From an uncultured bacterium (lineage in GTDB: Bacteria; Bacillota; Clostridia; Lachnospirales; Lachnospiraceae), in assembly GCA_947381965.1 (NCBI GenBank), contig CANCXX010000010.1:1-64000 (forward strand): a stretch of DNA of 64,000 nt, read 5' to 3'. The position numbers were made by a program, and so were the translations under genes. The notes beneath the pieces are model-generated. The model saw nothing but the letters and a program-made list of their open reading frames with translations. It was not told the DNA's origin and made no database searches. Within the stretch, counting starts at the first letter, position 1, and each line of letters starts with the position of its first letter. Shown here in pieces: positions 1-64,000 of this stretch.

Positions 1-88
1 TTCTTCCTTATTTAGAATTTTCAGGGCTGTATTGCTGTTTAATTGTCAAGGTCCTTTGTTTCTCTGCTTGCTTAGATGCAACTTTGAT

Positions 89-117
89 ATCTTATCATGC
101 GCCGCTTCCTTTGTCAA
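89..117 (-). promoter_or_regulatory. Proximal promoter of a leftward (rRNA-type) tandem pair
   Basis: On the minus strand TTGACA (112-117) and TAAGAT (89-94) are separated by exactly 17 nt. Transcription would run leftward out of the window. The downstream leader contains CCTTGACAATTAAACAGC (complement of about 35-52), which resembles leaders before clostridial 16S rRNA. That an rRNA operon lies beyond the edge is an inference. Confidence 0.6.
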
Positions 118-186
118 GCCTTTTTTTTATTTTTTTAATTTTTATTTTTGTCTTTGCCATTCTATCTTGTGACGTGCGACTTGTAG

Positions 187-215
187 ATAGTACCAAATAA
201 TGAAAATATTGTCAA
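187..215 (-). promoter_or_regulatory. Distal promoter of the leftward tandem pair
   Basis: Minus-strand TTGACA (210-215), 17-nt spacer, TACTAT (187-192), about 98 bp upstream of the proximal promoter. Two near-consensus promoters in series with no reading frame between them is the usual P1/P2 layout of rRNA operons. The rest of 1-315 is A/T-rich leader with no gene that I can support. Confidence 0.6.
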
Positions 216-315
216 CACTTTTTTTAAAAATTTTTATAATTTTTTTACACCTGCAGGATCACGCTCTGATATGCTTATAATGTAGAGCTATATCCAAATG
301 TGGCATCCTGTTTTT

Positions 316-711
316 TCAGATTTGTTCCAGCACCGACAACCCCCATTCTTTAAAGAAATATACTAAAAATCCTACTATCAGTCCTGCCTCCGCTATGCCC
401 ACAACTGCCCCCAGGATTTTATCAACCCCTTTAATTACCGGAAGTTTTGAAATCAGCTCCAGGGAGGTAAGCAGGATATTTATCAGGCGGTATGCAAGAC
501 ATATTACAAAAAGTCCGGCCGCCATCTGAACCACTTTCCCTATTTCATTATCTAAATAGCTCCCAATTATTCCCATAATCAAAACTACACAAAAACATGC
601 TGCGGCCATTGCAAACAACGATATAATTTCCTTTATCATTCCTTTCCGGAAACCTGCCGCAATTCTCCATATAAATATTAACCCAATAATAATAAGCGCT
701 ATATAATACAT
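316..711 (-). CDS. CvpA family membrane protein
   Basis: A 131-residue protein with about four hydrophobic segments. It opens with a membrane helix followed by a GFRKGMIKEI stretch, the characteristic start of the CvpA (colicin V production) family in which a basic loop follows helix 1. The cellular role of CvpA proteins is poorly defined; they are inner-membrane proteins linked to envelope stress and purine-operon neighbourhoods in other bacteria. It is the last gene of a minus-strand run with the DUF5711-like gene (12 nt gap) and the 218-residue protein, so probably one transcript. Family call is solid, function is not. Confidence 0.8.
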   Translation of the reverse strand: MYYIALIIIGLIFIWRIAAGFRKGMIKEIISLFAMAAACFCVVLIMGIIGSYLDNEIGKVVQMAAGLFVICLAYRLINILLTSLELISKLPVIKGVDKILGAVVGIAEAGLIVGFLVYFFKEWGLSVLEQI

Positions 712-723
712 TTGTACCTTCCG

Positions 724-1935
724 TTAATTAAGTTCTATGGTATCAACCGAATTTGATGTAACTGCAGTATATTTATAGGCGGAGGCTGTGGGAATAACCA
801 ACGCTGTGCTTTTCTCAAAGCTTCCGGAGAACTTATCTGCTCCTCTCATATTACAAATACGGCATTCGGTATCGTTATACACAATTATCTGGTTCTTATT
901 AAAAATAATATCCGTATATTCTATGTCGATAAGCTGTGAATGCTCTTTTTCCCCTGAGGTATTATACACATCCAGACGGTAAGCGGATTCTCCGCTTTGG
1001 TTTATAAACACCAACCCAACATATTCTTCATTAAAATAGATGCTCTGTATTTTTTCATCAAGAAAACCGGATGCAATACTAACTGGCCTTTCTCCACCGG
1101 AAAAAAAGACGATTCGGTCATCAGAAACAGCAAAGGCAGAATTGTTATTCATAAACTGTACAAAGGGAACTATTGTATCAAGATAATCATAACCGCCCAC
1201 AAAATTATCAGTTTCATTTTGTCCTACTTCTCCAAAATTGTAAAACGCAACGGAAGATTTCATATCACCACTGTCCACATACAGATAAGAAACCGCCATC
1301 AGTTTTCCATTAGGACTTAAAGATATGCTGACCGGATACCCGCTCTTATCCATCGTAGCCCTTCCCTGGATTATTGGCGTATCCGTATTTTCATTTGCAT
1401 TATACACAAAGATTCTTATTACTTCCGCATCGTCCAGCACAGCTGCCACTACACCATTGGAAGAAACGCATAAGTCCCTGATTGGCAGGTTTGTGTTTAC
1501 AGTACCTTTCTCGCCATTTTTATCCATAACATAGATAGTACGGCCATTATAATCTCCTATCGCCACTACCTGATTGCAGACAGACGCAATAGGTGTCTGC
1601 ATTTCATATGTACGATTCCACACCACATTCCCCTTCGTATCTATACAGCTTGCTCCATCTTTACTGTAGAGTAAAACATTTCCCCCCAGATTTTTTACCG
1701 CCGCTCCTTGTACAATTGTAACGGGGGCCGAATGTGTAATGCTGCTTTCCGTATAAACTTTGTCCCTCCACTGTATAATAAAAAAAGCGATTATGGCAGC
1801 TGCCAGTATTATAAAAAGAATCATTCTGTAAAACACTGTCAGCTTATGACTTCGGATTTTTTCTTTATAATCAGCGCCTGGGGCAGCCTTTTCCCGCTTT
1901 TCCTTTTCTTTTAAATAGTCCCGCACATTTGCCAT
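724..1935 (-). CDS. DUF5711-like membrane-anchored beta-propeller protein
   Basis: 403 residues. A charged N-terminus (about 1-35) precedes one membrane helix (about 37-55), leaving about 345 residues outside the cell. The outer part is a series of short beta-rich units of the kind 'GNVLLYSKDGASCIDTKGN' and 'ISLSPNGKLMAVSYLYV', which looks like a WD40/PQQ-type propeller. I associate this arrangement with the uncharacterised DUF5711 family of Lachnospiraceae; function unknown, possibly scaffolding or sensing at the surface. The start has a good ribosome site (GGAG, 8 nt upstream). Transcribed between the 218-residue gene and cvpA, probably as one operon. Confidence 0.65.
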   Translation of the reverse strand: MANVRDYLKEKEKREKAAPGADYKEKIRSHKLTVFYRMILFIILAAAIIAFFIIQWRDKVYTESSITHSAPVTIVQGAAVKNLGGNVLLYSKDGASCIDTKGNVVWNRTYEMQTPIASVCNQVVAIGDYNGRTIYVMDKNGEKGTVNTNLPIRDLCVSSNGVVAAVLDDAEVIRIFVYNANENTDTPIIQGRATMDKSGYPVSISLSPNGKLMAVSYLYVDSGDMKSSVAFYNFGEVGQNETDNFVGGYDYLDTIVPFVQFMNNNSAFAVSDDRIVFFSGGERPVSIASGFLDEKIQSIYFNEEYVGLVFINQSGESAYRLDVYNTSGEKEHSQLIDIEYTDIIFNKNQIIVYNDTECRICNMRGADKFSGSFEKSTALVIPTASAYKYTAVTSNSVDTIELN

Positions 1936-1973
1936 AGGCTCATCTCCAACTCTTTTGTATTAAAGATTTCCAT

Positions 1974-2630
1974 CTACTTTTCTTTTTCCGTCAAGGTAAT
2001 TACTCTGTTAGCGGCTTCCACAAAGCCATTCATTTTATTATAGTCATTAATTGTAGTTACCGCCAGTGCCAAAATAACAATACATTCTCCATAGAGCAGT
2101 TTTTTTATTGTTTCTGATATGGAAAAAACTGCCTTTCGTCTCTCCGGCTGAATAAGTTCCCTATATCTGTTCCCCTTTCCTGGCAATCTTCTTGTCCTTA
2201 ATCTATTTTTCCTCTCATAACAGGCTAGAAGATAGCCCTGCATAGCTTCGTTTTTTTCGTAAAAAATATAGTATCCTTCCCTTTTTCCTGGAAGTTCCTG
2301 TTTATTGCCATATATATTGACGTATCCTATAAGCTCATATTCTTCAAAAAATTCTTTTCTTATTTGTTCTTCGTTTTTTCCATTTTCCAATTCTTCCATC
2401 ACGCAGGCTGCGCCATATACAAGGTAAATGTTCTGTTCTTCCTTTTGAAATACATGACCAAAAAGCGCAATTCGCAGCGGAAAAACTTTTTCTGGTAAAA
2501 ATTCCGTTTTTGTCAAAACATTTTTTTCTTTTTTTAATTCATTTAAATATGTATATACGTAATCTTCAACATAAACCCGTTCCTTGCCGTTTATCCTTCC
2601 CACCTGTTTTACCATATCCGGCAGCTGCAT
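1974..2630 (-). CDS. Unrecognised 218-residue protein with C-terminal membrane segment
   Basis: I do not recognise this family securely. The start is well supported by GTGGAGG 7 nt upstream. Residues 1-150 are mixed alpha/beta. A basic stretch (about 140-165, rich in Arg/Lys) is followed by one hydrophobic segment (about 185-200, GECIVILALAVTTI), so the protein is probably a tail-anchored or single-pass membrane protein with the main domain inside. The central part (IALFGHVFQ ... YELIGYVNIYG) has a faint resemblance to a JAB/MPN fold, which is a guess. It heads the run with the DUF5711-like gene and cvpA. Confidence 0.55.
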   Translation of the reverse strand: MQLPDMVKQVGRINGKERVYVEDYVYTYLNELKKEKNVLTKTEFLPEKVFPLRIALFGHVFQKEEQNIYLVYGAACVMEELENGKNEEQIRKEFFEEYELIGYVNIYGNKQELPGKREGYYIFYEKNEAMQGYLLACYERKNRLRTRRLPGKGNRYRELIQPERRKAVFSISETIKKLLYGECIVILALAVTTINDYNKMNGFVEAANRVITLTEKEK

Positions 2631-2738
2631 AATAATACCTCCACTTTTCCTGCATTATCTGCCTCAAGTTTAGCATAATACAGGGATAAATGGGATTGTA
2701 ATCCATCGCCTCCCGCATTGGATGGATCAGATAATTAC

Positions 2739-2770
2739 AAAAAAGATATGAGATACTCCCATATCTTTTT
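2739..2770. terminator. Bidirectional terminator between galM operon and the 218-residue gene
   Basis: AAAAAAGATATG (2739-2750) pairs with CATATCTTTTT (2760-2770), giving a stem flanked by A and T runs on both sides. It lies just beyond the dispersed repeat at the end of galM and would end the dnaX-ybaB-recR-galM transcript. Confidence 0.7.
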
Positions 2771-2781
2771 CAGCTTATTTA

Positions 2782-2910
2782 GTCAAAACCCCGCTGCAAG
2801 CTGACGGAGCATCAAACTTGCAGCGCAGCTAAGCAGCGGGGTTTTTGACCCTAGCGGCATTCGTCAAATGGATGCTTCGCATCCGCTTGACGCATTGCTC
2901 GCGGGAATAA
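2782..2910 (+). repeat. Dispersed intergenic repeat, copy 1 (overlaps galM 3' end)
   Basis: About 129 bp that align along their whole length with 27451-27580 in the same orientation. Shared blocks include GTCAAAA, GCATCAAACTTGCA, CGCAGC, TTTGACCCT, GGCATT, GTCAA, GCTT-GCATCCGC and CAGGAATAA/CGGGAATAA. Internal inverted segments (GTCAAAACCCCGCTGC against GCAGCGGGGTTTTTGAC) would fold into a hairpin. No reading frame of its own. The right third (2864-2910) supplies the last codons and the stop codon of galM. Confidence 0.8.
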
Positions 2911-3943
2911 ATTTATATATTGTAGTGCTTTTATATTTTTCTCCCGGTTTTAAGAAAGAAGAGGGAAAATCCGGTTTATTGGGTGCATCCGGAAAGTACT
3001 GGGTTTCCAGGCAAAGACCGCTTCTTTCTTCATATATGGCCCCCATCTTCCCTGCCTGTTTTGTTATAAAATTACCTGCATAAAATTGTACCCCCGGCAA
3101 ATCCGTATAGGCTTTCATTTTACGGCCTGATACCGGATCTGACACCGTTGCAAATTCTTTTATGGTTCCATCCGCTCCGTCAATAGCCCAGTTGTGGTCA
3201 TATCCCCCGGCCATCTTTAACTGCCCGTTGTCCGTATCTATTCTTTCTCCAATCCGTGTTTTTCTGGTAAAATCAAAAGGAGTGTCTGCCACTTTTGCTA
3301 TTTCTCCTGTGGGAATAGACCCTGCATCTGCAGGTGTATAGGCCGACGCCTTCAGTTCCAGCTCATGGTCATATATTTTTCCTTTGTTATGTCCTGCAAG
3401 ATTAAAGTATGTATGATTTGTCAAATTAATAATTGTTGCCTGATCGCTTTCAGCATCATACTTCAGTATCAGTTCATTGTCCTTTGTGACAGAATAAATT
3501 ACCTGGATTTTTTTATTGCCCGGAAATCCCATACAGCCATCTTTATCCTCCAAAGACAAAATTATTTCATTGTCTCCCTCAGACACATCCCACACTCTTT
3601 TATGGTATCCAAGCGCTTCATGGCTGTGCAGATTATTTGCCCCATCGTTAACATGCAGCTGGCATTTCTTTCCCTCAAGCATAAAAGAAGCCTTTCCTAT
3701 TCTGTTCGCATTAGGACCAATCACAGCGCCAAAAAAACATCCATTCGTAAAATAAGGCTCCAGTGTATCGTATCCCAAAACAACATCGTCTTTATTCCCC
3801 TTTTCATCAGGAACAATCAGATTAACCAGAATGGCCCCATAATTTATGATGCCTGCCTTCATTCCATTTTCATTCTCAAGCCAATATCTGTAAATTTCCT
3901 TCCCGCTTTCTGTTTTGCCAAACAACTCTTTTCGTATTCCCAT
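2864..3943 (-). CDS. galM: Aldose 1-epimerase (galactose mutarotase)
   Basis: Interconverts alpha and beta anomers of aldoses in the cytoplasm, feeding the Leloir pathway and other sugar kinases. 359 residues, slightly longer than usual. Visible family marks are GPNANRI near residue 78, the catalytic His in NLTNHTYFNLAG (about 172-183) and the catalytic Glu region RSGLCLETQYFPDAPN near the C-terminus. The start overlaps the recR stop region and has GGTGGAG 8 nt upstream. The natural end of the family (Thr-Thr-Ile-Tyr-Lys-Phe-x) is followed here by a 14-residue tail encoded by the dispersed repeat at 2782-2910. Last gene of the dnaX operon. Confidence 0.93.
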   Translation of the reverse strand: MGIRKELFGKTESGKEIYRYWLENENGMKAGIINYGAILVNLIVPDEKGNKDDVVLGYDTLEPYFTNGCFFGAVIGPNANRIGKASFMLEGKKCQLHVNDGANNLHSHEALGYHKRVWDVSEGDNEIILSLEDKDGCMGFPGNKKIQVIYSVTKDNELILKYDAESDQATIINLTNHTYFNLAGHNKGKIYDHELELKASAYTPADAGSIPTGEIAKVADTPFDFTRKTRIGERIDTDNGQLKMAGGYDHNWAIDGADGTIKEFATVSDPVSGRKMKAYTDLPGVQFYAGNFITKQAGKMGAIYEERSGLCLETQYFPDAPNKPDFPSSFLKPGEKYKSTTIYKFIPASNASSGCEASI

Positions 3944-3944
3944 A

Positions 3945-4541
3945 TTACATCTCCACCCTTCCTTCCAACGCCCGCAACAGTGTCACCTCATCAATATACT
4001 CTAAATCTCCTCCTACCGGCACGCCGCTGGCAATTCTGGTCACTTTTATCCCTGTTGGTTTAATCAGTTTACTGATATACATAGCGGTAGTTTCACCTTC
4101 CAGGCTTGAATTTGTTGCAATTATAACTTCTGATACATTTTCCTGTACCCGCGTAACCAATTCCTTCAGCCGGATATCTCCCGGTCCAATTCCAAGCATG
4201 GGAGAAATTGCACCGTGCAGCACATGATAAATTCCCCCGTATTTTCCGGTTTTTTCATATGCTGCCAAATCCCTTGTATTTTCCACCACCATAATTGTCC
4301 CATGGTCTCTTTTGGCATCTGCACATACCGGACAAACCTCACTATCTGTCAAAGTAAAACATTCCTTGCAATAGCGGACATTTTCCTTTGCCTCCACAAT
4401 TGTTTTTACCAGTCTGTTTATTTTATCCTTTGGAAGATTTATTAAGTGGAATGCCAGCCTTTGGGCGGACTTGGAGCCAATGCCCGGCAGACCTGCCAGC
4501 TCATCTATTAATTTATTAATATACCCGCTGTATAAATCCAT
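3945..4541 (-). CDS. recR: Recombination mediator protein RecR
   Basis: RecF-pathway protein that helps load RecA at gaps. 198 residues, the standard length. An N-terminal helix-hairpin-helix ([16 protein letters not shown], about 18-33) is followed by a four-Cys zinc finger (CKEC ... CPVC, about 57-72) and a Toprim domain beginning at [12 protein letters not shown] (about 80). Its ATG overlaps the stop codon of ybaB (TAATG), so the two are translationally coupled, and galM follows 2 nt after. The ybaB-recR pair downstream of dnaX is conserved in Firmicutes. Confidence 0.97.
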
Positions 4542-4891
4542 TAAAAGGGAAGTCCTCCTCCCAAACCGAGTCCGCCTGTCATTTTATTCATAATCTCAGC
4601 GCTTGCTTCCTCTGCCATCCGCAGCGCTTCATTGGTTGCCGCCATTACCAAATCTTCCAGCATTTCAATGTCATCAGGATCCACCACTTCTTCTGAAAGC
4701 TTTACTTTAGTCACTTCTTTTTTGCCTGTCACAGTTACCTCTACAGCACCTCCGCCTGCCTTGGCTGTAAATTCCCTGACCTCCAGCTCCTTCTGATTTT
4801 CTTCCATCTGACGCTGCATTCTCTGGGCCTGCTTCATCAGATTATTCATATTTCCGGGCATTCCTCCCGGAAATCCACCACGTTTTGCCAT
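4541..4891 (-). CDS. YbaB/EbfC family nucleoid-associated protein
   Basis: 116 residues. A Gly/Met/Asn-rich start, then the family helix ([19 protein letters not shown], about 19-37) and the beta segment [21 protein letters not shown], then a C-terminal helix and Gly-rich tail. Members form dimers that bind DNA and associate with the nucleoid. Lies between dnaX and recR, overlapping recR by one base. Family identification is firm; the regulatory role in this organism is unknown. Confidence 0.95.
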
Positions 4892-4941
4892 TTTAATCCT
4901 CCATTCCAGCTCAATCTCTCTATACTTTCAAACACAGTATC

Positions 4942-6543
4942 TTAAAATAGTTCCGGTTCATCTTCCAGATCTTCCACTTCCATATGGATTGCCTGACTCA
5001 CCATCTTTGTCAAATCAGGGAAAACTTCCTCCGGGTTCTGATTCCTCTCAGGGCTTTGAATTGTAATGCTCATATTCTTACCCGTAAAGCCTGCAATAAC
5101 CGCTTCCAGTTCTTCCTTATGCACTTTCTCTTTAAAATAGTCCGAGGGAAGGCCATCCTGCACCACTATGAGCAGACTATCGTCCCCTGCAAGGCTGGGA
5201 TAGGCTGTTTTTAAATAAGCTTTCATGGGCATGGCAGTCTGCCCGACAATCGCTGACCATCTTTCTACTGCCTGCCTTACGTCTTCAGGAACCGCCTTTG
5301 GCATTTCCGCCCTTACTTCCGGTTTAGGATGGGTTGCGGCATCCATCTGCTCTTTGGCTTCTCCTGCCCAGCCTGCCATTACAGGAACTCCATTTTCCAC
5401 TTTTTCCTCCAGTTGTCTGATTCGGTCAACAAGCGACCGGATATCTGTTTCCATCCCTGGCCTGCACAGTTTAATTAACCCAATTTCCACAAGTATTCTC
5501 TTTTGGGACGCATAACGGATCTGTCCGGACAGCTCTGACAATACCCGGATATACCGCATAATGATATCATTTTCAACCATCTGCGCTTCTTCCTTGAGCC
5601 GGGCAAGGTTTTCTGTGGAGACATCTATCACATCCTCTATCCCGTCTGCAGTTTTTACCAAAAGCAGATTTCGCAGATACCATGTAAAATCTGATATAAA
5701 CTGTGTCAGCTCTCTCCCCTGCATCACAATTTCTTCCAAAAGCACAATAGCGCCTGTCACATCTCCTTTAAGCGCCACCCGCAAAAGCCGGCTGAACACT
5801 CCCGTGTCAACCGCCCCCAGAACATCCAGCACCTTATCATAAGTCAGTTCTTTTCCAAAATGAAAAGCAATACATTGATCCAGAAGGCTTAGGGCATCTC
5901 TCATGGAACCGTCCGCAGTCTTTGCAATATAACGGACTGCCTTATCCTCTATCTGAACCTGTTCTTTTTCTACAAGTTCCCTCATTCTGTCAGATATGGT
6001 TTCAATGGTAATCCTCCTAAAATCATACCTCTGGCATCTGGATAAAATAGTAACCGGTATCTTATGGACCTCTGTGGTTGCCAATATAAAAATCACATAA
6101 GACGGCGGTTCTTCCAGAGTCTTCAAAAGTGCATTAAAGGCCCCCATGGAAAGCATATGAACCTCGTCGATAATATAAACCTTATATTTTCCCTCTGCCG
6201 GAGAATAGGTCACTTCATCCACGATTTCACGAATACTGTCCACGCCATTATTAGAAGCAGCGTCAATCTCTATAACATTCATACTAGCTCCTGATAAAAT
6301 GGCTCTACAGACAGCACACTCTCCACAGGGACTTCCATCCTTAGGACTTTCACAATTTACAGCCCTGGCAAATATTTTTGCAATCGTAGTCTTGCCTGTA
6401 CCTCTCGTGCCGCAAAACAGATACGCATGAGAGGTCCGTTCAGCCTTAATCTGGTTTTTCAGTGTCGTGACAATATGATCCTGTCCCTTTACATCTTCAA
6501 AGACTGTGGGACGAAATTTTCTGTAAAGGGCTGTATACGACAT
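4942..6543 (-). CDS. dnaX: DNA polymerase III subunit gamma/tau
   Basis: Clamp-loader ATPase of the replisome. 533 residues from the chosen ATG, preceded by AAAGGA with good spacing; a TTG five codons earlier would remove that ribosome site. Walker A GTRGTGKT lies at about 45-52, a four-Cys zinc module (C ... CGECAVC) at about 65-80, Walker B IIDEVHML near 125, and the SRC sensor (LSRCQRYDF) near 167. The C-terminal tau region (about 370-533) is divergent as usual. No clear slippery A-run for a programmed frameshift was noticed. First gene of the dnaX-ybaB-recR-galM operon. Confidence 0.97.
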   Translation of the reverse strand: MSYTALYRKFRPTVFEDVKGQDHIVTTLKNQIKAERTSHAYLFCGTRGTGKTTIAKIFARAVNCESPKDGSPCGECAVCRAILSGASMNVIEIDAASNNGVDSIREIVDEVTYSPAEGKYKVYIIDEVHMLSMGAFNALLKTLEEPPSYVIFILATTEVHKIPVTILSRCQRYDFRRITIETISDRMRELVEKEQVQIEDKAVRYIAKTADGSMRDALSLLDQCIAFHFGKELTYDKVLDVLGAVDTGVFSRLLRVALKGDVTGAIVLLEEIVMQGRELTQFISDFTWYLRNLLLVKTADGIEDVIDVSTENLARLKEEAQMVENDIIMRYIRVLSELSGQIRYASQKRILVEIGLIKLCRPGMETDIRSLVDRIRQLEEKVENGVPVMAGWAGEAKEQMDAATHPKPEVRAEMPKAVPEDVRQAVERWSAIVGQTAMPMKAYLKTAYPSLAGDDSLLIVVQDGLPSDYFKEKVHKEELEAVIAGFTGKNMSITIQSPERNQNPEEVFPDLTKMVSQAIHMEVEDLEDEPELF

Positions 6544-6668
6544 ATTTTTTCCTTTCAATATTATTGGACCGCCAGTTCCCCTGCCACAGACTTTTTATAT
6601 CTCAAACCTGAATGCAGGTTAATGGCATGGACTTTTGCGGCGTCCATCCTGCACACTGTATACAGAGA

Positions 6669-7751
6669 TCAACCGCCAAAACTTATTCCCAGCAGTTTTG
6701 CCTCTTTTACAATAGACGCATCGGGAGAAACCATTTTTAACTTTCCGGCCACTTCCTCCAAAGGCACTTTCACAACCTCACGGTTTTTATACCCCACCAT
6801 AAAACCATATTCACCCTTTAAAATAAGTGCGCCTGCTTCCGCTCCCAGACGACTGGCAAATACACGATCATAAGGACAGGGGCTTCCGCCTCTTTGCGTA
6901 TGTCCGGGAACCGTAACTCTTACTTCATTTCCGGTGGCTTTCTGAATCTGCTCAGCCAGTTCATATGATACGGATGGATATTTATAATTTTTTCTTTTTT
7001 CTTTAAATTCTTTTTTGGACAGTTTTGCATCTTCCTTTGAAATTGCACCTTCCGCCACTGCCAGTATCGTAAAGCTGCTTCCGTTTCTATTGCGTTCTTC
7101 TATCTTGGATACTACTTTTTTAATATCATATGGTATTTCAGGAATAAGAATAATGTCCGCCCCGCCTGCCATACCTGCATTTAATGTCAGCCATCCAACC
7201 TTGTGTCCCATTACTTCTACAATAAATACCCTGCCATGGGACGCCGCTGTTGTATGAATACAGTCAATGGCATCCGTTGCAATATTTACCGCGCTTTGGA
7301 AGCCAAACGTCATATCTGTTCCCCACAAATCATTATCAATGGTTTTGGGAAGGGTAATAATATTTAAGCCTTCCTCCCTTAAAAGATTGGCTGTCTTGTG
7401 GGTTCCGTTTCCCCCAAGAATTACCAGACAGTCCAGACGAAGCTTGTAGTAGTTCTGCTTCATGGCATCTACCTTATCCAAACCATTTTCATCCGGATCC
7501 TTAATGGTTTTAAAAGGTGTCCGTGAGGTTCCAAGCATGGTGCCTCCCTTTGTAAGTATTCCTGAGAAATCATGACCTCCCAGCATACGGAAGTTTCCAT
7601 AAATCAGCCCCCTATATCCGTCAAGGAATCCATAAATTTCCACATTTTCCTTGCTGTTTACAAGACATTTTACAACCCCTCTCATAGCAGCATTCAGCGC
7701 CTGGCAGTCGCCGCCGCTTGTTAACATACCAATTCTTTTCACTTTTCCCAT
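6669..7751 (-). CDS. pfkA: 6-phosphofructokinase
   Basis: Phosphorylates fructose 6-phosphate to fructose 1,6-bisphosphate in glycolysis. 360 residues. The N-terminal loop is GMLTSGGDCQALNAAMRG; the catalytic TIDND motif is PKTIDND; substrate-site segments MGHKVGWLTL and PGHTQRGGSP are present. Two donor-site positions are unusual: the GGDG motif reads GGNGT (Asn for the Mg-binding Asp) and Lys precedes TIDND, as in PPi-dependent and some ATP-dependent (for example trypanosomatid) enzymes. Thus ATP or PPi as phosphoryl donor cannot be decided here. Monocistronic, with its own promoter at 7800-7828. Confidence 0.9.
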   Translation of the reverse strand: MGKVKRIGMLTSGGDCQALNAAMRGVVKCLVNSKENVEIYGFLDGYRGLIYGNFRMLGGHDFSGILTKGGTMLGTSRTPFKTIKDPDENGLDKVDAMKQNYYKLRLDCLVILGGNGTHKTANLLREEGLNIITLPKTIDNDLWGTDMTFGFQSAVNIATDAIDCIHTTAASHGRVFIVEVMGHKVGWLTLNAGMAGGADIILIPEIPYDIKKVVSKIEERNRNGSSFTILAVAEGAISKEDAKLSKKEFKEKRKNYKYPSVSYELAEQIQKATGNEVRVTVPGHTQRGGSPCPYDRVFASRLGAEAGALILKGEYGFMVGYKNREVVKVPLEEVAGKLKMVSPDASIVKEAKLLGISFGG

Positions 7752-7799
7752 CCTCCTTCTCCTTACACCAACAGATTCATTTTAATCAATGTATTAATT

Positions 7800-7828
7800 A
7801 TTATACCTAATTTATGGCCCGTTTACAA
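7800..7828 (-). promoter_or_regulatory. Promoter of pfkA
   Basis: Minus-strand TTGTAA (7823-7828), 17-nt spacer and a perfect TATAAT (7800-7805), about 50 nt upstream of the pfkA start codon. Confidence 0.65.
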
Positions 7829-7860
7829 TATATTTACCAGCGTTAATTCCGTTCGGGGTA

Positions 7861-8018
7861 ATATTCTGTTACTATTCACGGGTCAGGAATGCGCACCTGT
7901 TCCGCATTCCGTGAGAACATGATGCAGGAGTGAGGGGCGATTTTTGCGAAGCAAAACTTGGAATATCGCTCCGAATTGTTACTATGAGCGGCTCCCAGGC
8001 CGTGAATAGTAACAATAT
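7861..8018. repeat. Long palindromic intergenic element
   Basis: GTTACTATTCACGG (7868-7881) is repeated as its perfect reverse complement CCGTGAATAGTAAC (8000-8013), and ATATT/AATAT flanks extend the arms with a 2-nt bulge. Inside are further hairpins: GGAATGCG (7886-7893) with CGCATTCC (7903-7910), and GTTACTAT (7978-7985) which can pair alternatively with 8006-8013. The whole 158 bp would fold into a branched structure. It looks like a non-coding dispersed element (MITE- or REP-like); only one copy was found in this window. A minus-strand open frame across it and the tRNA is not believable as a gene. Confidence 0.7.
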
Positions 8019-8188
8019 TCTTATTGCAACATCATTTACCAGACATTTCCGAATCAAGCCCTGCAAACAATTCACGGTCGGAAGAATTGCTTTTTGCATA
8101 AACCTCCTACATGACGGATTTGCGCAAAAAATTAATACGGACAACGTCTGTTTAATGAAGATTTCCTGATAAATTCCTGCAAAAGAGA

Positions 8189-8217
8189 TTGACTTGTAAT
8201 TTTGAAAACAGTATAAT
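8189..8217 (+). promoter_or_regulatory. Promoter of tRNA-Ser
   Basis: TTGACT (8189-8194), 17-nt spacer, TATAAT (8212-8217). The predicted start is about 60 nt before the mature tRNA. Confidence 0.75.
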
Positions 8218-8283
8218 AATTGAAGTTCTTTCCATCGGCTTATTACATAAGTTCTTTGGGAACTGATATTTTTGCTATGACAT

Positions 8284-8374
8284 GGAGAGTTATCGAAGCG
8301 GTCATAACGAGCTGCACTCGAAATGCAGTTGTCCTTTACAGGGCACGTGGGTTCGAATCCCACACTCTCCGCCA
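8284..8374 (+). tRNA. tRNA-Ser (anticodon CGA)
   Basis: Acceptor arm GGAGAGT (8284-8290) pairs with ACTCTCC (8364-8370). The anticodon stem CTGCA/TGCAG encloses the loop CTCGAAA, giving anticodon CGA (reads UCG). The long variable arm is typical of class II serine tRNAs, and the T arm is GTGGG-TTCGAAT-CCCAC. The 3' CCA is encoded (8372-8374). A strong promoter precedes it and a terminator hairpin follows. The tRNA borders the remnant-rich island to its right. Confidence 0.97.
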
Positions 8375-8385
8375 GAAAATTCAGT

Positions 8386-8425
8386 CCACAAGCGGGTTTG
8401 CCACTTGTGGGCTTTCTTCATTTTA
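8386..8425 (+). terminator. Terminator of tRNA-Ser
   Basis: CCACAAG (8386-8392) pairs with CTTGTGG (8404-8410), followed by a T-rich tract (GCTTTCTTCATTTT). Confidence 0.75.
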
Positions 8426-8652
8426 CCGCTTTTTCGGGGAGTATATCCTCAGTTCTCTCCTAATAATTGTTCTTTTTTATGCAAAAACGCCTTTATTCGA
8501 ACTCTACCATATGTAGAGGGCATCGGCCTTGTGGAACGGAAAAAGCAGGGCCGGGGACACCCCGCCCGGATTTATGTTAAAAACTTCATTTTGGAACTGG
8601 AACCCTCCGCGCCGGTTCAAACTGCGGAAAAACAGCAAGCAAGACCGCTTGA

Positions 8653-9045
8653 CTGATTTCAGAAAAGGCTTTGAAGAAAATAAAAGCCAATGCAAAAGAA
8701 AAAATTATAGCGATACAGAAAATCAATGGAAGCAGAGCAGGTGAGTTTGCAATCCGGGATTATAACAGCTTTGTCATGGGGATACAAAATTATTACAGCA
8801 TGGCAACGTGTGTAAACCCAGATATGCAGACTTTAGCCTATGAGATTAAGACAAGCATAAAAATCAAATTAAAAACAAGGGTGAAACGCAGAACTAATGA
8901 AACATTAACACCATATCTTTCAGAAAGATATGAAAAAAGTAAAGAACTGCGCTTTATAAGCGGTGTGCCAGTAGTCCCAATCGGATATGTAATACACAAA
9001 CAATTAGAAACTGTAGAGTGTGAAGTGGGGGAAATCTGGAGATAA
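8653..9045 (+). pseudogene. C-terminal remnant of a group II intron reverse transcriptase/maturase
   Basis: The frame reads LISEKALKKIKANAKEK then SRAGEFAIRDYNSFVMGIQNYY, the maturase (X) domain pattern of group II intron RTs, where a Tyr-Asn-x-x-Val-x-Gly-Ile block is followed by a long basic helix (KTSIKIKLKTRVKRR). It begins after a stop codon at 8650-8652 with no RT motifs upstream and ends early at VVPIGYVIHK plus a short unrelated tail, so at least three quarters of the gene is missing. The preceding 8430-8650 carries no recognisable intron or RT sequence. This is a dead fragment in the island next to the tRNA. Confidence 0.65.
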
Positions 9046-9292
9046 CATCAAAGGATTACCTATCACTATAGAACCGTATTGTGGCGTTCTTCGACCTGGA
9101 CTGCCCCTGGAGGCCCGCCGATGCAGGACGGATTTGGGAACATCCAAAATAAAAAGAATGATTGTTGGTTTGATATGATTATATGCAATATTAAAAGCAG
9201 CATCATGCATTGTCTTGGAAATAATTTCACGAGAAGTTACTGTTGATGAATTACTTTTCACAGATTCTAAACTTGACCATTTATTTATTGAG
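9046..9292. other. Unassigned stretch between two mobile remnants
   Basis: About 250 bp between the RT remnant and the DUF1016 remnant. Both strands have short open frames (for example 9004-9333 minus, 109 codons), but none shows a ribosome site or family motif, and the minus frame overlaps the nuclease remnant in a different phase. I see no supported gene here. Confidence 0.4.
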
Positions 9293-10213
9293 TTATTCCA
9301 ATTTCGTATCTCCGGTTTCATCAATCTTTCCATCCTCCAACGCCTGATATTCCCGCCTTAATTCCTGTAACAGCTCTTCCTCACTTGGCAAATATAATTT
9401 ATATTTGGATGCAAAAATCTGTGTCTCATTCTCTGGCAAAGTAAATCTTACCACCGATTCGCTCTTGTCCGCACACAGCACAATGCCAATCGGCGGGTTG
9501 TCTCCCTCATTCATCAGTTCCCGCTCATAATAATGAACATACATCTGCATCTGTCCTAAATCTTGATGGGTTAAGTCTCCGACTTTTAAATCAATCAGTA
9601 CAAAACACTTCAAGATATAATTATAGAATACAAGGTCAATCCAGAAATGGCGTCCATCAAAAGTAATTCTTTTTTGTCTGGCAACAAAGGAAAATCCTCT
9701 GCCAAGTTCTAACAGAAACTTCTGCAAATGGGTAATTAAAGCTTGTTCCAAGTCGCTCTCATAGAAATCATCATTCGGATTCAATCCAAGAAATTCAAGC
9801 ACATAAGGGTCACGGATAATATCTTCGGGTGTTTTCGCCGCTTCTGATGTCTGAATCTCAGCAACAACCTTTTCTTTATTTTTACTGGACAAGAGCCTTT
9901 CATAAAAAAATGTGTTTATCTGGCGTTCAAGCTGTCTGGTGCTCCACCCAGACTTTACCGCTTCCTGCATATAGAATTCCCTTGCATTTTCGTTTTCTAC
10001 TTTCATCAAAAGCCTGTAATGCGTCCAGCTCAATTCGTCACGCAGTGCGTGACCATTTGGAAAAGTTAAATAAAATTGCCGCATATATTTTAGATTAGTA
10101 ACCGTAAAACCTTTCCCAAAATCATGCGTCATCTGCTTGGAAAGTTCTTTCAGCAGTCCCGCACCATATTCCGCCTTGTCATTTCCGCCCTACTCTTCTA
10201 TAATGGATTTAGA
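9293..10213 (-). pseudogene. DUF1016 (YhcG-type) PD-(D/E)xK nuclease, interrupted
   Basis: From 10132 down, 279 codons are intact and give the DUF1016 signature: THDFGKGFTVTNLKYMRQFY at the start and a nuclease core RHFWIDLVFYNY ... LIDLKVGDL whose Asp and Asp-x-Lys match the PD-(D/E)xK active site. Reading further upstream in frame gives GGNDKAEYGAGLLKELSKQ, which is normal family sequence, then a TAG at 10190-10192 exactly where the family usually has Gln (EEE-Q-GG), then IIEE and a TAA at 10214-10216. So the gene has lost its first 60 or so residues and carries a CAG-to-TAG type nonsense change. A shortened protein from the internal ATG cannot be excluded. Confidence 0.75.
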
Positions 10214-10364
10214 TTAAAGAGCGGATTCTATTATAGTTCATTTTTCACCATCTCACAATGCAAAAGCAACACAAACTTCAAAAAACAACAGCTCCGCTCA
10301 TTCTCCTGGAATAAGCAGGGCTGAAGCCCTCGTTTTATACAATTTTATTTTCGGACAATTCCCT

Positions 10365-10679
10365 TTACAGTTTTTTAAGCTGCTCATTGAATTTCTTGTG
10401 CTTTTCTGATTTGACAGCAATCCCTATAAAATATCTGCTCACAAAAAAATCTAAAAGATATTCTTTGGGAATCTGAAATTTTTGCCGTATAAAAAAGTTC
10501 TTTAGCTCCTGTTTGCTACACCATTTGGCAACAGAGCTTTCGCCATAACCCGTAAATTGTGCCACCTGCCTGACATTCAACACATCGGGATAGTCTTTCG
10601 GCAACATCTCATAATATTGCCCCATACTGGTTAAATCCTCTTTTGTAAATACATCTCCAAAAGACGGAGCTTTTTGCAT
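10365..10679 (-). CDS. Small helix-turn-helix (excisionase-like) protein
   Basis: 104 residues. The middle (PDVLNVRQVAQFTGYGESSV, about 30-49) is a MerR/excisionase-type helix-turn-helix opening, followed by a basic segment (KNFFIRQKFQIPKEYLLDFF) like the wing of that fold. Similar small proteins travel with integrative elements. No clear ribosome site precedes the ATG, and the frame just upstream encodes the tail of a related HTH protein in another phase, so this may be the 3' half of a frameshifted larger gene. No integrase or recombinase is nearby. Confidence 0.5.
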   Translation of the reverse strand: MQKAPSFGDVFTKEDLTSMGQYYEMLPKDYPDVLNVRQVAQFTGYGESSVAKWCSKQELKNFFIRQKFQIPKEYLLDFFVSRYFIGIAVKSEKHKKFNEQLKKL

Positions 10680-10803
10680 CCATCCCTCATATAAAATTCA
10701 TCTGGAGCTTTATACAGCTCTGGGAAATCGTCTCTGTCATGCAGATATTGAATGACATCGGTTGTCTTGATTTTAAATCGTTGTGTCTTTTTCCCGCTGT
10801 CTA
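10678..10803 (-). pseudogene. Tail of a second excisionase-like HTH protein
   Basis: One frame reads RIDSGKKTQRFKIKTTDVIQ followed by YLHDRDDFPELYKAPDEFY, which resembles the wing and C-terminal end of an excisionase-like HTH protein. It is bounded upstream by a TGA and runs into a different phase from the neighbouring 104-codon frame. A frameshift near GGGATGC (about 10675-10682) would join them. Treated as a fragment. Confidence 0.4.
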
Positions 10804-10889
10804 TTCTTCACTTTGTTTAAGAAAGAAAAATCGCCACTTTGAAAAGTGACGATTTTATATCAGTTTTTAAGGTTAAGCCGCTTCTCTTA

Positions 10890-12383
10890 TCATTGCAGCA
10901 AATCATATTTCACAATATCCATTTTTACATTCCCATCCGCAAAGAAGGAAACCCCATCTGCCTCCTGCTCTGTATATATGGTTGCTGTCAAAACGTGTTC
11001 TCCATCATTTACAAAAACCTCCACACTAAAACGATCCAAAATGATACGGAGCTTTAATCTTCCGTTGGCGCTGTTAACCAGGCATCGCCTCTGATGGATA
11101 ATCGCCCTGCGGGAACCTGAAAATTTTCTGTCCACCTTTAATATGGATTCTCTGGGACGGAAGCTTAGTGATGTCTGGTATTTATCATTTTGGGCAAACC
11201 GGACAGCAAATTTCTGATAAATTTTCTCCTCATCTCCTGGCCAAAGCTCCAGTTCCATATCTATCCGTCTTCCTTTTACCCCTTCCAGGCTTATCGTTCC
11301 CAAAACAGAAACATCCCTATGGGTTACCTTATTGCAGCGCATATTTTCCAGCTCCCTTACCGGGTTCTGATAAAGCCTTCCATCTCTTATGGACAACTCT
11401 CTGGGCAGGCTCATCTGGCCAAACCAATATCGGCTATGTATCCGCGGCTCACAGGTATCCCAATTCTGCATCCATCCAATCATTATTCTCCGCCCGTCCG
11501 GAGCGCGCAGGGTCTGAGGTGCATAAAAATCAATTCCATAGTCAACCGACTGATTACTTTTTTCTGTAAAAGTACCTGACGCTTCATCCAAATCACCAAT
11601 CAGGCAGAGCGTTCCATTCCCATTATGATACTCAAATCCCTTAGGAAGCATATCCTGCGGACTTGTAAGCAGCACCCAGGCCCCATCCAGTTCAAAGAAA
11701 TCCGGACATTCCCACATTCTCCCAAACCGGTTGTTATTGGACACCAGCACACTTTTAAATTTCCAGTCAAATCCATCCTGACTTGTATACAGCAAAATCT
11801 GTCCACTGCCATCCGCAGGACGGTTTCCAGCAACGCAGCGATAGGTTCCATCCTTCTCCCGCCACATTTTCGGGTCTCTGAAATCAACCCGGCTGCCACC
11901 TTCCGGCAGGCTGTTTTCATCAATTACAGGATTTTTTTCGTATTTTATGTAATCCACGCCATCGCCAACGGCCAGACACTGGGTCTGCACATCACGCCAT
12001 TTTCCGTCCGTCTGGTGTTCTTTCAAGACCCCTGTATACATCAGTAAATGCCTGCCACCTGGCAGCTCCAATGCGCTCCCGGAAAAGCATCCATCCTTGT
12101 CGTATGCTTCATCCGGCGCCAAAGCTGCCGGGAGATATTCCCAGTGCAGAAGATCCTTACTTACTGCATGTCCCCAATGCATAGGCCCCCATTTGGTATC
12201 ATAGGGATAATACTGATAGAACAAATGATATTCACCCTTAAAATAGGAGAATCCATTTGGATCATTCAGCCATCCTGTACGGACAGACAAATGAAAATCC
12301 GGACGTTCCTCTTTCTTAATCAGTTTTTCCGCTTCCTCTTCATATTTTCGCGCCTCCCGCAATGTCTGACTTGTCATATTCAT
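10890..12383 (-). CDS. GH32 beta-fructosidase / sucrose-6-phosphate hydrolase
   Basis: Hydrolyses terminal beta-fructosyl bonds in sucrose, sucrose 6-phosphate or short fructans; no signal peptide, so cytoplasmic. 497 residues. The five-bladed propeller shows all three catalytic motifs: WLNDPNG with the nucleophile Asp (about residue 40), RVDFRDP with the transition-state Asp (about 168), and WECPDFF with the acid/base Glu (about 225). A C-terminal beta-sandwich follows from about 350. GGAGG lies just before the ATG. It is the last gene of the importer locus, so imported fructo-oligosaccharide is the likely substrate. Sucrose versus sucrose 6-phosphate cannot be told apart by eye. Confidence 0.92.
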   Translation of the reverse strand: MNMTSQTLREARKYEEEAEKLIKKEERPDFHLSVRTGWLNDPNGFSYFKGEYHLFYQYYPYDTKWGPMHWGHAVSKDLLHWEYLPAALAPDEAYDKDGCFSGSALELPGGRHLLMYTGVLKEHQTDGKWRDVQTQCLAVGDGVDYIKYEKNPVIDENSLPEGGSRVDFRDPKMWREKDGTYRCVAGNRPADGSGQILLYTSQDGFDWKFKSVLVSNNNRFGRMWECPDFFELDGAWVLLTSPQDMLPKGFEYHNGNGTLCLIGDLDEASGTFTEKSNQSVDYGIDFYAPQTLRAPDGRRIMIGWMQNWDTCEPRIHSRYWFGQMSLPRELSIRDGRLYQNPVRELENMRCNKVTHRDVSVLGTISLEGVKGRRIDMELELWPGDEEKIYQKFAVRFAQNDKYQTSLSFRPRESILKVDRKFSGSRRAIIHQRRCLVNSANGRLKLRIILDRFSVEVFVNDGEHVLTATIYTEQEADGVSFFADGNVKMDIVKYDLLQ

Positions 12384-12519
12384 CCTCCATTCCTTTTCTC
12401 TATTTGCTTCCTTATTATTCCTTATTTTCCTTTATTTTCTATTCTTCTGTCAATAGCTTAAGGATACTTCTGCCTGTTACAATATTGACCATCCATATTG
12501 GATGAATTAAATTACCAGA

Positions 12520-14643
12520 TTACTTATAGGCAGAATCCATCTCCCACAATTCCAGTTCCAGTATCTTTGCCGCTTCACCGGCAATCCCAATTCTTCTTTC
12601 CCTTCCCTGAATATAGTTTCTAAGCGTTATTGATTTTTTGTCATTAAGATACACTTCGATCATTGAATGATCCAAAAAATACTCCATATTTACAAGCCCA
12701 CTGCCAATATTTACATTATCCTCCGGTCCCCGGTATCTTCCCTGGGGAATCCCCTTCTCATCTATCCATCCAAATCTGCAGTTTTCTCTGTCATAATAGA
12801 CTGTCTTTTTTCTGCTGCCATCTATGGTATCCAAAATGATTCTCTTTGCATCTGCACAAACCTTCATCCACAAACAGTTGCCACTATATTTCTGCAGCTG
12901 CCTGTCTGCTTCTTCTGCAGAAACATTCTTCAGCACAAGCAGTCTTTTCTTCTTTAACTGGTAAACTTCTTTCACAGGTCTGACGCAAAGCTCACCCTTT
13001 TGGATAAACAGCTCTATAGGTATGCCGCCGTTATGCGCCCATCCAGCATAAAAATCATCCCTGCCACTGCGTTTTCCCTGCGCAATACTGAACACAACAC
13101 TGCGTCCGTCAGGAGTCACAAACCCACTGGGTCCTGTAAAAACTCCCTTCCCCAAATCTATCAATAATGCCTTTTCATGATAAGGAGAAAACTTAAATTT
13201 ATCAGGCTCCCATTTTCCCAGAAATCCATAAGTTTCCACTACATCATTTTCCACCTGGCAGGCACACAGTAAAAAAATATGACAAGCAATACAGCAGCTT
13301 TCATCTTTAAGAGGCAGCAGCACCGGCAGCTCAAATACATGCCCCACTTCACGGTTCTTTTCGTAGCTGTAATTTAGAAAGAATCCATGGGACTGCCAGT
13401 TTAGCATGTCCTTAGAAGAATATAAGACTGCGTTTCCACCTCCATTATCCTTATCCCCGGTTCCCACCAGTATAAAATAGGTATCATTCTCCAGCCACAC
13501 GAAGGGGTCCCGGAATTCCCCAAGCCATCCTTCCTTCTGTTCTACAACAGGTCTTTGGAGCTTTTTCCACACCGAAAGCTTTTTTCCTTCGTCTATTTGT
13601 GCCTGTGCCATAGCGACAAACTGATTAGGGAATTTATTGTTGTTTCCTGCTGTATAAAAAATCCACGGTGTCCCCTTTTTATCAATTAACGCACTTCCTG
13701 ACCAGCAGCCGTCCGGGTCCAGAGACTCATCCCCTGTCTCCAAAGCTAATGGCATATCGCTCCAATGGATCATGTCCTTACTGACCATATGCCCCCACTG
13801 AATATGATTCCATATAGGCGCATGGGGATTCGACTGATAAAAAATATGATAAAGCCCCTGGAAGCAAAAGGGGCCGTGGGGCTCATTCATCCATTTTCCC
13901 GGAGCAATTAAATGGTACACCGGACGCTGTCTGTCATTCTTATAATCCTTTCGCTCCGGAAGAATTTTTTCCATCCTTTCACCCAGTGGATATTCGCCGT
14001 GTAATTTCTTTACTTCCTCTTCAGATAAGGCTCCCTCATGAAAAAGAATTTCTTTTATAAGTCCATAAAAGCTTCCGGCTTCCGACTCTTCTCCACAATC
14101 CCCGTTATTTACATATTTGCCAAGGTACGCCTCCCTTTGGGGCCACTTTATCCACATATGCCGTGGAAACTGCTTCCGGTTTGACAATACGCCATTTACA
14201 TAAAGATCACACCATCCTTCCTCCTGTCGGAAAATGACTGTAACCATATTATAGGCGTCTTTTTTCGCATGGGCATTGATAGAGGATAGGTTAAAAATTT
14301 CCCTGCCGTTCCCAAATCCTGCCTGTACCTTTCCATGCTTTTGAATCAAAAGATAAAATCCTTCCTTGTTTTCCCCATCCAAGCAGAAAAACAGCCCGTC
14401 TCCCTGGTCCGAATATCCAAAAGGGACAAAGAAAAAACTTAAGGAGAATGCCTTTTGCTTTTTTATTTCCTCTCCGCCTCCTTTAAACCAGACAGAATAT
14501 CCATCAAACAAAAGCGCGCCATCATAAAACCTATATACTCTGTTTATAAATGGATATTGATTTATCATGAAATAAATTTTCTCATCCGGGCCGCTGCAGA
14601 CCACATTATTATTTTTCTCTATTCTAAACGCCAGACGAATCAT
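12520..14643 (-). CDS. Atypical GH32 family protein with N-terminal LamG-like domain
   Basis: 707 residues from the ATG at 14643, chosen because AGGAAG precedes it; a longer frame to 14694 would start inside an intercistronic hairpin. Residues about 1-215 look like a concanavalin/LamG-type beta-sandwich (GLIKEILFHEGALSEEEVKKL is the typical end). The GH32 propeller follows. Its first motif reads KWMNEPHGPF where the family normally has Asn-Asp-Pro-Asn-Gly, so the nucleophile Asp position holds Glu. The FRDP motif (GEFRDPFVW) and an acid/base Glu (GHVFELPVL) are present. No signal peptide, so intracellular. It sits between the solute-binding protein and the canonical GH32 gene. Specificity is unknown. 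Confidence 0.8.
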   Translation of the reverse strand: MIRLAFRIEKNNNVVCSGPDEKIYFMINQYPFINRVYRFYDGALLFDGYSVWFKGGGEEIKKQKAFSLSFFFVPFGYSDQGDGLFFCLDGENKEGFYLLIQKHGKVQAGFGNGREIFNLSSINAHAKKDAYNMVTVIFRQEEGWCDLYVNGVLSNRKQFPRHMWIKWPQREAYLGKYVNNGDCGEESEAGSFYGLIKEILFHEGALSEEEVKKLHGEYPLGERMEKILPERKDYKNDRQRPVYHLIAPGKWMNEPHGPFCFQGLYHIFYQSNPHAPIWNHIQWGHMVSKDMIHWSDMPLALETGDESLDPDGCWSGSALIDKKGTPWIFYTAGNNNKFPNQFVAMAQAQIDEGKKLSVWKKLQRPVVEQKEGWLGEFRDPFVWLENDTYFILVGTGDKDNGGGNAVLYSSKDMLNWQSHGFFLNYSYEKNREVGHVFELPVLLPLKDESCCIACHIFLLCACQVENDVVETYGFLGKWEPDKFKFSPYHEKALLIDLGKGVFTGPSGFVTPDGRSVVFSIAQGKRSGRDDFYAGWAHNGGIPIELFIQKGELCVRPVKEVYQLKKKRLLVLKNVSAEEADRQLQKYSGNCLWMKVCADAKRIILDTIDGSRKKTVYYDRENCRFGWIDEKGIPQGRYRGPEDNVNIGSGLVNMEYFLDHSMIEVYLNDKKSITLRNYIQGRERRIGIAGEAAKILELELWEMDSAYK

Positions 14644-14683
14644 ACCTGCTTCCTTTCCCAAAACCAAGTCTTTATATAGGCAT

Positions 14684-14710
14684 GGGGCAGGCAATTGCTA
14701 TGCCTGCCCC
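14684..14710 (-). terminator. Intercistronic GC-rich hairpin after the solute-binding protein gene
   Basis: GGGGCAGGCA (14684-14693) pairs perfectly with TGCCTGCCCC (14701-14710). There is no T run on the minus strand, so partial termination or 3' stabilisation of the upstream binding-protein message is more likely than full termination. Such hairpins are common after solute-binding protein genes and raise their relative expression. Confidence 0.6.
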
Positions 14711-14739
14711 GCTTTCTACACCCACTTTTTATATTTGTT

Positions 14740-16377
14740 TTACTCTGAAAGCGCTGAAATGTAACGGTCATAAGCCGCCTGCCATGCACCGATTACATCC
14801 TGCAGTCCCATGTTGTCAAGATCTGTCAGATACTGATCCCATTCCGTTTCAATTCCTCCATCCCGCAGCCAGTGGGCAACTTTTTCCTCTGTCATAGACT
14901 TAATATCACTAATCTTATCGTTAATAACTTCAATTTCTTCTTCTGTATAAACAACCGTAGGATAATATTCTGTGCTGTCAACATACTGGAACCAGAAATC
15001 ATTTAAATCATTCAGTCTTTGCTGTGCCCGTTCCTCCATGTAATAATAAGTTCCATAATCCTCTGCCAGCTGTGCGGAAGGTCCTGTCAGTTCATTTTTG
15101 GATTTCAACTCTCCGGCGGTTTCACCATCCTTAAGCTCTCTTATACTGTAACAGCCGTTTTCGTCCGGTTCATCTGTCCAGTAAACGCCAATGGGTCCAT
15201 AAATGGCCTGCATACTGTTGATAGGGTCATACACCTGATCAATCCACTTAAGTAAAAGCGCGGGATTTTTACATGCCTTTGTTACGGAAAACTTATCACG
15301 TCCTATCGTTCCCATTTCATTTAAGTTTACATGATGCGTACCATCGGGGCCATTTAACACTGGCAGATATTCATAATCGCCAGCTCTCTCCTGTCCAACC
15401 ACTTCAGGTATCTCCCACCATACAAAAACGCCAAGACGAGCGTCTTCCCCATTTCCTTTGGCAATATACTGACTGGAATCCTGCGAAAATACTTCAATAT
15501 CTATCAGCCCTTCCTCAAACCAGTCATGGTAATAAGCAATTGCATTTTTATAGGCTTCTGATGCCGCCTGGTAATACACCTTGCCATCTTTAATCGCCCT
15601 GTGATCCATTTGGTAATCGGTGCAGCCGAAGGGAGCAAAAAACGTGCTCATACCTGCACACCACGCGCCGTTGCTTTCAGGAAAAATAAAAGACATGGGA
15701 ATCTCATCTGAAGGGTCTCCGTTTCCATTTACATCATTTTCCTTAAATGCCTTTAAAACATCATGAAGCTCATCAACTGTAGTGGGCATTTCCATATTGA
15801 CCGCCTCCAGCCATTTTGTATTAATCGCTGTAAACTGCGGAATTGCGCCAATATAATAGGTATTTCCGTCTGTATACTTAAATCCCATTTCAGAGATAGT
15901 TGGAAGACTGTAAATATGTCCATCCGGCATCGTACAGGTTGCCAGAATCTGGGGACGCTTTTCCACAAGCTTCATCAAATTAGGCATATTTTCTTCATTA
16001 ATATATTCTTCCAATGGAATCAAAAGACCGCTTGCCCCTCCGGTAATCAGCTCACTGTCCGTCATCCCCGCATCCATAAGCGCATCCGGCATATCGTTCC
16101 CTGAGTTTAAAATCAGGTTTTTCTTTTCTGTCATCGTATCGCCGGAAACACAGTTCCATTCAATGGTAACTCCAACTGCCTCATTCATTTGCTGAACCAG
16201 GGGTTTTTCACTATTGTCCGGTGAAAGCGCGCTGGTATTGGCAAATATCCTGAAATTCGTCTGAGACGTATCAATTTCCGTCCCTTTTCCGCCGCCTTTT
16301 CCTCCACAGCCTGCCATAGTCAAAGTCATTGCTGCTGCCAGCCCCATTGCTGTCAGTTTGTTTAACGTTTTTTTCAT
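14740..16377 (-). CDS. ABC transporter extracellular solute-binding lipoprotein
   Basis: 545 residues from the ATG at 16377 (GGAGG 6 nt upstream); an ATG ten codons earlier lacks such a site. A lipoprotein signal (KKTLNKLTAMGLAAAMTLTM) ends in the lipobox AGC with the lipidated Cys at about 24, then a Gly/Lys linker. Length and features match the large family 1 binding proteins of the LplA/YtcQ type that work with two CUT1 permeases. The two permease genes lie immediately upstream on the same strand and two GH32 enzymes downstream, so the ligand is probably a fructan oligosaccharide (inference). Confidence 0.88.
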   Translation of the reverse strand: MKKTLNKLTAMGLAAAMTLTMAGCGGKGGGKGTEIDTSQTNFRIFANTSALSPDNSEKPLVQQMNEAVGVTIEWNCVSGDTMTEKKNLILNSGNDMPDALMDAGMTDSELITGGASGLLIPLEEYINEENMPNLMKLVEKRPQILATCTMPDGHIYSLPTISEMGFKYTDGNTYYIGAIPQFTAINTKWLEAVNMEMPTTVDELHDVLKAFKENDVNGNGDPSDEIPMSFIFPESNGAWCAGMSTFFAPFGCTDYQMDHRAIKDGKVYYQAASEAYKNAIAYYHDWFEEGLIDIEVFSQDSSQYIAKGNGEDARLGVFVWWEIPEVVGQERAGDYEYLPVLNGPDGTHHVNLNEMGTIGRDKFSVTKACKNPALLLKWIDQVYDPINSMQAIYGPIGVYWTDEPDENGCYSIRELKDGETAGELKSKNELTGPSAQLAEDYGTYYYMEERAQQRLNDLNDFWFQYVDSTEYYPTVVYTEEEIEVINDKISDIKSMTEEKVAHWLRDGGIETEWDQYLTDLDNMGLQDVIGAWQAAYDRYISALSE

Positions 16378-16470
16378 CTTAATCCTCCATTCATGTTCTG
16401 CCCCCACACGATAGTGTCCGGCGTCTGCCTGTTTACATTACATTTTCAATAACGTTTATTCTCAAAGCCG

Positions 16471-17364
16471 TTATCCTTTTACCGCTCCGGCCATGAATCC
16501 TTTTTCAAAATACTTCTGTACAAAGGGATAAGCAATCAGCATGGGGACAGCCCCCACAACAATTGATGCAAATTTTATCAGCTCCGTAATTTTATTTGCC
16601 TCCGCGTAGCCGCCGTCCATGTTCCCTATCATGGTCGCCGTGGCCTGGCTTTGAATCAATATCTGCCTAAGCGCCAACTGCAACGGATACCTTGTTTTAT
16701 CACTCATATAAATCAAAGAGGTAAACCAGTCATTCCAATAAGCAACCATTGTAAAAATAACCATAACCGCTATAATCGGTTTTGCCAGGGGAAGCGCAAT
16801 CTTAAAAAATGTTCCCATATTACTGCTGCCGTCAATCGCCGCTGCCTCATACAGCTCTTCGGGCACGCTTCCTTCAAAATACGTCCTTGCAACTATTACA
16901 TTATAAACCGCAACCCCTCCGGGAAGGATTAACGCCCAAACGCTGTTTAAAAGTCCGGTGTTGGAAACTACCAGATAAGTAGGTATCAAGCCTCCTCCAA
17001 AGTACATAGTGATTACATAAAACACCATAATGCTTCTTCTAAAGGGCAGTGTTTTTTTGGAAACACAATACCCAGTTGTAATAATCAGCGCCACAGAAAC
17101 CAATGTTCCAAGCACCGTATAGTAAATGCTGTTGATGTAACCCATTGCAATAGATTTTTCTTTGAAAACCCTGGCATACCCTTCAAATGTAATTTTGGAA
17201 GGGAACAAAAAGGTTCTGCCTGCATATACCTCATATGGATCTGAAACAGATGCAATCAGCACATAGTAAAGAGGGTAAGCCACAAGAACTACCAGCAGCA
17301 TAAGAAATGTACCATTGATAATATCAAACAATTTTTCAGATGATAATTTACTTTCTTTTTTCAC
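16471..17364 (-). CDS. Carbohydrate ABC transporter permease, MalG/LplC type
   Basis: 297 residues with six predicted membrane helices. The EAA loop reads ELYEAAAIDGSSNMGTFFKI (about 188-207), the contact for the ATPase. The C-terminus VQKYFEKGFMAGAVKG is the typical ending of the LplC/YtcP group. 13 nt downstream of the partner permease. No ATPase gene is in this operon; the UgpC-type ATPase at 27618 is the probable partner. Confidence 0.92.
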   Translation of the reverse strand: MKKESKLSSEKLFDIINGTFLMLLVVLVAYPLYYVLIASVSDPYEVYAGRTFLFPSKITFEGYARVFKEKSIAMGYINSIYYTVLGTLVSVALIITTGYCVSKKTLPFRRSIMVFYVITMYFGGGLIPTYLVVSNTGLLNSVWALILPGGVAVYNVIVARTYFEGSVPEELYEAAAIDGSSNMGTFFKIALPLAKPIIAVMVIFTMVAYWNDWFTSLIYMSDKTRYPLQLALRQILIQSQATATMIGNMDGGYAEANKITELIKFASIVVGAVPMLIAYPFVQKYFEKGFMAGAVKG

Positions 17365-17377
17365 TTTGTCCCCTCCT

Positions 17378-18322
17378 CTATATAAAGCTTACATTGGAAA
17401 GCTTTTTACAAATTTTATTTACCACTAAAAGCAGAATAATATTTACTATTGTATTAAACAAACTGACTGCCGTGGAAAAACTGTACATAGCCTTCAGCAT
17501 ACCCTGCTCGTAAACATAAGTTGCTATAATCTCTGAAGTTTCTTTATTCAGACTGGTTTGCAGCAAATACGCTTTTTCAAATCCTACGTTCATCAGATTG
17601 CCAAAAGACATTATAAGCTGGATAACAATGACGGGAATCAGTTCCGGCACATCTATATGAAGAATTCTCTGTAACGCATTGGCCCCATCCACTTTCGCCG
17701 CTTCATGTAAAGAAGCGTCTACGCTTGAAAGGGTTGCAATGTATATGATGGTTCCCCATCCGGCATCCTGCCAAATACTGGACCCTATATAAATCGTTCT
17801 GAACGCTGATGCGGAGTCTATTAAGTTTACCGGTTCTGCTCCAAATGCCTGCATTATCATGCTAATTAATCCGCCATAAGGAGAAAGGAAAATACGCAGC
17901 ATACCGCACAAAATCATTACAGAGATAAAATGCGGCGCATACAAAATTGTCTGCGATACTCTCTGAAGCTTTTTAAGTTTTACCTGATTGATTAACAATG
18001 CCAGGATAATGGGTATGGGAAATGTCCATAAAATACTGTATAAACTTAGCAGAACTGTATTACGAATCATACGGACACTATTGTAATTACTAAAAAATCT
18101 TTCAAACCATTTTAGACCAACCCATGGGCTGCCAAAAAAACCGTCTATGGCATTGTAATCCCTAAATGCAATTTGAACCCCATAAATTGGTATGTACTTA
18201 TAAATAATTGTTAAAATAATGCCCGGCAGCAAAAGCAGATAAAATTCCCAATGCTTCTTAATCTGCTTGCCAAGACTCTCCTCCGGCACTTTTACCGCAC
18301 CTTTTTTATTACCCCTCTTCAT
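17378..18322 (-). CDS. Carbohydrate ABC transporter permease, MalF/LplB type
   Basis: 314 residues from the ATG at 18322, which has AGGAGG 7 nt upstream. A longer frame to 18358 would begin inside the LacI-type operator, so it is rejected. Six membrane helices; the segment YLLLLPGIILTIIYKYIPIYG and the EAA loop SLHEAAKVDGANALQRILHI are typical of the LplB group. First gene of the importer operon, directly after the promoter at 18372-18400. Confidence 0.92.
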   Translation of the reverse strand: MKRGNKKGAVKVPEESLGKQIKKHWEFYLLLLPGIILTIIYKYIPIYGVQIAFRDYNAIDGFFGSPWVGLKWFERFFSNYNSVRMIRNTVLLSLYSILWTFPIPIILALLINQVKLKKLQRVSQTILYAPHFISVMILCGMLRIFLSPYGGLISMIMQAFGAEPVNLIDSASAFRTIYIGSSIWQDAGWGTIIYIATLSSVDASLHEAAKVDGANALQRILHIDVPELIPVIVIQLIMSFGNLMNVGFEKAYLLQTSLNKETSEIIATYVYEQGMLKAMYSFSTAVSLFNTIVNIILLLVVNKICKKLSNVSFI

Positions 18323-18344
18323 TTTAATCCTCCTCTTTTTGCTT

Positions 18345-18358
18345 ATGAAACGTTTCAT
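18345..18358. promoter_or_regulatory. LacI-type operator of the importer operon
   Basis: ATGAAACGTTTCAT, a perfect 14-nt palindrome with the central CG typical of LacI-family sites. It lies about 14 nt downstream of the operon's -10 box, where a bound repressor would block initiation. Two related sites lie at 18449-18458 and 18477-18488. Confidence 0.75.
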
Positions 18359-18371
18359 TTATTCTTGTTGT

Positions 18372-18400
18372 ATCATAACATTAACTTAAAGATAAATCAA
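18372..18400 (-). promoter_or_regulatory. Promoter of the fructan importer operon
   Basis: Minus-strand TTGATT (18395-18400), 17-nt spacer, TATGAT (18372-18377). The operator at 18345-18358 follows immediately. Confidence 0.7.
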
Positions 18401-18448
18401 CTATTTGTCATAATTTTATAGCAGTTTGTAAATATTATATAAAAATAT

Positions 18449-18488
18449 AACGTTTCATTTGTATGGTTCTACCAATTGAAACGTTTTA
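18449..18488. promoter_or_regulatory. Two further LacI-type operator sites
   Basis: AACGTTTCAT (18449-18458) and TGAAACGTTTTA (18477-18488) share the AAACGTTT core with the operon operator. The second overlaps the -35 box of the regulator gene's own promoter, suggesting autorepression. Confidence 0.65.
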
Positions 18489-18504
18489 CATAATATGTTA
18501 TAAA
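18476..18504 (+). promoter_or_regulatory. Promoter of the LacI-family regulator gene
   Basis: TTGAAA (18476-18481), 17-nt spacer, TATAAA (18499-18504), about 70 nt before the regulator start. Confidence 0.65.
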
Positions 18505-18573
18505 TAAATCTATATACTATACTGAATCAGAAGCTTTTTTGTAGTTTTCTATAATAGAAATGGGGTGATTGCA

Positions 18574-19587
18574 TTGACTTCAAAAAGAGCTGCTACCATG
18601 AAGGATGTGGCCAGAGAAGCCGGCGTTGCTTTGGGTACTGTTTCCAAAGTAATTAACGGCATTCCAGTCTCCGAAAAAAACAGGCAAAAAGTAGAAACAG
18701 CTATCAAAACATTACATTATGAAGTAAATACCTATGCCAGAGGCTTAAAAATCCAAAAAAGCAATCTGGTCGCATTAATTATCCCCAACACACATAATCC
18801 CTTTTTTGCCTCGTTTACGGATCATATCGAAGCTGCCCTCTATAAAAAAGGAATGAAGCTGCTCCTTTGCTGTGCAGACGGCATTCCCCAAAAGGAAATA
18901 GACTATTTGAACATGGCTGTAAACAATAAAGTAGATGGTATTATCGCGTTAACCTATTCCGATATCGGGAAATATATATCTCAGGACCTTCCCATTGTTG
19001 TCTTTGACCGTTTTTTTGAGAATCGGGTCATTCCAAGAGTTGCATCCGATAATTTTGCAGGTGCATGTCTTGCCGTTGAAAAACTTTTGGAATTTGGATG
19101 TAAGCATCCGGTTTATATCCGTTTCCATTCTGTTTTTCCCGGAGAATCTGACAAGAGAATGGATGGCTATCTTCATGCCTGTTCCAAGTATAACCTTACC
19201 CCGGATTACATTAACGTTATAGATTGTGAACAAAAGCTGTCTCTTATGAAAGACTTTCTTGACAAGCATAAAAACAGGGATGGCTCCTTAAGCTTTGACG
19301 GTGTATTTGCCCATACAGATTATCACGGATATTTGTTTATGAACCTTTTGCTTCAAGAAGGCTTTAAGGTTCCTGAAGATGTACAGATTATCGGATTTGA
19401 CGGAGTCAGTAAATTCGGAAATGCAGAGGAAGGATTATTCGTTTCCTCTATCTGCCAGCCAATTGAACAGCTTGCGGAAAAATGCGTGGAGCTTCTAATG
19501 ACTCAGGATACAAAAGCTGTCCCCAGCCTGACGCTTCTTCCTGTCAAATACCGTTATGGCGGGACCACAAGGGAAACCGGATTGTAA
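18574..19587 (+). CDS. LacI family transcriptional regulator of the fructan locus
   Basis: 337 residues from TTG at 18574, which has GGGGTGA 5 nt upstream; GTG at 18565 is an in-frame alternative with a weaker site. The N-terminal helix-turn-helix is MKDVAREAGVALGTVSKVIN, followed by the hinge (YARGLKIQKS) and a periplasmic-binding-protein-like effector domain (LVALIIPNTHNPFF onward). Divergent from the importer operon, with AAACGTTT operators in front of both promoters. Most likely a repressor of the GH32/ABC genes relieved by sucrose- or fructan-derived sugar; the effector is inferred from context only. Confidence 0.92.
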   Translation: MTSKRAATMKDVAREAGVALGTVSKVINGIPVSEKNRQKVETAIKTLHYEVNTYARGLKIQKSNLVALIIPNTHNPFFASFTDHIEAALYKKGMKLLLCCADGIPQKEIDYLNMAVNNKVDGIIALTYSDIGKYISQDLPIVVFDRFFENRVIPRVASDNFAGACLAVEKLLEFGCKHPVYIRFHSVFPGESDKRMDGYLHACSKYNLTPDYINVIDCEQKLSLMKDFLDKHKNRDGSLSFDGVFAHTDYHGYLFMNLLLQEGFKVPEDVQIIGFDGVSKFGNAEEGLFVSSICQPIEQLAEKCVELLMTQDTKAVPSLTLLPVKYRYGGTTRETGL

Positions 19588-19590
19588 CCA

Positions 19591-19638
19591 AAACAGGGAG
19601 CATATACACAGTATTCTGTCGGTATATGCTCCCTGTTT
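19591..19638 (+). terminator. Hairpin terminator after the LacI-family gene
   Basis: AAACAGGGAGCATATAC (19591-19607) pairs perfectly with GTATATGCTCCCTGTTT (19622-19638), a 17-bp stem. The T run is short in the plus direction. It separates the regulator from the convergent LytTR gene. Confidence 0.7.
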
Positions 19639-19741
19639 ATACCCCGCATACCACAAGCTATGCTTGCGGCATTGCACCAATAGATAGTTTCTTTGATTCT
19701 TGCGGCCGCCGCAAAATGTCTGCAGGCTGTCATTTGCCTGG

Positions 19742-20488
19742 TTACATAAACATTTTCTTAATTTCTTCGTAGTTCTGGGCTGTCATAAGCGCCGTTGCGT
19801 CTGTGTCTTTAAATTTCACCACATAAGTCCATCTTCCATATGGCTCTATTTTGGTAATATGGGAAATATTTACTATATAGGACTTATGGCAGCGCATAAA
19901 ATCTTCGTTTCCAAGCTTTTCTTCAATTTCGCCAAGAGATATGGATGTTTTAAACTGTTCTCCCGCTGTCACAATATTTGTATAGCCATCCAGTCTTTCC
20001 ACAAAAATAATTTCATTTGTATTCAGCAGGCATGCCTGATCCCTGCCTCTTATAAAAAGCTTATCTTTATGGTGTTCCGGTCTGGTCAGCTTATCCGGCA
20101 GCCCGGCTTCCGCTCCATCGTTTCCCATTAGGCTCCCTCTGATACGGTTTAAAGTCTTTACAACACGTTCCATATTAAATGGTTTGACCAGATAATCAAA
20201 GGCATAGATTTCAAATGCATTAGCCATATATTCACTGTGCGCCGTGGCAAAAATTACCTTCAGCTTCGGATTTAATTCCGTAAGCACTTTCGCACACTCC
20301 ATCCCACTTTCTCCATTCAGGTCGATATCCATAAAAATCACATCCGGCCTGTACTTTGTAAATTCTACCACTGCACCTGAAAAATCGGCGCACTGTGCCA
20401 CTACCTGATAGTCAGGCTGCTTTTCGACCATTTTATGAAGTAGCTTCCTTATCTCCGGTTCATCATCAATCAGCATCACCTTAATCAT
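19742..20488 (-). CDS. LytTR family response regulator
   Basis: 248 residues from the ATG at 20488, preceded by AAGGA; a longer frame to 20539 lies wholly inside floA. Receiver domain about 1-120 with acidic pair LIDDEPE, phospho-acceptor Asp in [11 protein letters not shown] (about 54) and Lys in YLVKPF (about 104). LytTR DNA-binding domain about 145-248, containing [13 protein letters not shown]. The start overlaps the floA stop by 8 nt. The cognate kinase is most likely the GHKL kinase at 21993, three genes upstream in the same operon. Confidence 0.93.
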
Positions 20489-21455
20489 AAAGCTTCGTTT
20501 CCTTCTTACCTTCCGCATAGGCATTCGCTCCTGTGCCAATGCTCTTTTTCATTTCCGTGTCTGCAAGTACATTTTGCAGCTTATAATAATCCACCACACC
20601 GATATGGCCTTCTCTTAGCGCCTGCGCCATGGCTTTGGGCACTTCGGCTTCCGCCTGCACCACAGCAGCGCGCATTTCCTGTTCAAGCGCAACCGCCATA
20701 GCCCGCCGTTCCTCAGCTCTTGCCTGTGCAATCTTATTGTCAGCCTCCGCCTGGAGACTTTGCAGGTTGGCGCCCACGTTCCTGCCAATATCAATATCCG
20801 CAATATCAATGGAAATTATCTCATATGCGGTTCCTGAATCCAGCCCTTTTTCCAACACCAATTTGGATATTTCATCTGGATTTTCCAATACCTCGTCATG
20901 ACTCATGGATGACCCCACTGTGGTAACGATACCTTCACCAATCCGTGCAATCACTGTTTCTTCACCGGCGCCGCCTATCAGTCTGTCAATATTGGTTCTG
21001 ACAGTAACCCTGGCCTTTACCAAAAGCTCAATTCCGTTTTTAGAAACCGCCGAGATCAATGGTGTTTCTATTACCTTAGGGGTTACGCTCATTTTAACTG
21101 CCTCAAACACATCCCGTCCTGCCAGGTCAATCGCAGAGGCCCTCTCAAAGGAAATATCCATTCCCGCTCTTTCTGCCGCTATCAACGCATTTACCACACT
21201 ATCCACGTCACCGCCTGCCAGAAAGTGCGCTTCCAGTTCATTCACCTTAACATCAATCCCCGCTTTGGTTGCTTTAATCAACGGAAAAACAATCTTTCCC
21301 GGAGACACTCTTCTAAGCCTCATTCCTATCAGATTAAAGATACCCACCTTTACATTTGCTGCAACTGCGGAAATCCAAAGTCCCACTGGCACAAACACAA
21401 AAAACATCACCACCAAAAGACAAATAATTCCCAATAAAGCTATTTTTACTGTCAT
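20481..21455 (-). CDS. floA: Flotillin-like protein FloA
   Basis: 324 residues. One N-terminal hydrophobic hairpin (about 5-33) anchors an SPFH domain, followed by the Ala/Glu-rich flotillin coiled coil ([20 protein letters not shown], about 240-260) and a C-terminal helix ending [16 protein letters not shown]. FloA proteins organise functional membrane microdomains and protein quality control in Firmicutes. GGAGG precedes the ATG. Downstream of an NfeD gene as in Bacillus, but here the pair is bracketed by a histidine kinase and a response regulator. Confidence 0.95.
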
Positions 21456-21515
21456 ACAAATCCTCCATTTCCGTATAATACCACATTCTTTGTTTTATTT
21501 TCCGTACCCAAAATA

Positions 21516-21992
21516 TTATTTCTTTTTCACCATAAGTCTGTTCTGGCTAATTCTGCTGATTATTATTTTACTTCCTTTTTTAATATATTGTCCCTCCGAA
21601 AATACGTCCAGCTCAATCCCCTCAAAATCTCCCTTCCCTGCCGGCTTTAAATCTGTGGCTGCCATCCCCTCCTTATTCAAAAGATAATCAAGGTCTGAGG
21701 AATTTAAAGGAATTCCTGCCTTCACATCTGTATCCAGAATAATAGGCGATTTAAATTTCTTTTGCGACAGAAACCCCATGATAATCGTCATCAAAATTCC
21801 CAATATCACTATTACTATCACAGTAATTCGTATCCCGCTTTCAATCGTGTCCGCCGTCAAAAAGATTCCTGCCACCAGAGCGACAATTCCGGATATCCCC
21901 GGAAGGCCAAACCCCGGAACCACCATTTCCACGCCCACCAGTACAAAACCTGCAATTAAACATATAATGCCGATTATTACAATTGTGTTCAC
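21516..21992 (-). CDS. NfeD family membrane protein
   Basis: 158 residues. Three or four hydrophobic segments (about 3-20, 30-45, 52-72) are followed by a soluble beta-rich region (about 85-158) that fits the OB-fold NfeD domain. It is the short NfeD1b form without the ClpP-like protease domain. NfeD proteins pair with SPFH proteins and probably regulate flotillin assembly. Sits 60 nt upstream of floA; its start codon abuts the stop of the kinase gene. Confidence 0.85.
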   Translation of the reverse strand: MNTIVIIGIICLIAGFVLVGVEMVVPGFGLPGISGIVALVAGIFLTADTIESGIRITVIVIVILGILMTIIMGFLSQKKFKSPIILDTDVKAGIPLNSSDLDYLLNKEGMAATDLKPAGKGDFEGIELDVFSEGQYIKKGSKIIISRISQNRLMVKKK

Positions 21993-22730
21993 TTATTCTT
22001 CCACCCCCTTTGCAAATTTAACCATAAACAATGTTTCTTCTCCCGCCGATCGCACCGAAATCGTACCATGATTTTCTTTCAGTATATCCGACACAATGGA
22101 AAGCCCCATACCATGTCCTTCTTCTTTTTTAGTAGAAAACCCTGCCTTAAATATCATATCAATTTTGTCAGGCAAAATGGCAGGCCCGTTATTGGACACT
22201 GTAAATATGTAGTTTTCTCTGTCCTCATTAATATCCAGCGTCATTCTTCTGCCTTCTTCTCTTTCTCCAAGTGCAGTCACCGCATTGTCAATCAAGTTAG
22301 AAAGTACCTTACACAACTCCCAGGGTTCCACTTTTAATTTTTTTAAATCTGACTTTACTTCCACATAAAAATCTACCTTTTCCGCCTCTGCTGTTCCCAT
22401 CTTTGCCATAAGCAACGCATTAACAGCCGGTATGGATGTTCTGATTGCCTTCCCCATTTTCATCATTCCCTTATAAATCGGTTCCAGATAATCGTGAAGC
22501 TCATCATATTCCTCCAGTTCCATCATGCCATATACTATCTGTAGGTGATTCAGATAATCATGCCTCTGACTGCGAAGCTCTCCGTTCATTTTCTGCAGAC
22601 TGTTAAAGCTTTCCACCAGAATTTCGTACCTCTTTCTGAGCTTCTCATGGAGCATAAGAATCCGTATCAGGCACAACATTAAAACCACTACCACCACAAG
22701 ACAGAAAATCAGGCTTATATCCATCGGCAT
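21993..22730 (-). CDS. GHKL-type sensor histidine kinase (SpoOB-like phospho-acceptor)
   Basis: About 245 residues from ATG at 22730 (AAGGAGG just upstream); ATG at 22724 is equally possible. One N-terminal membrane helix (about 5-25), a coiled segment, then the phospho-acceptor RHDYLNHLQ with the His typical of LytTR partner kinases, then a GHKL ATPase with N box LSNLIDNAVTAL and G boxes (SNNGP, GHGMGLSIV). There is no extracellular domain, so it must sense the membrane, a partner, or the cytoplasm. First gene of the kinase-nfeD-floA-regulator operon. Confidence 0.9.
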   Translation of the reverse strand: MPMDISLIFCLVVVVVLMLCLIRILMLHEKLRKRYEILVESFNSLQKMNGELRSQRHDYLNHLQIVYGMMELEEYDELHDYLEPIYKGMMKMGKAIRTSIPAVNALLMAKMGTAEAEKVDFYVEVKSDLKKLKVEPWELCKVLSNLIDNAVTALGEREEGRRMTLDINEDRENYIFTVSNNGPAILPDKIDMIFKAGFSTKKEEGHGMGLSIVSDILKENHGTISVRSAGEETLFMVKFAKGVEE

Positions 22731-22872
22731 CACCCCTCCTTGCGCTTCTTTTGTTTTACTATACCAGAAATCTGTCATACTAAAACAGAAAGTCTTTCAA
22801 TTATACACTTTCCCCTCTGAAATGACAGGGATACACCGTCAGCTGCCCTGCAAAAATCAACATGTAAATCTA

Positions 22873-22901
22873 TTGACGACAGCGGCTCTTTCCATTACAA
22901 T
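22873..22901 (+). promoter_or_regulatory. Promoter of the MATE exporter gene
   Basis: TTGACG (22873-22878), 17-nt spacer, TACAAT (22896-22901). A short palindrome CTGAC-ATGC-GTCAG (22905-22918) sits at the start site and could be a repressor site. Confidence 0.65.
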
Positions 22902-22950
22902 AGTCTGACATGCGTCAGATACGGTCAAAATTATTATGGAGAATGTTATT

Positions 22951-24351
22951 ATGTGGAAATGGTTTCGAAACAAATTTATAGGTGACAAAGAATTTTACAG
23001 ACACGTGCTCTATCTTGCGGTACCAATGATTATTCAAAATGCAATAACCAGTTTCGTCAGCTTTTTAGACAATATTATGGTGGGACAGATTGGTACGGAA
23101 CAAATGTCCGGCGTTGCTATTGTCAACCAGCTGATGTTTGTTTTTAATATTTGTATTTTTGGAGGTGTATCAGGTGCAGGTATTTTCGGTACACAGTTTT
23201 TTGGAAAGGGGGACTACGAAGGTCAGAAATACACTTTTCGTTTTAAGCTCTATGCCTGTGCAATCATTACCGGAGCCGCCCTTATATTGTTTGGTTTTTT
23301 TGACACCCAGCTGATTTCCCTTTATTTAAGCGACAGCGGCAGTGTAGGCGATATCTCCCTGGCCTTAAGGTATGGAAAGGAATATCTTGCAATTATGGTT
23401 ATCGGTCTGGCCCCCTTTGCCCTTGGCCAGTCATACACGAATACCATCCGTGAAACCGGACAGACATTTGTCCCCATGCTGGCGGGAATTGTAGCCGTTA
23501 TTACCAATTTAATTCTTGATTACATACTGATTTTCGGCGCCTTTGGCGCTCCTTCTCTTGGTGTGCGCGGAGCGGCCATAGCAACAGTAATCGCACGTTT
23601 TATTGAGTGCGCGATTGTTGTGTTCTGGACACACAGCCACAAAAAAGTTAATCCTTACATTAAAGGCGCATACACCAGTCCTAAAATACCCTGGCATATT
23701 CTTAGAGGTATTTTGGTAAAAGGGTCTCCTTTGATGTTCAATGAGATGTTTTGGGCCGCAGGCATGGCTGTTATCTCTCAGTGCTATGCCGTCCGGGGAC
23801 TGGAAGTTGTGGCTGCGCAGAATATCTCCTCCACTATCAGCAACCTGTTTAATATCGTTTATATACAATTGGGAGGCTGCATTTCCATCGTGGTTGGCCA
23901 GCTCCTTGGCGCAGGCAAAACAGAAGAAGCAAAGGATGCCGACAATAAGATGATCTTCTTTAGTGTATTTTGCTGTTCCTGTATTTCAATGGTTATGGTT
24001 GTAATTGGCAGGTACTTTCCCTCCATCTATAATACAGAGGAAAGCATCAAAACCCTTGCCCAAAAGCTGATTGTCATCTCTGCCCTTGTTATGCCCCTTT
24101 GCGCCTTTTCCCATTGTGCTTACTTTACCCTGCGCTCCGGCGGAAAAACGGTTGTCACTTTTCTTTTTGACAGTGTTTATACCTGGGTACTTGTGATACC
24201 CTTTGCATATCTGCTGGCAAACTATACTTCTCTGCACATAACACTGGTGTTTTTTCTGGTTCAGTTTACAGAGATCATTAAAGTTGTGTTAGGATTCTTT
24301 ATGGTGAGAAGCGGCGTCTGGATGCAAAATATTGTTGGGGAGAAGAGCTAA
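22951..24351 (+). CDS. MATE family efflux transporter
   Basis: 466 residues from ATG at 22951, chosen for GGAGA 8 nt upstream; ATG at 22936 is in frame but has no site. Twelve predicted membrane helices; the start MIIQNAITSFVSFLDNIMVG and the mirrored SPLMFNEMFWAAGMAVISQC at helix 7 are typical MATE repeats. Exports cationic drugs or metabolites by Na+ or H+ antiport; substrate unknown. Its last 63 nt overlap the 3' end of tadA on the opposite strand. Confidence 0.93.
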   Translation: MWKWFRNKFIGDKEFYRHVLYLAVPMIIQNAITSFVSFLDNIMVGQIGTEQMSGVAIVNQLMFVFNICIFGGVSGAGIFGTQFFGKGDYEGQKYTFRFKLYACAIITGAALILFGFFDTQLISLYLSDSGSVGDISLALRYGKEYLAIMVIGLAPFALGQSYTNTIRETGQTFVPMLAGIVAVITNLILDYILIFGAFGAPSLGVRGAAIATVIARFIECAIVVFWTHSHKKVNPYIKGAYTSPKIPWHILRGILVKGSPLMFNEMFWAAGMAVISQCYAVRGLEVVAAQNISSTISNLFNIVYIQLGGCISIVVGQLLGAGKTEEAKDADNKMIFFSVFCCSCISMVMVVIGRYFPSIYNTEESIKTLAQKLIVISALVMPLCAFSHCAYFTLRSGGKTVVTFLFDSVYTWVLVIPFAYLLANYTSLHITLVFFLVQFTEIIKVVLGFFMVRSGVWMQNIVGEKS

Positions 24352-24831
24352 GCTTTTCTGCTCCTTCTCCCTCTTATTTCGCACCCGCAGTTCTTTAAAA
24401 AAGGTCGTAAGCATATGGGAGCACTCTTCCTGCAGTACTCCTCTTGTCACCTTTACCTGATGATTAAATTCCGGCATCTCCAAAATATTTAATATAGATC
24501 CTCCACAGCCTGCCTTGGGATTCATACTTCCCATCACAACTTCATCTATTCTCGCCTGTACAATAGCTCCGGCGCACATCTGGCACGGCTCAAGCGTCAC
24601 ATATAATGTACATCCCTCTAACCGCCAGTCCCCGATCTTTTTGCTTGCCTTATTGATTGCTGTAATTTCTGCATGAGATAGTGTATTCTTATCCGTATTC
24701 CTGCGGTTATACCCTCTCCCAATAATCTTTCCTTCAAATACAATCACACACCCAATCGGTACTTCCCCCAAAGCATACGCTTTTTCCGCCTGTTTCAGCG
24801 CCTTTTTCATAAACTTTTCCTGTTCCGTCAT
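24289..24831 (-). CDS. tadA: tRNA-specific adenosine deaminase
   Basis: Converts A34 to inosine in tRNA-Arg(ACG). 180 residues, about 25 longer than usual. The zinc-site motifs are clear: HAE in LSHAEITAI (about 53) and PCQMC in TLEPCQMCAGAI (about 82-86). The core ends near LTTFFKELR; the remaining basic and Ser/His-rich tail is encoded where the gene runs 63 nt into the convergent MATE gene. The SRP RNA starts about 110 nt upstream on the other strand; a tadA-SRP RNA pairing is common in Firmicutes. Confidence 0.95.
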   Translation of the reverse strand: MTEQEKFMKKALKQAEKAYALGEVPIGCVIVFEGKIIGRGYNRRNTDKNTLSHAEITAINKASKKIGDWRLEGCTLYVTLEPCQMCAGAIVQARIDEVVMGSMNPKAGCGGSILNILEMPEFNHQVKVTRGVLQEECSHMLTTFFKELRVRNKREKEQKSLALLPNNILHPDAASHHKES

Positions 24832-24908
24832 GTTCTTTATTTTTCTCCTCTTTTTTGTATTTCATTTTTCATAAACGGAAATCAATTTTCCTTTCTATAT
24901 CATTTTTG

Positions 24909-24937
24909 TTGACAAACACAACGAAAAAACATATACT
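24909..24937 (+). promoter_or_regulatory. Promoter of the SRP RNA
   Basis: Perfect TTGACA (24909-24914), 17-nt spacer, TATACT (24932-24937); start predicted near 24944. Confidence 0.8.
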
Positions 24938-24943
24938 ACAAGA

Positions 24944-25205
24944 AGATGCTTTGCATTGACCCAGAAAATTGATTTTGTGCAAAGCTGTCGGCATTTTAGG
25001 GACTGTGACTCTTTATTTTCAGGGAAGCTGTTATGGCCGCCCTGTATAAGTGGTGTCTGAGGATTGGGTCTTACGCAATGGAAATCTGTGAACCGTGTCA
25101 GGTTGGGAACAAAGCAGCACTAAACAGAATTTTTCATGTGCCGTAAGGGTGCCTGGTTTTAGCTAACTGGACAGGTAACGCATGACAGTTTCCCTGAAAA
25201 TAAAA
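24944..25205 (+). ncRNA. ffs: Signal recognition particle RNA, large Gram-positive type
   Basis: The helix 8 core reads GTGTCAGGTTGGGAACAAAG followed by CAGCAC (about 25096-25121), matching the conserved GTCAGG...GGAA...AGCAGC loop bound by Ffh. A long helix 5 is formed by TATTTTCAGGGAAGCTGT (about 25014-25031) with ACAGTTTCCCTGAAAATA (about 25186-25203). The extra 5' domain (24944-25010) is as expected for the ~265-nt form with an Alu-like domain. A near-consensus promoter lies just upstream. The exact 5' end is inferred from the promoter. Confidence 0.92.
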
Positions 25206-25206
25206 T

Positions 25207-26136
25207 TTACAGCTCTACCTTTCGCATATAATAACCAAACTTTCCGATTTCTACTGCTCCGCTGCACTCAAATCCCTCAAAGCCAAACATCACGGCTACC
25301 ATTTTCTCCCTTTCAAAATAGGTTCCAGGTACCCCCAGATAAAAACACGTGTTGTTTTCATCCCTCATTTCCGCATCAGGCCCTAATATCAAGTGTCTGT
25401 AATTATAAAACCCATGTAAAAGAAAACTGTTATTTACAAGCCTTTGATAAGATGCCTGTAGAATTACAAAATCCTTTGGCTCGATAGACAAAAACAATCT
25501 TTCATCGCCAAAGGGATGAACCTTCTTATACCCTTTCTGAAGCTGCTCCCATTTATTTTCGGAGGCAGACTCTACCACTATCTCCCTTCTCATATATGCA
25601 CCGGAAATATCCATTTTCACAGCTTCCGGCGTTTCCTCTCTTTTCTCATTTGCAGCTTCCTTCTTTTCCGTTCCGCTTATCACAATCTCTCTGTCTGAAG
25701 GAGTGACTATCGCATTTTTATCTGCAGCATATAAATCTGTTCTTTTATTCCCATTTTCTATAGCCGGAAAAGTAGCTGGCTGCTTCCAATAGCCTGATAT
25801 CCGGTTTTTATCACTTATATAAATTTGAATGCCGCATATTTCTTCTTCCTGAAAACACTCGGCTCCTACATGCAGCATATTTCCATGCCGCGTAATTCTT
25901 TTTTCTATATTCAGGCTGCCGCCTTTGGCTGCCGCAGTTCCGCACTTCACTTCCCTGTTTGCAAGCACAAGAAACAGTGCGTAATTTCCATCTTCCATAT
26001 CCTGCACATTCCTGATATGTATGTCCAACAACAGGGCCTCCCTTTTCCCCGAAATCCTGGCGAATCCGGCCGAAGACTGTTTAATGCCTCCCATATAACA
26101 TGAAAGATATACTATTTTCTTTTCATATAAAAACAA
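25207..26136 (-). CDS. Uncharacterised protein with DUF6128-like C-terminal domain
   Basis: 309 residues starting at TTG (26134-26136), supported by AGGGAGG 7 nt upstream. Residues 1-105 form a beta-rich N-terminal domain (surface-like KREALLLDIHIRNV ... YALFLVL). About 110-195 is a charged low-complexity linker. The C-terminal 110 residues (HPFGDERLFLSIEPKDFVIL ... FYLGVPGTYFEREKMVAVMF) match a domain I associate with DUF6128 of Lachnospiraceae, present in proteins of unknown function. No signal peptide. Stops 2 nt from the end of the SRP RNA on the other strand. The family name is tentative. Confidence 0.6.
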   Translation of the reverse strand: MFLYEKKIVYLSCYMGGIKQSSAGFARISGKREALLLDIHIRNVQDMEDGNYALFLVLANREVKCGTAAAKGGSLNIEKRITRHGNMLHVGAECFQEEEICGIQIYISDKNRISGYWKQPATFPAIENGNKRTDLYAADKNAIVTPSDREIVISGTEKKEAANEKREETPEAVKMDISGAYMRREIVVESASENKWEQLQKGYKKVHPFGDERLFLSIEPKDFVILQASYQRLVNNSFLLHGFYNYRHLILGPDAEMRDENNTCFYLGVPGTYFEREKMVAVMFGFEGFECSGAVEIGKFGYYMRKVEL

Positions 26137-26229
26137 CCTTATCCCTCCCTACAATTATGTATTATTGTATTCAGAAACAAGGTTGTTCATTCCATATTTT
26201 CCATCGACATGTAAGCCCGGAATGTTCTT

Positions 26230-27318
26230 TTAATTATTTGCTGCATCCTGATACTTCATGTAATTATATACCATCATGGCAATCTTAAAAGTAAGCGCGT
26301 CGTCAAAGGTGCGCACATCAAGCCCTGTGCTTTTTTGAAGCTTTTCCACCCTGTATACAAGTGTATTCCGATGAACAAAAAGCTGGCGGGAAGTTTCTGA
26401 CACATTAAGGTTATTCTCAAAGAATTTACTTACAGTAGTTACAATTTCCTCATCAAAATCGCCAGGATCATTATCGCCAAAAATCTCCTCAATAAAAATT
26501 CTGCACAAATTTGCGGGAAGCTGGTAAATAAGACGTCCTATTCCAAGACTGCCATAAGAATTTACCTTCTTTTCCACATAAAAAATCTTTCCCACATCAA
26601 GCGCCATCATCGCTTCCTTGTATGACTTGGAAACGTCTTTAAGCTCCTGCACCACTGTCCCATAGGCCACTCTGACATTCATCATGGCTTCTGTGCTCAT
26701 CATATCTACAATTGTCTGCGCTGTCTGTTCAATTTCCTGGTTTCCATCTGCTGTGTTCAGCGCCTTTATCAGTATCACATTGCTCTCATCCACCGCTGTG
26801 ATAAAGTCCCCTGACTGTGCTGAAAACATTCCCCTAAGCAGCTCTGCAGCGGTGCCATCCTTCTCAGTTCTTGTTTCAATAATAAAAACCACCCTTGGTA
26901 CCATTACTTCAATATGCAGCTTCTTTGCACGGTTATATACATCCACCAGCAAAAGATTGTCCATTAAAAGATTCTGGAAAAAATTATTCCGGTCAAAACG
27001 TTCCTTATAAGCCGTTATCAATTGCTGCAGCTGACTTACCGCAATCTTTCCAATCAAATACGCCTCATCATTGCTGCCCCTTGCCACAAGAATGTAAACC
27101 AGTTCATTTTCATCCATTATTTTTAACAGATGATCCCTCCCTATCACCTGACTGTCTGCCGGAGAATCCGCAAAGCCAGTAATAAGCCCTGTAGAAATAT
27201 CACTACAGTCAAATGTGGAGGTAACTACAGCTCCGTCCAGGCCAAACACAGCCAGGTTTACCCTTGTAATCATCCGAAGCTCTTCAATACAATTTGCTAT
27301 AACCTGCGTAGATATCAT
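26230..27318 (-). CDS. CdaR/PucR family transcriptional regulator
   Basis: 362 residues from ATG at 27318 (AAAGGA 9 nt upstream). An N-terminal sugar-diacid-recognition domain (about 1-135, ISTQVIANCIEELRMITRVN), a central GGDEF-like CdaR domain (about 150-280) and a C-terminal PucR-type helix-turn-helix with NNLNVSETSRQLFVHRNTLV (about 305-324). In the family this type activates glycerate, glucarate or related catabolic genes, but no such genes are adjacent. It lies before the sugar ABC ATPase gene in the direction of transcription's origin, separated by a repeat and a terminator, so regulation of that gene is not implied. Confidence 0.85.
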   Translation of the reverse strand: MISTQVIANCIEELRMITRVNLAVFGLDGAVVTSTFDCSDISTGLITGFADSPADSQVIGRDHLLKIMDENELVYILVARGSNDEAYLIGKIAVSQLQQLITAYKERFDRNNFFQNLLMDNLLLVDVYNRAKKLHIEVMVPRVVFIIETRTEKDGTAAELLRGMFSAQSGDFITAVDESNVILIKALNTADGNQEIEQTAQTIVDMMSTEAMMNVRVAYGTVVQELKDVSKSYKEAMMALDVGKIFYVEKKVNSYGSLGIGRLIYQLPANLCRIFIEEIFGDNDPGDFDEEIVTTVSKFFENNLNVSETSRQLFVHRNTLVYRVEKLQKSTGLDVRTFDDALTFKIAMMVYNYMKYQDAANN

Positions 27319-27450
27319 ATCTTCACGTCCTTTCTTAGAATTGTAAATAAATAACTTCACATTTGATAATTACTAGTCAAACAGCAAAATTATTTATTTA
27401 CAATTCCCTATACTGTACAGTATACCAGAACTATTCAAATTTTGGCAACA

Positions 27451-27580
27451 GTCAAAAACCCCACGACAAGCTAATGGGGCATCAAACTTGCAACGCAGCA
27501 AAACCGCAGGATATTTGACCCTCCCGGCATTTGTCAATTGGACGCTTTGCATCCGCCTGACTCATTGCTTGCAGGAATAA
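27451..27580 (+). repeat. Dispersed intergenic repeat, copy 2
   Basis: About 130 bp aligning with 2782-2910 end to end in the same orientation, more diverged in the hairpin part (GTCAAAAACCCCACGACAAG here). It begins after the CdaR gene's upstream region and ends at the terminator of the ABC ATPase gene. No coding capacity of its own. Confidence 0.8.
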
Positions 27581-27607
27581 AAAAGGGATGTCTACGACAT
27601 CCCTTTT
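27577..27607 (-). terminator. Terminator of the sugar ABC ATPase gene
   Basis: AAAAGGGATGTC (27581-27592) pairs with GACATCCCTTTT (27596-27607); on the minus strand it ends in a T run. It lies 11 nt after the stop codon. Confidence 0.85.
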
Positions 27608-27617
27608 ACATATAATA

Positions 27618-28727
27618 CTAGTTGGTAATAGTCTGTTCTGTTTCCTTGTCAAATACATGAATCTTCTCAACATCAAAAGCAAACTTAACTGAGTCGCCAG
27701 GTCTTGAAGGTGTACGGGAGTCAACTCTTGCTGTGAGCGGGAACTCAGCCAGATCAAAGTATAAGTAAACTTCTGCACCCAGCAATTCATAAACTCTGAT
27801 AGTAGATTCAAATACACATTTGGATGATGCAACAAATTCTTCTGAATCGTATACATCTTCAGGACGAATACCAAATGTAACTTTCTTTCCTGAATATCCG
27901 CCAGCAATTAACTTCTTGGATTTAGCAGGAGGAAGAGGAATGCTCTTGCCAGCAATCTTAAGGAATGCTGTGTCGCCGCTTACTTCTACTACTGCATCAA
28001 GGAAGTTCATCTGAGGTGATCCCATAAATCCTGCTACGAACAGGTTCGCAGGTTTCTGGTACAGGTTCTGAGGTGTATCTACCTGCTGAACAACACCGTC
28101 CTTCATAACAACGATTCTGTCACCCAGGGTCATAGCCTCTGTCTGGTCATGTGTTACATAAATGATGGTAGTTCCCAATCTCTGATGAAGTTTGGAAATC
28201 TCAACACGCATCTGTACACGAAGTTTAGCATCCAAGTTTGAAAGAGGTTCGTCCATCAGGAACACCTTAGGATTACGAACGATAGCACGGCCCATAGCAA
28301 CACGCTGTCTCTGACCACCGGACAAAGCCTTAGGTTTACGATCAAGAAGAGCTGTCAGGTCAAGAATCTTAGCTGCTTCTTTAACCATCTTATCAATTTC
28401 ATCTTTCGGAACTTTTCTCAGTTTAAGACCAAAAGCCATATTGTCATATACAGACATATGAGGATACAGAGCATAGTTCTGGAATACCATTGCAATATCC
28501 CTGTCCTTAGGTTCTACATCGTTAACCACTCTGTCACCAATTTTTAATTCACCGGAAGAAATGTCTTCCAGACCTGCAACCATACGTAATGTGGTGGACT
28601 TACCACATCCTGAAGGTCCTACGAAGATAATAAACTCCTGATCCTTAATCTCAAGATTGAAGTTTTTAACTGCCTCAAACCCATTGGGATATACTTTGCA
28701 GATATTCTTTAAAGATAAACTTGCCAT
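27618..28727 (-). CDS. Sugar ABC transporter ATP-binding protein, UgpC/MsmX type
   Basis: 369 residues. Complete ABC motifs: Walker A GPSGCGKST (about 38-46), Q loop VFQNYALYPHMSV, signature LSGGQRQRV (about 134), Walker B FLMDEPLSNLDAKL, switch His in YVTHDQTEAM; then a TOBE regulatory domain. Proteins of this group energise many different CUT1 importers in Firmicutes. The gene stands alone, and the fructan importer at 14740-18322 lacks an ATPase, so a shared role is likely (inference). AAGGAGG precedes the ATG. Confidence 0.95.
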   Translation of the reverse strand: MASLSLKNICKVYPNGFEAVKNFNLEIKDQEFIIFVGPSGCGKSTTLRMVAGLEDISSGELKIGDRVVNDVEPKDRDIAMVFQNYALYPHMSVYDNMAFGLKLRKVPKDEIDKMVKEAAKILDLTALLDRKPKALSGGQRQRVAMGRAIVRNPKVFLMDEPLSNLDAKLRVQMRVEISKLHQRLGTTIIYVTHDQTEAMTLGDRIVVMKDGVVQQVDTPQNLYQKPANLFVAGFMGSPQMNFLDAVVEVSGDTAFLKIAGKSIPLPPAKSKKLIAGGYSGKKVTFGIRPEDVYDSEEFVASSKCVFESTIRVYELLGAEVYLYFDLAEFPLTARVDSRTPSRPGDSVKFAFDVEKIHVFDKETEQTITN

Positions 28728-28927
28728 TTTTGTTAGCCTCCTTAAAATATTTAATCAACCAAGTCTGAAATAAGTATACATGAGTTTCCTGCTCTTGCCT
28801 ATACTATTATTCCACAAATATTTTATCCTCCATTGTTGAAAATGCTTATAAGTATAAACAATTTCAATCGCACCCGACAACTTGACCAACAAAAGCAGTG
28901 ATTCAATAGACACTTTACACAAAATTA

Positions 28928-29665
28928 TTATTCTGTTTTCTCAATTTCCGTCACCTGAACTGCCTCTGCGATTTCTTTTTCTTCCCCTTCCGCTGTCTCC
29001 GCTTCTTCTTCCATAACAATTGACCATTCCTCGTCACTTGTTATCTGCGTCTCTTCCGGCTCAAACCGTTTAAAGGTTTTGTTATAGAGACGTGCGGATA
29101 AATAGGCAGGCGCCGAAATTCCCAGACAGAAAATAATGGGAAAAATTTGGAAAAAGAATGCTGCAAGTACAAGGGGCAGCACCCAGACAACCATCATCAG
29201 AACTGTTTTGGGGAAGCTTAATATACCCATAAAAAGAGAATTTTTAAAGGTATTTTTAATTGTATTGTCAAACTTTGCCAACACAGGAAATAAGTGCATA
29301 ATGGTAAAAAGTCCAATAATCGCCACAGACATCAGGGCAATTTTAAGCCAGGCAGGGAACTTAAGCGTTGAATACGTAAAAATAAATATATCTCCCGCAA
29401 TAATTGCAATTCCCACCAAAAGAATAATCCAGATAATCGTTGCCTGTTTAAAATTCTCTTTAAAGGATTTAAAAAAGGCCCTTGTAATATAGCATTCTTC
29501 GTCTCTGACCATTTTTAACGCCACATAATTCAGCGCTGTCATAGAAGCCCCTATCGTTATAATAGGTATACAACAGATCATCGCTAAAAAATTAAGTAAA
29601 ATCAAGTCCGCTACCTTCGTTAAAAAATTGAACAAAGGACTTTCAATGCTAAAAAATCTTCCCAT
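28928..29665 (-). CDS. DUF624 (YesL-like) membrane protein
   Basis: 245 residues. The N-terminus reads RFFSIESPLFNFLTKVADLI, the usual DUF624 opening, with five or so membrane helices (about 15-40, 75-100, 108-128, 150-175, 178-195) and an acidic C-terminal tail of about 45 residues (Glu-rich). YesL-type proteins are often encoded with LplB/LplC-type sugar importers; role unknown. It follows the HD-domain gene by 36 nt on the same strand and may be cotranscribed with it. Confidence 0.85.
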   Translation of the reverse strand: MGRFFSIESPLFNFLTKVADLILLNFLAMICCIPIITIGASMTALNYVALKMVRDEECYITRAFFKSFKENFKQATIIWIILLVGIAIIAGDIFIFTYSTLKFPAWLKIALMSVAIIGLFTIMHLFPVLAKFDNTIKNTFKNSLFMGILSFPKTVLMMVVWVLPLVLAAFFFQIFPIIFCLGISAPAYLSARLYNKTFKRFEPEETQITSDEEWSIVMEEEAETAEGEEKEIAEAVQVTEIEKTE

Positions 29666-29701
29666 ATTTTCCTCTTCCTTTTCTTATGTTGCCACTTTTC
29701 C

Positions 29702-30955
29702 TTATTGTGCTTTCAGTTTATCGGAAACCTTTTTGAATTGCTGGTTCAGTCTGCGGTATGTAACCATTGTTTCTTCGGCGCGCAGCTTTACCCGCTGCAT
29801 AATGTCATCATAGTTGTCAAACAATGTCTTGGCAATATTCTTGTTATACTTTCCGTTGGAAGCCTCTTCCTGTATTATATCCAGCATTTCCGACTCCTTA
29901 AACGCTGACCGGTAAGACCTTCTGCCCAAAAGAGCCGTAACAGAATCCGCAAGCTGCAGGATCTGCTGTTTCTGGTTCATCTGCATTTCCCTAAGCCCTC
30001 TCGGATAGCCGCTCCCATCGCTTCTTTCGTGATGGGCAGCAACGATTTCCACTACCTCAGGCGCCATCCTGTTTTGCAGAATCCGTTCAGCCAGATATAC
30101 ATGCTTCTTTACCTTGTCATATTCCTGGGCGGTCAGCGCTCTTGGCGCATCTGTGATTTCCCTTGGCACCGCCATCATTCCGATATCGTGCAAAATGGCT
30201 CCATAGTACAGCTGGTCCCTCTCTAACGGACTCAGTCCTGCCTTTACCCCCAGCATCTCAGCTATACAGGTGCAGATAACAGAATTTACCACTGCTTTTT
30301 CACTCTTAAATCCCTGGCAATACATTAACATTTCCAGATATTTGCGTTTATCCTCATTGGTAAAAATCATATAGCCGATAATATCGTCCAGTTCCTCTTT
30401 GTAATCCCCGCTTTTTACTTTGTTCAGAACATCATGTTCCCGCACCGCCTTCACAAACAAGTCCATGGCCTCTTTGCTGATTGCCGTTCCCACCTGTTTG
30501 TCAAACATGCTGATATCAAACTTCTCTCCCAGTGCAACGGAAAAAATATCAACCCGTTCAGCCAGACTTAAACAGGCAGCAATCTCCCTTTGCTCATAGT
30601 CAAGCAGCTCCAGTTGGGAATAATCTGTATGATGATAAAGAATCACCGTTGCCAGTTCACTTAAAGGCGAAAGGTGCTTAAACACCAGATAGCCATAAGT
30701 TGCATGGGGCATAGGCTCCTTTAATTCATACCGTATCATATCCTTTAAGTTGTCTGTTTTGTAAGCGCCAATATCATGTAACGAAGCCATAAAAACAAAA
30801 TCAGCCAGTTCAAACTTTTCATATACGCCCTTACATTCCAGCATTTTATATAAATAATACGCCACCCTGGAACCGTGATCCATTGCCCTTCGATCAACCA
30901 GCTTCAGCGTATCCCTCATAAACAGAAAAATATCTTTACTGTGTATATATTCCAT
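29702..30955 (-). CDS. Tandem HD / HD-GYP-type phosphohydrolase
   Basis: 417 residues from ATG at 30955 (GGTGGAG upstream). Two HD domains in series. The first (about 30-150) has DHGSRVAYYLYKML and ASLHDIGAYK. The second (about 225-395) has GAILHDIGMMAVP and AAHHERSDGSGYPRGL, the HD-GYP signature associated with cyclic-di-GMP breakdown. The HDxGK position reads HDIGM, so activity is not certain. There is no receiver or sensory domain; the HD halves may bind or hydrolyse a cyclic dinucleotide. Probably cotranscribed with the DUF624 gene. Confidence 0.85.
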   Translation of the reverse strand: MEYIHSKDIFLFMRDTLKLVDRRAMDHGSRVAYYLYKMLECKGVYEKFELADFVFMASLHDIGAYKTDNLKDMIRYELKEPMPHATYGYLVFKHLSPLSELATVILYHHTDYSQLELLDYEQREIAACLSLAERVDIFSVALGEKFDISMFDKQVGTAISKEAMDLFVKAVREHDVLNKVKSGDYKEELDDIIGYMIFTNEDKRKYLEMLMYCQGFKSEKAVVNSVICTCIAEMLGVKAGLSPLERDQLYYGAILHDIGMMAVPREITDAPRALTAQEYDKVKKHVYLAERILQNRMAPEVVEIVAAHHERSDGSGYPRGLREMQMNQKQQILQLADSVTALLGRRSYRSAFKESEMLDIIQEEASNGKYNKNIAKTLFDNYDDIMQRVKLRAEETMVTYRRLNQQFKKVSDKLKAQ

Positions 30956-31027
30956 AAGCTCCACCTGCATTCAATAAAAACATTACCTTACGCCCTGATT
31001 TTTCTCCTTCATGCCGCCTGGACACCG

Positions 31028-31519
31028 TCAGCCGTTCCCTTCCGGAAACTCATACGCCATGGGAGTATATATTATCCCATCCTGCTTCTTTTCCGGTCCC
31101 AAGTCCCGGAAGCCGATCTGATGGTAAAACGCAACCCCATAAGGAGACGCATTCACCGTCAGACGGTGTTTTCCCAGTTCGCCCTTTACATAGCTGGCCA
31201 TTTTCATAATAAGGGCTCTTCCGATGCCATGCCTGTGATAATTCTTATCCACAAAAAGAAGGGAGATGTGCACTTCGTTCCGCAGAGTGATCATCCCCAC
31301 CATCCTGCCATGGTCATAAGCTGTCATCATCTGATAGACCCCCATAAGGAACATCCGCTTGAGGCCGGAATCTGTTATAAAATCCTCAAAGCTCCTGACC
31401 CCCTCCATTGTATAGATATCCCCTTCAAACTCTAAAAAAGTTTTCCAAGCCAGCCCCATGGCTTCTTCCCATTCATCCTGGGCGGCAAAACGTATCTCAT
31501 AAGGTAATTCTTCATCCAT
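31028..31519 (-). CDS. GNAT family N-acetyltransferase
   Basis: 163 residues. The acetyl-CoA loop reads NYHRHGIGRALIMKM (about 95-109), preceded by the beta-4 strand VHISLLFVDK and followed by LTVNASPYGVAFYHQIGF, all standard for GNAT enzymes. GAAGGGAT lies 7 nt before the ATG. Substrate unknown. 72 nt before the HD gene's start on the same strand. Confidence 0.88.
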   Translation of the reverse strand: MDEELPYEIRFAAQDEWEEAMGLAWKTFLEFEGDIYTMEGVRSFEDFITDSGLKRMFLMGVYQMMTAYDHGRMVGMITLRNEVHISLLFVDKNYHRHGIGRALIMKMASYVKGELGKHRLTVNASPYGVAFYHQIGFRDLGPEKKQDGIIYTPMAYEFPEGNG

Positions 31520-31656
31520 TGCTTTATCCCTTCGAATATCGTTAATACATAATTATAACAGATAAAACACAATTTTACAATTGAGGGGAATTTATAAATA
31601 TTGATTTTTTAACTGTATACCAGTATTATAGCGCAATGTATTTACAGCGTCCAGTA

Positions 31657-32649
31657 TTAAGAAACCATTTCTTTCCCTACCTGGTTAACCAGCGGCAGTC
31701 CGTTTTCCAGCGCATACGCATTCTCCAGCGTAACCTGGGCAATTGCCTGCATTGCCTCCTTTGTAAAAAATCCCATATGAGATGTAACCAGAACATTCGG
31801 AAAAGTCATCAGCCGCGCCAGATTATCGTCTGTAATAATATCGTTTGAGCGGTCCTCATAAAAAACCCCTTCCTCTTCTTCATAAACATCCAGACCAACC
31901 CCTCCGAACCTGCCTTCCAGCATGCCGTCTATCAGAGCGTCCGTATCAATCAGCCCGCCTCTTGAAGTGTTTACCAGATAAACGCCCTTCTTCATTAGGG
32001 CAATGGCTTCTTTATTGATGATATGGCGCGTATCCGAATTTAAAGGGCAGTGAAGTGAAATAACATCAGAATTTTTAAATAATTCCTCCAACGACACATA
32101 CTCCGCTTCCAGTCCCTCAATCGGAAAAGGATCATAGCAAAGGACGTGCATTTGGAAACCGTTTAATATCCGTATCATTGACTGTCCAATTTTTCCTGTT
32201 CCGATAACGCCTGCCGTTTTTTCGTTCAAATCCACTCCCATTAAACCGTTCAAGCTCATGTTAAAATCCCTGGTTCTGTTATAAGCCTTGTGGGTCAGTC
32301 TGTTTACTGTAAGAAGCATGGCCATGGAAAACTCCGCCACTGCTTCCGGCGAATAGCTTGGGACACGCAAAATAATAATTTTATCCTCTGCCGCCTTCAC
32401 ATCCACATTATTAAAACCAGCGCTGCGCAACAAAATAGCCTTAACATTCATTTCATAAAGAATGTCTATCATTTCGGCATTTACATAATCATTTACAAAA
32501 ATACAGATGGCATCGTATCCCTTAGCCATAAACACGGTTTCCCTGTTACAGGAGCTTTCTATAAAATGAATGTCGAAACCATATTCTTTTCCCATTGGTT
32601 CAAACCATACCCTGTCATATGGCTTTGTTCCATAAAATGCAATTTTCAT
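31657..32649 (-). CDS. D-2-hydroxyacid dehydrogenase (D-lactate dehydrogenase type)
   Basis: 330 residues. NAD-binding motif GVIGTGKIGQSM (about 150-161); catalytic Arg in VNTSRGGLID (about 234), Glu in the VYEEEEG segment and His in VTSHMGFFT (about 294). The similarity is to the fermentative LdhA group, which reduces pyruvate to D-lactate with NADH. GGAGG precedes the ATG. Standalone gene. Specificity for pyruvate rather than other 2-keto acids is by family resemblance. Confidence 0.9.
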   Translation of the reverse strand: MKIAFYGTKPYDRVWFEPMGKEYGFDIHFIESSCNRETVFMAKGYDAICIFVNDYVNAEMIDILYEMNVKAILLRSAGFNNVDVKAAEDKIIILRVPSYSPEAVAEFSMAMLLTVNRLTHKAYNRTRDFNMSLNGLMGVDLNEKTAGVIGTGKIGQSMIRILNGFQMHVLCYDPFPIEGLEAEYVSLEELFKNSDVISLHCPLNSDTRHIINKEAIALMKKGVYLVNTSRGGLIDTDALIDGMLEGRFGGVGLDVYEEEEGVFYEDRSNDIITDDNLARLMTFPNVLVTSHMGFFTKEAMQAIAQVTLENAYALENGLPLVNQVGKEMVS

Positions 32650-32775
32650 ATCATATCCTCCATTTCCGCTTTGCCCAAAGATTGGATTAGTGCATTCTCC
32701 CTTAATCTACAATTTGTGCACGTTATAACTATTATTTGCAAGGACATACATATTTTATTCTTTCATCTGACCTGT

Positions 32776-33303
32776 TTATGAAAATAAGTTATCAAAAAAC
32801 CCCTTTACAGAATTTTTCAAATTATTAAAAAAACTGCTTACCGCATTGGAAGCCGCGTCTTTCACAGCCCCAGTTACCACCTCGTCTACATGCTCCACAA
32901 AGCCTGCCCCATACTGCTGGTACAGGCTTTGTGTTTTGTCTATCACATATTCTGCGGAAAACCCCATATCCTCAAGCTTTTCCATTGTATCCACCAGTTT
33001 TTGGGCATCTGTTTTATCAATCTCCACTCCAAACTTTTCTTTTCCTTCGTTAATGGCCGCCAGCAGCCCTTCTTCCGTATAGAGCGCTTCCCCCTGCACC
33101 TTTTGTTTTAGAAACGAAAAAACTTCCTCCGCTGTCTCTTTATCCACATTTTCAAATACTGCCGCCAGCTGCTGTTTTACCTGTCCAATCATATCCGCCG
33201 CTTCCTTGTCGACGCCTTCTGTTTCCTTTGCATATCCTGCTGACGGACAAAGCAGGATTACTGCGCAAAGTACAGATAACCATACTAAAATTTTTCTCTT
33301 CAT
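32776..33303 (-). CDS. Secreted DUF1002-like small helical protein
   Basis: 175 residues. A clear signal peptide (KRKILVWLSVLCAVILLCPS, cleavage near GYA-KE, about 25) precedes an acidic, mostly helical domain. The segment DKTDAQKLVDTMEKLEDMGF recalls DUF1002 proteins of Clostridia, but I cannot confirm this. The C-terminus (AASNAVSSFFNNLKNSVKGF) is amphipathic and may touch membrane. Function unknown. It follows the alpha/beta hydrolase gene by 12 nt, suggesting cotranscription. Confidence 0.6.
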   Translation of the reverse strand: MKRKILVWLSVLCAVILLCPSAGYAKETEGVDKEAADMIGQVKQQLAAVFENVDKETAEEVFSFLKQKVQGEALYTEEGLLAAINEGKEKFGVEIDKTDAQKLVDTMEKLEDMGFSAEYVIDKTQSLYQQYGAGFVEHVDEVVTGAVKDAASNAVSSFFNNLKNSVKGFFDNLFS

Positions 33304-33314
33304 CTTTATACCCC

Positions 33315-34259
33315 TTACAGCTGATACTCTTTTACCCTTTCCATAATCCAGGGGTAAATATCATCATACACCTGATACTTATTTTTTTCATTGAGCAGCT
33401 CATGTCTGCCGCCGGGATAAAGCTTTATGGTAATCCGTTCCATACCCACTCCTGCAAAATCCTCATAAGCCTTTTTGACTCCCTCTCCATAATTGCCTAC
33501 AGGGTCCATATCTCCTGCAATAAAATGCACAGGAAGGCTGTGGGGCATCGCTCTTAGATTTTCCTTCTGATTCAGACGGTCAATCAATGTAAACAGTGTT
33601 GAAAATCCATTAACAGTAAAGGTAAATCCGCACAGTTCATCCTGTATATAAGCATCCACTACACTTTCTTGTGTGCACAGCCAGTCAAAAGGCGTCCGGG
33701 CATTTGGTATCCTTTTGTTATAGGAACCGAACGCCATTTTATCTATCATTACCGCTTTATGCTTTTGTCCAAGAAAAACCCCCTGCACTGCCGCCACCAG
33801 CCGGCTTATTTTTACCAGCGCAGCAGGCTGAGAACCAGTGCCGCATACAATTGCCCCCTGAATTCCCGTCCCATACCTAAAAAGATAATTCCGCAGAATG
33901 AAAGACCCCATACTGTGTCCCAATATCACATAGGGTACACCTGGATATTCCTCCTGAGTCATCTTCTTCAGACGATGCACATCCCTGACCACCACAGTAG
34001 CCGGATCCTGTTCGCAAAAAAACCCATACGTTCCTTCCCCGCCAACGCTTTTTCCATGCCCCAAATGGTCGTCGCCAGTCACCAGCACCCCTTTTTCTCC
34101 CATATACCGGGCCAGTGCTTCATATCGTTCAATATACTCCGCCATACCATGGATTATCTGAAGAATACAGACCACTTTTCCTTCCGGGACCCATCTGATG
34201 GCATGGATTTTTGATTTCCCATCTCTGGACTCAAATGTAAACTCTTGTTTTTTTACCAT
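33315..34259 (-). CDS. Alpha/beta hydrolase, monoacylglycerol lipase / lysophospholipase type
   Basis: 314 residues from ATG at 34259 (GGGAGG 6 nt upstream); a longer frame reaches 34385 without a ribosome site. The fold start is HAIRWVPEGKVVCILQIIHG; the nucleophile elbow is GHSMGS (about 107-112), Asp is in HFIAGDMDPVG (about 250) and His in YPGGRHELLNE (about 283). Such Ser hydrolases cleave monoacylglycerols or lysophospholipids in the cytoplasm. Followed by the secreted small protein gene. Confidence 0.88.
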   Translation of the reverse strand: MVKKQEFTFESRDGKSKIHAIRWVPEGKVVCILQIIHGMAEYIERYEALARYMGEKGVLVTGDDHLGHGKSVGGEGTYGFFCEQDPATVVVRDVHRLKKMTQEEYPGVPYVILGHSMGSFILRNYLFRYGTGIQGAIVCGTGSQPAALVKISRLVAAVQGVFLGQKHKAVMIDKMAFGSYNKRIPNARTPFDWLCTQESVVDAYIQDELCGFTFTVNGFSTLFTLIDRLNQKENLRAMPHSLPVHFIAGDMDPVGNYGEGVKKAYEDFAGVGMERITIKLYPGGRHELLNEKNKYQVYDDIYPWIMERVKEYQL

Positions 34260-34426
34260 AGTAACCTCCCATTTTATCCCCTGTACCTGCCATTTACCAT
34301 ACAGGATAAAAATTCCGGCACAAATGCTTGGCCGGTAATTTTTATTTTTATAGCAGACAGCATAATTTTGTCTGTTGCCTGCCATAAATATCCTGTGTGT
34401 ATTTATACAATTTTACAGCAGGCACA

Positions 34427-36403
34427 CTAACATATTTCCGCACCTGCGGGCATATTCTTTTCCGGTGTAAGAAGGGCTAAATTCCCTTCAGCATCTTCTG
34501 CGCACAACAGCATTCCTTCGGAAAGCACCCCTGCCAAACGGGCCGGTTTTAAATTCACCAACACCATTACTTTTTTCCCAACCATCTCTTCCGGATGGTA
34601 GTACTGTTTAATTCCTGATACGATCTGCTTTACCTGGCTGCCTATCCGTACTTTAGAGCAAAGCAGTTTCTTAGACTTTGGCACTTCCTCACAGGCAATA
34701 ATCTCGCCTACCTGAAACTGCATTTTATCAAACATTTCATATGTGATTTCCTCTTTAGGTTCTATGTCAATCACATTTTCTTCCACTTTTTCCATTCCGT
34801 CAGCTGCCGCGCCCTGTTCCGCTTTTCTTGCCGCAAACATGGCATCCGCTTTTTCCACCACTTCTTTCACATCCAGACGTGCAAAAAGGATCTCCGGCTT
34901 TTCCGTCACTTTATTTCCCGAAGGATACAACCCGAACGCTCCCAGCTGGTCAAAGCCCCTGATTTCCGTATGAAGCTGCTTTGCAATTTTCTTTGCAGTT
35001 CCCGGCATAAAAGGCTCCAGCAAAGATGCGCCAATTAAAATTCCTTCAACCAGATTATACAGCACAGTTGAAAGACGGTCTTTTTTTGCTTCATCTTTGG
35101 CAAGTACCCATGGCTCCGTCTCATCAATATATTTATTGCAGCGTTTAAACAGTACGAAAATTTCCGTAAGCGCATCGGCTACCCGAAGCTCTTCCATTTT
35201 AGCCGCCACCCTGCCGTAAGCTGTCGTCGCCACAGCCTTTAAGTCCGCGTCCACCGCTTCCACACAGCCTTTATCCGCTACGATACCGTCAAAATATTTA
35301 TTACTCATGGAAATAGTTCTGTTTACCAGATTTCCCAGTGTATTTGCAAGATCAGAATTAATTCTTTCCACCAGCAGCTCCCAGGAAATTGTTCCATCAT
35401 TTTCAAAGGGCATTTCATGAAGCACAAAATAGCGCACCGCATCTACTCCAAAGAAATTCACAAGATCGTCGGCGTAAATCACATTCCCCTTGGACTTACT
35501 CATCTTGCCATCCCCCTGTAAAAGCCATGGGTGCCCAAATATCTGCTTGGGCAACGGCTCCCCCAGCGCCATCAAAAAGATAGGCCAGTAAATTGTATGG
35601 AAACGGATAATGTCCTTACCTATTAAATGCAGGTCCGCCGGCCAAAGCTTCTGATACTGGCTTGTGCTTTCCCCTTCACAATTATAACCAATGCCTGTAA
35701 TATAATTAGTCAGCGCGTCCAGCCACACATAAATTACATGTTTATCGTCAAAGTCCACCGGAATCCCCCACTTAAAGGAGGTTCTTGAAACGCATAAATC
35801 CTGCAGTCCCGGCAAAAGAAAATTGTTCATCATTTCATTCTTACGGGATACCGGCTGTATAAACTCCGGATGTGTGTTAATATGCTCAATCAGCCTGTCT
35901 GCATACTTACTCATTCTGAAAAAATAAGCCTCTTCTTTGGCCGGTTTCACTTCCCTGCCGCAGTCAGGACACTTGCCGTCCACAAGCTGGGATTCTGTCC
36001 AGAAGGACTCGCAGGGCGTACAGTAAAGGCCTTCATAGGCGCCTTTATAAATGTCTCCCTGTTCATAAAGCTTCTTAAAAATTTTCTGTACCTGTCTCTC
36101 GTGGTCCTTGTCTGTGGTACGGATAAAATAATCATAGGAGGTATCCATCAAATCCCATAAATCCTTAATTGTACCTGCCACATTATCCACGAATTCTTTG
36201 GGTGTAATACCAGACTCTTTTGCTTTTAGTTCAATCTTCTGCCCATGCTCATCTGTTCCTGTCTGAAAATATACATCATACCCATCTTTTCTCTTAAACC
36301 TTGCAATGCTGTCCGCCAGCACAATCTCATAACTGTTGCCGATATGGGGTTTCCCCGAAGTATAAGCAATAGCTGTTGTGATATAATATTTCCCCTTGCT
36401 CAT
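34427..36403 (-). CDS. metG: Methionyl-tRNA synthetase
   Basis: 658 residues from ATG at 36403 (GGAGG 5 nt upstream). HIGN (about 16-19, for HIGH) and KMSKSKGN (about 300) are the class I signatures. A four-Cys zinc module (CTPC ... CPDC, about 127-147), an anticodon-binding helix bundle and a C-terminal tRNA-binding OB domain (MFDKMQFQVGEIIACEEVPK, about 557-576) give the standard long architecture. A terminator-like hairpin lies only 26 nt before the start codon (36426-36460), so expression may depend on read-through. Confidence 0.97.
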   Translation of the reverse strand: MSKGKYYITTAIAYTSGKPHIGNSYEIVLADSIARFKRKDGYDVYFQTGTDEHGQKIELKAKESGITPKEFVDNVAGTIKDLWDLMDTSYDYFIRTTDKDHERQVQKIFKKLYEQGDIYKGAYEGLYCTPCESFWTESQLVDGKCPDCGREVKPAKEEAYFFRMSKYADRLIEHINTHPEFIQPVSRKNEMMNNFLLPGLQDLCVSRTSFKWGIPVDFDDKHVIYVWLDALTNYITGIGYNCEGESTSQYQKLWPADLHLIGKDIIRFHTIYWPIFLMALGEPLPKQIFGHPWLLQGDGKMSKSKGNVIYADDLVNFFGVDAVRYFVLHEMPFENDGTISWELLVERINSDLANTLGNLVNRTISMSNKYFDGIVADKGCVEAVDADLKAVATTAYGRVAAKMEELRVADALTEIFVLFKRCNKYIDETEPWVLAKDEAKKDRLSTVLYNLVEGILIGASLLEPFMPGTAKKIAKQLHTEIRGFDQLGAFGLYPSGNKVTEKPEILFARLDVKEVVEKADAMFAARKAEQGAAADGMEKVEENVIDIEPKEEITYEMFDKMQFQVGEIIACEEVPKSKKLLCSKVRIGSQVKQIVSGIKQYYHPEEMVGKKVMVLVNLKPARLAGVLSEGMLLCAEDAEGNLALLTPEKNMPAGAEIC

Positions 36404-36425
36404 ATGCTCCTCCATCTGTTGACTG

Positions 36426-36460
36426 AAAAAGCCACCTTCTATTTAACCACAGAAGGTGGC
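36426..36460 (-). terminator. Terminator hairpin in the metG leader
   Basis: Minus strand GCCACCTTCT pairs perfectly with AGAAGGTGGC (plus coordinates 36431-36440 and 36451-36460), followed by TTTTT (36426-36430). It ends the upstream ArsR-type transcript, but its closeness to metG (23 nt to the start codon) leaves no room for a promoter after it, which suggests attenuation control of metG. No T-box or SAM-riboswitch consensus was recognised upstream. Confidence 0.75.
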
Positions 36461-36590
36461 CTGATTGTCGTGCTCTGACTATTTCATGTTCTTGTTGATT
36501 TTCCCAGACAATAAGCCCGAAAACTCCCGCCCACTATATCAAAATATAATGCCAGACTATCACAAACAGTTTATGTTGTCAATTACTCTT

Positions 36591-37556
36591 TCATTCTGAT
36601 TGACCGCTTTCATTTAATGGCTGCCGGAATATTGTCTTCATGGGACTATAACGGATACGTACTTTAATTCCCTGTCCATAATTGCCAAATCCGCTGCCAA
36701 AAAGCGTAAGTCCTCCCATATGAAGCGCGTCCTCCCTTACCTCCAGCCGCAAGCGGATAATACTTTTGTAATCAAGTCTGAAATATTCAGTGGACACATC
36801 CGATATCTTTAATCCATCTATAAAGGTTCCCTTCTTATTTATAATCAGAACCTTTAAAAGCCCATACTGATTCCAGTTGGTAAACCACCAGTCCGGTGTA
36901 AAAATTCCTCTTACATCCCCATAATCCCCAGGAGACGTCCAACACCCAACCGGTACATCATTTATTATAAATGTAATGTCCGAAGGCCAGTCATTGTTAA
37001 CTCCCGGCGCTTCGCTGGAAAGCTCCATAGAAAATATTATCTCATCAATTTTCTGCGCGGCGGGCAGCAGATTGGGAATCTGGTATTCCACATATCCTTT
37101 GGAAAACCAAAGTATCCCCGCCTTAATCCTGTCAGGATGTGCAAAATATCTGGGGTCATCCGCTTCGCCAATCAGCGATTTTACCGTTGAAATTCCGCAA
37201 GTCGGATGCACCTCATAGTTCATATACTGGCCTACCGGCACCTCCGTCTCAAAAATTCCCATATCGCCATCGTTTTCTTCAGACGTAATATCCACCAGTA
37301 TCCTGTCCTGATTCATCCTGCACACCTTCTGATTTCCATGTCCTTCAAAATCTGAAATAACCTGAATCAGACCTACATCCTCCATTTTCCTGATATGACT
37401 TGTAAGCGCACCGTTTGTAATATTCAGACTGCTGGCAATCTCATTCATATTCATTTCTTTATTTTTAAGAAGCAGACGGATGATACTCACCCTTACTTCG
37501 GATCCCAGAGCTTTAAAAAGCTCCACGCCGTCTTCAAGATTTTTGACATATATCAT
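36591..37556 (-). CDS. ArsR-type winged-helix regulator with large C-terminal domain
   Basis: 321 residues from ATG at 37556; a longer frame to 37652 would translate through a long palindrome and is rejected. The N-terminal winged helix (about 8-85) reads VELFKALGSEVRVSIIRLLL then MNMNEIASSLNITNGALTSH. The remaining 230 residues form a beta-rich domain (YVEYQIPNLLPAAQKIDEII, DITFIINDVPVGCWTSPGDY) like those of Firmicute ArsR-family regulators of glycoside utilisation; it may bind a sugar. A 16-bp-arm palindrome just upstream is the probable operator. No target gene is adjacent. Confidence 0.8.
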   Translation of the reverse strand: MIYVKNLEDGVELFKALGSEVRVSIIRLLLKNKEMNMNEIASSLNITNGALTSHIRKMEDVGLIQVISDFEGHGNQKVCRMNQDRILVDITSEENDGDMGIFETEVPVGQYMNYEVHPTCGISTVKSLIGEADDPRYFAHPDRIKAGILWFSKGYVEYQIPNLLPAAQKIDEIIFSMELSSEAPGVNNDWPSDITFIINDVPVGCWTSPGDYGDVRGIFTPDWWFTNWNQYGLLKVLIINKKGTFIDGLKISDVSTEYFRLDYKSIIRLRLEVREDALHMGGLTLFGSGFGNYGQGIKVRIRYSPMKTIFRQPLNESGQSE

Positions 37557-37580
37557 TTTAATATCCCTGCCTGTTGTACC

Positions 37581-37618
37581 GACAAAAAGTTTGGAAGTAA
37601 ATTTCCAAACTTTTTGTC
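37581..37618. promoter_or_regulatory. Long palindromic operator candidate before the ArsR-type gene
   Basis: GACAAAAAGTTTGGAA (37581-37596) and its perfect reverse complement TTCCAAACTTTTTGTC (37603-37618) flank a 6-nt centre. A second palindrome GCAAAC-TAT-GTTTGC lies at 37669-37683. The position 25 nt upstream of the start fits autoregulation; as RNA it would form a strong hairpin. Confidence 0.65.
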
Positions 37619-37757
37619 CGCCAGAATTCATATTTCCTGCGCCAGTTTTCACTTCATATAGGCATATCGCAAACTATGTTTGCAATTATTTTGCCGTAAA
37701 CACATGTAAACTATAAAATATTATACTCCTTAATATAACTTACCGCAACCGGCTCAA

Positions 37758-38672
37758 TCAGAAAACGGCCGGAAATATCAGGCCTTTCTTGTAATGCTCT
37801 ACAAATTTTTCCGGAAAATAAAATAATTCTATGTTCTCTTCAATCTTTTCACGATCCCAATTCCACCATTCTATGCGTTTCAGCTCTCTGATTATGTCTT
37901 CTGAAAAACGATATTTTATATGTTTTGCCGGGACGCCGCCTACAACAGAATAGTCAGCTACGTCTTTTGTTACCACCGCCCCCGCTCCAATAACCGCCCC
38001 GTCGCCAATTGTCACTCCAGGCAGTATTACCGCATAAGCGCCAATCCACACATCATTTCCAATTATAACAGGCGGACTGGCAGATCGGATATGAGCTTTT
38101 GCAAGTCTTATCCTCTCCGGTCTTTTGTCCCACGTATAATCCAAAACAGTTTCCAGAAAAGTATGCTGTGAAACACAATCTGTCATATGATTGACAACCG
38201 CCTTTGCACTTTTATGGATTGAACAATACCGTCCAATAGACTTCACCGTACTGTTTCCCAATAATGCCTCATAACCATAAGTATATCGTCCTATATTACA
38301 TCCCTTGTATTCAAAATCTTCTTTATGCAGAAATTCTCCTGCTGCAATGTAAAAACAGTCCTTACATCCAAATCCATATTGTTCCAGAGTATCCGGCAAA
38401 TGTACCTGATATGTCATTATTGAAACTAAAAGATAATCCTGTTCCTTACATACATCACTTATGGACACTACCTGATACCCTTCTTTATTCTGAATTTCAT
38501 CTGCACGTCGGTCAACAAAACCTGCCACAGCCACACTGTGTTCCGTTAACACATCCAACAGAATTTTTCCCCCATGTCCGGCGCCATAAATCCAAATATT
38601 TTTTCCTTTGGCGTGATAAAGGTATTGCTCCATTTTGTCTTCACATATCATACGAAACAGCTTATCGTTCAT
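37758..38672 (-). CDS. CatB-like hexapeptide-repeat acyltransferase with N-terminal nucleotide-fold domain
   Basis: 304 residues. The N-terminal 115 residues ([20 protein letters not shown]) form a PglD-like Rossmann segment. The C-terminal part is a left-handed beta-helix with hexapeptide repeats ([32 protein letters not shown]) and the [15 protein letters not shown] ending of CatB-type O-acetyltransferases. Last gene of the surface-polymer operon, overlapping the HAD-type gene by 11 nt. Probably O- or N-acetylates a sugar of the polymer. Confidence 0.85.
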
Positions 38673-41052
38673 AATTTAAAACCTCTAAATTGTTTTCATA
38701 AAAACCTATAATTTTTATCTGATTTCCTTTCTCTTCTACAATTTGTTTCCTAAGCAGACTATAGGCACGTTTTTCCCTGACTGGAATAAAATATAATCCC
38801 TCCGTTTTGTTATGCATGGAAGTTATTAAAATTCCATTGTATATCACATCGCGCATATATTCATTTATACTTACTATTCCTGATATCTTTCCAAGAGCCC
38901 CCATTGCCTTAAAGTAAATCATTGCAAGATCAGTTGTCAGGGTCCGTCCGTCAATTGCGATTGTAATCTTTCCCTCTCCTGCCTCTTTGACTGCATGCTC
39001 TACCAAAAGTAATGCAGATAATCTCTCATACTTTGCTTTCTGCAAATAAAAAGTTTTCAGATAAGCAAGGGGACTATTTAATGCTGTCAAAGCCGGCTGC
39101 CATGTTACCGATTGCTTTACATTTCTGAAATATTTATAAAACTGCTCTGTTCCCAATTCTTTATACTGCAGACAAAGCTTCTCTTCCAACACCGGAATAA
39201 TTCTATTCTCAATCCCCAAATTCTGATCAAGCTCTGCCGACCTGAGCCATTCCGCTTCCTGCAATAATGGATACGAAAACAGTCTCTCTATCATTGAAAG
39301 AGCCTGGTTTCCCTGTGCCTTTAAATCAATTTTTATTTCCTTATATTGGCGCATTTTAAAGTATTCTTTTTGAAACGCCATTACACCACGCTGTACAGCC
39401 TTAATATTAGACAGCCACTGGGCAGAATATATATTTTTATCAGTTACCGGCACTACTTTAGAACTGTCATATTTATAGCCAATTGTAGGTCCTTCATCAC
39501 AAAGACAAAAAAGTTCAAATATGGGACGGAAAATATGATTAAATTTCCCCTGCAGACTTCCGTAATTTCCGGCGAATCCTTTAATTACACATCCATCTAC
39601 AGAATTTTTTGCTACATTTTTGCTGCTGCATAACAAAAGCTGTATTAAACGCGCCTCCGGTTTTCTCTCCCGAACTGCCTTATAAACGGCGTTCATTGTT
39701 GTTCCATTCCATCCAATATCCAGTGTAATAACCGGTTCCATCAGCCCCATCTGCTGAAGATAGTCCATAAAAATATGCTTTTTGTCATAATTTCTTTTAT
39801 GTATAATATCTAAAATTTCTGATGAAGATAAATAATTATATATTGTGCTATATATACTGTTTCCATCAGCCGCATACAGGGATTTCAACTCCGTAAACGG
39901 GATATCCTTATATTTTTGAAAATCATGTACTAAGTCTGGAATTTGCAGCAACCGGAATATATCCTGGGGTATAACTCCTGCACCTGTCATTAATAAGGAA
40001 ATCTCTCCGGCTGTAATTTCCCCAAAACGGGATATATATGCAGCCATCCTTGAAATGTATAGTGGTTCTACAGATAATTTAATTCCCCTGTCCTCTGCTG
40101 CCAGGAGAATCATATCTGTAAGGAATCTGCCTTCACGCATAAAGGGCCGGATTTTGTATACTTTTTCTTTCAGAGCGGTTTCTACCACCCATTCGATTGC
40201 AAATGTCAGAAAAGGCCCAATTATCATAGAACCCAGTGTAAAAAAAAACTGATTTTTTTCCCCTATTTCCTGATTGTGATTTTCTGTCAGAAGCCTTGTC
40301 AGATATAGTTTTTCACACAACGGGGTATCATAAATTTCCTGCTCCCACAATATAAAAGGATTTCTGAACCGATGTTCCGGTATAAAATTATAATAACAGA
40401 CATGAATTCCCAGCTGTTTTGCTGCCAGAATATCTCTTTGAAGATTATCGCCAACATGAAGCAATTCTCCGGGCAGCAGCTTCTGGTCATTAAGTACAAG
40501 TTGAAAAAGTTTTCCATTTCTTTTGCAGCATTTCGCTTCGGAAGACACATAAATTTTTTTAATTAAAGAAAGATCCAGTCCACATTTTTTTAAAATATAT
40601 CCAATCTGTCCCGCATCCAGATACATATCAGATACAAATAAAATATCTTTATTACAATCCATATACAGATACTGTATTATTTCAACTATCTCTGTATTCA
40701 GAACGCCAATTTCACACTCGCTGTCAATTTCTAACTGCATTAATTCTTCATGGTTAGAATATACCGTTGGAAGGTGCTGATATATATCTGTCAGTGTAAC
40801 CTCCTCATGCCCATATTTTTCTTTTAAAGTACGACGTGCCTCTTTTTCTGCATTTTTACGGGAGTTTACCCAGTCCCCCATACTGGTAAAGGACGGGAAA
40901 ATATTACGTTTTTTCTGATACATCCGCCAGAAGACCTTGTCCGGCGTCACTACTGACCTAAATAATATTGAATCAAATACATCAAAGCTGACCGTTTTTA
41001 CTTCCTTATTATTTACCAGTTCATTCTTTATCAGTTCCATCAACTGTCTCAT
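38662..41052 (-). CDS. Large HAD-superfamily protein of the surface-polymer operon
   Basis: 796 residues. The N-terminus carries a HAD-like motif [19 protein letters not shown] (about 20-37), motif II-like [10 protein letters not shown] (about 136) and motif III/IV-like [17 protein letters not shown] (about 197), as in the COG5610-type predicted hydrolases found in polysaccharide clusters. The C-terminal 550 residues are of unknown fold. No signal peptide or membrane helix. Overlaps the cytidylyltransferase gene by 4 nt (ATGA) and the acyltransferase by 11 nt. May act on phosphosugar intermediates of the polymer. Confidence 0.7.
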
Positions 41053-41762
41053 TTAAACCACTCCGTTCTTTTTACCGCTAAAAGAGATTTAAAAATGTCA
41101 AAATCTTCAATAGAAGTAAGTTTAATATTTTTGTCTGATCCTGCTGAAAAATAAACCTGCTCCCCCATTTCAATCAGCAGAGTACATGATGCAACAGAAT
41201 TTGTGATTCCTTCCTTCAAAGCCTTCCTGTGTATATCACAGATTCTTCCAATCAGAAATCCCTGCGGCGTCTGTGCCCTGCGAAGAAGATTACGTGGGTA
41301 GCTGCCAGATGAAATCCTGCCATCCTCAGTCTGAAGCACCGCCTCTGCGCAGGGAATTGATGCAATTGCCGATCCGTGCGATTTCGTTTTAATTATGCAA
41401 TCCGAAATAATTTCTGCGGAAACCATAGGACGAATCGCATCATGAACTAAAACAATGTCATCCTTGCTAAAATGTTTTTCTAATTCAAAAAGTCCGTTAC
41501 GTATGGAATCCTGCCCATTTTTTCCTCCGGTAATAACATGATGAAGCTTGGAAATCTTAAACTGCTTCGCATATGCACGCAGAATCTTTTCCCATCCTTT
41601 CAGGCATACCACTGCAATGGAATCGATTTCGGGATGTTGTTCAAATGCCTCCATCGTGTAAACCAGAACTGGTTTTTCGTTTACTGTCAGAAACTGTTTT
41701 GGAATATCCTGATGCATACGACTCCCTTTGCCGCCTGCAATAATTAATGCTATAACAGCCAT
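41049..41762 (-). CDS. IspD/TarI family cytidylyltransferase
   Basis: 237 residues with the full IspD/TarI signature: IIAGGKGSRMHQDIPKQF (about 7-24), VLVHDAIRPMVS (about 104), RRAQTPQGFLIG (about 157) and KNIKLTSIEDFDIF (about 213). Transfers CMP from CTP to a polyol phosphate. In this operon, next to CDP-glycerol-transferase homologues, a TarI-like role (ribitol 5-phosphate or another polyol/sugar phosphate) is more likely than isoprenoid synthesis, but sequence alone does not separate them. Confidence 0.85.
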   Translation of the reverse strand: MAVIALIIAGGKGSRMHQDIPKQFLTVNEKPVLVYTMEAFEQHPEIDSIAVVCLKGWEKILRAYAKQFKISKLHHVITGGKNGQDSIRNGLFELEKHFSKDDIVLVHDAIRPMVSAEIISDCIIKTKSHGSAIASIPCAEAVLQTEDGRISSGSYPRNLLRRAQTPQGFLIGRICDIHRKALKEGITNSVASCTLLIEMGEQVYFSAGSDKNIKLTSIEDFDIFKSLLAVKRTEWFK

Positions 41763-41788
41763 ATATACCCTCCATTTCTCTTTTCCTG

Positions 41789-43540
41789 TTAACCTGCCTG
41801 TACGGGAGCTTCCAGCCGCAAAAATCCCAGATCCAGAATTTGACGGATTACTGCCTCTTCCAGATGCGGTTCTGATGTCAGGCAGTCACTTCCTCCATGT
41901 ATGTTGGGAAGAATCGAACAATCCTTATACTCTAACTCATAAAGAACCGGCAAATCATTTTTCAGCGTACTCTCATAATTTACAATATCATTTTCATCCT
42001 TCAATTTATATGCCTGTATTCCATACGCCTGTGCGATCCGTGTAAAGTCGCAGGAGAAGTAATCTCCTTCCCTTTCATCAGTTGCATAATAACGCTCATT
42101 CAGGTATGATTTTTGAAACAATAAAATATGTCCAAGGGCCCGGTTATTCAGTACAAATATTTTAATTGGCAGCTTCCTTTTACTGATAATATTTAACTCC
42201 TGAATATTCATCTGCATACCGCCGTCTCCCGATATCACACAGGTTGGACAGGAGCTTCCAATGGTCACGCCAATAGCAGCAGGCAGTGCATATCCCATTG
42301 CCCCAAATCCTCCGGATACAAAAAGACTTGTGTTCTTTTTGATTACAGATGACTGCGCACCATAAATTAAATTATTTCCAACATCCAGGGTTATGTTAAA
42401 ATAATCCGGCAAAAGCTCTGTAAGCTTATAAACTGCCTTGTTTCCAAATGTTACATCACAATTTGCCAGTATTTTTTTCATTGTGCCGCAGGCATTTAGC
42501 CAGTCCGAATGCTCCTCCATTGTCTGTCTGTTATGTAATAAGGTAACAGATTCTTTAATGAAACTATCCAGACTGGCACAAATCTGAACTTCATCTTTTT
42601 TTAATCTGTGTTCAAACTCTGATTGATCAATATCCACACGCAGCAGTTTTGCCCTGGGTGCAAACATTTCCAAATTATATCCCGTCTGCTTTCCACACAG
42701 TCTTGTTCCAAGCGTCAGTACAACATCTGCGGCTGCAAGCGCTATTCCCGCTTCCCTGCGTGCCGTTCCTCCAAGGTATCCTAACCTGCTTAAACTGTCT
42801 TCCGGCAGTAAATCAACTGCCGGAAGCGTTGTAATAACCGGAATTTTTAATAACTGTACAAGCTCACGGAACTCATTACGCACCCCGGCCTGACGAATAC
42901 CGGCCCCGGCAATAATGACAGGTTTTTTTGCCCTGGATAATTCTGACATACAGTACAAAGCTTCTTTTTCTGAGTGCAGCTCCTTTTGAAACTTTACTGG
43001 CATCTGCTTTTCAGCGAACAGCTCATTTCTGCAGATATTAATAGGCAGTTCAAGAAATACCGGTCCTTTCCTGTCGCTTAAAGCTGTAATCCATGCCTCT
43101 TCAAGGCATTTTTTGATATCCGTATCTGTATCAATCTCAAAAACTTCTTTTACTATAGAATCCACGACTACCGGCGCCTGTATCTCCTGAAATCCCAATT
43201 GCCTCACATTTAATAAACGCTTTTTGTCTTTGGTATTAACCTGACCTGATATACAGATAAGCGGAATAGAATCAAACCAGGCATCCGCAATGCCTGTCAG
43301 CATATTCGTAAAACCCGGCCCGCTTGTTGAAAATACGACCCCCATCTTTCCGGTGGCCTGGGCATATCCACAGGCAGCCAGAGCAGCCCCCTGCTCTGTG
43401 GCGCAGGCATGATAGTGTATCTTTTCCCTTCGTCTTCCCATAGCATCGAATAAATACGCAATCATCCCTCCCTGATACCCAAAAACATCCTTTACACCAT
43501 TTGATATAAAAAATTCTATAACATAATCTGCAACTGTCAT
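41789..43540 (-). CDS. Thiamine-diphosphate-dependent enzyme, acetolactate synthase-like
   Basis: 583 residues. Pyr domain with catalytic Glu in ACATEQGAALAACGYAQATG (about 46-65), central domain (about 190-320), and PP domain with the ThDP motif GDGGMQMN ... NN (about 440-470). No acetolactate synthase small subunit gene accompanies it. Within a polysaccharide operon it may be a YerE-like enzyme that adds a two-carbon unit from pyruvate to a keto-sugar, or a decarboxylase; both are inferences. GGGGGG-rich ribosome site before the ATG; 11 nt after the RpiB-like gene. Confidence 0.82.
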   Translation of the reverse strand: MTVADYVIEFFISNGVKDVFGYQGGMIAYLFDAMGRRREKIHYHACATEQGAALAACGYAQATGKMGVVFSTSGPGFTNMLTGIADAWFDSIPLICISGQVNTKDKKRLLNVRQLGFQEIQAPVVVDSIVKEVFEIDTDTDIKKCLEEAWITALSDRKGPVFLELPINICRNELFAEKQMPVKFQKELHSEKEALYCMSELSRAKKPVIIAGAGIRQAGVRNEFRELVQLLKIPVITTLPAVDLLPEDSLSRLGYLGGTARREAGIALAAADVVLTLGTRLCGKQTGYNLEMFAPRAKLLRVDIDQSEFEHRLKKDEVQICASLDSFIKESVTLLHNRQTMEEHSDWLNACGTMKKILANCDVTFGNKAVYKLTELLPDYFNITLDVGNNLIYGAQSSVIKKNTSLFVSGGFGAMGYALPAAIGVTIGSSCPTCVISGDGGMQMNIQELNIISKRKLPIKIFVLNNRALGHILLFQKSYLNERYYATDEREGDYFSCDFTRIAQAYGIQAYKLKDENDIVNYESTLKNDLPVLYELEYKDCSILPNIHGGSDCLTSEPHLEEAVIRQILDLGFLRLEAPVQAG

Positions 43541-43551
43541 CTTATCCCCCC

Positions 43552-44043
43552 TTAAATTGTGCTTTTCCAGTCGCTGTTTATAACCGGAGACTGGACAATC
43601 GTTTTTCCTTCCTCCAGATCCTTAATCTGATTTACCCGCAAGGCATGATGCTGTCCAATAAAACCGGAAGTAAGAAAAATTCCAAGGCGTCTTTCCACAT
43701 CTTCATATTTCATATGACTGGCTCCAAAGGCAATCACATTTGCGTCATTATGTTCACGCATTTTTCTCGTCACCTCATCGTCATAGCCAATTCCACACAT
43801 AATTCCTTTTATTTTATTTGCCGCAATTGCAATTCCTGTACCTGTCGCACAGATCAATACTCCATAATCACATTCTCCCAACGCCACAAGGCTGCCTACA
43901 TTTGCCGCAAATACCGGGCTGTCACATGGAATGTATTCATATGTACCCACATCCTTAACTTCATAATTATTTTCCTTTAAATAATGTATCAGCCTGGTTT
44001 TATAGTCCATGCCGCTGCGATCTCCGCCAATTGCAATTTTCAT
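43552..44043 (-). CDS. RpiB/LacAB family sugar-phosphate isomerase
   Basis: 163 residues. The family opening GSDHAG reads GGDRSG here (Arg for the usual His). The catalytic Cys loop is VLICATGTGIAIAANK (about 63-78) and HNDANVIAFGAS (about 101-112) is intact. Interconverts aldose and ketose phosphates, typically ribose 5-P/ribulose 5-P. Here it probably supplies a ketose or pentose phosphate for the polymer precursor made with the neighbouring cytidylyltransferase. Confidence 0.85.
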   Translation of the reverse strand: MKIAIGGDRSGMDYKTRLIHYLKENNYEVKDVGTYEYIPCDSPVFAANVGSLVALGECDYGVLICATGTGIAIAANKIKGIMCGIGYDDEVTRKMREHNDANVIAFGASHMKYEDVERRLGIFLTSGFIGQHHALRVNQIKDLEEGKTIVQSPVINSDWKSTI

Positions 44044-44067
44044 AAAGCTCCTCCCTCAGTTTGTTTG

Positions 44068-45105
44068 TTATTTATCTGAAAATCTTTCTATATCAACTGC
44101 ATAAATGTCATCCGGCGATTTAAGGGGCATCCATCCAAGCCGCTTTATTTTGTCATTATCCTGTACAAAAGAAAACGCAGGCAGGAAACCAATTTTTTCA
44201 GGATCCTGAATATCATACCTTACCTTAAGCTCCGGGCAATATTTTTCAAAAATATGCTCCGCCAGCTCCCGCAGGGAAACAAAAGTCTCCGGGTTTGTGG
44301 CATTATACACCTGGCCACTTGTCCCTCTAAAAAGCACTGTGAATATGGCCGCAATTGCATCCAATGAATATAAAAAGCATTTCTTTACACTACCGTCCGA
44401 TTTTAATATGAAATCTCTTTTTTCTATGATGCAGCGAAGTATCTCATTAAAAACCCTTGTTTCTCCATAAGGTTGAAGAAGCCCCTGAATGGAAGCGGGC
44501 CTGATTATAACTGTGTCTACTCCATACTCCTTCCAGTAAGCGCGGCACAAAAACTCACCGGCCTTTTTCCCCAACGGATATCCGCTTCTGACACTTAGAC
44601 TGTCTATTGCTCCTACATATTCTTCAGCAATCGGAAATGGGGAACTTATTGTTCCATATACATCCATTGAAGATAAATATAAAAAACGGCATTGCGCCTT
44701 CCGGCGCGTCATTTCCAGAAGTTTTTCCGTTTCATCTACAATAATCCTGAACGTTTCCACAGGATTATTTATGAAAAATGCCCTTCCAGTGGGAGCTGCG
44801 CCATGAATAATATAATCAACTGGAACATTATTTAATACGTCTGCCTCCATACCAAACCTGCAATATCTTACCTGATCACCCTGTTCTAAATAGGGAGGAA
44901 CATCTTCCGGTTTCCGTGTTGATGCAAAAATTTTAATCTCTGCATCATGGATCGCATTTTCTAAAAGCAGCCATTTAATAATTCCGGAGCCTGTCGTCCC
45001 GCCTGCTCCGGTAATCAAAAATGTTTTTCCCCGCATTTGTTTCTGGAAATTATATTTTTCCAGATAAGCCCGAAACTCATATTTTTCCAATTGAGATAAA
45101 TTCAT
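44068..45105 (-). CDS. NAD-dependent epimerase/dehydratase (extended SDR)
   Basis: 345 residues from ATG at 45105 (AAGGAG 9 nt upstream). Nucleotide-binding motif LITGAGGTTGSGIIKWLL (about 26-43); catalytic Ser in FLYLSSMDVYG and the YxxxK motif as YPLGKKAGEFL (about 175). C-terminal region contains the NATNPETFVSLRELAEHIF segment common to sugar-nucleotide epimerases. Likely modifies the nucleotide-activated precursor of this operon; the reaction is unknown. Confidence 0.85.
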   Translation of the reverse strand: MNLSQLEKYEFRAYLEKYNFQKQMRGKTFLITGAGGTTGSGIIKWLLLENAIHDAEIKIFASTRKPEDVPPYLEQGDQVRYCRFGMEADVLNNVPVDYIIHGAAPTGRAFFINNPVETFRIIVDETEKLLEMTRRKAQCRFLYLSSMDVYGTISSPFPIAEEYVGAIDSLSVRSGYPLGKKAGEFLCRAYWKEYGVDTVIIRPASIQGLLQPYGETRVFNEILRCIIEKRDFILKSDGSVKKCFLYSLDAIAAIFTVLFRGTSGQVYNATNPETFVSLRELAEHIFEKYCPELKVRYDIQDPEKIGFLPAFSFVQDNDKIKRLGWMPLKSPDDIYAVDIERFSDK

Positions 45106-45118
45106 TCTGCTGCTCTCC

Positions 45119-46666
45119 TTACTTTCCCAATCCAATAAGCTCTAAAATTCTTTTACAGCTGTTTCCATCCTGATGTGTGTGCATTAACGGCAATAGTTTG
45201 TGACGCTTTTCCTTTGACGAATCAATTCCATTTGCAATTTCTGAAAAAAAGGACTTCATATCATCGAAAGTATATATTTCTCTGCCTGGCAGATAATCCT
45301 GAAGCGGTTCAAAAACGAACCCTCTGCTTTCTTTATACTGCTCTTCGTCTTCCAGAACAAATGCCAGCGGTTTATCCCGAAGTACATAATCTACTGCCAC
45401 TGACGAAAAGTCGCTGATTAACGCATCTGAAAGAGCAAGCAGGCTATTAATCTGGAAGCCAGTCTGATAAATCTCTATATGAGACATGACTTTAATATTA
45501 GAAAAATCCAGCCTGCTGATAGCTGAACTTTCCTGTATGGGATGCAGTTTTATAACAAGAAAAATATCCAGCTCTGCCAGTAAGTTATTTAACTCTTTCA
45601 CCTTTCCCATCGTTGTCAGTACAGGCAAACCCGTATCAGATTCTATCTCATATTCATGCAGTGAACGAAGGGCCTTTACTGTTACACGGAAAGTAGGAAG
45701 CCAGAAAACATACTTCCCTGCCTTGGGGATATGAAGAATTTCATCAAGACCTTTTACCGGAGGCAAAAACAATAAATCCTCTTTTGCAAGTCCGGTGTCA
45801 AATATTTTATCCCTTGAACACCCAAGATACTTTTCATGTAAGTCCAAATAAAGCGGGCCAGAAACAGTGGTATAATCAAAAAAGTCATCCAGCGCTATAC
45901 TGTTTTTATTTTTCTTTGCCTTAAACCCATTTCCATGCCACAAATTTATGCGGACCTGCCCTTCTCCGCAAAAACGTGTCCACTGCATCGCATCTGTAAA
46001 AAAAATATATTTGGCTGTCCGCAAATGATAAAAATATCGTATTTTTTGAATAAGGCTCCCTGACCCTGGCCAGTCATAAGAAATTGCTTTTACATTACAA
46101 ATCTTATCAATTTCCGGATGATACTGTGGTTCGTGCACAAGCCAGATCATCTTATAATCCCGATTGTATCCTTCCGCTATCATATAATCAAACAACGCCC
46201 TGGCATTATCTGTATAGTCCCACCCAGGAATATAATGATAATTTCCGCTTCTGAATATAATCTTTTTTTGTGGTTTTAACCGACTGTACAGCCAGTAAAA
46301 ATGGTAAAAATGCAGTTCCTCTTTATGTGGGAAAAAATATGCTTTTCTTTCATTCCTCCAGCTGTCGGAACTCTCCAGCTGCTGTGCAACTTCTCTATAA
46401 AAAGAAGTTGTCAGCAATAAAATATGCTTTTCTTCCAAAGGAGAAATCTGTAAAGGATCCTCAATTAATATTTCACAGTTTTTAGTTGAAAAATATGTAT
46501 TCTGAATTTTTTTATTGTTATCCGCAATATGGGCAATGTGATATTCAAAATCATCTATTTCCTTACAAAGAGATTTCAACTTTTTTCCAGCCCCAAAACA
46601 ATAAAATACTGCTCCTTCTTTTATCCACTTTTTTACTTTTTTATCACTAAACGGAACCAGCCTCAT
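45119..46666 (-). CDS. CDP-glycerol glycerophosphotransferase family protein (TagF/TarF-like)
   Basis: 515 residues from ATG at 46666 (AGGAGAG 5 nt upstream), overlapping the upstream gene by 20 nt; an open frame reaches 46816 but would overlap 170 nt. N-terminal ~130 residues are accessory. The GT-B polymerase core shows NLWHGNGFKAKKN (about 260), LPTFR, KLHPIQ (about 385) and SDFSSVAVDYVLRDKPLAF (about 435-453), matching TagF/TarF/TarL. These transfer polyol phosphate from a CDP-polyol to teichoic-acid chains at the inner membrane face. Confidence 0.9.
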   Translation of the reverse strand: MRLVPFSDKKVKKWIKEGAVFYCFGAGKKLKSLCKEIDDFEYHIAHIADNNKKIQNTYFSTKNCEILIEDPLQISPLEEKHILLLTTSFYREVAQQLESSDSWRNERKAYFFPHKEELHFYHFYWLYSRLKPQKKIIFRSGNYHYIPGWDYTDNARALFDYMIAEGYNRDYKMIWLVHEPQYHPEIDKICNVKAISYDWPGSGSLIQKIRYFYHLRTAKYIFFTDAMQWTRFCGEGQVRINLWHGNGFKAKKNKNSIALDDFFDYTTVSGPLYLDLHEKYLGCSRDKIFDTGLAKEDLLFLPPVKGLDEILHIPKAGKYVFWLPTFRVTVKALRSLHEYEIESDTGLPVLTTMGKVKELNNLLAELDIFLVIKLHPIQESSAISRLDFSNIKVMSHIEIYQTGFQINSLLALSDALISDFSSVAVDYVLRDKPLAFVLEDEEQYKESRGFVFEPLQDYLPGREIYTFDDMKSFFSEIANGIDSSKEKRHKLLPLMHTHQDGNSCKRILELIGLGK

Positions 46667-49217
46667 ATATGTCTCTCCTATCATCATGTAATTTCTTTTC
46701 TGAAACTTCAGAAATAAAGGTATAAATTTTTTGACCGGCAGTTCCGTCAAGGTTTGCAGCAACGCAGGAAAAAGCCTCCTTTTGACGATCTTCATTATGC
46801 AGTTTTTGGCAGACATACAAAATTAAACGCCGGACAGAGTAATATTTAGATTCATAAATTCCCCATGGTAAATTTCCCCCCTGCTTTGAGAAACTATCAC
46901 CAAATGCTTTAAGCTCATCCTTTTCAGTTAATGCAACCTGTTTCCATTCAAATGTTCCATCGGTCAGAAATTTTGATAACCCATGTCTGTTTGCATCTTG
47001 TACTGCCACATTGCCATTTATCAGCTTTTTTACCATCAGAAAATGATCCGGATGATTATAAAATGGACTTTTCCGATTTTCCGTTGAAAACGGAAAATCT
47101 TTTTCCACTGCAGTCAGGATAAAATCCTTAATTGATAACTTTAGTATCATGGGACTTTTTCTTGGAAAAATATATGCGTTTCCCTTCAGCTCTACAATAT
47201 CCCAAAAACATATTTCTTCTTCCTTATTCCATCCCCTGGGAAACTCTCTGATTATTCTGGAAGCTCCACGCTGTGGGTCCCAGACTACTATTTCACAACC
47301 ATCCAGGCTTCCAAGCACAATTTTGTTAAGGACCTGTTCCATGCAGCAAAAACCTGTTTGTGAACCGGGGACTTTATGTATCCTGCTTCTCAGGCTCCTT
47401 AAATCATATTCCAAAATATATGGTTTATTGGGTGCTGCAAGGTAAATACTGTCTCCAATCAGCCGGGAACCGTTTGCAGATACCAAAATATCCGGTATCC
47501 CCGTTATCTCCCTTAATTCGTCAACAACCCCGGCATTATAGATCAAATCACCGCTTGCACAATTTAAAATCACTAATTTCTTATATAAACGTGGAATCAG
47601 GTAAACTTTATCCTCATATAAATACCCTTTATTAAACTTTTCTTTCTGTCCGGGTTTAGGAATTGCTATCTTGGTAAACTGTCTGTTTTTGATGTCAAAA
47701 ACTGCAATTTGTCTTGCATTACGTGGAATCAGGTATAATTTCCCCTTATTTACTAATATGTCACTATACAAGTTGCTTCTGTCTTTTTCTCCTGGAATAA
47801 TATAGTATTCTTCAATTTTTCCTGATTCAGTAATTTTCATCAGACCATTCCTGCCGGAAGCACAGGCCCATAAGTGCTGGTTATCTGCTGCGTCCATTAT
47901 ACAGCAGCAAATTTTTATATTTTCCACCTCCCTGCTTTCTTCTAATATTCCTTGATTAATAAAAAATAAAGGTTTTCCAAGTATTCCAAACATATGGGAA
48001 ATAGAAGAAGTTGGCTCTCCCAAGTAAGCATCTGACAGCTTTATTGCCAGTTCCGCATTCTCCGTACGGTCCAGAATACCATTTTTATACCTGCAAAATT
48101 TTTCGACAGTTTCCACATAAGTCTCCCAAAGCTCCGGACGCATAGAACAAATCGTGGCTTCGAGTAAAGGATGTGGACGCCAAAGCAATGTAACATTTTC
48201 CCTTTCAGCTACTTCCAGAATATATTGAATTTTCAACAGACTTTTTTCCCCATTTTTCAATAACCCGTTTATTCCGGTATTTAGAAAAAAAACCTTGTCC
48301 CTCAATTTCGGTTTCCACTCATCAGGTATCATTTTTTCTGTAACCACAAGATTAATCACTTTATCAAATTTAGGTGAGCCAAACGCACTTACCTTTTCTA
48401 AGACATCCTGATCGAAGAAAGGTATCTGACGTTCATGCTGGGCAATAATTTTGTCCACATAATAATACGCAGGAAGCGATCTGTGCATCCTGCCAATCAT
48501 TCCGCCTGTCACGTTATATGGTATATACACAAGTGTTCCTATATACTTTTTCAGATTATAGGAATAGTATCCTGGATGAACGCTTGTTACCAAATTATGT
48601 TCATCATAGGGATTGTGAATATATGCAATATCAGGGCTTTGATTCTCCAAATCATAAGACTGCCAGTCTGTTACTTCAACATAATCCGGATACTTATCTG
48701 CCTCATAATGTATCTGGCCAAAGCTTTTATCCGGATTCCGGTCGTAATAAGGTATCGGTACACAGTAAACATCACAATTTTTATCCGCTTTTGCCGTTAA
48801 ATATATACTTTCAAAGCTATCCCACATAGATACTTTATATGGGAAAAATACCACCTGCATTCTGGCACAGACATCATTTCTTATGCTGTTCTCAATACCC
48901 GCCAGTTGCCCTTTAAACTCTTCACATAGGTTTTTACATCTAAGAAACTGCTTTTCTGCCAGCTGTTCATAAACCTGAAAAAGCGCTTCGCAATATTGCT
49001 CTAAATAGGGAATCGTTACATGTCCTTCTCCTTCAAACTTTTCAATATATTCCCCAACCGCTATTGCAACTTCCTGACATTCGGTAAGTATCTTTTGCGC
49101 CCGGACACTATTTTTACTTTTTACTGCTTTATCAATTTCCTTATGTGCTTTCTGTAAAATATATACGGAATCCAATATTTCCTTTTTCTGTTTGTTTGTC
49201 ATTCCGTCTCTTTGCAA
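46647..49217 (-). CDS. CDP-glycerophosphotransferase-like protein fused to a beta-propeller
   Basis: 856 residues. The start may be TTG at 49217 (AGGA upstream) or ATG at 49202. About 10-100 is helical/coiled. About 115-420 resembles the glycerophosphotransferase fold: AYIHNPYDEHNLVTSVHPGY, TLLWRPHPLL and SDAYLGEPTSSISHMFGILG replace the usual KLHP and SDFSS motifs, so activity is doubtful. About 425-800 consists of six or so kelch-like repeats (GKLYLIPRNARQIAVFD, DKVYLIPRLYKKLVILN, GNAYIFPRKSPMILKL) that should form a beta-propeller. First gene of the surface-polymer operon. Could be a regulatory or substrate-presenting partner of the next gene. Confidence 0.7.
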   Translation of the reverse strand: MQRDGMTNKQKKEILDSVYILQKAHKEIDKAVKSKNSVRAQKILTECQEVAIAVGEYIEKFEGEGHVTIPYLEQYCEALFQVYEQLAEKQFLRCKNLCEEFKGQLAGIENSIRNDVCARMQVVFFPYKVSMWDSFESIYLTAKADKNCDVYCVPIPYYDRNPDKSFGQIHYEADKYPDYVEVTDWQSYDLENQSPDIAYIHNPYDEHNLVTSVHPGYYSYNLKKYIGTLVYIPYNVTGGMIGRMHRSLPAYYYVDKIIAQHERQIPFFDQDVLEKVSAFGSPKFDKVINLVVTEKMIPDEWKPKLRDKVFFLNTGINGLLKNGEKSLLKIQYILEVAERENVTLLWRPHPLLEATICSMRPELWETYVETVEKFCRYKNGILDRTENAELAIKLSDAYLGEPTSSISHMFGILGKPLFFINQGILEESREVENIKICCCIMDAADNQHLWACASGRNGLMKITESGKIEEYYIIPGEKDRSNLYSDILVNKGKLYLIPRNARQIAVFDIKNRQFTKIAIPKPGQKEKFNKGYLYEDKVYLIPRLYKKLVILNCASGDLIYNAGVVDELREITGIPDILVSANGSRLIGDSIYLAAPNKPYILEYDLRSLRSRIHKVPGSQTGFCCMEQVLNKIVLGSLDGCEIVVWDPQRGASRIIREFPRGWNKEEEICFWDIVELKGNAYIFPRKSPMILKLSIKDFILTAVEKDFPFSTENRKSPFYNHPDHFLMVKKLINGNVAVQDANRHGLSKFLTDGTFEWKQVALTEKDELKAFGDSFSKQGGNLPWGIYESKYYSVRRLILYVCQKLHNEDRQKEAFSCVAANLDGTAGQKIYTFISEVSEKKLHDDRRDIYEAGSV

Positions 49218-49379
49218 TCCTTTCCTGATTTCATTTCTGTCAATATTTTATTTAATATCTAGCTGTATTTGCCTTTTGGAATATATTAAATAAGATACAT
49301 ATACTTTTTTGTTTTAAAAATCTCACCTTATGGTTTTATTATAAAAAAATAAGGTATATTGGTCATTTGAAGGTATAAT

Positions 49380-49560
49380 CCTTTATCCATACAAATGATG
49401 CAGGCATTCCTGCTTCGCTCCCTGTTACATCACGGTTTTACCGTGTTCACAGGGTCATGGCATACCCAATGCGCAGCCTTTGGACTGCCTTCTAATGCCG
49501 TTTTTACATTTTTATATAGCAGCTCATCCCATCCTCTGGTTTCCTGCCTTATCATGAACA
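49380..49560 (-). ncRNA. Structured RNA region after the TnpB-like gene (guide/omega-RNA candidate)
   Basis: On the minus strand, about 130 nt after the stop codon, several stems occur in series: GGCAT...ATGCC (49495-49499 with 49459-49463) enclosing GCAG...CTGC (49485-49488, 49473-49476); CCCTGT...ACAGGG (49449-49454, 49420-49425) enclosing CACGG/CCGTG; and the terminal hairpin GCAGG-AATG-CCTGC within 49400-49413. The position (3' of a tnpB homologue, same strand) and shape are those of omega RNA / TldR guide RNA, whose guide would be the bases after the last hairpin, ATCATTTGTATGGATAAAGG (about 49380-49399). No open frame is present. Boundaries and function are inferred. The rest of 49218-49630 shows nothing else beyond AT-rich promoter-like sequence. 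Confidence 0.5.
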
Positions 49561-49630
49561 TATTATCCGGTCTTTACAGTAAAATCCCAATTTATAATCA
49601 GAATTTATCCAAATAAATGTTCTTATGATT

Positions 49631-50947
49631 TTAGTTTAAACCACCGTCACCTGTTCCACGCTTCTTTGCATTTCGCGCTGTGTTCATCTTTTCTTCTGCG
49701 CTGTAACCGCAAAACTGGCATAAAAATAAACCTTTCTGCTTTATTCCCGTCATTCCACAGCAGCTGCATTCACTACTGATGTTTTTTCCAAAAACTTCTA
49801 TAACTTCAATTGAGCGCTCTCTGCATTTCCATGCCAGACGGCGCTGAATATAGCCCCTCTGCCAGAGCGTAACTGAATTATTTATTTTTTTATTCATTCC
49901 GCCTGCCTGCTGTGCCGGAAGCTTTGGTATATATATAATATGGGGCTTTTCTGACTGTAAAAATCTGTTAAGCTCCTGATTTATATAGCCATGCAGTTGT
50001 TCTTCATAACGCCTTTTTTTCGCCTTGTACTTTTTACGTCCAGGATTGCTATTACGGTTTCGCTGGTATATTTCTGTCTGCTTTCGTATCCAGTCAGCAT
50101 ATTCCGTCTGGTACCTTCCAAAATTCTCCCCATACTGATTCCCACCATCGGTTGTCAACATGGTATACATTCCTAAAGATATTCCCACCAGATTTATATA
50201 ATCCTCATAGCTGTGAACGGTTACATTAACAGGTATTTTGATTTCGATATTTTGTTGTTCCGGATAAAGTTTTATATAAATCTGTGACTGATATTGGTTG
50301 CTGTCAGTAAGTGGCACAAAAATACGCTTTCGTTTCTCCTTTACAGATATATATATCCCATGATCTCCATAACGGTATGCTCTTTCCCCTGCCGGAAATC
50401 CTTCTGCCGGGGCCGTATGTAGTCTATTATGATATTTTCTCACCTGCCTGCACAAATAGCGATGCAGGCGCTCTGTCTCAACCTGTCCGGCCAGTCTGTC
50501 ATATTGTCCCTGAATCTCATCAGGTAATTTTTCTACTTGCTCCTGTCCCAGCACCGCTATAAACGCATTGCTGACTTTAAGCAAAAATCGCAAATAATGC
50601 TTTTCTTCTGGCGAGAAATTTTCATTTTGTCCTATCAGATTTGAAATTTTTAACTTCGTTCTTGTCCACTGGACTTTAATATCATTTGAAGCGTCCAAAA
50701 CCGCAAGGTAAAAATATACAGAAGGCAGATTCAATTGTTGCCGCAATCCACTTTTTGTCATTTCATTTTGCACACTATATCCCGGATAAAGCTTTTTAAG
50801 ACTTCCAACTCCGCCAAAACGTTCATATACATATTCTTTTACCCTGTTATAATCATCTGCAATCTCCAGAAGTTTTTCCATATCACCTTTAGAAACTGGC
50901 AGTTTATTATACTGGTGTACTGTTTTGCATATAGTTTTTTTTTGCAT
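49631..50947 (-). CDS. Nuclease-dead TnpB homologue (TldR-like)
   Basis: 438 residues, intact. The C-terminal half aligns by eye with IS200/IS605 TnpB: RuvC-I region VGISLGMYTMLTTDGG (normally GIDLG), RuvC-II HIIYIPKL (normally an Ile/Val-Glu-Asp-Leu), zinc ribbon CSCC ... CQFC, and RuvC-III EEKMNTARNA (normally D-x-N-A-A). Thus the three catalytic acidic residues are Ser, Pro and Lys, while the zinc ribbon and the basic N-terminal half survive. No TnpA gene or clear element ends are present. Naturally dead TnpBs called TldR are RNA-guided transcriptional repressors; that role here is inferred. A plain degenerate transposon protein is the alternative, but the frame is undamaged. Confidence 0.8.
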   Translation of the reverse strand: MQKKTICKTVHQYNKLPVSKGDMEKLLEIADDYNRVKEYVYERFGGVGSLKKLYPGYSVQNEMTKSGLRQQLNLPSVYFYLAVLDASNDIKVQWTRTKLKISNLIGQNENFSPEEKHYLRFLLKVSNAFIAVLGQEQVEKLPDEIQGQYDRLAGQVETERLHRYLCRQVRKYHNRLHTAPAEGFPAGERAYRYGDHGIYISVKEKRKRIFVPLTDSNQYQSQIYIKLYPEQQNIEIKIPVNVTVHSYEDYINLVGISLGMYTMLTTDGGNQYGENFGRYQTEYADWIRKQTEIYQRNRNSNPGRKKYKAKKRRYEEQLHGYINQELNRFLQSEKPHIIYIPKLPAQQAGGMNKKINNSVTLWQRGYIQRRLAWKCRERSIEVIEVFGKNISSECSCCGMTGIKQKGLFLCQFCGYSAEEKMNTARNAKKRGTGDGGLN

Positions 50948-51013
50948 TAAAAATTCTCTCTTCAGGATACAAAACTACTAAATCAAAACTTTATATTCCC
51001 TTATTTAATCTGC

Positions 51014-51169
51014 ATTACCACAATGTTTACTTTTTGGTAATAAAAAATTTATGGTGAAAATTACTAAGAAAAAAACACAGGAGCTTCTTGATTTTGGAAG
51101 AATTTTATAGTATACTCACTACTGTTAAGGAATATAAAATAATATCCAAAAAGTAAAGGTTTTGGTAAT
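51014..51169. repeat. 24-nt inverted repeat flanking the promoter region upstream of the TnpB-like gene
   Basis: The complement of 51014-51037 (CCAAAAAGTAAA, then CATTGTGGTAAT) and 51146-51169 (CCAAAAAGTAAA, then GGTTTTGGTAAT) are identical at 21 of 24 positions. The arms face each other across 108 bp that hold a strong rightward promoter. They may be twin operator/target sites for divergent transcripts or a relic of transposon ends. Confidence 0.65.
51088..51116 (+). promoter_or_regulatory. Promoter of a rightward small transcript
   Basis: TTGATT (51088-51093), 17-nt spacer, TATACT (51111-51116). No gene follows on the plus strand, only a hairpin terminator about 90 nt later. Confidence 0.65.
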
Positions 51170-51248
51170 TTTTCAACTTATCAATATAAGCTGTGAATAA
51201 ATTAAAACCCTGTTGGTCATAACTTTAAAGAACCAATAGGGTTTTATA
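51123..51248 (+). ncRNA. Candidate small RNA divergent from the TnpB-like gene
   Basis: A near-consensus promoter upstream and a 14-bp hairpin terminator (51204-51217 with 51232-51245) bound about 125 nt with no reading frame of note. Its 5' part contains one arm of the 24-nt inverted repeat. Function unknown; it could be unrelated to the TnpB-like protein. The remaining sequence to 51346 is AT-rich with nothing recognised. Confidence 0.4.
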
Positions 51249-51250
51249 TC
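51204..51250 (+). terminator. Hairpin terminator of the candidate small RNA
   Basis: AAAACCCTGTTGGT (51204-51217) pairs with ACCAATAGGGTTTT (51232-51245) with one G-U pair, followed by ATATCT. It can act in both directions. Confidence 0.65.
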
Positions 51251-51346
51251 TAATCATTTTATACAATCTTTATTCACTTAATATTTTGTTGTTTTCAGTT
51301 AATATTATATTTTATAAATTCCTTATCTTTTAAACATTTTCTGAAA

Positions 51347-51613
51347 TTACCACTTTTTATAAGGACAAGGATTTCTTTTCACTGCCGCGCGCAATTCCAC
51401 ATAACAGCCGCATGCCCCGCAGGTTCCCGCTTCCAGGTAATCGCATTTCTTACAGATCCGCAGCCTGCCCTCGTATACTTCCCTCTCAGTTTTTACATCA
51501 TTATCAAGCAGTTCAATATAGCGGTGAAGCTTTTGCATATAAGCCTCCTCATCTATCTCACGCAGAAGGCATCTGTAACAATGCCTTCTGCTCTCTTTGC
51601 ATTCCTCTTCCAT
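51347..51613 (-). CDS. Small cysteine-rich protein (DUF6171-like)
   Basis: 88 residues from ATG at 51613, chosen because GGGAG lies 5 nt before it; an ATG four codons earlier is inside that site. Nine or so Cys in two groups: HCYRC near 12-16, then CKKC, CGACGC and CPYKKW at the C-terminus, a pattern suggesting one or two zinc sites. It resembles the small DUF6171 proteins of Clostridia (tentative). It follows the arabinofuranosidase stop codon closely (24 nt) and is probably cotranscribed. Function unknown. Confidence 0.6.
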   Translation of the reverse strand: MEEECKESRRHCYRCLLREIDEEAYMQKLHRYIELLDNDVKTEREVYEGRLRICKKCDYLEAGTCGACGCYVELRAAVKRNPCPYKKW

Positions 51614-51636
51614 CCCATCTCCCATATTTTCAAGTT

Positions 51637-53145
51637 TCAGCTAACATGCAGGCTAATCACACTACACGCCGGAATGATAAAAGAAATTCCTTCATCTGTC
51701 ACGGCAAAGTCTTCAAAAGCTTTCCCCTTTACTTTTTCAGGCTCCTCAAACGTATTGTGTGCATGTATTTCTCCATTCAAAATTTCCGCCTTTACTTCTT
51801 TCGGCTTCTTCTTTGCAAATACGATTTCCACAAAATGTCTGTCTGAAACAGACAAATTTGCAAGTGTCACAAGGATGCTCCCATCTTCCTTCATAGATAC
51901 AGATTCCTGAAGTGCAGGCATTTCATATTCTTCCATACCGGTTGTTTCCTCTTCTGTAAGAAAGCTCTCCACAAGCTCCGCCCCCTGATGATCCTTATAC
52001 ATACGGAAGATATGATAAGTGGGCGTCAGAAGCATCTTGTCCCCTTCTGTAAGGATAACCGACTGCAAAACATTTACCATCTGGGCAATACATGCCATTT
52101 TTACTCTGTCACAATGTTTATTAAATATATTTAATGTCAGGGCCGCCACCAGTGCATCTCTCATGGTATTTTGCTGATACAAAAATCCTGGATTGGTTCC
52201 AGGTTCAACTTCATACCAGGTTCCCCATTCATCCACAATCAGCCCAATTTTCTTCTCCGGATCATATTGATCCATTATCGCGCCGTGAAGCCTAATCAGC
52301 TTATCCATATACAATGCTTTATCCATAGTCTGATACCAGGTCTTTTCATCAAAATCAGTGGCGCTGCCTTTGTTATCCCATCCGCCCGGGTGTACATAAT
52401 AATGAAGTGAAAGACCATCCATAAACCCATGGAAATCATTTTCCGGATGCGGGCTTGCATAGCAGGTTTCCAGCACCTTCTTTGTCCAATTGTCATCATC
52501 TGCATTTGGTCCGCCGCAAATCTTATTAATAGGAGCCGCCTTTCCATAGTGACGCACATAAGTCTGATACCGACGATAAAGGTTCCCATAATACTCCGGC
52601 GTCATATTTCCGCCACAGCCCCAGTTTTCATTTCCAATTCCAAAATAATCCACCCTCCAGGGCTTATCATGTCCATTTTCCCTGCGCATATCTGCCATAG
52701 GGGATATGCCGTCAAATGTCATATATTCCACCCACTCAGACATTTCCTTTACACTGCCGCTTCCTACATTGCCATTAATATAAGTTTTACACCCCAACTG
52801 CCTGCAAAGCTCAAAAAACTCATGGGTACCAAAGCTATTGTCCTCCAGCACGCCGCCCCAATGTGTATTTATCATCTTTTTCCTGTTTTTTTTCGGCCCT
52901 ATGCCATCCATCCAGTGGTATTCATCAGCAAAGCATCCCCCCGGCCAGCGAAGCACCGGAATCTGAATGTCCTTTAATGCCTCCACCACATCCGTACGCA
53001 TTCCGTTAATATTCGGAATACCCGAATCCTTCTTCACAAACAGACCTTCATAGATACATCTCCCCAAATGTTCTGAAAAGTGGCCATATATTTCAGGATT
53101 AATATGACCCTTTTTCTTCTTTTCATTAATATACAATTTCGCCAT
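51637..53145 (-). CDS. abfA: GH51 alpha-L-arabinofuranosidase
   Basis: Releases arabinose from arabinan, arabinoxylan or their oligosaccharides. 502 residues from ATG at 53145 (GGAGG 6 nt upstream). The opening [20 protein letters not shown] is the GH51 signature. Acid/base Glu in [13 protein letters not shown] (about 173) and nucleophile Glu in [16 protein letters not shown] (about 292). No signal peptide, so it acts on imported oligosaccharides. The C-terminal beta domain begins about 385. No arabinose transporter is adjacent. Confidence 0.95.
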
Positions 53146-53337
53146 TGTTTTCCTCCAAAAGAGGCAGACTTTTTCTCCGCCTTCCATCCTTCATTTAAAG
53201 TGCATCTTGTCTTTATTTACTACATGTTATGCCTCTTTTCCTTCCTTGTCAATTATATTTTAGATTTTTGTATAATATTTTAGTTAATTATATTATATAA
53301 CATTATAATGTAATTGTATGAAAGCCTTAATTTACTT

Positions 53338-53376
53338 AAAAGTCCCCCTGATGTGAGAGCGCATCCGGGGGACTTT
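53338..53376 (-). terminator. Terminator of the ammonium transporter gene
   Basis: AAAGTCCCCC (53339-53348) pairs with GGGGGACTTT (53367-53376), with inner GATG/CATC, and a T run on the minus strand. It lies 37 nt after the amt stop. The remaining sequence to the arabinofuranosidase start is AT-rich with no gene. Confidence 0.85.
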
Positions 53377-53412
53377 CAATCTATATTCACTTAGGAGATA
53401 GAAGGCTTTATG

Positions 53413-55158
53413 CTATTCCACATCCTGCAAAGCCGCAAAATCTTCTTCGCCTGTGCGGACCTTCACTACTTTATCTACATTGTACACAAAAATTTTGCCG
53501 TCACCAATATGTCCTGTGTAAAGCGCCTTCTTTGCCGCCTCAATTACCGATTCTACCGGAATTTTGCTGACCACAACTTCCACCTTTACTTTAGGAAGCA
53601 AAGTTGCATCCATTTCAACGCCCCTGTACATTTCACCGGCCCCTTTCTGGACGCCGCAGCCCATAACCTGAGTAACCGTCATACCTGTCACGCCTAAATC
53701 ATTCATCGCTTTCTTCAAAGAGTCATATCTGGATAATTTAGCAATAATAGCCACCTTATATATTCCCGTAATTGAAAGGGGTGTTGTTACCACCTTGACT
53801 GCTGCATTTTTCTGTACTTCTGAGGCCTCTGTATAATCATCTGTTCCAAGATCCGTATTTTCATTAACCTCCATCGTCATGGTATTGGAAACATCCATTA
53901 TGCTAAAGCCGGAATAAGCGGAAGCCAGACCATGTTCACAGGAATCCAGTCCCACGATTTCTTCTTCCTCTGTAACTCTCAGCCCTATAAACACCTTTAT
54001 AACAAAAAATGCAATGGTAATCGTTACCGCAGTCCAGCCTGCCACTGCCCCAAACCCCAGAAACTGCAGACCCAGCTGTCTAAAACCACCGCCATAAAAA
54101 AGTCCTGTAATACTGTCATTGCCAGGAGCTGATGTGGTGGCAAAAAGTCCAACCGCAATTGTTCCCCAGATTCCATTCAGGCAATGAACCGCCACTGCGC
54201 CTACCGGGTCATCAATATGTAACTTATAATCCAAAAACCAGACACCAAACACTACCAGCAGTCCTGCCACCGCACCAATGACAAGTGAACCTGCCACATC
54301 CGTGACATCGCAGGGCGCCGTAATTGCTACAAGACCTGCAAGGGAAGCGTTCAGACACATAGACACATCCGGCTTTTTGTACTTAATCCATGTAAAAATC
54401 ATGCAGACTACCGTTGCAATTGCAGGCGCTACTGTAGTTGTCACAAACACAGAGCCAAGTTGTTCCACACTGGTACATGCCGCACCATTAAATCCATACC
54501 ATCCAAGCCACAGGATAAATACGCCAAGGCATCCAATTGGCAGATTATGTCCGGGAAAAGCATTTACTCTGGTCACATTTCCATCTTTGTCATTTACAAA
54601 CTTGCCAATCCGTGGTCCCAATATTTTGGCTCCTATCAGGGCCGAAATGCCGCCTACCATATGAATCGCGCAAGAGCCTGCAAAATCGTGGAATCCAGCT
54701 TGTGCCAGCCATCCTCCGCCCCAAATCCAGTGCGCTTCAACAGGATAAATGAGAGCCGATATAACCGCAGAATAGACACAATAAGACAAGAACTTTGTTC
54801 TTTCTGCCATTGCACCGGAAACAATTGTCGCTGTGGTCGCACAAAATACGAGATTAAATACAAAATTTGACCAGTCAAAGCTTTTATAACTGGAAAAAAT
54901 ATCAAATCCGGGCTTTCCGATAAGACCAGCCAAATCTTCTCCCAGTAAAAGCCCAAATCCAATCAGGATAAAAACAACTGTTCCAATGCAGAAGTCCATC
55001 AGATTTTTCATCAGAATGTTCCCTGCGTTTTTGGCTCTGGTAAAACCTGTCTCCACCATTGCAAATCCTGCCTGCATCCAGAACACCAGCGCAGCGCCAA
55101 TCAGAAACCAGACACCAAACACCTGTCCGTTTACAGCACTTAAAATTTCTTCACTCAT
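53413..55158 (-). CDS. amt: Ammonium transporter fused to a P-II signalling domain
   Basis: 581 residues. Residues 1-425 are an Amt/Rh channel with 11 membrane helices (VFWMQAGFAMVETGFTRAKN at the start; DFAGSCAIHMVGG and the pore His in GAVAVHCLNGIWG). After a linker, about 465-581 is a complete P-II domain (GIYKVAIIAKLSRYDSLKKA; GMTVTQVMGCGVQKG; GHIGDGKIFVYNVDKVVKVR). The T-loop reads YRGVEMD where GlnB/GlnK have YRGAEY, so the uridylylated Tyr is Met. The fused P-II should gate the channel by ATP/ADP/2-oxoglutarate. GAGGAGG precedes the ATG. The leader holds two terminators and an ANTAR-type motif. Confidence 0.95.
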   Translation of the reverse strand: MSEEILSAVNGQVFGVWFLIGAALVFWMQAGFAMVETGFTRAKNAGNILMKNLMDFCIGTVVFILIGFGLLLGEDLAGLIGKPGFDIFSSYKSFDWSNFVFNLVFCATTATIVSGAMAERTKFLSYCVYSAVISALIYPVEAHWIWGGGWLAQAGFHDFAGSCAIHMVGGISALIGAKILGPRIGKFVNDKDGNVTRVNAFPGHNLPIGCLGVFILWLGWYGFNGAACTSVEQLGSVFVTTTVAPAIATVVCMIFTWIKYKKPDVSMCLNASLAGLVAITAPCDVTDVAGSLVIGAVAGLLVVFGVWFLDYKLHIDDPVGAVAVHCLNGIWGTIAVGLFATTSAPGNDSITGLFYGGGFRQLGLQFLGFGAVAGWTAVTITIAFFVIKVFIGLRVTEEEEIVGLDSCEHGLASAYSGFSIMDVSNTMTMEVNENTDLGTDDYTEASEVQKNAAVKVVTTPLSITGIYKVAIIAKLSRYDSLKKAMNDLGVTGMTVTQVMGCGVQKGAGEMYRGVEMDATLLPKVKVEVVVSKIPVESVIEAAKKALYTGHIGDGKIFVYNVDKVVKVRTGEEDFAALQDVE

Positions 55159-55176
55159 AATTTTTCCTCCTCACAT

Positions 55177-55230
55177 AAAAATGCGGATACAAAGGTTCTT
55201 CACTTATAAGCTCCTTTGCTCCGCATTTTT
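55177..55230 (-). promoter_or_regulatory. Attenuator with ANTAR-type RNA motif in the amt leader
   Basis: Minus strand AAAAATGCGGA (55220-55230) pairs with TCCGCATTTTT (55177-55187), with inner CAAAGG/CCTTTG, giving a terminator 19 nt before amt. Its 5' half contains AGCAAAGGAGCTT (55208-55220), matching the AGCAANGRRGCUY pattern as I recall it for ANTAR antiterminators (EutV type): an AGC/GCT stem with a six-base loop having A at 1 and G at 4. Forming that hairpin would break the terminator stem. Only one such hairpin is clear; a second (AAG...CTT) is weak. Confidence 0.6.
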
Positions 55231-55248
55231 AAAAATATATGTTAATCG

Positions 55249-55280
55249 AAAAAGGCACTGTGGTTATTCCACAGCGCCTT
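55249..55280 (-). terminator. Second terminator hairpin in the amt leader
   Basis: Minus strand AAGGCGCTGTGG pairs with CCACAGTGCCTT across AATAA (55252-55280), followed by TTTTT. It terminates the upstream GNAT gene, but because the amt promoter (55296-55324) lies before it, amt transcripts must also pass it. Confidence 0.7.
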
Positions 55281-55295
55281 CGCCTTACGTATTGC

Positions 55296-55324
55296 ATAAT
55301 AACACCCTGTTTATTTTCTGTCAA
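55296..55324 (-). promoter_or_regulatory. Promoter of the amt transcript
   Basis: Minus-strand TTGACA (55319-55324), 17-nt spacer, TATTAT (55296-55301). Located just after the stop codon of the GNAT gene. Confidence 0.7.
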
Positions 55325-55331
55325 CTCCTTT

Positions 55332-56252
55332 TTATAGATTTTTCACAAACAGTTTATAATTGCGGTTAACTTCAATCACATCACGCTCAAACACAAATCC
55401 CAGCTTTGTCAGCAGACGACGGGATTTTTGGTTCTTTTCCTTGACCATTGCCTGTATTTTCCCAAATTCCAGCTCTTCCCTTGCGTACCTTAATATGGCT
55501 GAGCATACTTCATATCCATATCCCTGATGCTGATGAAAAACATCTATTACAAACCCCAGCTCCGGAAGCTCATATCCCTCCCGCACACTAAGGCCTGCCC
55601 GTCCAATCACTTCATCTGTACTTTTCAGAATAACGGTCCACAGACCATAACCATAAAATCCATAAACCTGATCAATATATGCTCTCATATAAGCCTGTTC
55701 CGCTTCCTTCTCTTTATATAAATCTTCCATGTAAAAAGTAATAGACGGCTCTTCATAAATTCTGTAAAACTCATTCACATCTTCCACAGTGCTCTCGCGT
55801 ACTTTAAGTCTGTCTGTTTCCAGGATATCCCACGGAAGTCCGGCAAGCCTTCTGTAGGCTTCTTCATAAGACCGGTATTCCAGCATAAATACATCCTCCA
55901 CCCCATACCGAACTTTGGGAATGCTGATATCTTTGTTTTTTTCATGATAAAGAACAACTACATACCACCCTTGCTGTAAAAAGCTCTGAATTGTTTCCGG
56001 TTCGTCCGCAATAATAAGCGTATCCTTCATACTTATTCCCCTGTCTGCCACGCATCCGCCGCTAGCATTCCCCCTATCGTCTGCCTGTTTGTCCCCTTTC
56101 AAGCCTCCCTCTGTACCCGGAACCTCCTTTAAGGCTTTGCTAAGCAGGACTTGCACCTGATGGGATTCCACTTTCGCCTGTATTTCCCCCACACGCTCTG
56201 CTAATATTTCATAATAATATTCAGACAGCACAAACTGAATATATTTTATCAT
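55332..56252 (-). CDS. GNAT family acetyltransferase with extra N-terminal domain
   Basis: 306 residues from ATG at 56252 (AAGGA 7 nt upstream). The C-terminal part (about 140-306) is a RimJ/RimL-like GNAT: DRLKVRESTVEDVNEFYRIY, then FVIDVFHQHQGYGYEVCSAI (acetyl-CoA loop) and EKNQKSRRLLTKLGFVFERD. The N-terminal 130 residues (DTLIIADEPETIQSFLQQGW) look like a small Rossmann/HAD-like segment of unknown role. Substrate unknown. Divergent from the cyclophilin gene. Confidence 0.85.
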   Translation of the reverse strand: MIKYIQFVLSEYYYEILAERVGEIQAKVESHQVQVLLSKALKEVPGTEGGLKGDKQADDRGNASGGCVADRGISMKDTLIIADEPETIQSFLQQGWYVVVLYHEKNKDISIPKVRYGVEDVFMLEYRSYEEAYRRLAGLPWDILETDRLKVRESTVEDVNEFYRIYEEPSITFYMEDLYKEKEAEQAYMRAYIDQVYGFYGYGLWTVILKSTDEVIGRAGLSVREGYELPELGFVIDVFHQHQGYGYEVCSAILRYAREELEFGKIQAMVKEKNQKSRRLLTKLGFVFERDVIEVNRNYKLFVKNL

Positions 56253-56339
56253 TGTAATGTCCTTCCCCTTCATATAAAATAAATACCGTAACTATTATAA
56301 TATGATATGGCATAAATGAAAAGAAAGGAAATAACACTT

Positions 56340-56861
56340 ATGGCGCAAAATCCAATTGTAACGTTTACTATGGAAAATGGAGACACTTTCAAGGCGGAGC
56401 TTTATCCTGATATCGCTCCCATATCTGTAAACAACTTTATCAGCCTGATAAACAAAAATTTCTATGATGGACTTTACTTTCACCGGGTTATCCGTGGATT
56501 TATGATTCAGGGCGGGGACCCGGAAGGCAATGGCTGTGGTGGTCCGGGTTATAGTATCAAAGGCGAGTTCTCTGCTAACGGCGTAGAAAACAACCTAAAG
56601 CATACAGAAGGCGTTCTTTCCATGGCAAGAAGCATGGCTCCTGACTCGGCAGGCTCCCAGTTTTTTATTATGCACAAAAACGCCCCTCATTTGGACGGCT
56701 CTTATGCAGCTTTCGGAAAGATAATAGAGGGAATGGAAAATGTAAATAAAATTGCTGAAACCCCTACTGGTTATTCTGACAGACCACTGGAAGACCAGGT
56801 AATGAAGACTGTCACTGTTGAAACATTTGGGATCCAATATCCGGAACCTGACAAGCTCTAA
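56340..56861 (+). CDS. Cyclophilin-type peptidyl-prolyl isomerase
   Basis: 173 residues from ATG at 56340 (AAAGGA upstream; an ATG eight codons earlier lies upstream of that site). Core cyclophilin motifs: YFHRVIRGFMIQGGDPEGNG (about 49-68) including the catalytic Arg, SAGSQFFIMHKNAPHLDG (about 102-119) and the YAAFGKIIEGMENV segment. No signal peptide, so cytoplasmic; catalyses cis-trans isomerisation of prolyl bonds in folding proteins. Monocistronic. Confidence 0.95.
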   Translation: MAQNPIVTFTMENGDTFKAELYPDIAPISVNNFISLINKNFYDGLYFHRVIRGFMIQGGDPEGNGCGGPGYSIKGEFSANGVENNLKHTEGVLSMARSMAPDSAGSQFFIMHKNAPHLDGSYAAFGKIIEGMENVNKIAETPTGYSDRPLEDQVMKTVTVETFGIQYPEPDKL

Positions 56862-57477
56862 AAACTTTTCCGAAAAGTCTTATCCGGTACTGTCCAGCAG
56901 AATTTATTAAAAAGTGATTGTGTGACCCATTATCTCCCAAATTACTTTTATGTTTACTTATTTGCACAAAAGTCATGTGCAAAACGAAACATCCGGAATT
57001 TGGGATGATAATGGGTTCAGATTTTTTGGACATTTTTCCTTCTTCAATCCTAAAAATTATAAAATCATTAACATAATTTTCCCTGTCATGTCCGGGCAGG
57101 GCGTTCATATTCTGTTCATATTTAATTTAAAAAAACTTAATTACCATTACATTCTTTAGACATTTCTCTCCCCTATACTAATACCATAAGATACAGCAAG
57201 GAACAAAACAAGCGACAGCTTCAAAGTAATTGATTTATTAATAACTTTTTCATAATAAATGCCAGGTAAACTTAGTTTATCTGGCATCCTCCCTTTTTAA
57301 GAAAAATTTATTCTTTTTTAATTTTTTTCTTGTGCTATTCTTCTTTTTCCTGTATATTATTACTTGTAAAAATAATCACATTGCTATAAGCCTGGGACAT
57401 CCAACGGGGGATCTGTAACAGGCGTATTTTTTGTGAAAACAGCCGTTTAAAAGCAGCCTTAAAATGGAGGATAAGTT
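56862..57477. other. Intergenic region with an isolated hairpin
   Basis: About 615 bp without a believable gene. A 13-bp hairpin ATGCCAGGTAAAC (57259-57271) with GTTTATCTGGCAT (57275-57287) followed by CCTCCCTTTTT looks like a terminator in the plus direction, 400 nt after the cyclophilin gene. From 57330 on lies the promoter and a ~110-nt leader of the symporter gene containing short hairpins (CCTG...CAGG around 57391-57422) that match no riboswitch I know. Confidence 0.45.
57330..57358 (+). promoter_or_regulatory. Promoter of the sodium/alanine symporter gene
   Basis: TTGTGC (57330-57335), 17-nt spacer, TATATT (57353-57358), leaving a leader of about 110 nt before the start codon. Confidence 0.55.
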
Positions 57478-58986
57478 ATGGAAAATCTAATGAACACAAT
57501 TGCAAAAGTTAATGATGCCATAAATGGTGTCGTATGGGGCATACCCATGTTGGTGCTTATTATAGGCACAGGTATTTATCTGACGGTTGGAATGAAGTTC
57601 TTCCAAATCACCCGGATTGGCCACTGGATGAACGAAACCTTTTTGGCCATCTTTAAGAAAAAGCATGTTACAGCCCACACCGGAAAGGAAGAAAGCTCTA
57701 TTTCCCAGTTTCAGGCCCTTTCTACCGCTCTTGCCGCCACCATAGGCGTGGGCAATATCGCCGGTGTGTCAGGCGCCATTATCACTGGCGGAGCAGGCGC
57801 CGTATTCTGGATGTGGCTTTCCGCACTGTTTGGCATGATGACAAATTATTCCGAAAATGTACTTGGCATCTACTACCGCCGCAAAAATGCAAAGAACGAA
57901 TGGTCTGGCGGAGCAATGTACTATCTGCAGGACGGACTGAAAGAGAAAAAAGTTATTGGCCCTTTAGCAAAGCCTCTCGCTATCCTGTTTGCCATTTTCT
58001 GCGTATTTGCCTCTTTTGGTATCGGCAATATGACCCAGGTACATGAAATCGCCAGCTCCCTGCAGGATACCTTCCGTATTCCTCCCATTGCCACCGGTAT
58101 AATTATTTCGGTGATTGCCGCGCTGGTCATCTTAGGCGGCATTAAGACAATCGGAAGCGTAACGGAAAAAATTGTTCCTTTTATGGCATGTGCCTACATA
58201 CTTGGAACCATTATTGTTCTTGTTATGAACATCACTTCCGTCCCTGCCGTGTTTGGCGCCATCTTTACCAACGCCTTTGGACTTCGTCCTATTGCCGGGG
58301 CAACCGCAGGCATTATGATTAAACAGGCAATGACCATGGGCTTTAAACGGGGCGTATTCTCTAATGAAGCCGGCCTTGGTTCTTCGGTTATGGTACATTC
58401 CGCTTCCAATGTAAAAGAACCCATTATTCAGGGAATGTGGGGTATTTTTGAAGTTTTCTTTGATACAATTGTTGTGTGTACTTTGACAGCTTTTACTGTT
58501 TTAAGCTCCGGCCTGATTGATTTGGATACAGGAAAAGTCCTTACCGAATCCACTGGCGCATCTCTTGTAAGTGAAGCCCTCTCTGAGGGGCTTGGAACCC
58601 TTGCAGGAGGTTTTGTGGCGATTGCCATTTGCCTGTTCGCCTTCTCGACGGTTTTAGGCTGGTCTTTCTACGGAACCAAATCCTGCGAATACTTATTTGG
58701 AACCAGAGCAACTATTATTTACAAAATCGTTTTTGTTGTCTGCATTATTTTTGGGGCAACCATGAGTTTTGATTTAGCCTGGGCAATTGCCGACACTTTA
58801 AACGCACTTATGGCTATCCCTAACCTGATTGGCGTGCTTGCGCTTTCCGGTACCGTATTTGCCATTACAAAGAATTATCTGGCACGAAAAGTCACCAGAA
58901 CAGATATACACGCAAAACCTATGCTTTCTTTTGACCCGGCAATCCAAAAAATGCAGGAAGAAGCTTTAAAACAGGAGGAAGCATAA
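57478..58986 (+). CDS. Sodium:alanine (AGCS family) symporter
   Basis: 502 residues with about 11 membrane helices. Family marks: TIGVGNIAGVSGAIITGGAG (about 87-106), SGGAMYYLQDGLKEK, and KRGVFSNEAGLGSSVMVHSA (about 287-306). Imports alanine or glycine with Na+. GGAGG 6 nt before the ATG. Single gene with a long leader and followed by a bidirectional terminator shared with fba. Confidence 0.95.
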   Translation: MENLMNTIAKVNDAINGVVWGIPMLVLIIGTGIYLTVGMKFFQITRIGHWMNETFLAIFKKKHVTAHTGKEESSISQFQALSTALAATIGVGNIAGVSGAIITGGAGAVFWMWLSALFGMMTNYSENVLGIYYRRKNAKNEWSGGAMYYLQDGLKEKKVIGPLAKPLAILFAIFCVFASFGIGNMTQVHEIASSLQDTFRIPPIATGIIISVIAALVILGGIKTIGSVTEKIVPFMACAYILGTIIVLVMNITSVPAVFGAIFTNAFGLRPIAGATAGIMIKQAMTMGFKRGVFSNEAGLGSSVMVHSASNVKEPIIQGMWGIFEVFFDTIVVCTLTAFTVLSSGLIDLDTGKVLTESTGASLVSEALSEGLGTLAGGFVAIAICLFAFSTVLGWSFYGTKSCEYLFGTRATIIYKIVFVVCIIFGATMSFDLAWAIADTLNALMAIPNLIGVLALSGTVFAITKNYLARKVTRTDIHAKPMLSFDPAIQKMQEEALKQEEA

Positions 58987-59053
58987 AGCTTACTACGACA
59001 TATTTCCGCTGCACGGCGAGTAGAGAAGTTCCATCTTCCCTACCCGTGCGCAT

Positions 59054-59088
59054 AAAAAAGAACTGCCCCTGAAAGGCAGTTCCTTTTT
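59054..59088. terminator. Bidirectional terminator between the symporter and fba genes
   Basis: GAACTGCC (59060-59067) pairs with GGCAGTTC (59075-59082), flanked by A6 and T5 runs. It serves both convergent genes. Confidence 0.9.
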
Positions 59089-59135
59089 ATGTAGCCGTCT
59101 GTAGCAAATGACGGCATATATTTCTTAAATTTTCA

Positions 59136-59999
59136 TCAAGCCTTGTCAATGGAACCAAATATTTCCATTTTTTCCTTAACGGTAGCCTTGATTGCTTCAA
59201 AGCCAGGTGCAAGAAGTTTACGTGGATCAAATCCCTTTCCTTCCTGATCCTTGCCTGCCTCAATGTATTTACGTGTAGCCGCTGCAAAAGATAACTGGCA
59301 CTCTGTATTAACATTAATCTTGGCAACGCCTAAAGAAATTGCCTTCTGGATCATATCTGTAGGAATGCCTGTACCGCCATGAAGAACCAGAGGCATATCC
59401 CCTGTAAGCTGCTGAACGGCATCCAGTGTTTCAAAGGATAAACCTTTCCAGTTTGCAGGATATTTGCCATGGATGTTTCCAATACCTGCTGCCAGGAAGT
59501 CAACGCCCAGATCTGCAATTGCCTTGCATTCGTTAGGGTCTGCACATTCGCCCATTCCCACTACGCCGTCTTCTTCTCCACCGATAGAGCCAACTTCTGC
59601 CTCAATGGAAATTCCTTTTTCATGAGCAGCAGCAACCAGCTCCTTGGTCTTAGCCACATTCTCTTCAATAGGATAATGGGAACCATCAAACATTACAGAA
59701 GAGAAGCCGGCTTCAATACATTTGTAGCAGTGTTCATAGCTGCCATGATCCAGGTGAAGCGCTACGGGAACTGTAATATTCTGGTCTTTAATAAGGCCAT
59801 TTACCATGCCCACTACCACATCATATCCGCCCATGTATTTTCCTGCGCCCTCAGACACACCAAGAATAACAGGGGAATTATTTTCCTGTGCTGTTAAAAG
59901 GATGGCTTTGGTCCATTCCAGATTGTTAATGTTAAACTGGCCAACTGCATAATGACCTGCTTTTGCTTTTTGAAGCATCTCTGTTGCTGAAACTAACAT
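59136..59999 (-). CDS. fba: Class II fructose-1,6-bisphosphate aldolase
   Basis: Cleaves fructose 1,6-bisphosphate to dihydroxyacetone phosphate and glyceraldehyde 3-phosphate. 287 residues. Metal-binding and active-site segments: ALHLDHGSYEHCYKCI (about 80-95), GSIGGEEDGVVG, GNIHGKYPANWKGL (about 177-190) and VLHGGTGIP (about 208-216), followed by KINVNTECQLSFAAATRKYI. Zinc-dependent, cytoplasmic, glycolytic. The promoter is at 60043-60071. Confidence 0.95.
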   Translation of the reverse strand: MLVSATEMLQKAKAGHYAVGQFNINNLEWTKAILLTAQENNSPVILGVSEGAGKYMGGYDVVVGMVNGLIKDQNITVPVALHLDHGSYEHCYKCIEAGFSSVMFDGSHYPIEENVAKTKELVAAAHEKGISIEAEVGSIGGEEDGVVGMGECADPNECKAIADLGVDFLAAGIGNIHGKYPANWKGLSFETLDAVQQLTGDMPLVLHGGTGIPTDMIQKAISLGVAKINVNTECQLSFAAATRKYIEAGKDQEGKGFDPRKLLAPGFEAIKATVKEKMEIFGSIDKA

Positions 60000-60042
60000 T
60001 TCCTTTACCTCCGTTAAAATAATAACATTCTCGCCTTTTCCT

Positions 60043-60071
60043 ATTATAACCTATTCCACAAAAAAATGGAA
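60043..60071 (-). promoter_or_regulatory. Promoter of fba
   Basis: Minus-strand TTCCAT (60066-60071), 17-nt spacer, perfect TATAAT (60043-60048), about 45 nt before the start codon. Confidence 0.6.
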
Positions 60072-60155
60072 CAATAATTAATCATATTTCCTAAATTTTG
60101 TAACCATACAGTCGCTGTTCGTATTCTCCCTCTGCCTGCAGACAATTAATATCAT

Positions 60156-61055
60156 TTAATCATTGGGTACACGGATGCTAAGGGCCTGTCTGCAATTCTC
60201 AATCCTTACCTCCCTGTGCTTTCCCCCAAATTCTCCATCCAGTGTCCAGGAAATCTCCTCTTTGGAGGTAAAACTGATGCTGGACGCTTTAAAACAATAC
60301 ATACAATCCGTATTAATATTCCTGTTAAGAAGGGCCGCCATAATCAGATTAAGTTCCATGGCATTTGCCGGTTTTTTTATCAGCGTTACCTCAAACTCCC
60401 CATCGTCCAGCTCTACAAAGTTTCCGGTAATACGTTTAAATCCTCCGACAGAAGTGGAATTTGTAATCATTCCAAATAAAAACTCATCCTCCACCACAAA
60501 GTCGCCGCTCTCAACCTTCAAGCAATATGATTTAATCTGGGACAGCCTTCGCATTCCCTCTAATATATATGCCATATGTCCCAAAACATTCTTTGCATCC
60601 TGGGGGGTTTCGTAGGACACCTCCGTAAAAATCCCAAATGCCGCAATGTAAACAAAGAAGTCATCATTAAACGCCCCAATATCACAGTCAAAAACCTTTC
60701 CCTCCACAGCAGTCAAAGCCGCACTTAACATATTTTTAGGGATATGAAGACTGTCTGCAAAATCATTGGTGCTTCCTGACGGCACATAACCAATGGGAAG
60801 TTTCCTCTCACACTGCATCATTCCTGTTACAACTTCGTCCAGCGTGCCATCTCCTCCGCTACAGACTATCAAATCATAAAATCCCAGCCTGCGCTCCTTT
60901 ACCGCCAAAAGCCCGTCACCCTTTGTCTGGGTAGGATAAACGGTAACTTCGTAACCTGCTTTCGTAAATATATCAATAATATCCAGTAGCGCCCCCCTTA
61001 TTCTAGCCTTTCCAGCCTTGGGATTATAGATAAAAAGCATCTTTTTCTTTTCCAT
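60156..61055 (-). CDS. Diacylglycerol/lipid kinase family protein (YegS/DgkB type)
   Basis: 299 residues from ATG at 61055 (AGGGGG 7 nt upstream). ATP-binding segment FIYNPKAGKAR (about 8-18), catalytic GGDGTLDEVVTGM (about 64-76) and PSGSTNDFADSL (about 88-99) are the DAGK signature. Phosphorylates diacylglycerol or a related lipid at the membrane, recycling it into phospholipid synthesis. Follows the Crh-like gene's terminator on the same strand. Confidence 0.9.
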   Translation of the reverse strand: MEKKKMLFIYNPKAGKARIRGALLDIIDIFTKAGYEVTVYPTQTKGDGLLAVKERRLGFYDLIVCSGGDGTLDEVVTGMMQCERKLPIGYVPSGSTNDFADSLHIPKNMLSAALTAVEGKVFDCDIGAFNDDFFVYIAAFGIFTEVSYETPQDAKNVLGHMAYILEGMRRLSQIKSYCLKVESGDFVVEDEFLFGMITNSTSVGGFKRITGNFVELDDGEFEVTLIKKPANAMELNLIMAALLNRNINTDCMYCFKASSISFTSKEEISWTLDGEFGGKHREVRIENCRQALSIRVPND

Positions 61056-61079
61056 TATCATACCCCCTTATATATTGGG

Positions 61080-61107
61080 AAAAAGAGCAAAGCCTGGGCT
61101 TTGCTCT
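61080..61107 (-). terminator. Terminator of the murB-rapZ-whiA-HPr transcript
   Basis: AGAGCAAAGC (61084-61093) pairs with GCTTTGCTCT (61098-61107); TTTTT follows on the minus strand. Confidence 0.85.
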
Positions 61108-61122
61108 CCATATTTTCATATT

Positions 61123-61383
61123 CTATTGTCTGTTGCCGCTTAAATATTCTTCAATATTCTGTACCGCTTCCTGTTCATCCTTCCCATCTGCAATAACTGT
61201 TACTGATTCACCTGTATCTAAAGCAAGACTCATCATTCCCATGATGCTTTTTGCATTTACCTTCTTGCCCTCTGATTCAATGTAAACTGAACTTTCATGC
61301 TGGCTTGCCACCTGTACCAGCATCGCCACAGGTCTGGCCTCCAGACCGCCGTTCAACTGGATTTTAATAGACTTTTCAATCAT
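61123..61383 (-). CDS. HPr-family protein without the active-site His (Crh-like)
   Basis: 86 residues, normal HPr length. The loop that carries His15 in HPr (GLHARPA) reads GLEARPVAM, so enzyme I cannot phosphorylate it; Bacillus Crh has Gln at the same place. The regulatory Ser46 site is kept (NAKSIMGMMSLAL). This fits a protein that acts only through Ser phosphorylation by HPr kinase, in carbon catabolite control or metabolic enzyme regulation. It lies directly after whiA, as crh does in Bacillus. Naming it crh would assume function, so no symbol is given. Confidence 0.88.
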   Translation of the reverse strand: MIEKSIKIQLNGGLEARPVAMLVQVASQHESSVYIESEGKKVNAKSIMGMMSLALDTGESVTVIADGKDEQEAVQNIEEYLSGNRQ

Positions 61384-61414
61384 AATAACTCCTCCTTAAT
61401 TCCTCTAATCCCTT

Positions 61415-62287
61415 TTATCCCTTAATCTTATCAGCCATTTCGCCAAGCTTCCGCAATCTGTGGTTTACACCGGATTTACCTACCGGTGGATTAAGGTATC
61501 CGCCTAACTCCAAAAGAGAACTTTCCGGATGCTCCAGCCTGACCTGTGCCATCTGTCTTAACGCATCCGGCAGATTTGACAAACCATAATGCTTCTGCAA
61601 AAGAAGAATGTCCTCTATCTGCTTGTTGGCAGCGTTTACTGTCTTTGTAATGTTAGCTGCTTCACAGTTAACCTGTCTATTAATTGAATTTCGCACTTCC
61701 TTTTCAACCCGCAGATTTTCAAGCAGCATCAGCGACAAGTGTGCCCCCATAACATTTAAGAGATCAACAATTCCAGCGCCTTCTTTTACGTATACTACAT
61801 AATATTTTTTTCGCCTTACTATTTTTGCCTCAATCTCAAAGCTACAGACTGCCTGCTGTATCTGCAAAGCCTGTACTTCATATTCACATACAAATTCCAG
61901 ATGATACCCTTTTCTTGGATTGCTCATGGAGCCAAGACACAAAAAAGCCCCTCGTAAAAATGCCCGTCTGCAACAACTGTTTTTGATCAGCAGCGGATTT
62001 ACCTCCTCTGAAAGCCGGTGCATGCACCCGCCTTCATCCAAAATCTTAACAGCCTGCAGTACCTTTATAACATTAACATCAATAATAAATGTTTTCTCCA
62101 ATAATGTAAAGTATTTTCTATTAACGAATGGATTTTCGGAAAATATTGTAATTTCTCCCGGTTCCTCACCTTTTACCTCTGCTTTGCATCCGAAATGAAT
62201 AAGCGCTGCCAGTTCCGACAGCTGGCAATGTCTGGGACCAGGGATAACTTTTTCCAGTTCTTCTTTCACATCCGATGAAAATGACAT
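61415..62287 (-). CDS. whiA: WhiA family DNA-binding protein
   Basis: 290 residues. N-terminal degenerate LAGLIDADG-like region (about 1-190, with CCRRAFLRGAFLCLGSMSNP) and a C-terminal helix-turn-helix (HPESSLLELGGYLNPPVGKS, about 253-272; GVNHRLRKLGEMADKI). WhiA controls sporulation genes in Streptomyces and affects cell division and growth in Firmicutes. 40 nt after rapZ, with no yvcK gene between them. Confidence 0.95.
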   Translation of the reverse strand: MSFSSDVKEELEKVIPGPRHCQLSELAALIHFGCKAEVKGEEPGEITIFSENPFVNRKYFTLLEKTFIIDVNVIKVLQAVKILDEGGCMHRLSEEVNPLLIKNSCCRRAFLRGAFLCLGSMSNPRKGYHLEFVCEYEVQALQIQQAVCSFEIEAKIVRRKKYYVVYVKEGAGIVDLLNVMGAHLSLMLLENLRVEKEVRNSINRQVNCEAANITKTVNAANKQIEDILLLQKHYGLSNLPDALRQMAQVRLEHPESSLLELGGYLNPPVGKSGVNHRLRKLGEMADKIKG

Positions 62288-62326
62288 GTCTGCCCCATCC
62301 TCTTTCCGGCTGCTGCCTCTGCAAAA

Positions 62327-63190
62327 CTATATGCCTTGTCCGATATCACGATGCGCTATTTTTATTCCATATTCCCCCTGGTCCTTCATACACTCATAAA
62401 GTTTGTTTGCCAGAGTCACGCTTCTGTGTTTTCCTCCGGTACATCCAATACCTATAACCAGCTGGTACTTTCCTTCCTTCACATAATTAGGAATTAAAAA
62501 AGAAATCATGTCCGAAAGCTTTTCAATAAAAGTATGCGCTTCCGTAAAGCTCATAACATAATCCTGTACTTCTTTATCATTACCTGTTTTATATTTCAGC
62601 TCGTCAATGTAAAATGGATTTGGAAGAAACCTTACGTCAAAGACCAAATCTGCGTCTGCAGGAATTCCGTGCTTAAAGCCAAAAGACAAAACCGTTACCA
62701 TTAAACTATTATATTCCTCATTCTGCACAAAAATACGGTCCAGTTCTTTCTTTAATTCTCTTGTCAGCAGATTGGATGTATCAATTACATAATCAGATTT
62801 CTCCCTGGTATCATTTAATATCACTCTTTCTCTTCTGATACCATCTTCTATTCTTCCCCCAATCGACAGAGGGTGCATTCTTCTGGTTTCTTTATACCGC
62901 TTAAGCAGCGTTCCGTCATTGGCCTCCATAAAAAGGATTTCAAAGACATATCCATTCCTGCGCAGATTTTCCAAAACCTTTTGTACATCTTCAAATGCCT
63001 GATTTGCACGCACATCCAGCCCCAGCGCCACTTTGGACACCTCGCCCCCAGGCGTTGCAATCAGTTCCACAAATTTTTCTATCAGCGGTACCGGAAGATT
63101 ATCCACACAATAAAATCCGGCGTCCTCCAGCATCCGCAGCGCTGTACTTTTCCCGCCGCCGCTCATGCCTGTAACTACCACGAACCGCAT
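62327..63190 (-). CDS. rapZ: RapZ/YvcJ nucleotide-binding protein
   Basis: 287 residues from ATG at 63190 (GAGGAGG 6 nt upstream). Walker A VVTGMSGGGKSTAL (about 4-17), the RKPSF-like middle region and the C-terminal IGIGCTGGKHRSVTLAN segment (about 240-256) are diagnostic. In E. coli RapZ directs RNase E to the GlmZ small RNA; in Firmicutes (YvcJ) the role is less clear, with links to competence and the HPr/Crh regulators. Starts 12 nt after murB ends, so they form one operon. Confidence 0.95.
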   Translation of the reverse strand: MRFVVVTGMSGGGKSTALRMLEDAGFYCVDNLPVPLIEKFVELIATPGGEVSKVALGLDVRANQAFEDVQKVLENLRRNGYVFEILFMEANDGTLLKRYKETRRMHPLSIGGRIEDGIRRERVILNDTREKSDYVIDTSNLLTRELKKELDRIFVQNEEYNSLMVTVLSFGFKHGIPADADLVFDVRFLPNPFYIDELKYKTGNDKEVQDYVMSFTEAHTFIEKLSDMISFLIPNYVKEGKYQLVIGIGCTGGKHRSVTLANKLYECMKDQGEYGIKIAHRDIGQGI

Positions 63191-63201
63191 ACTGTACCTC
63201 C

Positions 63202-64000
63202 TCAAAAGTCTCCCAGAAAAACAACTTCTGTTTCAAGTGTAACCCCAAACTGCTCCTTTACCCTTCGTTGTACCTCCCTTATTACCGCCACCACATCGGA
63301 AGCGCTTGCCTTGCTGGTATTTACAATAAATCCGCAGTGTTTTTCGGAAACCATAGCTTCTCCAACGGTATACCCGCACAGCCCGGCGTCCATAATCAGC
63401 TTTCCTGCAAAATGGCCCTCCGGTCTTTTAAATGTACTGCCTGCACTTGCAAATTCCAGCGGCTGCTTTTCCTTTCTGCGCTGAGCAAGCTCCTCCATCT
63501 TTGCAAGAATTTCCCCTTTATCGCCTTTCGTAAGGTTCAGTACGGCTTCAAGTACAATAAATGCCCTGTTCTTAATTACACTCGTCCGGTAGCCGAATTC
63601 CATGGACTCCCCATCAATTTCAAGGATCTCGCCCTCTTCATTCATGACGGTAACCTGCTCTGTTACCTGCTTCATTTCGCCATCATAAGCGCCAGCGTTC
63701 ATCACAATTGCGCCTCCCAGCGTCCCTGGAATACCTGATGCAAATTCAAAACCTGCAAGGCCCTTTTCCTGTGCGCGTTTTGCCACAGTATTTAAGGTTG
63801 CTCCTGCCCCTGCCCGGATATGGCTGCCCTGTACTTCCACCATGTTCATTCTATTGCCTATCTGAAGCACAATTCCTTTGTATCCCTTGTCCCCAACCAG
63901 AAGATTACTTCCATTTCCTAAGATAAAATAGGGGATCTCCACTTTTTTGAAGTAGGGAATGAGTTTTGCAAGCTGTCCGGCACTGCTAATCTTTAAAAAG
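63202..64000 (-). CDS. murB: UDP-N-acetylenolpyruvoylglucosamine reductase, 5' end outside the window
   Basis: Reduces UDP-GlcNAc enolpyruvate to UDP-MurNAc in peptidoglycan synthesis, using FAD and NADPH. The frame stays open to the window edge, adding KISSAGQLAKLIPYFKKVEI before the first internal GTG/ATG, which is normal family sequence; so the gene is truncated by the window, not in nature. FAD site YFILGNGSNLLVGD, GFEFASGIPGTLGGAIVMNA, catalytic Ser in AGSTFKRPEGHFAGKLI and catalytic Glu in GVTLETEVVFLG are present. First visible gene of the rapZ-whiA operon. Confidence 0.95.
   Translation of the reverse strand, partial: FLKISSAGQLAKLIPYFKKVEIPYFILGNGSNLLVGDKGYKGIVLQIGNRMNMVEVQGSHIRAGAGATLNTVAKRAQEKGLAGFEFASGIPGTLGGAIVMNAGAYDGEMKQVTEQVTVMNEEGEILEIDGESMEFGYRTSVIKNRAFIVLEAVLNLTKGDKGEILAKMEELAQRRKEKQPLEFASAGSTFKRPEGHFAGKLIMDAGLCGYTVGEAMVSEKHCGFIVNTSKASASDVVAVIREVQRRVKEQFGVTLETEVVFLGDF

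What the first reader, a model, noticed from the sequence alone, without database searches (positions are those of the whole stretch)
49631..50947. TnpB homologue with all three RuvC catalytic residues replaced: candidate RNA-guided repressor (TldR-like)
Seen: an intact 438-codon frame with TnpB architecture in which the RuvC acidic triad is Ser (GISLG for GIDLG), Pro (IYIPKL for x-x-E-D-L) and Lys (EKMNTA for D-x-N-A-A), while the zinc ribbon CSCC...CQFC remains. No TnpA and no clear IS ends. Known: TldR proteins are domesticated nuclease-dead TnpBs that repress transcription with a guide RNA. Inference: this one is a domesticated regulator, possibly of the adjacent surface-polymer operon or a remote surface gene.
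Basis: partly seen in the sequence, partly recalled or inferred. Interest (0 to 1): 0.88.

Follow-up and report, generated by a model that had tools for sequence, protein, structure and literature searches.

The report
Dead-TnpB switch heading surface-polymer operons
A disarmed gene-cutting protein with what looks like its own guide RNA sits behind a flippable promoter at the head of cell-surface operons in bacteria related to gut commensals, and its guide resembles sites in other surface operons, as if cells used RNA to decide which coat genes stay silent.

Summary
In detail: 49631-50947 (-) is an intact TnpB-family gene without acidic residues at the three RuvC positions (S257, P341, K420). 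It is no isolated wreck. Its genome holds six full-length copies, all dead, and no other TnpB was found. Of 250 related loci reported in species genomes, 80 were seen; with 11 others, 91 of 91 proteins are open and triad-less. Three features recur: a covarying RNA after the gene (80 of 82 loci; 6 of 6 here); an invertible promoter between 26-bp invertase-like sites (63 of 85; here pointing away, OFF); and a same-strand operon of surface-type genes (85 of 86). The RNA 3' end shares a short motif with sites behind a TAM-like AGTNTAT in leaders or first genes of surface operons (38 hits in 28 genomes; reversed pattern 3). Guides match other same-genome sites more often than shuffled guides (15 of 38, expected 7.6, P=0.002) and their own in 0 of 19 (P=0.09); only the first ~10 nt are supported. 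Best reading: a TldR-like, phase-variable, RNA-guided cross-silencer of surface operons. RNA binding, DNA binding and repression are untested. Closest published: csrA/hin-linked TldR of flagellin genes.

The parts
49631..50947 (-). nuclease-dead TnpB-family gene, 438 aa (S257/P341/K420 at the D/E/D positions)
49338..49630 (-). structured guide-RNA-like region directly after the stop codon (5' end not defined)
   Evidence: conserved in the loci aligned and listed; covariation of the 3' domain; no Rfam match up to E=1
49347..49501 (-). 3' domain of the RNA, covariance model R1, 136 bits (this sequence is one of the 27 the model was built from)
49338..49357 (-). putative guide 5'-ATACCTTATTTTTTTATAAT; only the first ~10 nt are supported statistically
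49289..49305 (-). TAM-like AGTATAT plus protospacer-like GTATCTTATT in the operon leader; 0 consecutive nt match the own guide, best of the six own-genome guides 3
51016..51041 (.). inner 26-bp invertase-like site TACCACAATGTTTACTTTTTGGTAAT
   Evidence: 21 of 26 match to the outer site; one shuffle of this locus 18
51142..51167 (.). outer invertase-like site in inverted orientation
51042..51141 (.). presumed invertible segment holding the promoter
51088..51116 (+). sigma70-type promoter TTGATT-17-TATACT reading away from the gene (OFF); score 10.3 against 9.5 for the other direction
46647..49217 (-). first operon gene (cluster 0 of the family's neighbours), 856 aa, no family name; carries the LVYIPY motif where related loci have protospacer-like sites
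45119..46816 (-). CDP-glycerol glycerophosphotransferase domain protein (surface polymer)
38662..45135 (-). further same-strand genes, presumed same operon: epimerase, RpiB-like isomerase, TPP enzyme, one not searched, one with a sub-threshold HAD match

Best explanation
The gene encodes a TldR-like, cleavage-dead TnpB that works with the RNA made from its own 3' flank. A promoter flanked by serine-invertase-like sites flips between OFF (as assembled here) and ON. When ON, one transcript would give the dead TnpB, its guide RNA and the surface operon. The RNP would then bind AGTNTAT-flanked sites in leaders or early coding sequence of OTHER surface operons in the cell, pairing with their template strand and blocking transcription, while sparing its own operon because its guide mismatches its own site. 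The result would be a bias towards expressing one surface coat at a time. Shown by sequence: dead triad, RNA, both promoter orientations in related loci, operon association, motif recurrence, and an excess of non-self matches over the first ~10 nt. Inferred: co-transcription, RNP formation, DNA binding, repression, sparing of self, mutual exclusion.
For: Six dead copies, no other TnpB found in the genome. 91 of 91 homologues open and triad-less; dN/dS ~0.07. RNA: 98.3% of cells paired, 18 of 27 pairs with changes on both sides, 0/500 shuffles as good; present in 80 of 82 loci and after 37 of 37 listed gene copies in ten whole genomes. Inverted sites in 63 of 85 loci. Near-identical segments in both orientations, e.g. 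L016/L040 97.2% over 108 bp within colinear flanks. Nearest downstream gene on the same strand in 85 of 86 loci. Strict motif in 28 genomes: 38 hits, reversed pattern 3. At 35 of 38 sites the gene hit or next downstream is a homologue of a family neighbour; 19 of the 38 are in dead-TnpB loci and so partly circular; of the other 19, 16 qualify. Non-self matches of 10 nt or more: 15 of 38, shuffled 7.55, P=0.0023; without the discovery genomes 8 of 28, 3.45, P=0.014; in 13 genomes untouched when the test was written 4 of 14, 1.42, P=0.043.
Against: Self-avoidance alone is not significant (0 of 19, expected 2.09, P=0.09). Beyond nt 10 there is no excess outside the discovery genomes (11 nt: 1 of 28, expected 1.35) and none in the 13 new ones (0 of 14); G061-G073 alone are not significant (4 of 14, 2.35, P=0.17). 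So either the guide is very short or the match is partly a shared motif. 23 of 38 sites have no matching non-self guide, among them the window's own leader site. The guide start could also pair with GGCAU or GGUAU inside the RNA. L032 has the gene but no detectable RNA. No expression or binding data; no model of the pocket.
Confidence: 0.55

Rival explanations
1. Same RNP, but it autoregulates: it binds its own operon leader or first gene and tunes or delays its own operon, rather than silencing others.
For: Protospacer-like sites often lie in the same operon, 40-208 nt after the RNA end in leaders or in the first gene.
Against: Own guide and own site share fewer than 6 leading nt in 47 of 47 pairs and fewer than 10 in 19 of 19, whereas non-self pairs reach 10-14; the self deficit alone is not significant.
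Confidence: 0.15
2. The RNA is a cis-acting leader (riboswitch- or antiterminator-like, possibly bound by the dead TnpB as an RNA-binding protein) for the operon it precedes; the repeated motif is a second leader element or a DNA operator for another protein.
For: The RNA lies between gene and operon and the motif is in leaders; the guide start may pair inside the RNA; no excess of matching beyond nt 10 outside the discovery genomes.
Against: The motif also occurs inside coding sequence of the first gene and, in this genome, in two surface loci whose 14-18 kb surroundings show no dead TnpB; seed identity is shared with non-self sites more than expected; the TAM-like flank is at the sites and not in the RNA.
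Confidence: 0.2
3. Degenerate IS200/IS605 remnants without function.
For: Homology to TnpB and lost triad.
Against: 91 of 91 open, dN/dS ~0.07, conserved RNA and operon order; no active TnpB found in the genome.
Confidence: 0.03
4. RNA-guided activator rather than repressor: bound RNP helps transcription of the target operons.
For: Nothing specific; nuclease-dead Cas12f activators are known (recalled, not read).
Against: Sites lie in leaders and coding sequence, nearly all on the operon strand, which fits a roadblock better.
Confidence: 0.07

Closest known systems
csrA/fliC-associated TldR of Oscillibacter and Flavonifractor (Walker et al. 2026, PMC13418256; outline, abstract and search passages seen)
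   Same: Nuclease-dead TnpB with guide RNA downstream; hin upstream and ~120-bp promoter inversions; several loci per genome whose guides predict cross-targeting of homologous surface genes.
   Different: There the linked and targeted genes are flagellins with CsrA. Here a regular-expression scan found neither in 91 loci; linked genes are surface-polymer and surface-protein operons in Lachnospiraceae-type genomes; the RNA lies in the operon leader; sites include a conserved coding motif. Whether the two are one clade was not tested (no sequences of that clade at hand).
fliC- and oppF-associated TldR (Wiegand et al. 2024; recalled, paper not held)
   Same: Dead RuvC, guide RNA 3' of the gene, linked non-transposon genes (recalled).
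   Different: Different linked genes; I recall no multi-copy invertible-promoter network for them.
Bacteroides capsule control: Mpi-invertible promoters with UpxY/UpxZ cross-locus exclusion (recalled)
   Same: Phase-variable promoters, a regulator at the head of each surface operon, trans-locus inhibition.
   Different: UpxY/UpxZ are proteins acting on antitermination; here the trans factor would be RNA-guided.
Active TnpB / Cas12f
   Same: C-terminal homology: profile matches Cas12f chains at E~1e-8 and the TnpB chain 8bf8 (ISDra2, name recalled) at E=0.017 over positions 254-428.
   Different: Those cut DNA; here the triad is absent.

Membership tests
TldR (TnpB-like nuclease-dead repressor) | TnpB/Cas12f-type homology with zinc ribbon | tested here: met
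   (below the NCBIfam cut-off)
TldR (TnpB-like nuclease-dead repressor) | loss of RuvC catalytic residues | tested here: met
   91 of 91, no acidic residue at any of the three positions; by sequence only
TldR (TnpB-like nuclease-dead repressor) | guide RNA encoded at the 3' flank | tested here: met
   conserved covarying RNA (80 of 82 loci); a guide role is inferred, not shown
TldR (TnpB-like nuclease-dead repressor) | stable association with non-transposon genes | tested here: met
   same-strand downstream gene in 85 of 86 loci
TldR (TnpB-like nuclease-dead repressor) | guide matches a TAM-flanked genomic target | tested here: inconclusive
   motif enriched; guide-specific excess moderate and limited to the first ~10 nt
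TldR (TnpB-like nuclease-dead repressor) | RNA-guided DNA binding without cleavage and transcriptional repression | not testable with these tools
   needs RIP-seq, ChIP-seq, reporters
csrA/fliC-associated TldR clade | linkage to csrA and fliC | tested here: not met
   no CsrA- or flagellin-like motif in 91 loci (regular-expression scan only)
csrA/fliC-associated TldR clade | common ancestry with that clade | not tested
   no sequences of it at hand
active IS200/IS605 TnpB | D/E/D triad | tested here: not met
serine-invertase phase switch | inverted crossover-like sites around a promoter, and both orientations seen | tested here: met
   63 of 85 loci; six loci with the segment inverted to the rest; across related loci, not within one strain
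serine-invertase phase switch | a serine recombinase acting on these sites | tested here: inconclusive
   a cluster of 8 upstream genes, two in this genome, whose one tested member is PF00239 Resolvase; activity on the sites not shown

The most novel reading that the evidence does not exclude
A genome-wide RNA-guided allelic-exclusion system for bacterial coats: each phase-variable surface operon starts with its own dead TnpB and a short-seed guide RNA that silences sister operons, also ones lacking any dead TnpB, but not itself, so guide and operator sequences of each operon diversify to keep self and non-self apart.
Probability: 0.4. Interest if true: 0.93.

Novelty: new variant of a known kind. 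Interest (0 to 1): 0.86.

Why it matters
TldRs are known from flagellin (and, recalled, transporter) control. This family would extend RNA-guided transcription control to capsule- and teichoic-type polymers in a major group of Clostridia, couple it to an invertible promoter, and offer a mechanism for how a cell with several phase-variable coats avoids expressing them together: an RNA-based counterpart of the Bacteroides UpxY/UpxZ logic (recalled). The predictions (guides, TAM, sites) are written in the sequence and directly testable. My eight paper searches (open-licence library, capped listings of which I saw titles and abstract starts) showed no description of this family; a paper on invertons of a gut community does not mention TnpB or transposase (passages). 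Closed-access work was not searchable.

Tried and rejected
Isolated degenerate copy: rejected. Known RNA family: none up to E=1 in 48000-53000. Orphan guide RNAs: in ten genomes 43 of 44 model matches lie just downstream of a dead-TnpB gene; the other is a 67-nt piece at a contig edge of G021. Long guide matching its own +/-8 kb: hits in 4 of 84 loci (L024, L027, L069, L076; one search used a faulty pattern). All-against-all 13-mers from the RNA end gave 560 matches against 246-291 for shuffled letters, but the top ones are the shared RNA-end motif, so I did not use this. CDS sites as coincidence: possible in part, as the protein motif LVY[IV]PY holds them, but leaders repeat the same ~20 nt with the TAM-like part. 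RTRYY kept by pairing with GGCAU inside the RNA: 12 of 27 sequences have C.A there. The position-weight scan (37 hits on the operon strand against 1, 0-2500 nt) was trained on 16 of those sites and is partly circular. Viral origin: single-protein scan none, alignment scan 2 of 33 candidate stretches. Defence: only Cas12-type hits in PADLOC.

Dropped rows: one search kept 80 of 250 relatives. Seven of 91 loci gave no guide by pattern. For one search, 29 of the loci had a 3' domain of at most 165 nt; 26 of them plus the window were aligned. One search used 23 of 24 and 12 of 14 strict sites (offset filter); one search restored three but entered one G371 site twice; one search has all 38. Nine copies or fragments gave no guide and were left out of the tests, the G060 copy L102 was given its guide by hand from L012, and a few split or low-scoring copies were not entered. 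In one search two of eight cluster-0 genes showed no motif. One entry was a mistaken 20-aa reference.

Full report
WHAT IS THERE. The frame at 49631-50947 (-) is intact, 438 aa, and belongs to the TnpB/Cas12f superfamily by its C-terminal half (Pfam Cas12f1-like_TNB 34.4 bits; guided_TnpB 57 bits, under the cut-off of 100; profile matches to Cas12f and, weakly, TnpB chains in the PDB). The own genome (4.3 Mb, 92 contigs) carries five more full-length open copies at 54-62% identity, and a search with the guided_TnpB model found only these six. A scan of species genomes reported 250 related loci at E<=1e-3, of which 80 were returned, 57-67% identical; titles include Sporofaciens musculi, Dorea sp. 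5-2, Schaedlerella arabinosiphila, Acetatifactor muris and mostly unnamed Lachnospiraceae or other Clostridia. Two more came from the viral collection. Among 60 relatives of the own genome, four, itself included, have a copy, so the family is patchy. All 91 proteins examined are open and none has an acidic residue at any of the three catalytic positions. Close pairs show median dN/dS 0.074 (29 of 30 pairs). A search of 291 genomes of the class found, besides the own genome, one strong hit with an intact triad (L234) and weak hits in three genomes, two of which I read and which also keep the triad. In a FastTree phylogeny of 24 sequences the three intact ones fall together outside the dead members, ~36% identical ones included (split support 0.92): one old inactivation, or two. 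E325 is invariant in the 91 and serine in L234 by eye; I do not think it restores a site, but there is no model to prove it.

THE RNA. The stretch between this gene and the next is strongly conserved and noncoding. An alignment of 27 of its 3' domains supports six helices: 98.3% of cells paired, 18 of 27 pairs with changes on both sides, 0 of 500 shuffles as good. The covariance model finds the RNA after the gene in 80 of 82 loci; of the two misses L041 ends 22 nt after the gene and L032 seems to lack it. In ten whole genomes each of 37 listed gene copies has one, and 43 of 44 matches are placed so; the remote relative in G034 scores 33 bits. Rfam has nothing. The RNA ends ...CAAT then RTRYYTTATTW, then diverges (84 of 91 loci by pattern, with exceptions such as GGYTATAAA in L081, L085, L086).

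THE PROMOTER. Upstream lie two 26-bp near-palindromes in inverted orientation, 106-165 bp apart (median 132), matching at 20 or more of 26 positions in 63 of 85 loci; one letter shuffle per locus gave 15-18. The sites differ between loci and agree within a locus, as invertase crossover sites do (comparison with hix/gix recalled). The better-scoring sigma70-type promoter between them reads away from the gene in 54 of 63, all six own copies included, and towards it in 9; the window difference is small (10.3 against 9.5). In six loci (L015, L040, L045, L053, L055, L084) the segment aligns inverted to the rest. The cleanest pair is L016/L040: segments 97.2% identical over 108 bp in opposite orientation inside colinear flanks. 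L055/L066 and L015/L021 show the same with extra upstream copies, so a larger rearrangement is possible there. A gene cluster upstream in 8 loci is resolvase-like and one in 9 loci phage-integrase-like (one member of each tested). All nine with the integrase-like gene score only 16-17 for serine-type sites, so they may use another switch.

THE OPERONS. By mechanical ORFs of at least 130 aa, the nearest downstream gene is on the same strand in 85 of 86 loci; upstream 55 same, 26 opposite. The commonest first genes are cluster 0 (37 loci; the 856-aa window gene is one) and a ~176-aa protein (16 loci). Further neighbours include DegT-type aminotransferases, cytidylyltransferases and proteins with signal-like N termini (my reading). 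The window operon continues with a CDP-glycerol glycerophosphotransferase, an epimerase and others. Cluster 0 and the small proteins have no Pfam or NCBIfam name above cut-off, so 'surface operon' rests on their neighbours.

GUIDE AND TARGET. The motif RTRYYTTATT recurs downstream on the operon strand (0-500 nt after the gene: 18 on +, 1 on -). Of 24 such places within 900 nt, 16 follow AGTNTAT directly; some of the rest are other RNA ends. The RNA has CCAAT there instead: what protospacer plus TAM would look like. Sites lie in leaders 40-208 nt after the RNA, or in the cluster-0 gene at the codons for LVY[IV]PY. The strict pattern AGTNTATRTRYYTTATT gave 38 hits in 28 whole genomes, the reversed pattern 3. 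At 35 of 38 the gene hit or next downstream is homologous to a family neighbour gene, in one case to the dead TnpB itself. Nineteen of the 38 lie in dead-TnpB loci, where the pattern was learnt; of the other 19, 16 qualify. Own genome: the window guide matches the first 12 nt (15 of 16) of a site in a cluster-0 gene on contig C17, near a flagellin gene and with no dead TnpB in the 18 kb read, and 10 nt of one on C25; guide L003 matches 14 nt in the L005 operon, L006 11 nt there, L005 11 nt in the leader of L002. No own pair exceeds 5 (six of eight cluster-0 genes gave a motif).

STATISTICS (000 guide shuffles). I saw the pattern first in G000 and G060 and had tested G061-G073 before writing the test down; only the 13 genomes G361-G373 were then untouched. 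Sites with another same-genome guide matching 10 nt or more: all 28 genomes 15 of 38, shuffled 7.55, P=0.0023; without G000 and G060 8 of 28, 3.45, P=0.014; G061-G073 4 of 14, 2.35, P=0.17; the 13 new genomes 4 of 14, 1.42, P=0.043. Own guide: 0 of 19, expected 2.09, P=0.09. At 11 nt: all 7 of 38, 5.04, P=0.18; without G000 and G060 1 of 28, 1.35; new genomes 0 of 14. So a short seed is supported and a long guide is not, outside the two discovery genomes.

READING. The guide has the sense of the site's coding strand, so it would pair with template DNA, not with the transcript. This fits a TldR-type roadblock on sister operons. What is shown is sequence; RNP formation, binding, repression and mutual exclusion are inferred. 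The 2026 paper on phage TldR (outline and passages seen) reports csrA-linked TldRs with hin, ~120-bp promoter inversions and predicted cross-targeting of flagellins. The present family looks like a second use of the same trick, on surface polymers; common ancestry was not tested.

Noticed in passing
L137 1669-11924 (G000 C17): A flagellin gene with glycosyltransferase-like genes stands next to a polymer locus with two protospacer-like sites and no dead TnpB in the 18 kb read; it may be a trans target of the window's guide.
   Followed up: partly
L138 (G000 C25), site C25:66050: A cluster-0 surface operon with an integrase-like gene upstream and no dead TnpB in the 14 kb read, with a site matching 10 nt of the window guide.
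   Followed up: partly
L055, about -282 to -852 from the gene start: Pieces of a further dead-TnpB gene upstream, one of them divergent, as if one invertible promoter had served two operons.
   Followed up: no
L018, L033 (frames of about 508-526 aa): Dead TnpBs with an extra in-frame stretch near residue 140, seen as two match pieces.
   Followed up: no
L081, L085, L086: Three copies in one genome share a different guide start (ATATCGGYTATAAA); L081 has the RNA end twice in tandem.
   Followed up: no
L032: A family member whose downstream flank gave no RNA match but has a leader site at +55.
   Followed up: no
cluster 7, 12 loci (e.g. L014:6067-7779): A ~541-aa ATPase-like gene (my reading, no family search) recurs upstream of the gene on either strand.
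   Followed up: no
window 51347-51625 (-): DUF6171 protein, 115.6 bits, between the inverton and an arabinofuranosidase gene.
   Followed up: no
L092 and L093 (viral collection): Two dead-TnpB/RNA loci on contigs binned as viral, each followed by a cluster-0-like gene.
   Followed up: no
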